From: Bacteroidota bacterium
GTDB lineage: Bacteria; Bacteroidota; Bacteroidia; Flavobacteriales_C; GCA-002722245
Direction of reading: 5' to 3'
Length of the DNA stretch: 34,352 nt
Assembly (NCBI GenBank): GCA_026390935.1
Contig: JAPLEZ010000013.1
Location: forward strand, 24,255-58,606
A model generated the notes under the pieces. That model saw only the letters and a program-made list of their open reading frames with translations, was not told where the DNA came from and searched no databases. Positions 1 through 34,352 of this stretch are shown piece after piece (positions within the stretch are counted from its first letter, which is position 1; every line of letters begins with the position of its first letter). The position numbers and the translations under genes were made by a program.

Positions 1-84
1 AGTTGACGGCTATTGTCTTTATTTTATTTGCTTTTGGAAACAAAATAATCACTGGGAAGTATAAGCTGCAGATAAAAATTTTCT

Positions 85-2415
85 ATGATAAAAAAACTAC
101 TCTTCTCCTTAATGCTGCTTAGTGCAGTAGAATCTGTAAAAGCACAAATTGCCGATCAGAAAAATATGCCTTGGACTGATGCATCTCCAAACGGACAGCC
201 AGGGCTATATTCCAAAGGAACGCAGCTTATGCAAGTATTTACAGCCGGTATGAATGGAGATATGGATAGTATAGATTGTCCAGTTGAGTTTGCCAGTGAT
301 TGCGGTTCAACACAAGTGTTGAGATTTACGGAAGAAATTTATGAAGGGGAATGGGGCACATCGGTAAAATTGGTGAATACGCATATAGATTCTGTGTATT
401 CTCCAAATCGCGTTTATCGAACAGGATACCGATTAAAAACTCCAGTAAAAGTCAAGTGTGGCCAGAAATATACGATGCTCATCACCATGATGGATAACGG
501 AACTCGCTGTGGTCAATATAATCTTGCTAATACTGTTTATGCGAATTTTGTAGTTTCAAGCATGCCTCCCCTTTTACTCAACACCGCTGAATCTCAAAGG
601 TATTCTTCGGGCAGTACTAATAATTGTAGTTTAGGATACCGCACTTATGTGTCCAATTCAGCTGACACAATAGTAAGCGTAAGCAATGGTCAGTTTTGTA
701 AAACAGGCAGTGTTGTGTTGGGAGCCAGCGCTAATTCTTGCAACATTCTATGGTATACTGACGCAGTTGGTGGTGTAGCAATTGCAAATGGAACTTCTTA
801 CACCACTCCTGTCCTTTCAGCAACTACTACTTACTACGTTTCAACAACAAGTCTTCCCAATAAAAGAAAGGCAGTAGTGGCTGCAAATAAAGTCAATGCT
901 GATGCGTCTGTAAATGGGGCTTTATTAACGGCTGCGGAAACCGGCGCTACCTATCAGTGGTTGAATTGTAATTCCAATAATGCTTTTGTAGCCAACGCTA
1001 CATCGAAAACTTTTACCGCAAATACCAATGGACAATATTCAGTAATAGTTTCGAAAAACAGTTGCGTTGACACTTCCGACTGTATTGCGGTGACGGCAAT
1101 TTCAAATTGGACGAATTTGGCAGCTGGAAATGCATTTGTGCTTGCATTAAAAAGTAATGGAACGCTTTGGTCATGGGGATCAAATGTATATGGGCAATTG
1201 GGTGTGGGATCTAAAGATGATACTATTACTAGTCCTGTGCAGGTTGGAACCGATGCCGATTGGGCGCAAATATCTGCTAGTGCTTTCTCTAGTTTAGCAT
1301 TAAAATCCGACAGTACATTATGGTCGTGGGGTGATAATTATTATGGGGAAGTAGGTGACGGTACATATACTGCAAGAACTTCACCTATAAAAATTGGTGC
1401 TAGCAAATGGAGAAGTATTTCTTCAGGTTCCTTTAATAGTTTTGCAATAAGATCCGACGGTACATTGTGGGCTTGGGGTGAAAATGGTGACGGGCAGTTG
1501 TGTGATGGAACTTACGACGACAAAAATGCGCCGGTTCAAATTGGAACTGCTCAGTGGTTGAGTGTATCAGGTGGCGACAGTCATGTTTTGGCAATAAAAT
1601 CTGATAGCACTTTGTGGGCCTGGGGTGGTAACGTAAACGGTCAACTGGGTGATGGAACCAATATGTTTAGTTTGTCTCCTATTCAAATTAGCAATGCACA
1701 TTGGAAGATGGTTTCGGCCGGAAATCAATATAGTATGGCATTGAAGTCAGACGGTACGCTGTGGTCATGGGGATTCAATTATTTCGGACAATTAGGCAAT
1801 GGAGATTCCCAGGTTAGTTCAAATACTATGGGACAGGTTGGAAGCGCTAACAACTGGTCGCAAATAAAGGCTAGTATGCTTAGTCATAGTATAGGAATCA
1901 AAAACGACAAAAGCTTGTGGGCTTGGGGTTACAATTCTTCAGGTCAAATCGGCGATGGAACCAAAGTGGACGTGCTCACGCCAATGCACATAGGAAATGA
2001 TTTATGGACCTTGGTTGTTCCTGGTGTTGAGTTTAGTATTGGTTTGAAGTTAGATAAATCAATATTTTGCGGGACAGGATATAACTCTGCCGGACAATTG
2101 GGTAATGGAACACAAGTGGATACAAATGCATATGCATGTGGTTCAGCTGTGATTACCGAAGTGCTTGAAATTTCCGACAATAAATATTTGAATGTATATC
2201 CTAATCCAAATGCAGGAATTTTTACTGTTACTAGCGTCAATGAAATCCCTAAGAATATTAATGTTTTAGATGTTACGGGAAGAACAGTGCTGACTGTAAA
2301 TCCTAACAATGAAACAAGTACGTTGGTTTTAGAAGAGTTTAATGATGGTGTGTATTTTATTAAAGTGCAGTTAATGCAGAACACCGAAACTATTAAAATG
2401 GTTTTGCAGAAATAA
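85..2415 (+). CDS. Secreted RCC1-type beta-propeller protein with T9SS sorting tail
   Basis: Predicted cell-surface or secreted protein of 776 residues. A signal peptide (residues 1-20, cut near VKA/QI) is followed by a beta-rich N-terminal region (about 25-190). Two Ig-like segments follow (about 195-260 with a WYTDAVGG core, and 275-335 with a TYQWLNC core). Residues 341-686 hold seven RCC1-like repeats, each with an LWSWG/LWAWG strand and a GQLGDG-like turn, which is enough for one closed seven-bladed propeller. Residues 694-776 form a Por-secretion tail (YPNPNAG start, GVYFIKV near the end), so export by T9SS and processing at the outer membrane is expected. RCC1 propellers usually bind proteins; the ligand here is unknown. 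It is monocistronic: a strong terminator follows 54 bp after the stop. The last blade is the most divergent (IFCGTGYN in place of LWAWGYN). Confidence 0.9.
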   Translation: MIKKLLFSLMLLSAVESVKAQIADQKNMPWTDASPNGQPGLYSKGTQLMQVFTAGMNGDMDSIDCPVEFASDCGSTQVLRFTEEIYEGEWGTSVKLVNTHIDSVYSPNRVYRTGYRLKTPVKVKCGQKYTMLITMMDNGTRCGQYNLANTVYANFVVSSMPPLLLNTAESQRYSSGSTNNCSLGYRTYVSNSADTIVSVSNGQFCKTGSVVLGASANSCNILWYTDAVGGVAIANGTSYTTPVLSATTTYYVSTTSLPNKRKAVVAANKVNADASVNGALLTAAETGATYQWLNCNSNNAFVANATSKTFTANTNGQYSVIVSKNSCVDTSDCIAVTAISNWTNLAAGNAFVLALKSNGTLWSWGSNVYGQLGVGSKDDTITSPVQVGTDADWAQISASAFSSLALKSDSTLWSWGDNYYGEVGDGTYTARTSPIKIGASKWRSISSGSFNSFAIRSDGTLWAWGENGDGQLCDGTYDDKNAPVQIGTAQWLSVSGGDSHVLAIKSDSTLWAWGGNVNGQLGDGTNMFSLSPIQISNAHWKMVSAGNQYSMALKSDGTLWSWGFNYFGQLGNGDSQVSSNTMGQVGSANNWSQIKASMLSHSIGIKNDKSLWAWGYNSSGQIGDGTKVDVLTPMHIGNDLWTLVVPGVEFSIGLKLDKSIFCGTGYNSAGQLGNGTQVDTNAYACGSAVITEVLEISDNKYLNVYPNPNAGIFTVTSVNEIPKNINVLDVTGRTVLTVNPNNETSTLVLEEFNDGVYFIKVQLMQNTETIKMVLQK

Positions 2416-2468
2416 TATTTGCTACTAAAATTTGACTCACGCGCTCACGTTTGTGTAAATACAAAGAG

Positions 2469-2498
2469 AGGCTGTTCTTAATCGAACAGCCTTTTTTG
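2469..2498 (+). terminator. Rho-independent terminator after the RCC1 protein gene
   Basis: Perfect 9-bp stem AGGCTGTTC/GAACAGCCT with a 6-nt loop, followed directly by a T-rich tract. It lies 54 bp downstream of the stop codon and ends the plus-strand transcript. Confidence 0.9.
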
Positions 2499-2533
2499 TT
2501 TTCTTCTGTCCACAATTTTTCTTTTTATGTATA

Positions 2534-2557
2534 AGGGTGAAAGATTTTTTCGCCCCT
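2534..2557. repeat. Degenerate copy of the AGGGGCGAAA hairpin repeat
   Basis: An imperfect inverted repeat (AGGGTGAAA / TTTCGCCCCT) matches the perfect hairpin at 4982-5009 with one indel and one substitution. It lies between the convergent RCC1-protein and barrel-protein genes. It is probably an old copy of a small interspersed palindrome. Nothing else is recognised between 2499 and 2613. Confidence 0.45.
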
Positions 2558-2613
2558 GCAATGGATGGTGTTATCAGAAGGGCAAAATGTGCTTCTATCC
2601 TGTGATCTAGTCT

Positions 2614-3312
2614 CTAATTATTCAATTTATAACACAGTTTGATGTTCCAAGGAAAAGTAATGGAGCTAAAATCTCCATTTTTAAAGGTGAGTGGTATTGG
2701 CAATATATCGCTACCAAGAAGATGATCATCGGGCTGTGATCTATTGTAGTGAATGTTGTGACCACTCATAAAACCCAGACCCATAAAGGCGTCTACCGCC
2801 AATTTTTTTCCAATTGAAAATTGAATTCCCAAACGTAGTGAATTCAAGAAAATATCGCGATGAATTTTCACTCTTTCATTGTATCTGCTGTTAGTCGGCA
2901 TTGTGCTTTCTCCAGCTGCTACAAACGTAAGGTCTCTCATGCCCGTTTGTGAAATAAAGGTGCTGTTGAACGACAAGTAGCCATGTAAAGCTTCCTCTTT
3001 ATTTAAATATATTTTTGCTTCATAAGCTGCTTTAAATCCCGGAAAACTGTTTAAATGTGCGTCATTTGGAATGTATAAGCCTCCAGTAATTTGGGATGAA
3101 AAATAGTTGTTGTGACGATGTTCAAAATCTATGGCAGCGCAAGGCAAAAGATTATATGGTACAAATGAAAAGGGAGAGAATTTAAGATAGTTTTTGGTGT
3201 AATAAGTAGTGTCTTGTTTTTTGAAACCTGCTATCGCATTGTGATTGATTAAAATCAAAAAAAATAGTAGAGAGGCTAGCAAACATTTGTTGCAGCTGTT
3301 TAGCTTTTTCAT
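2614..3312 (-). CDS. Putative outer-membrane beta-barrel protein, unknown function
   Basis: 232 residues. A lysine-containing N-terminus and a hydrophobic stretch (about 10-28, ending NAIAG) form a signal peptide. The rest is an alternation of short amphipathic strands with aromatic and glycine residues (KFSPFSF, FSSQITGGLY, GYLSFNSTF, SLRLGIQFSIG, LAVDAFMGLGFMSG), and the protein ends in a strand (NIKLCYKLNN). This layout resembles small Bacteroidota barrel proteins of the DUF3575 kind, but no diagnostic motif is seen. It is convergent with the RCC1-protein gene and has no apparent operon partner. A shorter start inside the signal peptide is unlikely because it would remove the hydrophobic core. 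Confidence 0.6.
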   Translation of the reverse strand: MKKLNSCNKCLLASLLFFLILINHNAIAGFKKQDTTYYTKNYLKFSPFSFVPYNLLPCAAIDFEHRHNNYFSSQITGGLYIPNDAHLNSFPGFKAAYEAKIYLNKEEALHGYLSFNSTFISQTGMRDLTFVAAGESTMPTNSRYNERVKIHRDIFLNSLRLGIQFSIGKKLAVDAFMGLGFMSGHNIHYNRSQPDDHLLGSDILPIPLTFKNGDFSSITFPWNIKLCYKLNN

Positions 3313-3520
3313 GAGCGATTACTTTAATACAGTAGTTAGTTACTATTGCTATAGACTTTAATTTTTGAAATAGGTTGCTTTGCAATTGGTTGCTTTGCTG
3401 CGTATTTGTATAGCAGCGCAATTGATAATTGCAGTGGAAGAGCTTTGATGAAAGTAGGGTTGCCCCTATAATGTGTTGTGTTTTACAATGAAAAGAAAGA
3501 CATAAGTCTTCTATTTCATG

Positions 3521-3892
3521 TTATTTCTTTTTCTTTTTAGTCGCAGGATTGTGTTTTAAGCCCCATTCACTCATTGCTTTCATCATCGCACTTAGTTCCT
3601 TCCCAGCTTTGCTTAGGCTGTATTCTACATACGGCGGTATTACGGGCTTGGCAACTCTAATAATTATTTGATCGGCTTCTAGTTGTTTTAAATGTTGAAT
3701 CAGCATCTTTTCTGTAATTGCCGGAATTCCTTTTTTCAATTCACTGTATCTTTTGGTGCCCGATAGTAATTGGTGAATGATAATGGCTTTCCATCTACCG
3801 CCAATCTTATCGAGGGTAAAGGTAACCGGACAAAGAGTAATGATTTCTTTTTTGTTTTTTTGGTTGGTGGAGCTCATTTTTATCGCCGTCAT
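3521..3892 (-). CDS. HxlR-family winged-helix transcriptional regulator
   Basis: 123 residues. The core matches the HxlR/MarR-like fold: a Cys-Pro start (C21), the GGRWKAIIIHQLL helix, RYSELKKGIPAITEKML (the recognition-helix region) and a wing with EYSLSKAGKEL. Family members such as HypR and YodB sense electrophiles or oxidants through the conserved N-terminal Cys, and C21 sits at that position. It is divergent from an NmrA-like oxidoreductase gene with 125 bp between the starts. That stretch holds two TACT-N8-AGTA operators, so autoregulation and control of the neighbour are likely. Met-6 at 3877 is an alternative start; the more distal ATG begins only seven bases from the first operator. 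The C-terminus is a lysine run, likely disordered. Confidence 0.92.
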   Translation of the reverse strand: MTAIKMSSTNQKNKKEIITLCPVTFTLDKIGGRWKAIIIHQLLSGTKRYSELKKGIPAITEKMLIQHLKQLEADQIIIRVAKPVIPPYVEYSLSKAGKELSAMMKAMSEWGLKHNPATKKKKK

Positions 3893-3898
3893 GATACC

Positions 3899-3928
3899 TA
3901 CTTTAGGGTGAGTACTTGTAATTAAGTA
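3899..3928. promoter_or_regulatory. Tandem HxlR-type operators (two TACT-N8-AGTA sites)
   Basis: Two 16-bp dyads of identical geometry, 3899-3914 and 3913-3928, overlap by two bases, so their centres are 14 bp apart. The second (TACTTGTAATTAAGTA) has perfect 5-bp arms and resembles known YodB/HypR-type sites. The pair lies between the divergent regulator and oxidoreductase genes, and the second dyad covers the -33 region of the oxidoreductase promoter. That fits repression by blocking RNA polymerase. Confidence 0.7.
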
Positions 3929-3946
3929 AGTACAAATATATCTTTG
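3915..3946 (+). promoter_or_regulatory. Bacteroidota-type promoter of the NmrA-like gene
   Basis: A -7 box TATCTTTG (3939-3946) matches TAnnTTTG exactly. A TTG at 3916-3918 lies 20 bp upstream, as expected for the -33 element of the Bacteroidota primary sigma factor. The predicted start near 3953 leaves a leader of about 65 nt. The -33 element sits inside the second HxlR operator. Confidence 0.65.
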
Positions 3947-4017
3947 TTAAACTGAAAAGCAAATAATTTTTTCAGTTAAAAATTTAAATTGAATATTAAC
4001 TTAAATAACCAACGAAA

Positions 4018-4905
4018 ATGAAAATTGTAATCACAGGCTCACTAGGAAATGTAAGTAAACCACTTGCTCAAAAATTAGTAAAATCTGGTCACCAAGTAGT
4101 GGTCATCAGTTCAAAGGCTGATAAAGTAAATGCTATTGAAGAATTAGGCGCTAAAGCTGCCATTGGTTCTGTAGAAGATGTTCAATTTCTTACAGCACAA
4201 TTTAGCGGCGCCGATGCTGTTTATGCCATGGTTCCTCCAACAATGAGTGCAGCAGATTGGAAAGGGCATATTGAAAAAATCGGACAAAATTTAGCGCAAG
4301 CCATTCAAGCTTCGGGAGTTAAAAATGTAGTGCTTTTGAGCAGCATCGGCGCGCATTTGGAAGATGGTTGCGGTCCGGTTTCTGGATTGTATCGTGTTGA
4401 ACAAATCTTCAATAAATTGAAAAATGTTAATTTGGTGTATTTGCGTGCTGGATTCTTCTACAATAATTTATTTGCCAACCTTAATTTGATTAAAAACGCT
4501 GGTATCATTGGCTCCAATTACCAGGCAGATACGCAAATGATTTTGGTTGATCCTGCAGATATCGCAGCGGCTGCTTACGAAAAATTAAATACGCTTTCTT
4601 TCAAAGGACATTCTGTAGAGTACGTGGTGAGCGATTTAAGAACAAATGCAGAAGTTGCTAAATCCTTAGGTGCTGCCATTGGCAAAAACGATTTGCCTTG
4701 GGTTGAGTTTAAAGACGAAGATAGTTTGGGTGGTATGCTAGGTGCAGGTTTGCCACAAGAAATTGCTAAAAATTATGTTGAAATGGGAACTGCTGTTAGA
4801 AGTGGAAAAATGTTTAGCGATTTTGAATTGCAAGGAAAACCGGTGAGCGGTAAAACCAAGCTCGAAGATTTCGCTAAAGTTTTTGCTGCAGTGTACAACA
4901 ACTAA
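4018..4905 (+). CDS. NmrA-like NAD(P)-binding oxidoreductase (atypical SDR)
   Basis: 295 residues. A Rossmann fold begins at once: MKIVITGSLGNVSKPLA carries a TGxxGxx-type dinucleotide-binding loop at residues 7-12. Further atypical-SDR marks are DAVYAMVPP (about 68-76), VVLLSSIGAH (about 104-113) and LRAGFFYNNL (about 142-151), as in NmrA and NAD(P)H:quinone oxidoreductase-type proteins. It is probably a soluble quinone or aldehyde reductase or a redox sensor. The catalytic Tyr-x-x-x-Lys of classical SDRs is not evident. Its placement opposite an HxlR regulator is a common quinone/electrophile-response arrangement. A terminator follows 23 bp after the stop. Confidence 0.85.
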   Translation: MKIVITGSLGNVSKPLAQKLVKSGHQVVVISSKADKVNAIEELGAKAAIGSVEDVQFLTAQFSGADAVYAMVPPTMSAADWKGHIEKIGQNLAQAIQASGVKNVVLLSSIGAHLEDGCGPVSGLYRVEQIFNKLKNVNLVYLRAGFFYNNLFANLNLIKNAGIIGSNYQADTQMILVDPADIAAAAYEKLNTLSFKGHSVEYVVSDLRTNAEVAKSLGAAIGKNDLPWVEFKDEDSLGGMLGAGLPQEIAKNYVEMGTAVRSGKMFSDFELQGKPVSGKTKLEDFAKVFAAVYNN

Positions 4906-4928
4906 AATTATTTGAAATAAAACTGAAG

Positions 4929-4959
4929 TAGGTCGGGAGAAATTCCGACCTATTTTTTT
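4929..4959 (+). terminator. Rho-independent terminator of the oxidoreductase gene
   Basis: Stem TAGGTCGG/CCGACCTA with an 8-nt A-rich loop and a run of seven T, 23 bp after the stop codon. Confidence 0.88.
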
Positions 4960-4981
4960 ATTGTTTGATTTGTGTTTGTCA

Positions 4982-5009
4982 GTAGGGGCGAAAAATCGTT
5001 CGCCCCTAC
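4982..5009. repeat. Perfect 11-bp-stem palindrome GTAGGGGCGAA
   Basis: GTAGGGGCGAA and TTCGCCCCTAC flank a 6-nt loop. It has no T tract and is separate from the terminator just upstream. Sequences of this kind are common interspersed palindromes in environmental genomes. A degenerate copy is at 2534-2557 and a related type (GAGACGCAAAA) at 30079-30100. Confidence 0.75.
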
Positions 5010-5030
5010 GTTGTGTTGATGTCCTCACCG

Positions 5031-5100
5031 CTGCGCGAAGTTTAGCGATAGCGTAACTTTGCGAAACTACGCGTTTACGTGGAAGTTTTCAACTTCCTTT
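5031..5100. repeat. Repeat family A, copy 1
   Basis: About 70 bp, shared with 6617-6686, 12377-12446 and 15823-15893 and in part with 15201-15250. On the plus strand it reads GAAGTTTAGCGATAGCG, then TTTGCGAAACTACG, then TTTACG and ends in the hairpin GGAAGTT-TTC-AACTTCC plus a T run. Nested complementarities (GTTT/AAAC and CGTAA/TTACG in the better copies) suggest a long imperfect hairpin. The last base overlaps the stop codon of the ORF6N gene. Confidence 0.8.
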
Positions 5101-5621
5101 TATCCATTGCTGCTTTTGTACCCAATTCTTTTTCTTGTTTTTTGTTCAACATCCTGTTTGTCTTTTTGAATTAAATAATTGATGGCTTCATAAACATCTT
5201 TAAATTGTTTGTTGTATTGCTTTTCCAATTCACCTAATTTATGGGCTAAATCTTTATAATTAATTGCATATTGGCGAATGTGCACAAAGGTGCGCATGAT
5301 ACTAATATTTACGTTAATCGCTTTATCTGAATTTAAAATCCCGCTTAGCATAGCAACACCTTGTTCGGTGAAAGCAAAAGGCAGGTATTTAGGTTGTTTT
5401 CCTCTCCCCATTTTTAAGGTCACAATTTGTGACCTTAAAACATTCCATTCCTTCTGAGTGAGCTCAAACATAAAGTCTTTCGGGAATCTTTTAATATTCC
5501 TTTTTACTGCTTGTTTTAATGCTTTAGTTTCTGTTTCATAAAGTTCTGCCAAATCAAAATCAAGCATAATTTTGAATCCACGAACTTCATAGATTTTGTG
5601 CTGAATTACTTGTGATTCCAT
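5100..5621 (-). CDS. ORF6N domain-containing protein
   Basis: 173 residues. The N-terminal two thirds match the ORF6N (KilA-N-related) domain: IYEVRGFKIMLDFDLAELY (residues 11-29), then KRFPKDFMFELT (about 44-55) and YLPFAFTEQGVAMLSGIL (about 78-95). The domain occurs in phage and accessory-genome proteins and is thought to bind DNA. The C-terminal third is a predicted coiled coil (LAHKLGELEKQYNKQF onward) with a basic tail. Such genes are frequent as isolated accessory genes in Bacteroidota. The stop codon abuts repeat A copy 1, and a repeat-rich non-coding stretch of over 500 bp precedes the start. Confidence 0.88.
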   Translation of the reverse strand: MESQVIQHKIYEVRGFKIMLDFDLAELYETETKALKQAVKRNIKRFPKDFMFELTQKEWNVLRSQIVTLKMGRGKQPKYLPFAFTEQGVAMLSGILNSDKAINVNISIMRTFVHIRQYAINYKDLAHKLGELEKQYNKQFKDVYEAINYLIQKDKQDVEQKTRKRIGYKSSNG

Positions 5622-5879
5622 AATAGTTTAGTTAAGAAAGAGAGGGTTCTCCGTTTTGTTTAGTTGGTCCAAAAATAAGAAGGAGAGCTTTAAAGGATTA
5701 AAAAAGTTGTTCAAGGTTTTTAAACAAAATGGAACAAGTAATTTGAATTAGTCGTTCACGTCGTAGCTTCAAATTTTTAATTTGAAGCAAAACTTAAAGC
5801 GATTTTCAATCGCATTTGTGTGATTTGAAGACATGAAAGAAAAAGATTGAGCATCGGTATTAAAAATGCCTGAAAAAAG
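5622..5879. other. Non-coding stretch upstream of the ORF6N gene
   Basis: No convincing gene on either strand. There is AT-rich sequence, the presumed ORF6N promoter region, and a short imperfect inverted repeat near 5765-5815 (TTCAAATTTTTAATTTGAAG, then further copies of the same words). It leads directly into the palindromes at 5880-6180. Confidence 0.5.
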
Positions 5880-5913
5880 AATTTCAGATTTCTCTTCTCT
5901 AAAATCTGAAATT
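5880..5913. repeat. Repeat family B, copy 1 (ATTTCAGATT hairpin)
   Basis: Perfect 12-bp arms AATTTCAGATTT / AAATCTGAAATT around a 10-nt loop, followed by ACATATC. The same arms (10 bp) and the same following word recur at 19959-19996, downstream of the HNH nuclease gene. Confidence 0.75.
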
Positions 5914-5957
5914 ACATATCATTACTGTTTGGAACATAATGAACATCACATCCATAA

Positions 5958-6119
5958 CGTCCTTGCGAAAATTTTGTACTCAAAATTGAAGCAATCTCAT
6001 CGTTGTTTAAGAATTGAAATCATCCGTTTTTTCTCATTTCGATAGTTTTCTTATAAAAAATAATAGCTTATCGTGAATGAGATTGCTTCAATTTTGAGTA
6101 CAAAATTTTCGCAAGGACG
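5958..6119. repeat. Perfect 43-bp inverted repeat with 76-bp spacer (MITE-like)
   Basis: Arms 5958-6000 and 6077-6119 are exact reverse complements over 43 bp. Each arm has the ends CGTCCTTGCGA and GAAGCAATCTCAT, which resemble the widespread CGTCATTGCGA...GAAGCAATCTC interspersed repeat, around an A/T-rich centre (AAAATTTTGTACTCAAAATT). Further out, 5919-5936 pairs with 6142-6159 with three mismatches, so the whole structure spans about 240 bp. No target-site duplication was found. The spacer encodes nothing recognisable. Confidence 0.9.
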
Positions 6120-6157
6120 CACTATATATCGGATACGTAAGGTTTCGAACAGTAATG

Positions 6158-6180
6158 ATTACATATCCGAAACTACTGGG
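6158..6180. repeat. Repeat family B, copy 2 (CATATCCGAAACTACTGGG)
   Basis: A 23-bp word beginning ATTACATATCCGAAAC and ending ACTACTGGG is identical to 19988-20010. Here it overlaps the last codons of the four-helix membrane protein gene, so the C-terminus of that protein (SPVVSDM) is repeat-encoded. Confidence 0.85.
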
Positions 6181-6596
6181 GATGTTTTGTTCCTCATCTT
6201 AAATAAAATCAAATTGCCAACTACCAAAACAAAGGAACTACATAGCCATAACCAATACCCTAAATAATAGCCAGGAATATTACTTGGTATACCTCCTTCG
6301 TTATCCGCTATTTTTGTGCATAAAAGAAAGGAGAGAGAAATTAAGAAAGCGGCAATACTTGTAGAAAGGGATGTTATTCGATCAACGAAAAATCCTATCC
6401 ACGCAAGAAATAATAGCGGATTCGCAAGCCATGTCCAATTTGCCCAGCAGGGAATGATTAGTCCCATCCATCCAACAAGCAAACAGCCTAAACCACTAGA
6501 ATCTTTTGAAAAAGTGTTTTGTGTTAGAGAAGTAATATACAATCCTACGCTAAGCGCAAGAAAAATTTGAATGATATGTTTTTTTGAAAGTTTCAT
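6159..6596 (-). CDS. Small integral membrane protein, unknown function
   Basis: 145 residues from the ATG at 6594-6596; a TTG five codons upstream is an alternative. Four hydrophobic helices are visible: IIQIFLALSVGLYITSL, LLVGWMGLIIPCWANWTWLA running into LLFLAWIGFF, TSIAAFLISLSFLLCT, and YWLWLCSSFVLVVGNLILF. A short basic C-terminus follows. The tryptophan-rich second and third helices are reminiscent of small Bacteroidota YIP1/DUF-type membrane proteins, but no family is recognised. The last residues are encoded by repeat B copy 2, which suggests that repeat insertion set or changed the original stop. Repeats lie on both sides. Confidence 0.6.
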   Translation of the reverse strand: MKLSKKHIIQIFLALSVGLYITSLTQNTFSKDSSGLGCLLVGWMGLIIPCWANWTWLANPLLFLAWIGFFVDRITSLSTSIAAFLISLSFLLCTKIADNEGGIPSNIPGYYLGYWLWLCSSFVLVVGNLILFKMRNKTSPVVSDM

Positions 6597-6614
6597 GAAG
6601 CTAAAATTCAATCC

Positions 6615-6861
6615 GGCTCGTAAAGTTTAGCGATAGCGAACTTTGCGAAACTACAGCTTTACGTGGAAGTTTTCAACTTCCTTTTTCTGCAAATTTGATA
6701 TTAAGAGGAGAAGCGCAGCTTCGGTCTTCAATATGTTTCTCTTCGAGAAAAGAAGCACAAAGCTTCTAAGTGGATGCGCAAAATCTCCAAGTAATAGGAC
6801 CAAAGCCATTACCTATGGCTTTTCCTCTTAATATCAAATGCTAAACTTGGAGAGGCGGGGT
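6615..6861. mobile_element. Composite repeat A2+C1 with GCCTC...AAGTTTAGC ends
   Basis: Repeat A copy 2 (6617-6686) is joined to repeat C copy 1 (6694-6855). C is bounded by 16-bp perfect inverted repeats TTTGATATTAAGAGGA (6694-6709) and TCCTCTTAATATCAAA (6823-6838). Inside are hairpins GAAGC-GCA-GCTTC, TTTCTC-TTC-GAGAAA and AAAGCCAT-TACCT-ATGGCTTT (6802-6822). TCTCCAAGT (6784-6792) pairs with ACTTGGAGA (6845-6853), outside the R arm, so the stems interleave. The unit's outer ends read GGCTCGTAAAGTTTAGC and, inverted, GCCTCTCCAAGTTTAGC. It fills the gap between two genes. A second copy is at 12376-12655. Confidence 0.75.
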
Positions 6862-6867
6862 CTATAT

Positions 6868-7320
6868 TTATTTTTCCCACTTACTATGGTCTTGAAATAT
6901 CCAATATTCCTCTTTAATGGGTTTTATATTTCCATCCTTTATTGACCACTTGTCTAAATCAATTCGCCACTGAAAAGAAATCACATCTGTGTATTCAGTT
7001 TTAAAATGAACGTGAGCTTGAGTCCAATAAAGTTGTTTGAGTAGATTTTCAAATTTGCCTTTCCATTCAAGCCATTCAGATTCCACTGATTTCAAACACG
7101 CTCCAAAATGTATTATCCGGCCGTAATACTCTAAATTCGGACCTTGTTTTATTTTGTCATTTTTGGTAATTGAAAACATTTCTTTTGAGAGTGGCGGCCA
7201 TGTGTCGGAAATGGGAAGCTCCGAAAGTATTTTTTCGTTATGCGCGTATATAGCATCTTTTATATGATGGTTCAAACCATATTCTTCTATCACTCCATAT
7301 ATCAATGTTGTCATTCCCAT
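6868..7320 (-). CDS. Hypothetical protein
   Basis: 150 residues, cytoplasmic: no signal peptide or membrane helix. It starts MGMTTLIYGVIEEY; Met-3 is an equally good start. Aromatic-rich segments alternate with charged ones (PISDTWPPLSKEMFSIT, YYGRIIHFGACLKSVE, EWLEWKGKFENLLKQLYW, AHVHFKTEYTDVISFQWRIDL). The composition recalls small immunity-like proteins of Bacteroidota accessory islands, but I do not recognise a family. The stop is 6 bp from composite repeat A2+C1. The upstream gap (7321-7440) contains an A-type fragment. Confidence 0.65.
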   Translation of the reverse strand: MGMTTLIYGVIEEYGLNHHIKDAIYAHNEKILSELPISDTWPPLSKEMFSITKNDKIKQGPNLEYYGRIIHFGACLKSVESEWLEWKGKFENLLKQLYWTQAHVHFKTEYTDVISFQWRIDLDKWSIKDGNIKPIKEEYWIFQDHSKWEK

Positions 7321-7390
7321 TTTGTCACTCTTATCCGTTTAAATTTACAATTTTGTAATACATTTTGTGCAAATTACAGAGGCATTTCTC

Positions 7391-7426
7391 CGCCGAAAAG
7401 TTACGCTATCGCTAGACATCGTGAGG
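7391..7426. repeat. Fragment of repeat family A, opposite orientation
   Basis: AAAGTTACGCTATCGCTAGA followed by CATCGTGAGGC matches, in the inverse orientation, the AGCGATAGCGTAACTTT and GCCTCG portions of repeat A with a few changes. It lies just 3' of a minus-strand gene (stop at 7441). Confidence 0.5.
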
Positions 7427-7440
7427 CTGGTTTATTTTGG

Positions 7441-8004
7441 TTAACCGTAGCGAAACCACACTGTTGTTGTGCCGCGCTCTTTTGCAAATTCTAGAAAACG
7501 CTTAAAGTTTCGTAAGTCATGCCCAAAATTATTGCCCATGTAACCTTCACCTTTGTCAATTTGGAAGTCAGCGAAATAGTTTGCAATACCTATGGTATCA
7601 TAATCAGTTTCTAGCAGCAAATCGGATAGATTATGAATTGAATTAAGTTTCTCTAGAAGATCGTTGATGGTCTTTAGCACCCTATCAATATTTCCAGATA
7701 TTTTGGCGTTGGCTTCTTTTATCTTTTTTATTCCTTCTTCGCTGTTTACGCCATTAAGGAAGATAGTTAAATCTTCCTCATCAGTATAGCTTTCCATCTC
7801 ATAGATTGGTGACATGTCAACGCCAGTAATCTTTGCAATCTGACTAAGTTCGGGTTCGTGGCTAATGACGTTTTGTCGGCACATAAACTTGCAAAATGTC
7901 CTGCTAAGACTATGTTGGTGGAAATAGTCGTTTTTTGGATCATGGTAGTCACCCGAATGCAATTCTTCGGAGTTGTTTGTTTCTATTTGAATGTCAAGTC
8001 CCAT
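7441..8004 (-). CDS. Hypothetical protein
   Basis: 187 residues from the ATG at 8002-8004 (MGLDIQIET); a GTG nine codons upstream would add MQTKKRHQH. Cytoplasmic and acidic. There is a predicted helical middle section (about 85-135: IKKIKEANAKISGNIDRVLK, then INDLLEKLNSI) and a C-terminal section with GYMGNNFGHDLRNFKRFLEF. Many small Bacteroidota proteins begin MGLDI and are of unknown function; no catalytic motif is evident. It is followed downstream by an A-type repeat fragment. Confidence 0.6.
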   Translation of the reverse strand: MGLDIQIETNNSEELHSGDYHDPKNDYFHQHSLSRTFCKFMCRQNVISHEPELSQIAKITGVDMSPIYEMESYTDEEDLTIFLNGVNSEEGIKKIKEANAKISGNIDRVLKTINDLLEKLNSIHNLSDLLLETDYDTIGIANYFADFQIDKGEGYMGNNFGHDLRNFKRFLEFAKERGTTTVWFRYG

Positions 8005-8097
8005 GTGTTGATGTCTTTTTTTAGTTTGCACGCGATCCGCTTGCAGGGGAAGCAGGTATTTAAATTGTGGCCTGTCCGTAATTCTGTTTTAATTTAC

Positions 8098-8481
8098 TTA
8101 ATCCAACTTAGTATAACTGAGTTGGTGTTTCTTCAATGCAGTTATCAGCAAAGCAACTAATGTTTCTGCAGCAGCTCTATTTTCATCGTGGCGGTCGATT
8201 TCTAAATCGAGCATGCTTTTGTCTTTGTTTTGCAATACAACCTTATTAAAAACTTCTTCATAGCTTTTTGTTTTATTCAGGAATTCTTTATCCATTAAAA
8301 CTTCATCTGTTCTTTCAGTGTCGTAGATGCGAAAGGTTATATCCTGAAATGAAAGATCATAACCTTCACCGTGGTTGAGGCTGTCTATAGCATGGTTCAG
8401 AATGACTCCTTTTACTGATTGCAAAACAGGAAGTAATTCTTTAACGCGTTGATTGGTTTTTATTTGAATGTGTTTTGACAT
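8098..8481 (-). CDS. Hypothetical protein, coupled to zinc-ribbon gene
   Basis: 127 residues, soluble, no recognised family. It starts MSKHIQIKTNQRVKELLPVL. A basic/amphipathic N-terminus is followed by a beta segment (DLSFQDITFRIYD) and a helical C-terminus (ENRAAAETLVALLITALKKH). The start lies 2 bp after the stop of the upstream zinc-ribbon gene, so the two are probably translated from one message and may work together. Confidence 0.6.
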   Translation of the reverse strand: MSKHIQIKTNQRVKELLPVLQSVKGVILNHAIDSLNHGEGYDLSFQDITFRIYDTERTDEVLMDKEFLNKTKSYEEVFNKVVLQNKDKSMLDLEIDRHDENRAAAETLVALLITALKKHQLSYTKLD

Positions 8482-8483
8482 AT

Positions 8484-8849
8484 TTATTTTCCGTTGATCG
8501 CGCTATTTAAATGCCAGTCGAATTGACAATGTCTGCATTGCTTTGCCTGCGGGGTTCTGGCTAACTTATTACATCGGGGGCAAAGATTAAGAAATACTTT
8601 TTGTGCATGCTCTAATAATACTCTACAGGCAACATTTAATTCAAAATTTCCATAGCCATCTTTTAAAAGTTCAAGAACAGACTGGTCAGTACTTAACCAT
8701 TCTTTTTTATAATACATTTTGATCAAAGCTTCATTGGTGAGGTTTTTAGTTTTAATAAGCGAACTATGATGCCTAAGTGCTTTCTTCTCCACATCTGTTA
8801 ACAGATGGGAGAAATAATTGATGATATAGCTGGCGGTTTCTGCGTCCAT
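8484..8849 (-). CDS. Hypothetical protein with C-terminal zinc ribbon
   Basis: 121 residues. The N-terminal 85 are helical (TASYIINYFSHLLTDVEKKA, then KTKNLTNEALIKMYY). The C-terminus holds a two-knuckle zinc ribbon: C90-P-R-C93 and C105-R-H-C108. Zinc ribbons of this sort mediate nucleic-acid or protein contacts; no enzymatic motif is present. It is first in a two-gene unit with the gene ending at 8098. Confidence 0.65.
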   Translation of the reverse strand: MDAETASYIINYFSHLLTDVEKKALRHHSSLIKTKNLTNEALIKMYYKKEWLSTDQSVLELLKDGYGNFELNVACRVLLEHAQKVFLNLCPRCNKLARTPQAKQCRHCQFDWHLNSAINGK

Positions 8850-8872
8850 TTGAATGATTAACTAGGTACCGA

Positions 8873-9456
8873 CTAATCGAAATAAGTAACATATAAATGC
8901 ACCATATTAGTTTGCCTATTGATCCACAAATAGTATTCACTATGGCTATGATGTAAAAAGTTTTCTTTAAAATATATCTTCTCAATTTTGCTGTCAGGAC
9001 AAGTGAACCAATCAGGGGTATTCGTGTGTTTTTTCGCCGATTCAACTTTTTCATAAAATATCCTCGAAGGCCTTAAAGCTGTGTCTAAAGGCTGGTCATG
9101 GGCCAAAATTCTTTGAAAAGAAATTGAATCATATGTAAAACACATGTAGTGCAAATGAGAGTCAAAAACCGCCTGACTTTTATACATGATTTCTGTTGTT
9201 GTCTCAGGAGGATTAAAATCAAAATTACTATTGAAGGCCTGCACAGAACGTTCGCGGCTGGTACTCTCCAATGTGGATAAATCAATCTTCCATATTAGAA
9301 TGGAAATGATAATTGAAAGCGCTGAAAGTGAAATAAATAGAGATGTGCTTCCCTTTTTTTTCTTTTTACAATGGCAAGGATGATAAAAACTAAAGCCGCA
9401 ATAGATAAGCATGCAATAGCTGCTAGTTGAAATAAAATAGAAAATATTTGAGACAT
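8873..9456 (-). CDS. Two-helix membrane protein interrupted by a -1 frameshift at an A8 tract
   Basis: The best N-terminus starts at the ATG at 9454-9456 and encodes MSQIFSILFQLAAIACLSIA, then ALVFIILAIVKRKK, a clear membrane helix with a basic stop-transfer. That frame runs out soon after. The frame that continues to 8873 enters at the A8 tract (plus-strand T8 at 9354-9361) and gives KKKGSTSLFISLSALSIIIS, then ILIWKI, a second helix, and then about 145 soluble residues ending VHLYVTYFD. A -1 shift on A-AAA-AAA joins the two frames into a protein of about 195 residues with two helices linked by a basic loop. The continuing frame alone would start at 9490 with an implausible N-terminus. It could be programmed slippage, a phase-variable tract, a mutation or a sequencing error. 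Confidence 0.6.
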
Positions 9457-9519
9457 TGCTGAAAGTTTTAAGTTGTTTGTTTGCTATCATCGCCCGGAAA
9501 GCTACGCTAAGCCAGGGGG

Positions 9520-10437
9520 TTATTCAAACTTAGGGTTCTTTTGAATTTCCTTCTCACTTATTAATTGGCACTCAAGATATGTTTGAATCAAGTATAGTTT
9601 TCCATCGATGTCGTAATAGTTTAAATCACCACTACCGTTTTTAAAAGTTCCGATTTCTAGTGGGGCACCATTCACATCTAATAAGGCATTTACATTCCAT
9701 GGCAGTCCATTTTTATATTCATCTTCCACCCAAAGATTCCCATTATTGTAGTAACATTTATAATTTTGAAGAGTGTCATTTTTATAAGAGCATTGTTCTT
9801 TAATAATTCCTGTTGGATAATATGCTTTGTAATATCCGTTTTCTATTTCGTCAATATATTCTCGTGTTTGTTTGATAACTCCATTTCGATAAAATAAGGT
9901 TTGTGTTCCAGACCTTTGACCATTTTTGTAATTGATATCGGCATATTTTTCTCCTGTTGGATAATATTTACATACTAATCCCTCAAATCTTCCTGATACA
10001 AAATTACCTTCCATTACCCTACTGCCGTTTGGGTAATAATAAGTTACTTTACCTTCGGCCATTTCATTTTCGAAATTCATTTTCTTCAATAAATATTTTT
10101 GATGGGTATTGTAATTTATTGACCAGTAAGTCCATTGGCCAATTTTTGCAGAATTGAGATATTTACCTTCGCCATATAAAAAATATTTACCTGCAATTTC
10201 TTTAGGATAATCTTCATCCGAGAAATAGAAAGTAATATCTTTTATTGTAGAATAGTCTTTCCATTTTCCTTGTCTTACATTTACAGCACTGCATTTTCCC
10301 TTGGGGACAAATTTTTTGTTTGCTTCACCAGATAGCATTATGCTATCAATAAGATTGTCTTTAATGTAATTTATATCTTGAGCAAAAAGATTGAATGAAA
10401 ATAGGAGTAAGATAAGTACAAGGGTGATTTTTTTCAT
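9520..10437 (-). CDS. Exported MORN-variant (YwqK-type) repeat protein
   Basis: 305 residues. A signal peptide (MKKITLVLILLLFSFNLFAQ) precedes a series of MORN_2-like repeats of about 20-23 residues: KVTYYYPNGSRVMEGNFVSG, EGLVCKYYPTGEKYADINYKNGQ, TQTLFYRNGVIKQTREY, YYKAYYPTGIIKEQCSYKN, YKCYYNNGNLWVEDEYKNG. This is the YwqK-type architecture often annotated as a toxin-antitoxin component without evidence; in Bacteroidota these are usually exported beta-hairpin repeat proteins. It probably acts at the periplasm or surface and the target is unknown. A -7-like TACTTTTG lies 18 bp upstream of the start (10455-10462), without a good -33 element. Confidence 0.85.
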   Translation of the reverse strand: MKKITLVLILLLFSFNLFAQDINYIKDNLIDSIMLSGEANKKFVPKGKCSAVNVRQGKWKDYSTIKDITFYFSDEDYPKEIAGKYFLYGEGKYLNSAKIGQWTYWSINYNTHQKYLLKKMNFENEMAEGKVTYYYPNGSRVMEGNFVSGRFEGLVCKYYPTGEKYADINYKNGQRSGTQTLFYRNGVIKQTREYIDEIENGYYKAYYPTGIIKEQCSYKNDTLQNYKCYYNNGNLWVEDEYKNGLPWNVNALLDVNGAPLEIGTFKNGSGDLNYYDIDGKLYLIQTYLECQLISEKEIQKNPKFE

Positions 10438-10547
10438 ATGATTTTGTTTCTAAACAAAAGTATAAATAAAAATAAGCAAAGGGCTTGCGGCAAATTTAAT
10501 TTGCCAGACTTTTCATAGAGCGCTATACTTCACTAGGCGAGGTGTAA

Positions 10548-11603
10548 CTACTCAACAATTTTAAATTTATCAATAATAAAATTTTTGGTGCTTTGATCAT
10601 TTCTGCATTTATTGAGGATGTTTTCGCAAACCATATTTTCCACGGCTTTCTGCATTTTAGGCATAGCAAGTTTGGTTTTAGTACTTCCGCTGAAATCAAA
10701 ATCATTTCCTTTAACAGAAGCCATTGCTATGAGTAAAAATGAAATCATTTTCTTAGAGGTTTTCTGATGAATGTTATTTTCTTTTAGAATACTATCTACT
10801 GCCTTTTGTATTCCATTAATAATTCCGTTTTGCAGTGCTCCCCCTTCAGTAAGTTCGTCGTTGTTGGCAAAAGTTCTAATGTTGGATTTGTCAAGCCAAA
10901 CAGTGGAGTAGGCAATGCCTATTTGGTAGGAATATCCTTTTATGTCGTTGGAAATATCAAAAACAAATTCAGCGCTGCCGTACTTCAATTGTGAAATATA
11001 GTAGTCGCGTAATTCAAACATGCCATTAGCGAAGTGGAGAGTATTGATTTGAATGTTATTTGCTCTGTTTTCTTTGTAAATCAATTTGTAATTAGGGTTT
11101 ATGTATGCGAGTTGTTCGAGTTTAGCCAGCATTAATCGGTACAGCGTCTTTTCTTCAAGTTGAAACACATTGTTGTCCCAGGTATAATTAATAACTATGT
11201 CGCTCTTTAAATCAACTGCAACAGATGTTTTGTGTTGTATGTTGTCTTCGGAAGGGAAAAAGGAATGGAGTTGATTGTCTTGATTGAATTTAATCTCGAA
11301 AATTTTACCTAAATGTAGAAAGATTAATAGTCCAATAGCCTCCATTTCAAAAGTGTTGTTCACTATTTTCTCAAGTGTAGTAAAGAATACTTCTTTATTG
11401 ATGTTTTGAAAGTGAAATTCTATTTTTTGATTCTCCTGAATCGTAAACTCAATCTCAAGAGTTTTATTTGTCAAGACGGGCATTTCTTCAAACACACCAA
11501 TCAACAGTTTTAATATTCCCTGCCAGGTTAAATTTCCAATAAACATTGCGGGTCTTTTCCGTACAGCTTCTTTAAAAGATGCTACTTGAATTTCTCTAGT
11601 CAA
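10548..11603 (-). CDS. Stand-alone degenerate GyrB-like ATPase/transducer protein
   Basis: 351 residues starting at a TTG; in-frame stops lie about ten codons upstream. It follows the GyrB/ParE N-terminal half end to end: EAVRKRPAMFIG (12-23; GyrB EAVRKRPGMYIG), LEQLAYINPNYKL (162-174; GyrB LRELAFLNPG), IRTFANNDELTEGGAL (242-257; GyrB SFVNNINTREGGT) and FSGSTKTKL (304-312; GyrB FEGQTKTKL). It stops where the transducer ends, with no TOPRIM or tail. The GHKL N box, which should follow near 30-45 with E...N..D, reads ILKLLIGVFEEM, so the catalytic Glu/Asn are missing, and the QTK loop has become STK. ATP hydrolysis is therefore unlikely; a decoy or regulatory role is possible. Confidence 0.75.
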   Translation of the reverse strand: MTREIQVASFKEAVRKRPAMFIGNLTWQGILKLLIGVFEEMPVLTNKTLEIEFTIQENQKIEFHFQNINKEVFFTTLEKIVNNTFEMEAIGLLIFLHLGKIFEIKFNQDNQLHSFFPSEDNIQHKTSVAVDLKSDIVINYTWDNNVFQLEEKTLYRLMLAKLEQLAYINPNYKLIYKENRANNIQINTLHFANGMFELRDYYISQLKYGSAEFVFDISNDIKGYSYQIGIAYSTVWLDKSNIRTFANNDELTEGGALQNGIINGIQKAVDSILKENNIHQKTSKKMISFLLIAMASVKGNDFDFSGSTKTKLAMPKMQKAVENMVCENILNKCRNDQSTKNFIIDKFKIVE

Positions 11604-11733
11604 AATAGGTGTTTTAGGCGTTTTTATTGGTTACTAATATACGAAAAAGGAAAGGCTTTTTTAGTGTTTTGGAGAGAAAATATATGATGAAAAATTGACG
11701 TTTGTCTATGTTTCGCCCACTATTTTATGTTGG

Positions 11734-12075
11734 TTATTCTTCAGTATTATTAAAAGGCTTAGGCCAAAAATCTTTTGGTAATCTTTTTGTGCCTTCCGGC
11801 ATTTGAATATCACTTAAATCTATGTCAAGTTCCCATTCTTCTCCATCGATAGCTTTCTTGTACAACTCGAATCCCCATCGAGTTTCAAAGTAAATAGTGA
11901 TACCTTCTTTTGTAAATTCAAAATTTAATTTTTTGTCGTCTGTAATAATCTTGTACTCATAGTTATCTGGAATGTCAATTCCAATTGCGGCGAACTCAGT
12001 CCAAATAAATAATTCTCTTCCAATTTTGTTGGTTAATGTGAGTTCTAATAGATTTTTTCTTTTTTTAAATGGCAT
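11734..12075 (-). CDS. Hypothetical protein
   Basis: 113 residues, soluble and acidic at the C-terminus. It starts MPFKKRKNLLELTLTNKIG. Predicted beta-rich, with EYKIITDDKKLNFEFTKEGI and TIYFETRWGFELY, and a proline-rich tail (LPKDFWPKPF). No family is recognised. It is 18 bp downstream of a 91-residue gene on the same strand and probably co-transcribed with it. Confidence 0.6.
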   Translation of the reverse strand: MPFKKRKNLLELTLTNKIGRELFIWTEFAAIGIDIPDNYEYKIITDDKKLNFEFTKEGITIYFETRWGFELYKKAIDGEEWELDIDLSDIQMPEGTKRLPKDFWPKPFNNTEE

Positions 12076-12093
12076 CTTAGTAGGATTAATGGG

Positions 12094-12369
12094 TTAGCTG
12101 TACTTTTTACTCATTAATTCAAAAACATCAGGAGCTATTTTTGATTTTAATGCTTCAATTTTTTTTTCAACTTCAATTACCATTTTTGTATTGTACTTCC
12201 CAGTTGAAATCATGTCAAGTCTATGGTCAACGGCTTCCAAAACAGTGAACATTTCATCTGTTTCAATTGTTGTACCCTTTGGTCTAGAAACTCTATGGTC
12301 ACTGCTCCAAATACATTCGCTACCATGTTTTAAAAATAATTTATATATCTCTATTGTTATTTTTTTCAT
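12094..12369 (-). CDS. Small hypothetical protein
   Basis: 91 residues with a good start (MKKITIEIYKLFLKHG). Largely helical: a central ETDEMFTVLEAVDHRLDMIS and a C-terminal coiled-coil-like VEKKIEALKSKI. No membrane segment or known motif. It is the first gene of a probable pair with the 113-residue gene 18 bp downstream. The composite repeat A3+C2 begins 7 bp upstream of the start codon, so its promoter must lie within or beyond the repeat. Confidence 0.6.
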   Translation of the reverse strand: MKKITIEIYKLFLKHGSECIWSSDHRVSRPKGTTIETDEMFTVLEAVDHRLDMISTGKYNTKMVIEVEKKIEALKSKIAPDVFELMSKKYS

Positions 12370-12375
12370 TTGTTG

Positions 12376-12655
12376 CCTCGTAAAGTTTAGCGATAGCGAA
12401 CTTTGCGAAACTACGGCTTTACGTGGAAGTTTTCAACTTCCTTTTTCTGCAAATTTGATATTAAGAGGAGAAGCGTAGCTTCGGTCTTCAATATGTTTCT
12501 CTTCGAGATTTGATATTAAGAGGAGAAACGCAGTTTCGATCTTCAAGTTGAAAGCTTCTATGAGTGCATTCGCAAAATCTCCAAGTAATAAGACCAAAGC
12601 CATTACCTATGGCTTTCCCTCTTAATATCAAATGCTAAACTTGGAGAGGTGTGGG
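12376..12655. mobile_element. Composite repeat A3+C2, with internal duplication
   Basis: Second copy of the 6615-6861 unit. A3 is 12377-12446. C2 has the left arm TTTGATATTAAGAGGA twice (12454-12469 and 12509-12524), because a segment of about 55 bp is duplicated, and one right arm (12618-12632). The AAAGCCAT/ATGGCTTT hairpin and the TCTCCAAGT/ACTTGGAGA pairing (right strand 12639-12647) are kept. Ends are GCCTCGTAAAGTTTAGC (left) and CCACACCTCTCCAAGTTTAGC inverted (right). The right end is 4 bp from the stop of the DUF6966-like gene. Confidence 0.75.
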
Positions 12656-12658
12656 TAA

Positions 12659-13306
12659 TTAACTTTCAAAGTCGTTCCAATGTGCATTTTGTTTTACTCT
12701 TTTAAACATTTTTTGTCCTTCACTTTTCTGAATCAGGTATAGATCATGTTCTGTTTCCGCATGGTCTTTGGTACAATGAGGACAAATATATTTGCCGCTT
12801 ACAAAATCATAAATTTTTATGTCATTCAAATCATATTCTTTACTCAACCAATTTTTAAAGTCATTTGTTTTTTCATGGTTGTAAGTTAATTCAGGTTTAA
12901 ATAAATTCAATAACTGGCTTTCTTTAGCAAATGCCAAAAAGTTTTCATTATAATAGTGCAGTGCTGTACATTCTTCAAAACTTGAAGGGTGTTGATAGCT
13001 GTTATTGCAGTTTAAGCATCTAATTATTCGAACTTTGTTTCTGGATTTTATTGATTTAAATGAGGTGATTTCTTCAGCAGATAAATCATTGTCAAAAAGA
13101 TATCTCAAAATATCATACAAAATATTATACCACGTGTTCTGTGTTTTGTCAGAATAAGAAGGTCCCCAATCATTCAACGATCCTGCACCACCACCTGGCA
13201 AACTTCCTCCTGTTCTTAAATCTATAAAGGTGCTTAACCATTCTTTATCATTATTGAGTTCAATAAGTTTAATTAATGGTTCAATGTATTGTGATTTATT
13301 ATTCAT
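12659..13306 (-). CDS. DUF6966-like protein with zinc-ribbon cysteines
   Basis: 215 residues, soluble. The N-terminal 75 (LIKLIELNNDKEWLSTFIDL, then GGGAGSLNDWG and a YNILYDILRYLF helix) fit the small DUF6966-type domain with its GGxGSLND turn, found in many short accessory proteins. The rest has two CxxC knuckles, C97-L-N-C100 and C175-P-H-C178, which may share one zinc. Function is unknown. Related short proteins occur near toxin/immunity loci, but there is no toxin gene in this window. The stop lies 4 bp from composite repeat A3+C2. Confidence 0.55.
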   Translation of the reverse strand: MNNKSQYIEPLIKLIELNNDKEWLSTFIDLRTGGSLPGGGAGSLNDWGPSYSDKTQNTWYNILYDILRYLFDNDLSAEEITSFKSIKSRNKVRIIRCLNCNNSYQHPSSFEECTALHYYNENFLAFAKESQLLNLFKPELTYNHEKTNDFKNWLSKEYDLNDIKIYDFVSGKYICPHCTKDHAETEHDLYLIQKSEGQKMFKRVKQNAHWNDFES

Positions 13307-13362
13307 TATAGATCCGAGTTTTTAATAAATGGTTTCTGTCCCCTAATTTCTTACGTGTTTTT

Positions 13363-14376
13363 TTATTTTTTCCTTGTTGCATATTCATATCCCATTAAAG
13401 CATACGGAAAAACAACAAACACTATCCAAATAGAAATGTGTTTTGGTAAAACTTGATATTGGTAGTTTAAAACAAAAATTGTCCCAGTGAAAAGCACGCA
13501 AAATAGTGAATGCAGAATACTTACTTGTCTGTCAGAATACCGTTTAATGTGATCGTCTTTCAAGTCTTCTAGTTCACTGAAATATCTTGCGTTGAAAAAC
13601 GTCCCTTTACCAGGCAAAAAACTCATAAGCATCAGGAAATTTTGAATAATGTAAATCGCTGATACACCCAACAAAAAAAACTGAAGTCCGATATAAAGTC
13701 CGTGAGTCAGGTCTTCTGTGTTTTCTATTTGTTCATTTTGATACACTCTGTAGATATTGTCAAATGCAAGGAGCATCATTATTATTGAACTCCAAATGCT
13801 TAAAGTTAATCTGCTTGTGCGTGATAAAGTGGTATAAGTAAATGCATGAAATAAAGAGAATAGAGAAAATAGAAGTCCGATCAACATTAAAATTTTTACA
13901 AACAAATTGCTCGTGTTTATGAAATCGTATTCTACAACCCAATAGATTATTGCTATTGATTGAAGCAATGTGATCCCTTCTGTTAACTTGGGAATTACTT
14001 TTTCACCGTGAAAGATGATTGAGGCTATAGCAAAGAAAAAAATGAAGAAGTAAGGCCACATTTCAATGTGATGTTCAAAAATGTAGACATGCTCTCTCTT
14101 TCCGGGAAGAAATGCAAAAAAACTAAAAGCGAAGGAACCTAATGCTGTCAATAATACTTTTGACCACTTGTCGGAAAGTCGTCTGCCTTCAAAAATAACG
14201 CCTGCAATAATTGCTAAAACACTTATTGGAATTAATCTTTTTTCCGATCTATGAATACGAAAGCAAACATAAATCAGTAATGCAAGTAGCAAAAGTCCAA
14301 TGACAATCATGTAAGGCTTGATATTAAGGCCTTTGCTTGATTTTCTTTTAGATGATGTTTTCTTTGTTGTTCTCAA
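13363..14376 (-). CDS. Polytopic membrane protein, unknown function
   Basis: 337 residues with about ten predicted membrane helices (among them YMIVIGLLLLALLIYVCF, LIPISVLAIIAGVIF, MWPYFFIFFFAIASIIF, ILMLIGLLFSLFSLFHAF, FFLLGVSAIYIIQNFLMLM and IWIVFVVFPYALMGYEYA). A very basic N-terminus (RTTKKTSSKRKSSKG) should be cytoplasmic. The start codon is TTG; the first ATG is 22 codons later, inside helix 1, so the TTG start is favoured but uncertain. No transport or enzyme motif is seen. The next two genes on the minus strand upstream also encode membrane proteins, with gaps of about 60-70 bp, so a common transcript is possible. Confidence 0.65.
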   Translation of the reverse strand: MRTTKKTSSKRKSSKGLNIKPYMIVIGLLLLALLIYVCFRIHRSEKRLIPISVLAIIAGVIFEGRRLSDKWSKVLLTALGSFAFSFFAFLPGKREHVYIFEHHIEMWPYFFIFFFAIASIIFHGEKVIPKLTEGITLLQSIAIIYWVVEYDFINTSNLFVKILMLIGLLFSLFSLFHAFTYTTLSRTSRLTLSIWSSIIMMLLAFDNIYRVYQNEQIENTEDLTHGLYIGLQFFLLGVSAIYIIQNFLMLMSFLPGKGTFFNARYFSELEDLKDDHIKRYSDRQVSILHSLFCVLFTGTIFVLNYQYQVLPKHISIWIVFVVFPYALMGYEYATRKK

Positions 14377-14438
14377 TTTTGTAGGATGGTGCTAGAATAA
14401 AAATAATGGGGCTTGGTGCTATTTTTTTAGTAATCGAA

Positions 14439-15179
14439 TCATTTTATTATTTGAATGTTGAGCCAATCATAAAATGGATAGTCTTCTTTTTTGTGCATTA
14501 CAGCATCATTTATTTGCTCATTTTTTATTAACCTGATGAAGGAAACCACATCGCTTCGCTTGTTGTATTTTTCTTTGTTTTTGGGGTGGATTAAAATTTT
14601 TGTGCTTTTGATTTCCCCAACGATCAATTCATTCTCTAATTCAACCATTAGCCAGTCATTTTCTTTTTCTAATTCAACTCTTTTAATAATGCTACCAGTG
14701 ATGGGGAATGAGTTTTTGTATTTGCTTTCTTTTTTAATCTTTGTAAGTTTTATTTTCTTTCCTACTAGAATAGAAGCGGCTACAACTCTATACAAACCAA
14801 AATATAAGAGTGGAACAAAATTAAAATAGATAAATAAATTTGTTCCTCCTTTTAAACCTAGTGTGAATCCAAAGGTGAGTTGAAGGAGTTGTGTGGCATC
14901 AAATATCGGAGTAGAATTTATTGCTTGAATTCCATTTTCAATCAAGATTATACTTTCTGTATGGATGACAGGTATTTGACTAAATATCCATACTTGAAAG
15001 AAGAGAGCTGGATTCCCTTTTTTGTACAAAAAAAGTACAACTCCTGTCAATCCTATTAAGGCAACTAAAATCTGAATAATATTGAGGTAATAAATACTAC
15101 TAAAAAGATTGATAAGACTCAATAAAGTAATAATCCCGGGTAAAATATATTCTTTAGGTTGTTTGTCTAATGAGATCAT
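14439..15179 (-). CDS. Membrane protein with cytoplasmic C-terminal domain
   Basis: 246 residues. Four or five hydrophobic helices lie in the first 140 (GIITLLSLINLFSSIYYL, IIQILVALIGLTGVVLFLY, ALFFQVWIFSQIPVI, LFIYFNFVPLLYFGLYRVV). A soluble C-terminal part of about 90 residues follows, with a beta-rich core (GSIIKRVELEKENDWLMVEL, then ENELIVGEIKSTKILIHP). No family is recognised. Repeat A copy 4 separates it from the next gene downstream of the repeat (15249-15809), which lies upstream in transcription order. Confidence 0.6.
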   Translation of the reverse strand: MISLDKQPKEYILPGIITLLSLINLFSSIYYLNIIQILVALIGLTGVVLFLYKKGNPALFFQVWIFSQIPVIHTESIILIENGIQAINSTPIFDATQLLQLTFGFTLGLKGGTNLFIYFNFVPLLYFGLYRVVAASILVGKKIKLTKIKKESKYKNSFPITGSIIKRVELEKENDWLMVELENELIVGEIKSTKILIHPKNKEKYNKRSDVVSFIRLIKNEQINDAVMHKKEDYPFYDWLNIQIIK

Positions 15180-15200
15180 AAATAGAATTTTGTTTTAAAT

Positions 15201-15250
15201 AGGCCTTTGCGAAAATACGGCTTTACTTGGAAGTTTTCAACTTCCTTTTT
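15201..15250. repeat. Repeat family A, copy 4 (left-truncated)
   Basis: Only the right half of repeat A is present: CCTTTGCGAAAATACGGC, TTTACTTGG and the GGAAGTT-TTC-AACTTCC hairpin with its T run. Its right end touches the stop codon of the 186-residue membrane protein gene. Confidence 0.75.
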
Positions 15251-15809
15251 ATGGCAGCAGATAGAATCTCCAACCATTCCAATAATTGTTATAATGGAAA
15301 TAGAATTCTTTAAAATCTGTTGTAGCTGGTAAATTGTTTTTTATTGCAAATTTTTCATATTCTTCCTTGTTTTGGAGTTCTGTTGTTTGTGAAGTTTCGA
15401 GGTTGAAAACAACATATTTATTTTTATCCTGTTCTGCGCATAAATATTCGTCACTAATAGAAAAGTTGTTTATGTGTCTTTGATAAGATGAACCGTCTGG
15501 ATTCTCATAAAAATAGGTGTATACTCCATCTCCGCAATATATGGTTTGTCCGTAACCAACGGGTATACATGAGGAGTCTCCAAGGCCATGATTTCCCCAA
15601 TAAGAAAAAGCGTAGAAAAAAAGTACGATCGAAAAAATTAGACCTGTCAACCACCAAGTTAAAAACTTGCTTTGCATCCATTTTTCAGCAAGCTTTAATT
15701 TTGTTGTCTTACTCAGAATATATAATACGATAAGAACAATCGTTGCATATGCTACCGCAAGTATTGCGATTTTCAAAAGCATAAATATCAAGTGAGCGAT
15801 TGCAAACAT
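15249..15809 (-). CDS. Two-helix membrane protein with exported domain
   Basis: 186 residues. Two helices near the N-terminus (LLKIAILAVAYATIVLIVLY and WWLTGLIFSIVLFFYAF) flank a basic loop. Residues from about 70 form a soluble domain, placed outside by the positive-inside rule, with GDGVYTYFYENPDGSSYQRH and paired Cys (C81 and C92 by count, in SSCIPVGYGQTIYCG) that could form a disulfide. No family is recognised. The gene is bracketed by repeat A copies 4 and 5. Confidence 0.6.
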   Translation of the reverse strand: MFAIAHLIFMLLKIAILAVAYATIVLIVLYILSKTTKLKLAEKWMQSKFLTWWLTGLIFSIVLFFYAFSYWGNHGLGDSSCIPVGYGQTIYCGDGVYTYFYENPDGSSYQRHINNFSISDEYLCAEQDKNKYVVFNLETSQTTELQNKEEYEKFAIKNNLPATTDFKEFYFHYNNYWNGWRFYLLP

Positions 15810-15822
15810 ATTTATTGCTCCG

Positions 15823-15893
15823 CCTCGTAAAGTTTAGCGATAGCGTAACTTTGCGAAAATACGGCTTTACGTGGAAGTTTTCAACTTCCTTTT
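15823..15893. repeat. Repeat family A, copy 5
   Basis: Full-length copy beginning GCCTCGTAAAGTTTAGCGAT and ending with the GGAAGTT-TTC-AACTTCC hairpin and TTTT. The right edge reaches the stop codon of the OmpA-type gene, and the left edge is 13 bp upstream of the start of the next gene. Confidence 0.85.
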
Positions 15894-17131
15894 CAATGCA
15901 TGTAAGTTTTTCTAGCACTTTTAAATCCTTGTGATAGCATGATTGTTGATCTCTTACTGTCAAGTTTGGGAACTCGAACAAAAGAATAGAAGAAACCTTT
16001 TTTTAATGCATTGACAGAGACTGCGTCCGACTTCATGCTTTTTCCGGTTTTTTTGTTGGTCACAAAATAAATTACCTCCAAGTTACTGTCAACGTATGGG
16101 ATTTTAATTTTTATGCTTCTTTTATGGTATTTGGTTGGCCGCCCTTTTAATAACATAGAATTGCATTTATCAAAAACCACTATTGAATCAATTTTATATT
16201 GGAAATTGTTTTTTATTCTAAACCGTGTTGTATAATAGTTATTGAGTTTGTCCATGTTGCATAAGCCCAAACTAGGTGTAAATGTTTGCACTTCATAGTA
16301 CTTTTGATTATTAACGGTTACTATTCGAATTTGTGGATCTCGGGTTTGTTTCCATCCTTTTCCTTCAATATATCTCCAGGTTAGTATGCCAGCGGTGTCG
16401 AAACAAGCAGTGTCACTAATAGGAAATCGAACAATAATTGGTTTTTCAAGCACAGTATCCTTTGAGTTGTAATCTATTTTAAACATTCCTGCGCTGCTTA
16501 GTGGATTGCCATATATATCCTGAGTAGTGAGTCCATTTATTGAGTCTTTTTCAATACTGCAATTTTTGAATTGAAAATGAAAATTTGTGTTCGCTTCCAT
16601 TTTCTTTACTTCTTCTTTTGGGATGATGACTACTGCAGTTTTGTTGTGGATTATGGAATCGCGGTATTCGCGGACTATTAATTTTTTGTTCAGGTTCAAG
16701 CTATCTTTTTCTTTTTGCTCTGCGATAGCGGAAACTATTTTTCCTTTCTTCTTTCCATAAAAAGTTATTTCTACTCGTCTGCTTAGGTTTTTATCTTTTC
16801 CCTTCGAAAATTTTTCGCCATAAGCATTAACATCAAATGGAACAATGAAAGGAATATTTTGAATATGATGCTTTACCATCCGTGCTCTTTTTAGGGAGAG
16901 TCGCATATTTGCATCGGCCGGTCCAGACTCGTCAGCAAAGCCTTTGATGCCAATATAAGTGCTATCCCATTGTTGTTTTCTAAAGCTCTCAACACGCTGA
17001 TTTATTTCGCTTTGTTGTTGTGGAGTCAATTGAACTTGATTTGTTTTAAAATAGATGACTAGTACATCATTTTTTTGCGCTGCCATAAATTGACAGCAAA
17101 GCAGAATGGATATTGAAAGAAATATTTTCAT
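15893..17131 (-). CDS. OmpA-family protein with N-terminal OmpA_C domain
   Basis: 412 residues. A signal peptide (1-18, ending CCQFMAAQ) is followed directly by an OmpA C-like peptidoglycan-binding domain, residues about 22-130: VIYFKTNQVQLTPQQQSEI, GIKGFADESGPADANMRLSL, RARMVKHHIQ and YGEKFSKGKDKNLSRRVEI. These are the usual F-x-x-x...L-x-x-x-R-A-x-x-V and N...R-R-V-E marks. The remaining 280 residues contain beta-strands and a domain with CFDTAGILTWRYIEGKGWKQ, of unknown function. Unusually, the OmpA domain comes first instead of last. It probably tethers the C-terminal part to the periplasmic cell wall. Confidence 0.85.
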   Translation of the reverse strand: MKIFLSISILLCCQFMAAQKNDVLVIYFKTNQVQLTPQQQSEINQRVESFRKQQWDSTYIGIKGFADESGPADANMRLSLKRARMVKHHIQNIPFIVPFDVNAYGEKFSKGKDKNLSRRVEITFYGKKKGKIVSAIAEQKEKDSLNLNKKLIVREYRDSIIHNKTAVVIIPKEEVKKMEANTNFHFQFKNCSIEKDSINGLTTQDIYGNPLSSAGMFKIDYNSKDTVLEKPIIVRFPISDTACFDTAGILTWRYIEGKGWKQTRDPQIRIVTVNNQKYYEVQTFTPSLGLCNMDKLNNYYTTRFRIKNNFQYKIDSIVVFDKCNSMLLKGRPTKYHKRSIKIKIPYVDSNLEVIYFVTNKKTGKSMKSDAVSVNALKKGFFYSFVRVPKLDSKRSTIMLSQGFKSARKTYMH

Positions 17132-17241
17132 TTTTAATTTAATTTAATGTCTTACATGCAATGTTTAAGCCAAAGTATTTTCATTTTTCTTTGGAAAAAA
17201 CTCTTTAATATACGTCGGTATATAAAATTGGCGCATGCTCT

Positions 17242-18738
17242 CTATTTATCCTTTTCTTCTTCTCTTTCCGCCTTATATTTGGCTAGCATATCTTGGAACC
17301 TTTTCTGTGTTTTATATTTCTTATAGAGATGATATTCATCTTCAACGATATATTCATAATTGCTTAATCCTTTTTTTAAAGCCAGTTCCATATTTTTGTA
17401 AAAATTATCGTCGTCATTAAGCAAAGAATAAGCTTCCGCTTTTGTTGTATAAATGTCTTTATCGGTATTGTCTACAAGAATTCCTTTTTCCACAATTTCA
17501 AGTGCCTGCATTGGATTTTTTAATACAACATAATCAAAAGCCAAACAGTTGTAGTAGTCCACGTCATTTGGGTTCATTGCGATTAACTTTTCAAATTCCT
17601 TGATGCTTTCTTCAATTTTCCCCAATTCTCTTAATGAACTGGCTTTAGCATAAATAACCTGTCTTAGTATATCCGGATCAAGTTTTTTCTCAAGATTTGG
17701 AATCTTTAAAATTTCATTGTAACAAATGATTGCTTCGTCGTTTTTATCTTCGAAGTAGTAGAAGTTACCGATCCCCACCTTATTAATGATGTCATCTGGA
17801 CAGGATTGCAAAAGCTCATTGATTAGTCTTTTAGCTTCTGCCATTTCGTTGAATTTGATTAAGCATTTAATTAAGAATACTTTAGCTTCTCTGTTTTTAG
17901 GTTGGAGCTTATAGGCTTTTCGGTAATGATAAAGCGCCTTGTTTTTGTCTACATTTATTTCGGAATAATAATGCCCCATTTCGGTAAGGCATGAATAAAT
18001 ATTACTATCTATGGCAAGCACTTTCTTATAGGCCAGTGCAGCCAGTGAATCTTTGTCTCCGTCAAAATAGGAAGAACCCTCCAAGTATAAGATCCCAATT
18101 AAACTGTTATTTGTTTTTTCGTTTATTTTATGATAGTCAGCCCCTGCTTTTCTGTGTCTTCCCATGAAAGTACGTGTAAATGCCCTGAACAATAAAATGG
18201 AATACTCGTTCGGGTTATTTTCATACAATTTGGTAAATTCCTGATCGGCTTTATCCAGCTCATCATTAGTGTAGTATTTATATGCTTGAGTGGTAGTGAC
18301 ATCATATGTTGAACCAATTTTTTTATTTACCAATTCTTTCAGTCGGTACATATTCAGATTTAGACTTTCTTCATATTCAGCAGCAATTTTTTCATTCTCC
18401 ACCGCGCATTTTCCCTCATGCTTTATTTTCCATAATTCAACATATTGTCCATCACCTTCATCGTTCACGAATTTACCTGTGAATTTCTCGCCATCAAAGA
18501 AGGTATATGTTCCTTTCCCTTGTTTTACATCATTTTTAAAAGTGCCAGAATAAACATCTCCATTTTCGTAGTAGTAAGTCCCCTTGCCGGATTTTACTCC
18601 TTTTTTAAATTGGCCGGTATAGCGGCCATCGTCATAGCGTATTTCTCCTTCGCCGTTTTCGCAATCTCCAGATAGGCATTGTCCAAAAGTGTTTGTGCTA
18701 AGCAGGGCAAGAAGTAATGAAATAAAAAGTGTTTTCAT
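17242..18738 (-). CDS. Exported MORN plus TPR repeat protein
   Basis: 498 residues. A signal peptide (MKTLFISLLLALLSTNTFGQ) precedes three to four MORN repeats at about 25-100 (GEIRYDDGRYTGQFKKGVKS, GTYYYENGDVYSGTFKNDVK, GTYTFFDGEKFTGKFVND), then a long TPR region, about 160-480, with motifs such as NEYSILLFRAFTRTFMGRHR, LYHYRKAYKLQPKNREAKVF and AIICYNEILKIPNLEKKLD. The C-terminus is charged. MORN plus TPR suggests a periplasmic scaffold. It shares the MORN theme with the YwqK-type gene at 9520-10437. It is monocistronic, with 110 bp between its stop and the next gene downstream. Confidence 0.88.
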   Translation of the reverse strand: MKTLFISLLLALLSTNTFGQCLSGDCENGEGEIRYDDGRYTGQFKKGVKSGKGTYYYENGDVYSGTFKNDVKQGKGTYTFFDGEKFTGKFVNDEGDGQYVELWKIKHEGKCAVENEKIAAEYEESLNLNMYRLKELVNKKIGSTYDVTTTQAYKYYTNDELDKADQEFTKLYENNPNEYSILLFRAFTRTFMGRHRKAGADYHKINEKTNNSLIGILYLEGSSYFDGDKDSLAALAYKKVLAIDSNIYSCLTEMGHYYSEINVDKNKALYHYRKAYKLQPKNREAKVFLIKCLIKFNEMAEAKRLINELLQSCPDDIINKVGIGNFYYFEDKNDEAIICYNEILKIPNLEKKLDPDILRQVIYAKASSLRELGKIEESIKEFEKLIAMNPNDVDYYNCLAFDYVVLKNPMQALEIVEKGILVDNTDKDIYTTKAEAYSLLNDDDNFYKNMELALKKGLSNYEYIVEDEYHLYKKYKTQKRFQDMLAKYKAEREEEKDK

Positions 18739-18840
18739 GATCGAAAGAATTATTGTTTGTGGCGAAAATATTCATAGGCGCAGCCGCTAATTTATGAAAA
18801 ATGATCGCAGTCCCCAATTTTCAATTTATGATACTTAATA

Positions 18841-18908
18841 CGGACGGTATTTATATGCTCACTCTACTCGCAATTCTCTTGGCAAAATTTGAATTTAAAT
18901 ACCGTCTG
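18841..18908. repeat. Inverted repeat (ACGGTATTTA / TAAATACCGT)
   Basis: Arms at 18844-18853 and 18896-18905 are perfect and extend by further pairs on the outer side. They are followed by CTGTCCCTATTTTC, a word found again at 19347-19360. It lies across the apparent broken 5' end of the T9SS-tail remnant. Confidence 0.7.
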
Positions 18909-18919
18909 TCCCTATTTTC

Positions 18920-19298
18920 AGATTTTTCTTCTGATCATAGTGCTTCATCGGCAATGATTACCAAAAGCTTTTCTTATGTGTGGGACGATGCGTCTTCTAC
19001 CTGGCAACAATCAAGTAGGGCAGATTATTACTATTCTCCTAAATCTGTTGATGTTGAAGAGGTGCAAAACAGTGCTCAGGTCAGAACATACCCCAATCCT
19101 TTTTCCAATGCTTTATATTTTGAAGTTCCTGACCTAAATTCTTTTTTCACAGAAATATATAATGGTGAGGGGAAGATGGTTTGGTCGGGAATGGCGAATC
19201 AGAATCAGGGAATTGACTTAAGCGAATTGCAAAACGGCGTTTACATATATAAAGTTTATAGCGTTAAGGACGTGTTTGTTGGGAAGATAATTAAATGA
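18920..19298 (+). pseudogene. Remnant of a T9SS-exported protein (C-terminal tail only)
   Basis: An open frame from the ATG at 18801 encodes a nonsense, repeat-derived beginning. Only from about 18957 does it look like protein: SFSYVWDDASSTWQQSSRAD, then YYYSPKSV and a complete Por-secretion tail with VRTYPNPFSNALYFEV and GVYIYKVYSVKDVFVGKIIK. There is no signal peptide. The 5' part of the parent gene appears to have been lost at the inverted repeat. Both edges carry copies of CGTCTGTCCCTATTTTC. I treat it as a decayed fragment, not a functional gene. Confidence 0.7.
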
Positions 19299-19318
19299 TA
19301 GACGTGATAAGAAAATAA

Positions 19319-19360
19319 GGAACAGACGTATATTTTTTATTAACGTCTGTCCCTATTTTC
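19319..19360. repeat. Inverted repeat ACAGACGT/ACGTCTGT with shared tail
   Basis: Arms 19322-19329 and 19343-19350 flank 13 bp. The sequence continues CCCTATTTTC, as at 18908-18919. It lies between the T9SS remnant and the next minus-strand gene. Confidence 0.65.
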
Positions 19361-19382
19361 TATTTTCACGGTCCCTTATTTG

Positions 19383-19892
19383 TCAATTATTTCTCCATTT
19401 GTAAATGGGCTTGGACAGATGCAATTTTTTAGCACTCATTACAGTACATGTGTTTTTCTTTAAATTGTAATGCCATATTGTTGGGGTAATATCAGGACAA
19501 CAATTGTCAAATCCCATAATTTCAAAGGTGTACTTGTTTTTCCAGATAACGGCTTCTGCTGAGCTTCCCGGACTTAAATATAAGAGCCTGGCTGCGCTAG
19601 AATCTACCATTCTAACTAACAAACTTTCTTCCTCTGGTTCACCATAAAATGGATGCTGTACTAAATAATTTGAATCGGGTGAATAGCAATCAGGAATAGC
19701 ATTGAATTTGTCATCAGAGTATCTATCATTCCACTCTAATTGTATGCTGCTTTCCCCGTCTTTAACGAACATATTTTCTTTTAATCCATAATATTCCAAC
19801 CATTGTTCTTTTTCGTTTTTTGTTTTACTCAGAAAAGAAGTATTACAAAAGCTTATCATTAAAAGCAGAAAATAGAAAATATATTTTTTCAT
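19383..19892 (-). CDS. Exported hypothetical protein
   Basis: 169 residues from the ATG at 19890-19892 (MKKYIFYFLLLMISFCNTSF); an ATG three codons upstream is possible. The N-terminus is a signal peptide. A Cys at about position 16 (MISFC) gives a weak lipobox, so it could be a lipoprotein. The mature part is soluble, with NCCPDITPTIWHYNLKK and DSSAARLLYLSPGSSAEAV. No family is recognised. It is flanked downstream by the T9SS remnant and repeat, and upstream by repeat B copy 3. Confidence 0.6.
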   Translation of the reverse strand: MKKYIFYFLLLMISFCNTSFLSKTKNEKEQWLEYYGLKENMFVKDGESSIQLEWNDRYSDDKFNAIPDCYSPDSNYLVQHPFYGEPEEESLLVRMVDSSAARLLYLSPGSSAEAVIWKNKYTFEIMGFDNCCPDITPTIWHYNLKKNTCTVMSAKKLHLSKPIYKWRNN

Positions 19893-19928
19893 GGTTGTCA
19901 TAATTGTATCACGGATTCGTAAAATTAT

Positions 19929-20010
19929 GGTGCGCTAAACTTCACGAGGCGGGGGAAGATTTCAGATTACGCTGCGCTAAATCTGAAATTACATATCCGA
20001 AACTACTGGG
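19929..20010. repeat. Repeat family B, copy 3, with A-type fragment
   Basis: The A-type fragment GTGCGCTAAACTTCACGAGG (19929-19948) is followed by perfect 10-bp arms ATTTCAGATT (19959-19968) / AATCTGAAAT (19980-19989), then by the 23-bp word identical to 6158-6180 (19988-20010). It lies 8 bp from the stop of the HNH nuclease gene. Confidence 0.8.
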
Positions 20011-20017
20011 TTCTCAT

Positions 20018-20665
20018 TTATTTTAATAATGATTTTACAAGTTGTTTTGCGCAAAAAGAATAAGGTTTAGAGTCTGCAGTTTCTCTATCTATTTCTTTCC
20101 TTAGGGCGTTTTTCAAGGATCCAATAGGAGCAATATTATAATTGTCGATAAGAGTTTTAATTGTATTCATTCTTTCTCCACGAGTTTCGAGTAACTCAGG
20201 TCTGTTTAGTTCTATTTCAATTTCAGATATTTTTGCGCGTTGGTCACCTGAATTTGCCCAAACAAAAGCACCAACTGCAGTTAAGTGATTTTGCGGATTG
20301 TCATTATAGGGATCTATGAACGGGTTAGCATTGTCAAAAGTGTCACTCTTGTTCATATTGCACTTTGGACATGAAAGACCAAGATTTGAAAATTCAAATG
20401 TGAGTTGAGGAAATTTGTGTTTGGCTTTTGGTTTTATGTGCTCAATGTGTTCAAATGTGATATGCCCTACCATACTTTCGCAATACATGCACTTGCTTTT
20501 ACTCTCTGCTCTAAGAGCATCTTTAATTTCTTTGGTGTTATAGTTGTTTTCAAGCGACTTTGGAACTTTTTGTCCAGCTCTGATATGTGCTAATAATTGT
20601 GTTGTCCAAGTAGCCTTATTTGAAGATAATGATGCAGGTTCAGTGCCTTTAGTTAATTTAATCAT
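20018..20665 (-). CDS. ptuB: HNH endonuclease of a Septu-type defence pair (PtuB-like)
   Basis: 215 residues. An HNH nuclease with zinc-knuckle cysteines: C59-M-Y-C62, then FEHIEHIKPK (71-80, with H73 and H76), then C99-P-K-C102 followed by N103 and K106. This is the PtuB/TIGR02646-like organisation. In Septu, PtuB is the DNA-cleaving partner of the PtuA ATPase. The start lies 1 bp after the ptuA stop, so the two are translationally coupled. The N-terminus (TKGTEPASLSSNKATWTTQL) is also typical of these HNH partners. No reverse transcriptase lies nearby, so it is not a retron effector here. Function by family and context; activity not proven. Confidence 0.82.
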   Translation of the reverse strand: MIKLTKGTEPASLSSNKATWTTQLLAHIRAGQKVPKSLENNYNTKEIKDALRAESKSKCMYCESMVGHITFEHIEHIKPKAKHKFPQLTFEFSNLGLSCPKCNMNKSDTFDNANPFIDPYNDNPQNHLTAVGAFVWANSGDQRAKISEIEIELNRPELLETRGERMNTIKTLIDNYNIAPIGSLKNALRKEIDRETADSKPYSFCAKQLVKSLLK

Positions 20666-20666
20666 A

Positions 20667-21881
20667 CTATTTTTTCAGAGTGTCTTTAATTGCTAATGGC
20701 ATTAAATCTTCAAGACCAACTTCTTTTAATTCTTTTCTCATTTGGTCAAATAGATTTTCATTCATTTCTTGTCCTGAATGTTTTTTTACAATTTCATTTA
20801 AGGTATTTTCAACCCATATTGGCATCGTAAATGAAACACCTAATACTTCGTTTAAAATTTCAGTAGCATTTTTTGCCTTATTTTCTAAATCAAGCAACTC
20901 ACTTTCTATTTTTTTGTTTTCATTGTATCGCAATGCATAAACATTGGAGTTCTTTACAGAACCAATAATTAAAGGACTATGTGTAGAAACAATAAATTGA
21001 ACATTTGGAAAAGCAGAAATTAAATCTGGAAGTATGGCTCTTTGCATTGTTGCGTGTAGATGATTTTCAATCTCATCAATTAAAATGGTAAATTGATCCT
21101 TTTCTTGAGTGCTGTACATATAGATTTGCCAGCTTAAATCAATCAAAGCACTTATGCCTCCTGAACATCCATCAAGCATATATTCTCCACTGCTTGTCAC
21201 CATAACAATTTCAGATTTTCTTGCCGAGAATTTTTCAAAACCTAATGTCTTTGGTAAAATCTTTTTTAGCACTTTTTGAAATCCTTCATAGTACTCCATA
21301 TATTCCTTGTCTGCTTCCATTTCTGGGTTTCCATATCCAAAAATATTCCAAGTAAGAAGTGTTTCTTTAATATAATAACTACTTGGTCTATCACCACCAC
21401 CAACTATTCTGTTTTTTGAACTATTAGAAACTAATTGAAATGCTTGGGTCTTGTCTCGTTTTTGTAAAGCTAATTGAGTGACGGCTTGATAATGAAATGT
21501 TGGTCTATGAGAAGGGATGTAAAATCCTTTAACGGCTTGTCTTGGTTGAATCTCTATTTGATATTGAGCTGAATCGCTATTAGGAATTTTAATATTCGCC
21601 AGTGAACCTTGATTATAAGTCAACTGTCCTATTTTATTGTCATTATTTTCAATCGGCTTAGTAAAGAATCTTGTGAAGAATTTTATAAATCCTGATTTTT
21701 CATCTTTTGCCGGCGTTGCAAGTTCAATAGTTGACCAACCGAAATGAGGAGAAAGTAAATTTAAAATGGTTGTTTTACCTGCGCCATTAGCCCCAGTCAA
21801 AACAGTTAACTGGTCATGAAAGTCAATATCGAGTTTTTCGAATTGTTTCCATTGGCCTATTGTCAATTTTTTAAATCTCAT
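20667..21881 (-). CDS. ptuA: AAA/ABC-type ATPase of a Septu-type defence pair (PtuA-like)
   Basis: 404 residues. Overlapping-family ATPase: Walker A GANGAGKT (30-37), ABC-type signature CSGG (239-242), Walker B FTILIDEIE (264-272) and an H-loop STHSPL (299-304). The insertion between Walker A and the signature (about 45-235) lacks an evident coiled coil, so it is not a RecF/SMC repair protein. The ATP-sensing subunit of a PtuA/PtuB complex fits the size and the following HNH gene. Its stop lies 1 bp from the ptuB start. It sits between the accessory region and the gatCAB-aspS operon, whose stop is 102 bp from the ptuA start. Confidence 0.82.
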   Translation of the reverse strand: MRFKKLTIGQWKQFEKLDIDFHDQLTVLTGANGAGKTTILNLLSPHFGWSTIELATPAKDEKSGFIKFFTRFFTKPIENNDNKIGQLTYNQGSLANIKIPNSDSAQYQIEIQPRQAVKGFYIPSHRPTFHYQAVTQLALQKRDKTQAFQLVSNSSKNRIVGGGDRPSSYYIKETLLTWNIFGYGNPEMEADKEYMEYYEGFQKVLKKILPKTLGFEKFSARKSEIVMVTSSGEYMLDGCSGGISALIDLSWQIYMYSTQEKDQFTILIDEIENHLHATMQRAILPDLISAFPNVQFIVSTHSPLIIGSVKNSNVYALRYNENKKIESELLDLENKAKNATEILNEVLGVSFTMPIWVENTLNEIVKKHSGQEMNENLFDQMRKELKEVGLEDLMPLAIKDTLKK

Positions 21882-21983
21882 GTTTGTTAGGATCTGTCTT
21901 TAAATTGGGTATAAAGAAGCGATTTTTTCACAATTGCTCATAGCCTTATTATGCTCTGCGTAATGCTTCTTATCTTATTTATA

Positions 21984-24900
21984 TCATATCACCCTCACAT
22001 TCATCTCCTCCACCTTCTTACTCGGCAAAGCACTCGGACTATTAAACATCAAATCTTCACCAGAACCAGTTTTAGGATAAGCCATCACTTCACGAATAGA
22101 AACCTTCCGTTCCAATATCATCATCAAACGATCCAATCCCCATGCAATTCCACCGTGTGGTGGAGCGCCGAACTGAAACGCTTCGTACATGTGTCCAACG
22201 CTTTTTTTCATTTCGTCTTTGTTGTAGCCCATGTTGCGGTAAGTAGCTTCCAAGATTTCGGATTTGTGCGCGCGCACTGATCCACCGCCGATTTCGTAAC
22301 CGTTTAAAACCAAATCGTATTGTTGCGCGATGATGTCGCCAACTTTTTCGCCGCTCATGTGTTTGTCGAGATCTTTCACTTTAGGCATAGAGAAAGGGTT
22401 GTGCGTGAACGTCCATCTTCCTTCGTCGGTTTTTTCGAAGAAAGGAAAATCAACTACCCATACCGGTGCCAATTCTTTTGGATTGATGAGGTTGAGCATT
22501 CTTCCTAATTCCTGACGCACCTGATCCAGCGCTTTGTTCGCGGTGGCATAAGATGCCGCAGAGAAGAAAACAATGTCTCCTACCTTAGCTTTTGTTGTTT
22601 TGATGATGTTGGCTGCAATTTCTTCACCGAGGAATTTAATGATAGGCGATTGCAAATCGTTTTCGTTAACGATGATGTAAGCCAATCCTCCCAAACCATT
22701 TTCCTGCGCGAGAGCAGTTAATTTTTCTATCTGACCTTTTGATAATCTTTTGTTTTGATACTCGGCATTCACCTTGATGCATTTCACCACGCCGCCTTCT
22801 TCAATAGGTTTGGAGAACACCTGGAAAGTGGTGTCTTTCACGATGTCGGTGATGGTTTGCAATTCCAAGCCATAACGCATATCGGGTCTGTCGCAACCGT
22901 ATTTTTCCATGGAATCCCAGTACTTAATCACTTGAAATGGTTTCATTTTCCATTTGTCTTTGTACAAATCCTGCACAACGGTAGTGAGTAATTTTGTGTT
23001 GAGATCCATGATGTCCTGTTCGCCGAGGAAAGCCATTTCCATATCGAGCTGCGTGAACTCAGGCTGACGATCGCCACGTGAATCTTCATCGCGGAAACAT
23101 CTTGCTACCTGAAAATATTTTTGGAATCCACCTACCATCAACAATTGCTTGAACTGTTGCGGCGCTTGTGGAAGCGTGTAAAACGAACCTGCAAATTTTC
23201 TGCTTGGCACAATAAATTCACGAGCACCTTCTTCGGTACCTGCAGTTAAAATTGGTGTTTCCACTTCAATGAATTCTTCTAGGTCGAGAACATCCCGCAA
23301 CAACTTAATCACCTTGTGACGATTGATGATTGCCGAGCGATTTTCAACGCTTCTGTGATCCAGGAATTTATATTTTAATCGTGTTGCTTCATTGGTTTTT
23401 GCTGCGCGCTTAATTTCGAAAGGAAGAGTTTTTGCTAAGTTCAAAATATCGATTTCCTTAACTTCCATTTCCAGTTTTCCTGTACGGATACTGGAGTTGT
23501 AATCGTCTTCACCACGCGGAATAATATTTCCAGTTACCATGATCACCGATTCCGGTTTCAACTTCGCAAACTGATCCAGTTGAGGGAAAGTTTCGCGTTT
23601 CAAACTCAACTGCAAAACTTCGTAGCTCGAGTCGCGGAAGTCGATAAACACTAAGTCGCCGTGGTCTCTTAAACTAGACACCCAACCAGAGAGAGTGACG
23701 GAGTGTGAGAGTGAGTCTTGAGTGATTTGGGAGATAACATGCGTACGATATTGGTCTTTGATGATCACCGGAATTGCGCGAACCGCTTCTTCGTCATCGC
23801 GTTGTTGCGCTGCAGAAATTTTCTTTTCGCCATTTTCCTCTTCATCACCCTCGCTCTCACTCTTCGTGGCTGCTCCAGCTAATTGCTGGAGTATGATTTC
23901 GCGAATTAATTTTCCGTTTGCTCCTTTACCAACTTTAGCTAAAACTTTACCTACTAAAATTCCTGATTTTCCAGCGTTGCCACCTTTGATTTCAGCTGCC
24001 AGTTCAGCGTTTTCGGCAATGGCTTCAGCAATGCTTTTTTGCAGCGTATCGTCGGAAATAGTATTGTCGGCAAAATATTTTTTGTAATCGAAAGAAGAAC
24101 TTTTAATCAATTCTTCCAATGCTTTCTGCAATAAAATAATCGTGATTTTTTCTTCCTTGAACAAAGAGAAAATTTCTACCAGAACTTCTAATTTTATTTT
24201 AGGATAATCTTCTGCTTTTAAGTTATTCGATAATGCTTTCGCAACGAACAAAGGATCATTTAATTTTTCGTTGATGCCTAAAAACAATTGTGAGCGAATG
24301 GCATCGGCAGTGAAAAATTTTGCATCCTGCGGACGAACACCGCCCTGAATCAATGTAGTTTCAATAGAGTAGGGAAGGAGGCGCTGATCCACTTTTGTAG
24401 CGTCAACTTCTTTTTTGATGTTCACGAAAGGAATGTCAGGCTCCAAAGCAAAACGGTAATCGGCTGCGAATTCTTTTTTACGCATCGTTTTCGTTTTCTT
24501 CAAATCGGCGTCAAACAAAACTGTGGTTTGGTCGGCACGGAAATCGTTGTGCTGCGTGTAAAAATCGAGTTGCTTTGTTACTTCTTCCTCCAAGGCCTCA
24601 ATCATGAATTTGAAAGAGTTGAGGTTTTTAATTTCGGTTCGTGCGTTCAAATCGTTCGTTCCTTTTTTGCGGATGGATACGCTCACGTCGGATTTGAATT
24701 CTCCTTTCTCCAAGTTCGCTTCGGAGATATTTAAATTTTGTACAATGCGTTGTAAGTATTGTGCGTAGATGGATGCATCGTTCATTTCGCGCAAACAAGG
24801 CTTCGTCACTACTTCAATCAATGGCACTCCCGATTTATTGAAGTCAACTAAAGTCTGCGTTTTTTCGTGCATCAATTTCGCCGCATCTTCCTCTAAATGC

Positions 24901-25304
24901 ACTTGTTCCAATTGAACTGAAAAGCTCGTTCCATCTTCTCTGTAGCAATACACTTCACCGTTGGGAATAATTGGTTTTTGAAATTGCGTCAACTGGAAAT
25001 TCTTAGGTTGATCGGGATATTCGTAATGTTTACGGTCCCAGCAAATCACTTCATTTTTGAAATCAGAATTCACTGCTTTCCCAAACAAAATCGCTTTGCG
25101 AATGGCTTCTTTGTTGATGGCAGGAAGCACACCCATTTGTCCGGTGCACACTGAACAAATATTAGTATTTGGTTCGTTGGTTTCCTGATTGGCGCAGGCG
25201 CAAAATAATTTGGTTTTGGTGTTGAGGCGGATGTGGGTTTCTAATCCAATCACCACTTCTAATCCAAGCTGATCCAGCTTTTGCGTGAGTTTATCTATTT
25301 CCAT
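21984..25304 (-). CDS. GatB-AspRS fusion: amidotransferase subunit B joined to aspartyl-tRNA synthetase
   Basis: 1106 residues in one frame. Residues 1-477 are a complete GatB: ETHIRLNTKTKLFC start, four cysteines C35, C37, C50, C53 (zinc-site subset), HLEEDAAKL, then the helical tail domain ending KLIREIILQQLAG. Residues 478-515 are an acidic linker rich in E, D, S. From about 516 follows a full bacterial-type AspRS: anticodon-binding OB fold (GWVSSLRDHGDLVFIDFRD, about 540-558), class II motif 1 (VETPIL, 681-686), motif 2 (FRDEDSRGDRQPEF, 737-750), GAD insertion (about 810-930) and motif 3 (GLDRL, 1056-1060). Met is absent between 473 and 588, so no separate ATG start for AspRS is visible. 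The gatA stop overlaps its start (TAATG). It should form a covalently linked Asp-tRNA(Asn) transamidosome with GatA and GatC. Confidence 0.95.
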   Translation of the reverse strand: MEIDKLTQKLDQLGLEVVIGLETHIRLNTKTKLFCACANQETNEPNTNICSVCTGQMGVLPAINKEAIRKAILFGKAVNSDFKNEVICWDRKHYEYPDQPKNFQLTQFQKPIIPNGEVYCYREDGTSFSVQLEQVHLEEDAAKLMHEKTQTLVDFNKSGVPLIEVVTKPCLREMNDASIYAQYLQRIVQNLNISEANLEKGEFKSDVSVSIRKKGTNDLNARTEIKNLNSFKFMIEALEEEVTKQLDFYTQHNDFRADQTTVLFDADLKKTKTMRKKEFAADYRFALEPDIPFVNIKKEVDATKVDQRLLPYSIETTLIQGGVRPQDAKFFTADAIRSQLFLGINEKLNDPLFVAKALSNNLKAEDYPKIKLEVLVEIFSLFKEEKITIILLQKALEELIKSSSFDYKKYFADNTISDDTLQKSIAEAIAENAELAAEIKGGNAGKSGILVGKVLAKVGKGANGKLIREIILQQLAGAATKSESEGDEEENGEKKISAAQQRDDEEAVRAIPVIIKDQYRTHVISQITQDSLSHSVTLSGWVSSLRDHGDLVFIDFRDSSYEVLQLSLKRETFPQLDQFAKLKPESVIMVTGNIIPRGEDDYNSSIRTGKLEMEVKEIDILNLAKTLPFEIKRAAKTNEATRLKYKFLDHRSVENRSAIINRHKVIKLLRDVLDLEEFIEVETPILTAGTEEGAREFIVPSRKFAGSFYTLPQAPQQFKQLLMVGGFQKYFQVARCFRDEDSRGDRQPEFTQLDMEMAFLGEQDIMDLNTKLLTTVVQDLYKDKWKMKPFQVIKYWDSMEKYGCDRPDMRYGLELQTITDIVKDTTFQVFSKPIEEGGVVKCIKVNAEYQNKRLSKGQIEKLTALAQENGLGGLAYIIVNENDLQSPIIKFLGEEIAANIIKTTKAKVGDIVFFSAASYATANKALDQVRQELGRMLNLINPKELAPVWVVDFPFFEKTDEGRWTFTHNPFSMPKVKDLDKHMSGEKVGDIIAQQYDLVLNGYEIGGGSVRAHKSEILEATYRNMGYNKDEMKKSVGHMYEAFQFGAPPHGGIAWGLDRLMMILERKVSIREVMAYPKTGSGEDLMFNSPSALPSKKVEEMNVRVI

Positions 25305-26704
25305 TACAATGCGGCAATTAAAAATTTAGCGAATTTTAAAGTGAGTTCGTCCTGCTTTTTTGCAGTAGTGATTTGTATTCCTGTTGCTGTTCCAACCGGC
25401 GCTGTGAGTGTTGGTAATTCACCTAAGCTGAAGCCTATGGTGTAAATATCCGACAAGTACATCGCCAATGGATCTTTCAAGCTGCCACCAATTTTTGGAG
25501 GACTGGCGGGCGATACAGGAGAAAGTATGACAGACACTTCTTTAAAATCCTTGTTAAAATGATCCATGATTTGCGCGCGCAATGCACGTGCTTTCAAATA
25601 AATTTCATCGGCGTGGCCTTGTGATAAAACCTGGTTGCCGCCTACAATTCTGCGTTTGCTTTCTTCGGTGAATCCTTCGGAGCGGGTGAGGGCGTAGCTC
25701 TCTTTTAGTGAATCGGCATTTGCGCGTTCACCATACATGGAGCCATCCAGTCGCGCTAAGTTGGAAGCAGTTTCTGCCATCGCCAAAGCGTAGTATGTAG
25801 AAACCAAAGTATCGGCATTTTTAAAGCTGAGCGCTTTTACGGTCACACCTTTCGCTTTCAGTTTTTCTATCACTGCCAGAAAATCTTTTTTGATGTTGGC
25901 GTCCAATCCTTTGTTGTCGATGAAATCACTGTAATAGCCAATGTTGAATGTTGAATGTTGAATGTTGAATTCGGAAAGATCGATAGGTGCGGATTCGTAG
26001 GTCGTTTGATCATGATAATCTTTTCCGCTAATTGCATTCATCACGATAGCGATATCTTCAATGCTGGAAGCAATGGGGCCAACGCAATCGGTAGAAGAAG
26101 TGTAAGCCATCAATCCATAACGCGACACGCGGCCGTAAGTTGGTTTGAGTCCGTAAACTTTATTGAATCCCGCAGGCTGACGGATAGAGCCTCCTGTATC
26201 GCCACCGATAGAAAAAACGGTATAACCTTTTGCAACGTTCACCGCGCTTCCTCCGCTGGAACCACCACCAACCAGTTCTTCGTTGTGTGCGTTTTTCACC
26301 GCACCGAAAATGGTGTTTTCGCTGGTGCTGCCGTGACCGAAACTATCGGCATTTTCTTTCACCAGCGGAATTGCGCCAGCGTCAATCAACTTTTGAATCG
26401 CTGTTGCGGTATATGGAGAAATATAATTTTTTAAAAAGTTGGAACTCGCTGAAGCGTGCTGTCCTTGCAATAAAAAAACATCTTTCACGCCAAAAGGAAT
26501 TCCTTCCAGCAAACCTATTTTTTCGCCTTTTGCAATTTTAGCATCTACTGCTTTTGCTTTTTCCAAAGCCAAATCGCTCAACAAAAAATTCACAGAATGG
26601 TATTGGTTTTTTGCCAATGCATCTAATTTTTCTTGAACCAGCTGTGTGCATGAAATCTCTTTAGAAACGAGCTTTTCGTGTAGTTGTGTTATTTGTGAAG
26701 CCAT
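25304..26704 (-). CDS. gatA: Glutamyl/aspartyl-tRNA amidotransferase subunit A
   Basis: 466 residues, typical length. Amidase-signature triad is present: K74 (PFGVKD), cis-Ser S149 (GGGSSGGSA) and S173 (GGDTGGSIRQPAG). It liberates ammonia from glutamine or asparagine and channels it to GatB for amidation of misacylated Asp-tRNA(Asn) or Glu-tRNA(Gln). Start and stop codons overlap those of gatC and gatB by one base (TAATG), so the three are coupled. In the middle, at 25941-25968, the codons are four tandem ATGTTGA units (encoding FNIQHSTFNI), just ahead of the strand that is normally IGVPKEY and here reads IGYYSDF. A change in the number of units would shift the frame. Confidence 0.97.
   Translation of the reverse strand: MASQITQLHEKLVSKEISCTQLVQEKLDALAKNQYHSVNFLLSDLALEKAKAVDAKIAKGEKIGLLEGIPFGVKDVFLLQGQHASASSNFLKNYISPYTATAIQKLIDAGAIPLVKENADSFGHGSTSENTIFGAVKNAHNEELVGGGSSGGSAVNVAKGYTVFSIGGDTGGSIRQPAGFNKVYGLKPTYGRVSRYGLMAYTSSTDCVGPIASSIEDIAIVMNAISGKDYHDQTTYESAPIDLSEFNIQHSTFNIGYYSDFIDNKGLDANIKKDFLAVIEKLKAKGVTVKALSFKNADTLVSTYYALAMAETASNLARLDGSMYGERANADSLKESYALTRSEGFTEESKRRIVGGNQVLSQGHADEIYLKARALRAQIMDHFNKDFKEVSVILSPVSPASPPKIGGSLKDPLAMYLSDIYTIGFSLGELPTLTAPVGTATGIQITTAKKQDELTLKFAKFLIAAL
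25941..25971. repeat. Tandem heptamer (ATGTTGA)x4 inside gatA
   Basis: Four exact 7-bp units plus a partial fifth (ATT). The unit length is not a multiple of three, so gain or loss of one unit breaks gatA. Outside genes, similar ATTCAACATTCAACATT arrays are common in Bacteroidota as simple repeats. Confidence 0.9.
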
Positions 26705-26967
26705 TAATTCTCAATTACTTTTTGTACCACTAAATATCCGTTTTTCTCTTTCGGGAAGTTTTGTTTGATCAGCTTTTTTTCAAGCTCTGAACTGTTGTGC
26801 ACTTCATCGGGACGAAGGTCTTCCAACGCAACGGCATTGTTGTTGAAATCCTTGCTTTCAGCAGGAAGCGGAGCATTTTTAATGGTGTTAAAAAGCTCTT
26901 CCACCGCCTTTGATGACGTTGCGCCTTTAATGCTGGATAAGTCTTCCAGCGACATTTCTTTACTCAT
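26704..26967 (-). CDS. gatC: Glutamyl/aspartyl-tRNA amidotransferase subunit C, divergent
   Basis: 87 residues, slightly short for GatC (about 95). The C-terminal half fits: ALEDLRPDEVHNSSELEKKL (about 47-66; usual core LREDE) and GYLVVQKVIEN (usual GYFxVPKVIE). The N-terminal half does not show the usual LAxLxLxxxE helix; it starts MSKEMSLEDLSSIKGATSS. GatC clamps GatA to GatB. It is the first gene of the gatC-gatA-gatB::aspS operon with an excellent promoter 55 bp upstream; its stop codon overlaps the gatA start. The assignment rests on the C-terminal half and position. Confidence 0.9.
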   Translation of the reverse strand: MSKEMSLEDLSSIKGATSSKAVEELFNTIKNAPLPAESKDFNNNAVALEDLRPDEVHNSSELEKKLIKQNFPKEKNGYLVVQKVIEN

Positions 26968-27021
26968 AATTCAATTTTAGCTTTGCTAATCAAGGACTTA
27001 GGCGTTCTTTTTCGCAAGCGC

Positions 27022-27052
27022 CAAAGATACCAAAAGGAAGGGGTATTTCAAA
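27022..27052 (-). promoter_or_regulatory. Promoter of the gatC-gatA-gatB::aspS operon
   Basis: On the minus strand TTTG (27049-27052), a 19-bp spacer and TATCTTTG (27022-27029): an exact Bacteroidota TTTG-N19-TAnnTTTG promoter. The start site should be near 27015, giving a leader of about 48 nt to the gatC ATG at 26967. No second promoter was seen within the operon. Confidence 0.8.
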
Positions 27053-27067
27053 CCATATTCACGAAAT

Positions 27068-27227
27068 CCTCCTTGCCCTCGCGCGGTCAACGCACTCCTC
27101 CTTTTTCAAAGGAGGAAGTTAGTTAGCTGGCATTTCCTGAAATACATATTTGAGAATGCAGGAGAATGGGACTTCTCCCTTTGAAAAAGGGAGAGTGCGA
27201 AGGAATTCTGTGTGATGGCAAGAGGGA
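27068..27227. repeat. Imperfect palindromic element with two internal hairpins
   Basis: The left part contains CCTCCTTT-TTC-AAAGGAGG and the right part CTCCCTTT-GAA-AAAGGGAG. The two halves are imperfect inverted copies of each other (CCTTGCC...CGCACTCC against GAGTGCG...GGCAAG). It fills the gap between the gatC promoter and the downstream lipoprotein gene, whose stop lies at 27231. It is the kind of short non-autonomous element common in Bacteroidota. Confidence 0.7.
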
Positions 27228-27230
27228 TTT

Positions 27231-28043
27231 TCACTGTATCGAAAAACTAAACGCTTCTTCTTTTATCTGTACCGAAACTTGTCCGGTGCATGTTCCCGTG
27301 CCATAATCCAAATTGCGCACATCCAATTGATTCGGCTCCACCGACATTTTTCCGGTTTTGATGAACCATTTGCAATTGGGATCAACCATCATGGCTGTGG
27401 AAATGGTGGCTTTAAAATCGGTGCCTTTAAAATCTTTGCCAGTTACATTTCCGGTGAGGGAGTAGGTGTCATCTAAAATGTTGTTTGGCGTGCTTGCACC
27501 TGCTGTGAGTTCCAATACTTTAGCGGATTCCCATGACATGGTGCCGTTGCTGTTGATGATGATTCCTGCTTTGGTATCGAGGTCGAAAGTGTAATTGTTT
27601 TTCCCATTCAAACCCTTGTTGGTGATGGTGAATGTGCCCAAAACGTTGGAGTGATCGAGATAAAAATCGGTGAAGGATACCGCCACTTCTTTGAGTGATA
27701 ACAAGGTGTTGTCGTAGGCAAGTGAGTTTACTTTTAAAACCAAATCTCCTCGTCTGAATTTACTATCGTCGCCAAGGACATCTTCGCTTCCAAAGGAAAC
27801 TGTGAGGGTAAAGGGAAAGCTAATGCTATTGGGGTTGGCAGAAGTAATGAACTTTACGTTGGTGTCGGAAGGAGTTTGTTTTTTCAGGAACATATCCAAG
27901 TACAGTTGCGATTGCATGTAGATATCAAGGTAAATAACTTCTGCCAAAGCATTGTCTTTGCAGGAGTTTAGCTCGTTGTTAGTGCTGTTGTTTTTGCAGC
28001 TGAAAAGAGTTGTAAGAAAAAGTATTGCGATGAAAGTTTTCAT
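27231..28043 (-). CDS. Lipoprotein, unknown function
   Basis: 270 residues. A lipobox LFSC with Cys-16 follows MKTFIAILFLTTLF, so SPII processing and lipidation are expected. Residues 17-30 are N/S-rich. The mature protein is beta-rich and repetitive: FPFTLTVSFGSEDVLGDDSK, FTITNKGLNGKNNYTFDLD, DTYSLTGNVTGKDFKGTDFK. Two C-terminal Cys lie near 225 and 255. It may belong to the family of Bacteroidota lipoproteins with a repeated beta-strand fold, but no precise function can be given. It is downstream of folA but 45 bp apart. Confidence 0.75.
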   Translation of the reverse strand: MKTFIAILFLTTLFSCKNNSTNNELNSCKDNALAEVIYLDIYMQSQLYLDMFLKKQTPSDTNVKFITSANPNSISFPFTLTVSFGSEDVLGDDSKFRRGDLVLKVNSLAYDNTLLSLKEVAVSFTDFYLDHSNVLGTFTITNKGLNGKNNYTFDLDTKAGIIINSNGTMSWESAKVLELTAGASTPNNILDDTYSLTGNVTGKDFKGTDFKATISTAMMVDPNCKWFIKTGKMSVEPNQLDVRNLDYGTGTCTGQVSVQIKEEAFSFSIQ

Positions 28044-28088
28044 AAGATCAGACTAGGTACTGCTTAGACGTACAAAAATGAAAAAAGT

Positions 28089-28601
28089 TTACTTGCGTTT
28101 CACCAATTCTGTGAAAGTGCAAGCGTAAGGGTTTTTTATGTCTTGCTGACAATATATTTCCGAAGTATTGCGCCATTCGTCGGGATTCAATTCAGGAAAA
28201 AAAGTATCGGCTTCAAAGTTGGCGTGAACGCGGGTGAGGAAAATATGCGTCACTAAATTTTCGGCCAAAGCTTGACGGTAAATTTCACCACCACCAATAA
28301 TGAAAAGCTCTGTTTCTCCATTGTTTCGGGCCAGTTCAACACCTTCTTTAATTGAGTTGGTGACCAAGCAGCCTTCTATTTTTAAATTGGGATCGCGCGT
28401 AACAACAATGTTGGTTCTATTTGCTAGCGGACGGTATTTTTCGGGAATGGAAATGTAATTTTTGCGACCGGTTAAAATGTGATGACCGGTGGTGCGCTCT
28501 TTGAAAAACTTCATGTCGGTAGGCAAATGCCACAACAAATCATTGTCTTTGCCAATGGAATTATTTAATCCTGCTGCGACAATGATAGATACTTTCATCA
28601 T
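28089..28601 (-). CDS. folA: Dihydrofolate reductase
   Basis: 170 residues. NADPH-dependent reduction of dihydrofolate to tetrahydrofolate. The N-terminus reads [20 protein letters not shown], then [14 protein letters not shown] (family motif W-x-x-P-x-D...F) and [31 protein letters not shown] is the cofactor-binding glycine segment. The stop of thyA overlaps its start by 4 bp (ATGA), so it is translationally coupled with thyA, which makes the dihydrofolate that this enzyme recycles. Met-2 is an alternative start. Confidence 0.97.
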
Positions 28602-29392
28602 ACTGCCACCGGTGCTTTTATGTGCGGATGAGGATCGTATCCCACCAGTTCAAAATCTTCAATTTTAAAGCTGAAAATATCTTTCACTGCCGGATTAATT
28701 TTCATTGTTGGTAAAGGGCGTGGTTCGCGGGAAAGCTGCAAGTTGGTTTGCTCCAAGTGATTTATGTATAAATGCGTGTCGCCAAAAGTGTGTACAAAAT
28801 CACCCAATTTTAAATCGCAAACTTGTGCTACCATCATGGTTAAAAGCGCATAGGATGCTATGTTAAAAGGAACACCTAAAAACACATCGGCGCTTCGTTG
28901 GTAAAGTTGACAAGATAATTTTCCGTCGGCCACATAAAACTGAAAGAAAGCATGGCAGGGTGGAAGGGCCATTTTTTCAATTTCTCCTACGTTCCAGGCG
29001 CTTACAATGAGTCGGCGGGAATCCGGATTGTTTTTTATTTGCTGAATTAAGTTGGTGATCTGGTCGATGTGACGGCCATCGGGAGTGGGCCATGAGCGCC
29101 ACTGATAGCCATAAACCGGACCGAGATTCCCGTTTTCATCAGCCCATTCGTCCCAAATGGAAACATTGTTTTCCTTGAGGTATTTAATATTGGTGTCGCC
29201 CTGCAAAAACCACAACAACTCGTGGATGATGGAGCGCAAATGGCATTTTTTAGTGGTGATTAATGGAAAACCTTTATTGAGATCGAAACGCGTTTGATAG
29301 CCAAATACACTGATGGTTCCTGTGCCAGTACGGTCTTCTTTTGAAGCTCCGTTAATGATGATGTGTTGCAGGAGATCTAGGTATTGCTTCAT
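28598..29392 (-). CDS. thyA: Thymidylate synthase (ThyA type)
   Basis: 264 residues, the same length as the E. coli enzyme. Converts dUMP and methylene-THF to dTMP and dihydrofolate. Catalytic Cys-146 is in [12 protein letters not shown]; other marks are the phosphate-binding R21, [11 protein letters not shown] (58-68), [12 protein letters not shown] (124-135, with R126/R127) and [13 protein letters not shown]. It is the first of the folA-thyA pair, with 4 bp between it and the upstream bifunctional-nuclease-family gene. Presence of ThyA means no need for ThyX here. Confidence 0.98.
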
Positions 29393-29396
29393 TTGC

Positions 29397-29999
29397 TTAT
29401 TTTCTTTTGTTCAATTCGTCGCGAATTTGCGATGCTCTTTCGTAATCTTCCATGGCAATGGCCTCCTCCAGGAATTTTTCCAATTCTTCCATCGACATGC
29501 TTTTAATGTCTTTGGTACTGGATTGTAGCAATTCTTCCACTGGATCTTCCAAAGGATCTTCATCGTCGCTATCGTTGCCTGCCTGCTCGTCTTCCAACAA
29601 AATCCCAGCAGACGCAAGAATAAATTCGTAAGTTGATATCGGACAATTAAAACGCACCGCCAAGGCGATAGAGTCGGATGTTCGGGCGTCAATCTCCACC
29701 TCTTTGCCATCTTTCTCACAAATCAATTTCGCAAAGAAAATCCCTTCTACTAAATTGTAAATGATAACTTCTTTGATATTGATATCAAAAGTATTGGCGA
29801 AAGTTTTAAAAAGATCGTGGGTCAACGGACGGCTGGGCGTCATTTTTTCCAATTCAATGGCAATGGCCTGAGCTTCAAATCCACCAATGATGATAGGCAG
29901 TCTTCTTTTACCATTGCGTTCTCCTAGTACCAGGGCGTATGCACCCGTTTGCGTTTGGCTATAGGAGAGTCCTATTATGTCTAAATTAATTTTCTTCAT
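29397..29999 (-). CDS. Bifunctional nuclease family (DUF151) protein with UVR motif
   Basis: 200 residues. The BFN domain covers about 1-130: [37 protein letters not shown] (substrate-pocket motif IxIGxxEAxAIA), [19 protein letters not shown] and [19 protein letters not shown]. It was described as a DNase/RNase in some plants and bacteria, though the role in Bacteroidota is untested. An acidic linker (about 140-160) leads to a C-terminal UVR (UvrB/UvrC) helix pair, [16 protein letters not shown]. It is 4 bp upstream of thyA, so the three genes with folA may form an operon. Confidence 0.88.
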
Positions 30000-30019
30000 C
30001 AGGTCCCTTCAGGAAAGTT

Positions 30020-30049
30020 AAAAGGTAAAAGTAAAAAGCCAAAAGCAAA
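30020..30049 (-). promoter_or_regulatory. Possible promoter of the BFN-thyA-folA unit
   Basis: On the minus strand TTTG (30046-30049), an 18-bp spacer and TACCTTTT (30020-30027, one mismatch from TAnnTTTG), about 20 bp upstream of the start at 29999. Plausible but not strong: one mismatch and a short leader. Confidence 0.4.
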
Positions 30050-30078
30050 TAACATAATATTATTTTTTGGCTTTCAGG

Positions 30079-30100
30079 GAGACGCAAAATTTTGCGTCTC
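30079..30100. repeat. 22-bp perfect palindrome (GAGACGCAAAA)
   Basis: GAGACGCAAAA / TTTTGCGTCTC with no loop. It lies 6 bp 3' of the etfA stop on the minus strand. The word GAGACGCAAAATTTTGCGTCTC is a frequent interspersed palindrome in Bacteroidota and other environmental genomes. No T tract follows on the minus strand, so a terminator role is doubtful. Confidence 0.75.
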
Positions 30101-30105
30101 TACAT

Positions 30106-31065
30106 TTACCCTTTCAATTTCTTTATCGCTTCCGTTAACTTAGGAATAACTTGCAATGCATCGCCAACTATCCCGTAATCGGCAGCCTTAAAGAAAGGTG
30201 CTTCAGGGTCGGTGTTGATGATAACTATTTTTTTAGAGGAGCTAATACCCGCTAAATGTTGAATAGCTCCAGAGATTCCGATAGCAATGTATAAATTGGG
30301 AGCAACAGCGATACCTGTTTGACCAACGTGCTCATGATGAGGTCTCCAGCCAATGTCGGCTACCGGTTTCGAGCAAGCAGTTGCAGCACCAAGGGTTTCG
30401 GCGAGTTGTTCCACCATGCCCCAGTTCTCTGGCCCCTTCATTCCACGGCCAGCACTCACCACAATTTCTGCTTCAGTAAGATTTATTTTACCAGTAGTTT
30501 TTTGGTATTCCACATGTTGTAAGGATGCATCTTTTTCCGACGCGCTTCCGCTACCTTTTTCAACAGCGGCAGTCACTGCGTTTTCTTTAACGCCGTAGGA
30601 GTTAGTTGATAACACTATGATTTTTACATCAGAAGAAAGTTCCACATGGGCGAAAGCTTTTCCTGAGAAAGTTTTTTTCTTAACCGTGAATGGCGCTGTA
30701 GAAGAAGGCAATTCAACCACTTCGGTGGCCAAAGAAGCGCTTAACTTTATAGCTAATCGTGGAGCAGCTCCTTTGCTTTTCCATGTTCCGTTGAACACCA
30801 CGTATTTTGCGCCTGCTGCTTGCACAGCCTGAGCTAAAATAGAGGCCACTGCTTGGTGATTTACATCGGCGCCATCGTATTGAATAACTTTTGTTGCACC
30901 ATATTTTCCGAGGGTAGAAAGATTATCTGCGCTCACATTTCCAATGACAACAGCTGTGGCTGTTCCACCAACAGCTTGTGCCAATCCTGAAGCGTAGGCA
31001 ACACTTTCGTACGTAGATTTTTTAAAATTCCCGTCCCAATTTTCAGCGAATACTAATACTGACAT
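30106..31065 (-). CDS. etfA: Electron transfer flavoprotein alpha subunit
   Basis: 319 residues. The N-terminal half is the ETF alpha domain (FAENWDGNFKKSTYESVAYA). The C-terminal half carries the FAD-binding ETF_alpha signature: EIVVSAGRGMKG, KPVADIGWRPHHEHVGQTG, APNLYIAIGISGAIQHLAG, IVIINTDPEAPFFKAADYG. It passes electrons from acyl-CoA and other dehydrogenases to the quinone pool via ETF dehydrogenase. It lies 17 bp from etfB on the same strand, making a normal etfBA heterodimer unit. Confidence 0.97.
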   Translation of the reverse strand: MSVLVFAENWDGNFKKSTYESVAYASGLAQAVGGTATAVVIGNVSADNLSTLGKYGATKVIQYDGADVNHQAVASILAQAVQAAGAKYVVFNGTWKSKGAAPRLAIKLSASLATEVVELPSSTAPFTVKKKTFSGKAFAHVELSSDVKIIVLSTNSYGVKENAVTAAVEKGSGSASEKDASLQHVEYQKTTGKINLTEAEIVVSAGRGMKGPENWGMVEQLAETLGAATACSKPVADIGWRPHHEHVGQTGIAVAPNLYIAIGISGAIQHLAGISSSKKIVIINTDPEAPFFKAADYGIVGDALQVIPKLTEAIKKLKG

Positions 31066-31082
31066 ATCTTAAATATTTTGAG

Positions 31083-31826
31083 TTAAATAACTTTTGCTTC
31101 TGTGTGTAATAAGTGTACCAGCTCCTCTACATTGTCGGCCGATACCATTTTGCAAGCTGCTTTTGGTGCAGGCAAATCGAAGGTTTTGAATTTTGCATTT
31201 CCTGCAGCTGATCCAGGAATAACTGCCAAAGGCTTGGTTCTTGCGGCCATGATACCTCGCATGTTTGGTATGCGCAATTCACTTTCTTCCACCATTCCTT
31301 TTTGAGCGGCTGCAACGAGGGGAAGAGCAGATTTTACTACTTCTTTTCCACCGTCGATCAGCGTCTGCATAGTAGCAGTAGTTCCGTCGATATCAATTTT
31401 CACGCAAGGTGAAACAGAGTTTATTCCTAATAGTTCGGCCAGCATTCCTGGTACTGCTCCACCATTGTAGTCAATGGATTCGCGACCGGTGATGATGAGG
31501 TCGAAGCCTTTATCTTTGGCGTAATTGGCAATTTCGGTTGCTACTTGGAGAGAATCCATCGGATCGGCATCAATACGAACGGCATCGTCGGCACCAATCG
31601 CCAGTGCTTTTCGGATGACAGGTTCAGTATCAGCGCGACCAACAGTAACAGTGGTTACATTGCCACCCAAAGTTTCTTTGAGTTGCATGGCGCGTGACAA
31701 TCCGAATTCATCATAGGGGTTAATTACAAACTGCACTCCGGCAGTATTGAATTTTGTGTTGCCGTCCGCAAAAGTAATTTTTGTGGTAGTGTCGGGAACA
31801 GAGCTGATACAAACAAGAATCTTCAT
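31083..31826 (-). CDS. etfB: Electron transfer flavoprotein beta subunit
   Basis: 247 residues. Beta-subunit ETF fold: MKILVCISSVPDTTTKITFA start, VINPYDEFGLSRAMQLKE (about 35-52), VTVGRADTEPVIRKALAIGA and the signature LIITGRESIDYNGGAVPGML, which contacts AMP. It partners EtfA from the next gene. The start, at 31826, has only a weak upstream -7-like sequence, and a large palindrome follows further upstream. Confidence 0.97.
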   Translation of the reverse strand: MKILVCISSVPDTTTKITFADGNTKFNTAGVQFVINPYDEFGLSRAMQLKETLGGNVTTVTVGRADTEPVIRKALAIGADDAVRIDADPMDSLQVATEIANYAKDKGFDLIITGRESIDYNGGAVPGMLAELLGINSVSPCVKIDIDGTTATMQTLIDGGKEVVKSALPLVAAAQKGMVEESELRIPNMRGIMAARTKPLAVIPGSAAGNAKFKTFDLPAPKAACKMVSADNVEELVHLLHTEAKVI

Positions 31827-31957
31827 AAATCGACTATAGAATTTAGTTGTTCAATGATAAACTAAGGTTAAAACTTTTGGGCTTTACGACGAGAGAATGA
31901 AAAGGTTTTAGAAATGGGAAAGAAAAAATGGGATGATTATTTTTTTTGCGGAGTGGC

Positions 31958-32079
31958 TTCCCTCTCGGAGGAGAGGGGTGTGTTGGACGGTGTGGGGGGA
32001 GGGAGATGGATTAATTGCGAGTGGGTCCATCTCCCTCCTCCCCACTAAGGCTTTCGCGCCCCTCTCCTCCGAGAGGGAA
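31958..32079. repeat. Large double palindrome (21-bp perfect outer arms)
   Basis: Outer arms TTCCCTCTCGGAGGAGAGGG(G) at 31958-31978 and their exact reverse complement at 32059-32079. Inner arms GGAGGGAGATGGA (31998-32010) and TCCATCTCCCTCC (32026-32038) are also perfect. The whole could extrude as a cruciform. It is G/C-rich against an AT-rich background, and resembles interspersed CCTCTCGGAGGAGAGG repeats. It sits in the 384-bp gap between etfB and the next gene; the remainder of that gap (32080-32210) shows no convincing gene. Confidence 0.85.
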
Positions 32080-32210
32080 TTGCATGCGTAAACCAAACTC
32101 GAGAGAAAAATTAAGTGCATAATTTTTTAGAAAGAAAATACCATTTATGTCCCTCGGGGAAGTCATTGAAGTATTTTTCAGGTCTTTCGATAATTGCATT
32201 TGTCAACGAA

Positions 32211-32621
32211 TTATTTTGAAATAGAGAATACCTTTTCGACTTTGATGTCTAGATATCCACCTTCTTCCTCCTTGATGTTTATTAAGTATAAGTACACTCC
32301 GTCTTTTTCAAGGATTTCTTTACTGACTTGATCGGGATAATCCATAGGCTGAATTGCATATCTATACTTCCTCACGTATGCTACCACAGGTCCATGATCC
32401 ATTTCGCCAGTAACGCGTACTTTGTAGGTAATACTGTCTCCAGACTTGAAATTAGATACGCCTACAATTTGTGGAGCAAACCCAATCGTAAAAGATTTGA
32501 ATTTTTTGCCGCTGATATTTTTTAAAATCACCGTTGCACTATCACCATTTAAACTAGCAATTTCTTGGGCGCTTAAGAGCAATGGAAAAGATAAAATGAT
32601 TGACAACAAGAGACTTTTCAT
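32211..32621 (-). CDS. Small exported hypothetical protein
   Basis: 136 residues. A signal peptide (MKSLLLSIILSFPLLLSAQE) precedes about 115 residues with an all-beta look: ATVILKNISGKKFKSFTIGF, GDSITYKVRVTGEMDHGPVV, YLYLINIKEEEGGYLDIKVE. No family is recognised. It is divergent from pdhB, with a 72-bp gap between the start codons. Confidence 0.6.
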   Translation of the reverse strand: MKSLLLSIILSFPLLLSAQEIASLNGDSATVILKNISGKKFKSFTIGFAPQIVGVSNFKSGDSITYKVRVTGEMDHGPVVAYVRKYRYAIQPMDYPDQVSKEILEKDGVYLYLINIKEEEGGYLDIKVEKVFSISK

Positions 32622-32693
32622 GTCCCCAATTTAAAAAACTCTCTATTAATTCCTGATTAATTTTTATTTTAGCCCCGCTTAAAAAAAATAAAT

Positions 32694-33677
32694 ATGAGAG
32701 TATTACAATTCAGAGAGGCATTGCGTGAGGCCTTAAACGAAGAAATGCGTGCAGATTCCAATGTGTATTTGATAGGAGAGGAAGTAGCCGAATACAACGG
32801 TGCTTACAAGGTGAGTCAGGGAATGCTGGAAGAATTTGGTGAAAAACGAGTGATTGATACCCCTATCGCTGAGTTAGGTTTCGCCGGAATTGCAGTGGGT
32901 TCAGCAATGAATGGTTTGAGACCAGTAGTAGAATTTATGACTTTTAACTTCGCTTTGGTGGCGATTGATCAGGTGATCAACTCTGCTGCGAAAGTATATT
33001 CAATGTCGGGTGGACAGTTCAATTGTCCGATCGTGTTTAGAGGTCCAACGGCTTCTGCCGGACAATTGGGAGCTCAGCATTCACAGGCGTTTGAAAGCTG
33101 GTTTGCCAACACTCCGGGATTGAAAGTGATCGTTCCATCTACTCCTTACGATGCCAAAGGTTTGTTGAAATCAGCGATTCGTGATAACGACCCTGTAATC
33201 TTTATGGAATCTGAGCAGATGTACGGAGATAAAGGAGAAGTGCCTGAAGGAGAATACTTAATTCCTATCGGAGTTGCCGACATTAAAAGAAAAGGAACAG
33301 ATGTTACTTTGGTAACTTTCGGGAAAATAGTTCACGTAGTACTGGCTGCTTGCGCCGAATTGGAAAAAGATGGAATCAGCGTTGAGGTAATTGACTTGAG
33401 AACTGTTCGTCCGATTGACTACGATGCAATTTACACTTCTATCAAAAAAACAAATCGTTTGGTGATTGTTGAAGAGGCTTGGCCTTTGGCTTCTATCTCT
33501 GGCGAAATTACTTATAAAGTACAGCACGAAGCTTTTGATTATTTGGATGCCCCTATCCAAAGAGTTACCTCAAGAGACGTTCCTCTTCCGTACGCTATGA
33601 ACCTTATCAATGAGGCTCTTCCGAACGTGGAAAGAATTAAAGGTGCCGTGAAAAGTGTGTTATATAAAAAGGCGTAG
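32694..33677 (+). CDS. pdhB: Pyruvate dehydrogenase E1 component, beta subunit
   Basis: 327 residues, standard length. E1 beta of the 2-oxo-acid dehydrogenase family: FREALREALNEEMRADSNVY, GEEVAEYNGAYKVSQGML (the E-E-V contact with thiamine diphosphate), DTPIAELGFAGIAVGSAMNG, EFMTFNFALVAIDQVINSAA and AQHSQAFESWFANTPGLKVI. It pairs with an E1 alpha, which is not in this window, to decarboxylate pyruvate; branched-chain E1 beta is a less likely reading. The leader has a weak -7-like TATTTTAG at 32665-32672, with no clear -33. hppA follows 75 bp later with its own promoter. Confidence 0.95.
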   Translation: MRVLQFREALREALNEEMRADSNVYLIGEEVAEYNGAYKVSQGMLEEFGEKRVIDTPIAELGFAGIAVGSAMNGLRPVVEFMTFNFALVAIDQVINSAAKVYSMSGGQFNCPIVFRGPTASAGQLGAQHSQAFESWFANTPGLKVIVPSTPYDAKGLLKSAIRDNDPVIFMESEQMYGDKGEVPEGEYLIPIGVADIKRKGTDVTLVTFGKIVHVVLAACAELEKDGISVEVIDLRTVRPIDYDAIYTSIKKTNRLVIVEEAWPLASISGEITYKVQHEAFDYLDAPIQRVTSRDVPLPYAMNLINEALPNVERIKGAVKSVLYKKA

Positions 33678-33683
33678 TTGCGA

Positions 33684-33714
33684 TTTGCGCAATTACATTA
33701 AATAATTACCTTTG
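33684..33714 (+). promoter_or_regulatory. Promoter of the membrane pyrophosphatase gene
   Basis: TTTG (33684-33687), 19-bp spacer, TACCTTTG (33707-33714): exact Bacteroidota consensus. It lies just after pdhB and about 38 bp before the hppA start, so hppA can be transcribed separately. Confidence 0.8.
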
Positions 33715-33752
33715 GCGTCCAATTAAAAAAGAATAATTACTAATTAACATTT

Positions 33753-34352
33753 ATGGAATCAATGATGATTTATGTGCCTATCGTAATGGCATTAATAGGA
33801 TTAGCTTTCATGGCAATCAAAAGATCTTGGGTTTTAAAACAAGATGCTGGAGATGGAAAAATGAAAGAAATTTCAGAATACATATATGAGGGAGCACTCG
33901 CTTTCCTTAAAGCAGAATACAAATTATTAACTCTTTTCGTGATCGGTGCTAGTGTTGTATTAGCAGGGATTTCTTTTGTGGTTGATACTACCAGTATACT
34001 TATAGTGGTTGCATTTATTTTCGGAGCATTTTTCTCAGCATTGGCTGGAAACATGGGGATGAAAATCGCTACCAAAACAAACGTTAGAACAACACAAGCC
34101 GCTCGTACCAGCTTGCCACAAGCATTGAAAGTTTCTTTCGGTGGTGGTACTGTAATGGGTTTAGGCGTTGCTGGTTTAGCAGTTTTAGGTTTGACTACTT
34201 TCTTTATCGTATTCTTCCATGTTTTCATGGATGGTGTTTGGGCAGCAAAAGAAATTGGCGGTGTAATGAAAACGCCTTCTCAATTGATGACTATCGTATT
34301 GGAAACTTTAGCTGGTTTCTCTTTGGGAGCTGAATCAATCGCTTTGTTCGCA
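33753..34352 (+). CDS. hppA: Membrane-bound proton/sodium-pumping pyrophosphatase, 5' part
   Basis: The reading frame starts at the ATG at 33753 and stays open to the end of the window: 200 codons of a protein that is usually about 700-750 residues, so the 3' part lies outside. Helices IVMALIGLAFMAI (with KRSWVLKQDAGDGKMKEISE), AFLKAEYKLLTLFVIGASVV, and FGAFFSALAGNMGMKIATKT, then VRTTQAARTSLPQALKVSFG and TPSQLMTIVLETLAGFSLGA, fit the N-terminal helices of HppA. It hydrolyses PPi and pumps H+ or Na+ across the inner membrane. The K+-dependence residue is beyond the window end. Confidence 0.93.
   Translation, partial: MESMMIYVPIVMALIGLAFMAIKRSWVLKQDAGDGKMKEISEYIYEGALAFLKAEYKLLTLFVIGASVVLAGISFVVDTTSILIVVAFIFGAFFSALAGNMGMKIATKTNVRTTQAARTSLPQALKVSFGGGTVMGLGVAGLAVLGLTTFFIVFFHVFMDGVWAAKEIGGVMKTPSQLMTIVLETLAGFSLGAESIALFA

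Follow-up and report, generated by a model that had tools for sequence, protein, structure and literature searches.

The two composite repeats in the 34,352-nucleotide stretch of Bacteroidota DNA analysed here (the window) are, very probably, non-autonomous REPIN/BIME-like elements of a REP-associated tyrosine transposase (RAYT; TnpA-Y1 subclass 2.6, or RAYT group 5) which is encoded elsewhere in the genome. Both units keep the arm design seen on either side of the RAYT gene, but where the gene would stand they have a short, variable core. A smaller, genus-restricted hairpin module, here called M, is nested in the core and, in inverted orientation, in the loop of a terminal hairpin. An initial annotation of the window had proposed a non-autonomous mobile element, a structured RNA, or both. 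The first of these proposals is upheld by the many copies found and by the occurrence of the same arms around a RAYT gene in the same genome, while the second, in so far as it implied a conserved pseudoknot, is not supported, for the reasons given below.

Arms, cores and genomic distribution

Both units were found where they had first been placed, at approximately 6614-6859 and 12375-12651. Their parts, together with the solo arms of the window, are as follows.

6614-6859, no strand: element copy 1, with inverted two-hairpin arms, a core with M and another M lying within the right arm
6615-6690, plus: copy 1 left arm, matched by the arm profile and covariance model
6617-6648, plus: outer hairpin (H1) of the copy 1 left arm, stem CTCGTAAAGTT/AACTTTGCGA, supported by covariation in 42 distinct arms
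6665-6681, plus: inner hairpin (H2) of the copy 1 left arm, with a T run after it; terminator-like and inward-pointing
6694-6728, plus: copy 1 core module M, TTTGATATTAAGAGG-A-hairpin-GGTCTT
6736-6750, no strand: small core hairpin TTTCTCTTCGAGAAA of copy 1, from sequence and predicted fold
6745-6792, minus: copy 1 right arm, inner part, with the first outer-stem strand TCTCCAAGT at 6784-6792
6793-6839, minus: second M of copy 1, inverted, inside the outer hairpin loop of the right arm, where M-free arms have 5-7 nt
6840-6857, minus: copy 1 right arm, outer part, comprising TTTAGC and the second strand ACTTGGAGA, then a GAGGC end
12375-12651, no strand: element copy 2, built alike but with two core Ms
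12375-12449, plus: copy 2 left arm, matched by the arm profile and covariance model
12454-12488, plus: copy 2 core M, first
12509-12543, plus: copy 2 core M, second; an M-free version of its context was found
12545-12586, minus: copy 2 right arm, inner part
12587-12633, minus: copy 2 M, inverted, in the outer hairpin loop
12634-12651, minus: copy 2 right arm, outer part
5029-5101, plus: solo arm abutting the stop codon of an ORF6N-domain gene (5100-5621, minus strand)
15205-15251, plus: solo arm, 5'-truncated, at the 3' end of gene 15249-15809
15821-15893, plus: solo arm at the 3' end of gene 15893-17131

When copies were compared side by side, the arm emerged as a unit of approximately 75 nt (consensus CGCCTCGCnAAGTTTAGCGnAGCGAACTTnGCGAAAT...TACTTAGAAGCTTTCAGCTTCTTTTTTC) containing two hairpins: H1, on the outside, is a stem enclosing an almost invariant loop, TTTAGCGnAGCG, and H2, on the inside, is a stem with a 3-nt loop and a T run after it. 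The right arm is the left arm inverted, and in every pair the two arms point towards each other, H1 being outermost; the H2 equivalent in the right arm of copy 1 (6751-6767) has an altered loop. Cores of approximately 20-95 nt, belonging to several unrelated types, lie between the arms, and in RAYT units the gene takes their place. The terminal inverted repeats originally read as GCCTC...AAGTTTAGC are thus real ends, but only the tips of these much longer inverted arms.

Both arm stems are maintained, as pairing and double changes in the 42 distinct arms exceed those in shuffled controls: standard pairs fill 97.5% of stem cells (87.6% shuffled), double changes number 76 (21.9 shuffled), and pairing falls to 36-58% when the partners are slid against each other. 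The compensating changes which the initial annotation had suggested looking for are therefore present in the arms, although this covariation does not separate DNA from RNA.

The source genome (G000) is a 3.76-Mb MAG in 155 contigs. A search of it with copy 1 returned approximately 40 places in 91 aligned pieces, such that the original count of two copies was an undercount. The arm covariance model yielded 92 matches in this genome and 46, 28, 11 and 2 in four other genomes of the genus, counts which take in the sibling arms of a second RAYT described below, and none in 25 genomes outside the genus. Our table of elements, built from selected genome stretches and genome-wide searches, holds 25 paired elements among the stretches of G000 which were read, all 25 of them outside called ORFs. 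Among the 22 with both neighbours called, 8 lie in convergent, 13 in tandem and one in divergent gaps, these ORF calls being mechanical. The pair of minus-strand genes noted around each unit holds for both window copies, but is no rule among these 22. Comparison of the window DNA with four same-genus genomes found the flanks of its copies not to be conserved, and thus no orthologous sites. Clean empty sites for arm elements were likewise not found, the sites corresponding to those on contigs C140 and C85 holding other sequence in a second genome, G002.

These settings bear on a further explanation, in which the host retains the elements because they terminate transcription or stabilise mRNA 3' ends, which need not conflict with a mobile origin. 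H2 and its T run account for five predicted terminators in the window, divergent (promoter) gaps are avoided (1 of 22 elements), and solo arms stand directly at stop codons. However, the T run follows H2 in the inward direction only, which for solo arms is the strand opposite the adjacent gene, and avoidance of promoter gaps is to be expected of neutral insertions too. We consider such a host function rather unlikely. The solo arms at stop codons also raised the idea of integron cassettes, which was dropped: only three of approximately 17 genes in a row follow the pattern, and the arms are those of the RAYT family.

A RAYT gene between matching arms

A search of the genome for Y1 transposases returned three genes. 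The first, on contig C135 at 300-845, lies between arms at 213-288 and 905-980, the same arms as those of the window units. Its 181-aa product (P0001) passes both the NCBI RAYT model NF047646 (104.7 bits; cut-off 80) and Pfam Y1_Tnp (30.2 against a cut-off of 23), and its AlphaFold model (mean pLDDT 91) has as its best PDB match 4er8, TnpA-REP bound to a REP hairpin (E 5e-9). By its sequence and surroundings, this gene is the likely autonomous parent of the window units. The second, C106:3071-3616, is 71% identical to it and has its own sibling arm pair, and the RAYT gene unit is present as a single copy per arm type. The third, C118:675-1340, was rejected as parent, scoring 69.3 against the RAYT cut-off of 80 and showing no arms upon either arm search or reading of its flanks. 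A supposed RAYT remnant within the window (3402-3455) was also dropped, the one frame translated there containing no RAYT sequence.

The passages on subclass 2.6, or RAYT group 5, in PMC6006769 describe proteins of Bacteroidetes of approximately 179 aa, with motifs NH[LIV]H, WQ and YIH[QN]NP and a long HuH-Tyr spacing, near 82. P0001 fits this description in length, in spacing (81) and in its motifs NHVH, WQ and YIHDNP, the last of which is one residue off the Q or N of the consensus; its sibling P0002 reads YIHNNP. The same passages ascribe to the flanks of this subclass 'atypical secondary structures', of which further copies lie at other places in the genome. The flanks seen here resolve into inverted two-hairpin arms with covariation. 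What those passages term atypical thereby becomes a defined object, with a parent gene and tens of copies that lack a transposase, and recognition and mobility are therefore testable in vitro.

The identity of the gene also bears on whether the units could be ordinary MITEs derived from an insertion sequence with a DDE transposase. Such elements would likewise be small, numerous and bounded by terminal inverted repeats, but the gene between the matching arms is a Y1/HUH transposase and not a DDE enzyme, and the arms are covarying hairpins, leaving this origin extremely improbable.

We compared the two 150-bp flanks of each of 34 RAYT loci, drawn from several genera including this one, with those of 28 control ORFs from the window. 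Inverted-repeat flanks which beat all 200 shuffles were found at 21 of the 34 RAYT loci and at none of the 28 controls. The RAYT flanks held 92 hairpins, against 17.3 in shuffles, and at least two hairpins on both sides occurred at 10 of 34 RAYT loci, 0.0 in shuffles and one of 28 control ORFs. The flanks of control ORFs exceed shuffles as well (33 hairpins against 13.4), because the genome is hairpin-rich. From these counts, two-hairpin arms seem to be common around the RAYTs of these genera, with arm sequences that differ.

A clear unpaired GT[AG]G foot, as in canonical REPs, is not evident in the arms, which are not classed as canonical REPs here. The H1 foot reads CGC[CT]. At the foot of H2, 38 of 42 arms read [GT]T[AG]G, including 18 with the strict form GT[AG]G, but the last two of these bases are paired in the stem. 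These foot bases and the would-be 3' cleavage dinucleotide change together (AG/CT 25, GG/CC 13, TG/CA 1), which is not evidence by itself since stem pairing alone gives the same result. The H2 foot is a candidate cleavage signal as a lead only, and a foot of this type was not found in the inner hairpins of the RAYTs of other genera.

If the window units are indeed mobilised by this RAYT, the arms would fold into single-stranded DNA hairpins during replication, and the HUH/Y1 enzyme would recognise and cut them. The RAYT may then copy or move the arm-core-arm unit in trans into intergenic gaps, mostly beside 3' ends. The folding, cutting and joining in trans are drawn from the biochemistry of TnpA-REP (PMC8266576).

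At the locus of the parent gene (C135 213-2282, L034), the RAYT unit comes first and two arm-core-arm elements come after it, set apart by small genes. The flank beside the outermost of these elements appears, in G002, to adjoin a RAYT arm directly, which suggests a rearrangement. One same-genus genome contains a RAYT fragment that is 96% identical. The ORF6N-domain gene of the window (5100-5621, minus strand) has a 73%-identical copy in genome G003, a few hundred bases from a RAYT fragment (C19:21999-22304 and 22503-23066).

The nested module M and the apparent pseudoknot

Built as listed above, M is 35-43 bases long. Arms free of M read CTCCAAGTTTAGCGCAGCGAACTTGGAG, whereas the window copies read CTCCAAGTTTAGCA, then M, then ATTACTTGGAG. 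Exact copies of an M 15-mer number 20 in G000, 12 in G002, five in G001, two in G003 and 10 in G004, with none in 55 further genomes, and the full motif occurs in five of 395 genomes of the class, all within this genus. Pairing in the M hairpin exceeds that of shuffles (96.4% against 88.6%), as do double changes (25 against 9.1), though part of the other control measures were not separable from shuffles.

M occupies arms, element cores and several unrelated palindromic repeats of the genus. Relative to M-free contexts, which were found for many copies, it replaces mostly 5-7 nt and sometimes an entire hairpin of approximately 20 nt. At one orthologous intergenic site, the arms contain M in G000 and lack it in G002; in G004 this site holds different sequence with an M-like stretch. 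The nesting of M, its M-free contexts and the orthologous site together identify it as an independent inserted module. That it is a mobile hairpin with a preference for the loops of other hairpins is inferred more weakly.

How M spreads admits of two accounts. Firstly, M may be a free-standing, gene-less mobile DNA hairpin which has exchanged repeatedly into loops within palindromic repeats of unrelated families, through the action in trans of a single-strand HUH/Y1 transposase that targets a folded hairpin and not a linear sequence; we regard this as possible, but doubtful. Secondly, template switching or gene conversion from one hairpin to another may have spread it, without a single-strand transposase, a prospect that we place only a little short of even. 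The latter would suit the replacement of loop sequence by M instead of its plain addition, the failure of our searches to find an enzyme linked to M and the fact that M copy number does not track RAYT number. However, M lies in several repeat families with little common flank, which leaves scant material for homologous exchange. Should its movement be confirmed, M would rank with the smallest of mobile sequences. A possible occurrence in viruses was rejected as chance, the sole exact 19-mer match preceding an ATG and having no M hairpin.

The nesting of M inside hairpin loops is the notable part of these elements, and the apparent RNA pseudoknot is its by-product. The pairings first reported for copy 1 are all present: the 22-nt arms at 6693-6714 and 6818-6839 are 95% complementary, the stem TCTCCAAGT/ACTTGGAGA (6784-6792/6845-6853) interleaves with them, and the central hairpin AAAGCCAT/ATGGCTTT lies at 6802-6822. 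The duplicated inner segment of copy 2 is likewise real, being the second M at 12509-12543. The interleaving arises because two inverted Ms pair with one another while one of them lies inside the loop of another stem. It is not conserved, since the outer hairpin of most elements is free of M and in two further double-M copies both modules share one orientation: the C122 element, and that at C135:11699, where a partial left M and the core M agree. The covarying stems are those of the arm hairpins and of the M hairpin, and do not include the long M-M helix.

A structured non-coding or regulatory RNA with the pseudoknot as its functional fold can be weighed on the same grounds. Its predicted folds are very stable (RNA of copy 1, from either strand, folds more stably than each of 200 shuffled sequences; z -6.5 and -5.7) and its stems covary, which is equally expected of DNA and RNA. 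Against this, the interleaving is limited to two closely related copies, no Rfam match at or above the gathering score was found in the window, and copies of this near-palindromic element occur in all gene contexts and in both orientations. We thus hold a functional RNA fold to be highly improbable. Nested insertion, as proposed for M, can build an apparent pseudoknot without selection on RNA.

Two further repeats fill a single gap of the window. That at 5957-6123 belongs to a separate family of inverted palindromic repeats (GCGAAAATTTTGTACTCAAAATTGAAGC), which has many copies in the four related genomes and some members of which, elsewhere, contain M. That at 5762-5915 is hairpin-rich (TTCAAATTTTTAATTTGAA, GCGATTTTCAATCGC) and has many matches in related genomes.

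Related systems and other genes of the window

BOX elements of Streptococcus pneumoniae are modular, with an end-core-end layout and inner modules that vary in number. The present elements resemble them in layout, but have ends that are linked to a RAYT gene, and M occurs outside the element as well. The REPINs and BIMEs of gammaproteobacterial RAYT (TnpA-REP) systems (PMC3116915, PMC2817692) similarly consist of extragenic palindromes paired in inverted orientation and present many times over, and the genome contains a cognate single-strand Y1 transposase gene which is flanked by the same inverted palindromes. Unlike these, the elements described here have two hairpins per half (approximately 75 nt) rather than one 20-40-nt palindrome, show no clear unpaired GT[AG]G foot, and have variable cores which may contain M. 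Insertion sequences that target REP palindromes, such as ISPpu9 and IS1397-like elements (PMC1525189), resemble M as mobile-type units inserted into palindromic repeats. M differs in being 35-43 nt long, gene-less and itself a hairpin, and in occupying the loops of several unrelated repeat families.

Two other loci in the window merit mention. An ORF of 1106 aa (21984-25304, minus strand) has a GatB-like N-terminal part (Asp/Glu amidotransferase subunit B) and a C-terminal part which reads as an aspartyl-tRNA synthetase, an apparent gene fusion as judged by its translation. At 20018-21881 (minus strand), a gene for an HNH endonuclease protein adjoins an AAA ATPase gene (AAA_15/AAA_21), a pair reminiscent of two-gene ATPase-HNH defence systems.

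Follow-up and report, generated by a model that had tools for sequence, protein, structure and literature searches.

Reading frames and genomic setting of the split gene

The window, i.e. the whole 34,352-nt stretch of Bacteroidota DNA that was analyzed, carries on its minus strand two overlapping reading frames that run through a tract of eight adenines (A8; T8 on the plus strand) at 9354–9361 (Table 1). The zero frame begins at ATG 9454–9456 with MSQIFSILFQLAAIACLSIAALVFIILAIVKRKKR, and its product, MSQIF...IVKRKKR, is terminated after 53 codons by the stop at 9295. Across the tract its codons are AGA AAA AAA AGG, and a slippery heptamer is present in the correct phase, AG[A AAA AAA] AGG. 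The −1 frame reads KKKKGSTSLFISLSALSIIISILIWKIDLS (KKKKGSTSLF...YVTYFD*) and ends at the stop at 8873. The first-pass annotation had described these codons together with the A8 tract, as well as a good membrane helix followed by KRKK that is encoded out of frame with the remainder of the protein, and the sequence agrees on all of these points. It had left out that an ATG at 9490 already opens the −1 frame, creating a 205-codon ORF without interruption (8873–9490). Given this ORF, translation of the C-terminal part requires no shift.

Table 1. Features of the split gene and its reading frames (window coordinates)
Feature	Coordinates	Strand	Basis or remark
Zero-frame N-terminal segment from ATG 9456	9362–9456	−	Helix 1 at about 9367–9423, then basic KRKK
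A8 tract, likely change of coding frame by −1	9354–9361	−	Sequence and codon model
53-codon zero-frame ORF, product expected in the case of no slip	9295–9456	−	ORF list
Membrane helix 2 (−1 frame), where the relatives have their signal peptide	9284–9340	−	Hydropathy and alignment
Ser codon, in the alignment column of the lipobox-like Cys of the relatives	9275–9277	−	Alignment
Conserved domain of extracytoplasmic type, 131 residues, gapless against six relatives	8876–9268	−	Homology search and alignment
205-codon ORF (ATG 9490) containing the C-terminal part	8873–9490	−	Unshifted alternative; ATG 9412 is in the same frame

The surrounding genes are small, have a limited distribution and are interspersed with repeated intergenic units; the split gene is an accessory gene within this island of poorly conserved genes. 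The upstream neighbour carries MORN repeats; one relative of this MORN gene was fetched and proved uninformative for the split gene. The downstream neighbour (8484–8849) encodes a small protein in which a zinc-ribbon-like CxxC pattern can be discerned by eye. Its distribution is patchy (10 of 395 genomes of the class, including the window's own), its best relatives are about 50% identical and have different neighbours, and in none of the seven loci read could a relative of the split gene be recognised upstream of it.

Several other elements were observed in the same region. The repeated units are located at 5028–5101, 6612–6860, 12372–12654, 15176–15249 and 15820–15893, and their core, GGAAGTTGAAAACTTCCACGTAAA, occurs in 21 copies in the genome at up to 3 mismatches (0 for the reversed control). 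These units suggest a cassette-like array. An inverted repeat at 5918–6159, with 83-nt arms that are 81% complementary and spaced by 76 nt, looks like a small non-autonomous element. The region 10548–11603 encodes a stand-alone GyrB-like protein of 351 residues, far below the length of gyrase B, with TIGR01059 as its best NCBIfam match (E = 4.2e−26, approximately positions 114–371 of 639).

Relatives of the C-terminal domain

Outside the window's own genome no match was found in 60 relatives or in 10 genomes of the order (both at E ≤ 0.01), in 395 genomes of the class (E ≤ 0.001), or in the genome_contigs, viral_contigs and plasmids collections, and the gene was not found at high identity in a second genome among those searched. 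The search against phages gave one weak match (33% coverage, E = 0.5), and none when a relative was used as the query. PDB yielded no relative, and Pfam, NCBIfam and PHROGs yielded nothing for the domain of the window. Weak hits in G003, G056, G007 and G030 were discarded as chance, being a different protein, a region with no ORF of 60 residues, or a place overlapping some unrelated gene. Among the further loci from that search, L025 corresponds to the window and L028 is the G003 hit again. A PADLOC match to RdrB (E = 0.0041) was likewise taken as chance, as was one relative's match to GIY_YIG_2 (E = 0.073). AlphaFold2 modelled the C-terminal part alone with a mean pLDDT of 50.6.

A phylum-wide sample did contain homologs: matches came from 3 of 395 genomes, one of them the window's own and another with a weak match, while the third contained two copies homologous over the 131-residue domain (E = 6.4e−38 and 4.2e−34). 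A profile search within the family of the two-copy genome, which is not the family of the window, matched 7 of 397 genomes, five of which contain six distinct full-length copies (L046, L048 and L050–L053), the remaining two having a C-terminal fragment and a weak match. The set of six does not include the C-terminal piece of just 34 codons in G1064, which was also left out of the alignment, the weak matches G499, G786, G070 and G275, or L030–L036, which are among the loci from the weak-hit search. Judging from these sequences, the C-terminal domain is no orphan.

All six relatives are single-frame genes without interruption. At the N-terminus of each is a short hydrophobic stretch that closes with Ser-Cys or Gly-Cys and is lipoprotein-like by inspection rather than by a signal-peptide predictor; hydrophobic N-terminal segments with such ends are typical of lipoproteins. 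Homology with the window starts directly after its helix 2, so that helix 2 occupies the position of the signal peptide, and in the alignment the window has Ser at the Cys present in all six relatives and thus no lipobox-like Cys. Helix 1 is absent from all six, and no A run longer than 6 occurs within the first 110 bases of any of them; in four, an A7 occurs outside this stretch. Since none has helix 1, no relative in this set represents an intact version of exactly the two-helix protein of the window. The first-pass annotation had proposed a search for homologs with an intact frame and had regarded close relatives with a single uninterrupted gene and no A tract as contradicting its interpretation. 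Six uninterrupted genes without A8 do exist, and they count against that interpretation as far as distant relatives lacking helix 1 can. Three of the six relatives are preceded by a small two-helix ORF. In the loci L050, L052 and L056 this shared ORF, 66 residues long in L050, ends just upstream of the lipoprotein start; the one in L050 has a weak match to PLDc_N (E = 0.017).

The alignment of the domain with the six relatives spans 131 columns with zero gaps at 40–47% identity. The window keeps 41 of the 76 positions that are invariant among the relatives, dN is 0.46–0.49 and dS is either saturated or 4.9. Because of the gapless alignment, the retained positions and this dN combined with high dS, the domain is conserved rather than long decayed and was under selection until recently; an ancient break would have left a different picture. 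The break is accordingly recent or an assembly error, or it is bypassed by slippage, or there is none and the −1 frame is translated directly. Programmed slippage, phase variation and decay, which had been listed at first pass, remain valid as descriptions of the alternatives, although an intact and conserved domain speaks against decay over a long time.

Evidence for a frame switch at the tract

A phased Markov model was trained on 143 long ORFs sampled from roughly 336 kb of the same genome as the window. At three model orders, the zero frame before the tract is preferred over the −1 frame by about 7.1–8.6 nats, whereas after the tract the preference is for the −1 frame, and the cumulative frame preference is maximal at 9361, on the first of the eight A's. 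The maximal Kyte–Doolittle hydropathy over 19 residues is 3.03 in the zero-frame N-terminal part and 2.28 in helix 2. These results are in line with the earlier proposal that the remainder of the protein, with a second helix, continues in the −1 frame from A8. Against background, the whole gene scores approximately zero overall with the codon model, and so does its C-terminal part, yet the frame of the latter lies more than 20 nats above the other two.

These data bear directly on the possibility that there is no frameshift at all, the 205-codon ORF being translated directly from ATG 9490 or, in a shorter version, from ATG 9412. The lysine run together with helix 2 would then serve as a signal anchor, and the ORF in the zero frame would be spurious. 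The −1 frame is open throughout, and the relatives have a single N-terminal hydrophobic segment, located where helix 2 is, and no helix 1, both of which are consistent with such a gene. On the other hand, this reading would have to accommodate the low codon score of the −1 frame before the tract, as well as a hydropathy maximum of only 1.28 in the N-terminal part of the 205-codon ORF as against 3.03 in the zero frame, a value attained by 7 of 805 stop-free off-frame segments with matching offset in the same genome. Genome-wide, none of the 651 cross-validated control segments whose true frame is −1 equalled the zero-frame score of the window, whereas in a control matched to the same atypical island (13 ORFs), 5 of 207 overlapping wrong-frame segments did. 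Because of these five segments the evidence for a frame switch is good but not overwhelming. A switch at A8 is likely, short of proof, and direct translation of the −1 frame, though considerably less probable, is its main rival.

A frame-switch HMM left the gene uncalled at every cost tried, from 5 to 9, and for this reason its census of 335,610 bases of the window's genome carries no information on the gene. At cost 9 the census contained 19 switches, of which those that were read near long A or T runs resembled gene ends or starts, some being judged from 30–40 bases. A first frame-switch scan, with 669 clusters, was too noisy and was dropped.

The slippery motif and its genomic background

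To provide a background for the motif, ORFs of 200 codons or more from the window's genome (172 ORFs, 80,068 codons) were compared with shuffles. In-frame A_AAA_AAA occurred 85 times versus 82.1 and 84.7 in the shuffles, and exact A8 occurred 39 times versus 37.3 and 39.6. Sense-strand runs of at least nine A's, by contrast, were strongly depleted in long ORFs (4 versus about 19 expected in the 335,610 bases sampled). A8 is therefore tolerated in this genome and runs of nine or more A's are avoided; because of this depletion, longer tracts appear to be costly or unstable. A5–A7 runs were above the synonymous-shuffle expectation in the same long ORFs.

Pseudoknot-free RNA folding of four stretches gave z-scores of −1.47 and −1.54 downstream of the tract, −2.00 for the stretch starting at the tract and +0.50 upstream. 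No convincing stimulatory hairpin was detected by folding 3′ of the tract and no Shine–Dalgarno (SD)-like motif was visible by eye 5′ of it, both of which had been suggested as checks at first pass. Rfam gave no match, and promoter and terminator scans gave near-background results.

Some two-helix protein, enough for selection on the domain, might still be produced by leaky rescue or phase variation, i.e. by transcriptional or ribosomal slippage, or by reversible mutation of the tract. The domain is intact though the frame is broken, and A_AAA_AAA is in the correct phase, which is weak evidence since, by our own arithmetic, any A8 holds the heptamer in two of the three phases. Eight A's lie at the edge of the reported range. 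In PMC1088944, a large share of the surveyed genomes shows evident selection at a length of nine A's, and the paper also describes IS elements in which eight A's seem to slip productively. Citrobacter tssM is rescued at A11 with 20–25% frameshifting (PMC4256274). Against productive slippage, A8 is not avoided in the window's genome. This tolerance cannot exclude it, however, because avoidance and frameshifting efficiency were uncorrelated in E. coli (PMC4066793). Altogether, leaky rescue appears rather unlikely.

Evolved programmed −1 ribosomal frameshifting, with two products in a set ratio, fares much worse. Programmed −1 frameshifting of the dnaX type relies on A_AAA_AAG plus stimulators. 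The window has an A-rich heptamer in the right phase, a predicted product that would continue in the −1 frame and, in the stretch folded from the tract, a z-score of −2.0. In contrast to dnaX, the three other stretches do not stand out, there is no convincing hairpin or visible SD-like motif, the heptamer occurs at chance frequency in the genome and the site is conserved in none of the six full-length relatives, which are single-frame and lack A8. The dnaX-like emphasis of the first-pass annotation is thus not borne out, and we consider a programmed site highly improbable. The motif of dnaX-type frameshifting is discussed in PMC4066793.

Interpretation of the probable frame break

We favour, with a probability of roughly 0.55, an ordinary change in homopolymer length at A8, by recent mutation or assembly error, in an accessory gene that is possibly leaky via slippage. 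The gene would encode a small domain, seemingly exported as a lipoprotein in relatives and anchored here by N-terminal membrane helices, helix 1 presumably being part of the same protein as the domain. Its frame would have been broken at A8 by a tract-length change, which we infer to be recent and which might be mixed in the population if it is a mutation. As assembled, initiation at ATG 9456 would yield mainly a 53-residue membrane peptide; full-length protein, if any, would depend on RNA polymerase or the ribosome slipping, as an uncommon event, or on reversible tract-length change, with no evolved recoding signal. The codon preference, which flips exactly at the tract and on which the other Markov orders agree, argues for breakage, as do the conserved domain, the chance frequency of the heptamer and of A8, the depletion of longer A runs, the lack of a strong hairpin and the single-frame relatives. 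The relatives count against it in that they lack helix 1 and therefore do not show the two pieces joined; the five island segments with equal scores, the near-zero overall score of the gene and its not being called by the HMM also count against it.

It seems very unlikely that A8 is instead a working slip site in a remodelled gene that lost the lipid anchor and gained the second helix, slippage in the loop between the helices setting the ratio of short membrane peptide to anchored full-length protein. Two overlapping genes, one for a 53-codon membrane peptide and one for a separately started domain, have a parallel in the small ORF upstream of the lipoprotein in three loci but are scarcely credible. 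By eye, the −1 frame has no start codon close to the zero-frame stop at 9295 that would still keep helix 2; in BLASTP those small ORFs are not similar to the N-terminal part of the split gene; and the three loci, near-identical there by eye, are not independent.

Relation to known systems

The locus shares with poly(A) transcriptional slippage, as described in PMC1088944 and, for Citrobacter tssM, in PMC4256274, an A tract at the break and an intact downstream domain. It differs in its tract of eight A's, which is shorter than the nine of the genome survey or the eleven of tssM. It also resembles the orphan singleton frameshift genes that PMC3711429 ascribes to overlapping genes, sequencing errors and indel mutations, being a single instance with a homopolymer at the break and no conserved frameshift site, but unlike those genes it is not a complete orphan, since its downstream domain has relatives. 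With the lipoprotein-type family it shares the 131-residue domain, whereas at the N-terminus it has helix 2 in place of the lipoprotein-like signal peptide, Ser where the relatives have Cys, and possibly helix 1 in addition.

The background rate in the same genome and the few relatives from the wider search recast a suggestive dnaX-like site as a probable ordinary homopolymer break within an accessory gene that is conserved. If leaky expression were true, the gene would be one more case of rescue by poly(A) slippage. Independently of this, the uncharacterised lipoprotein-type domain may merit annotation.
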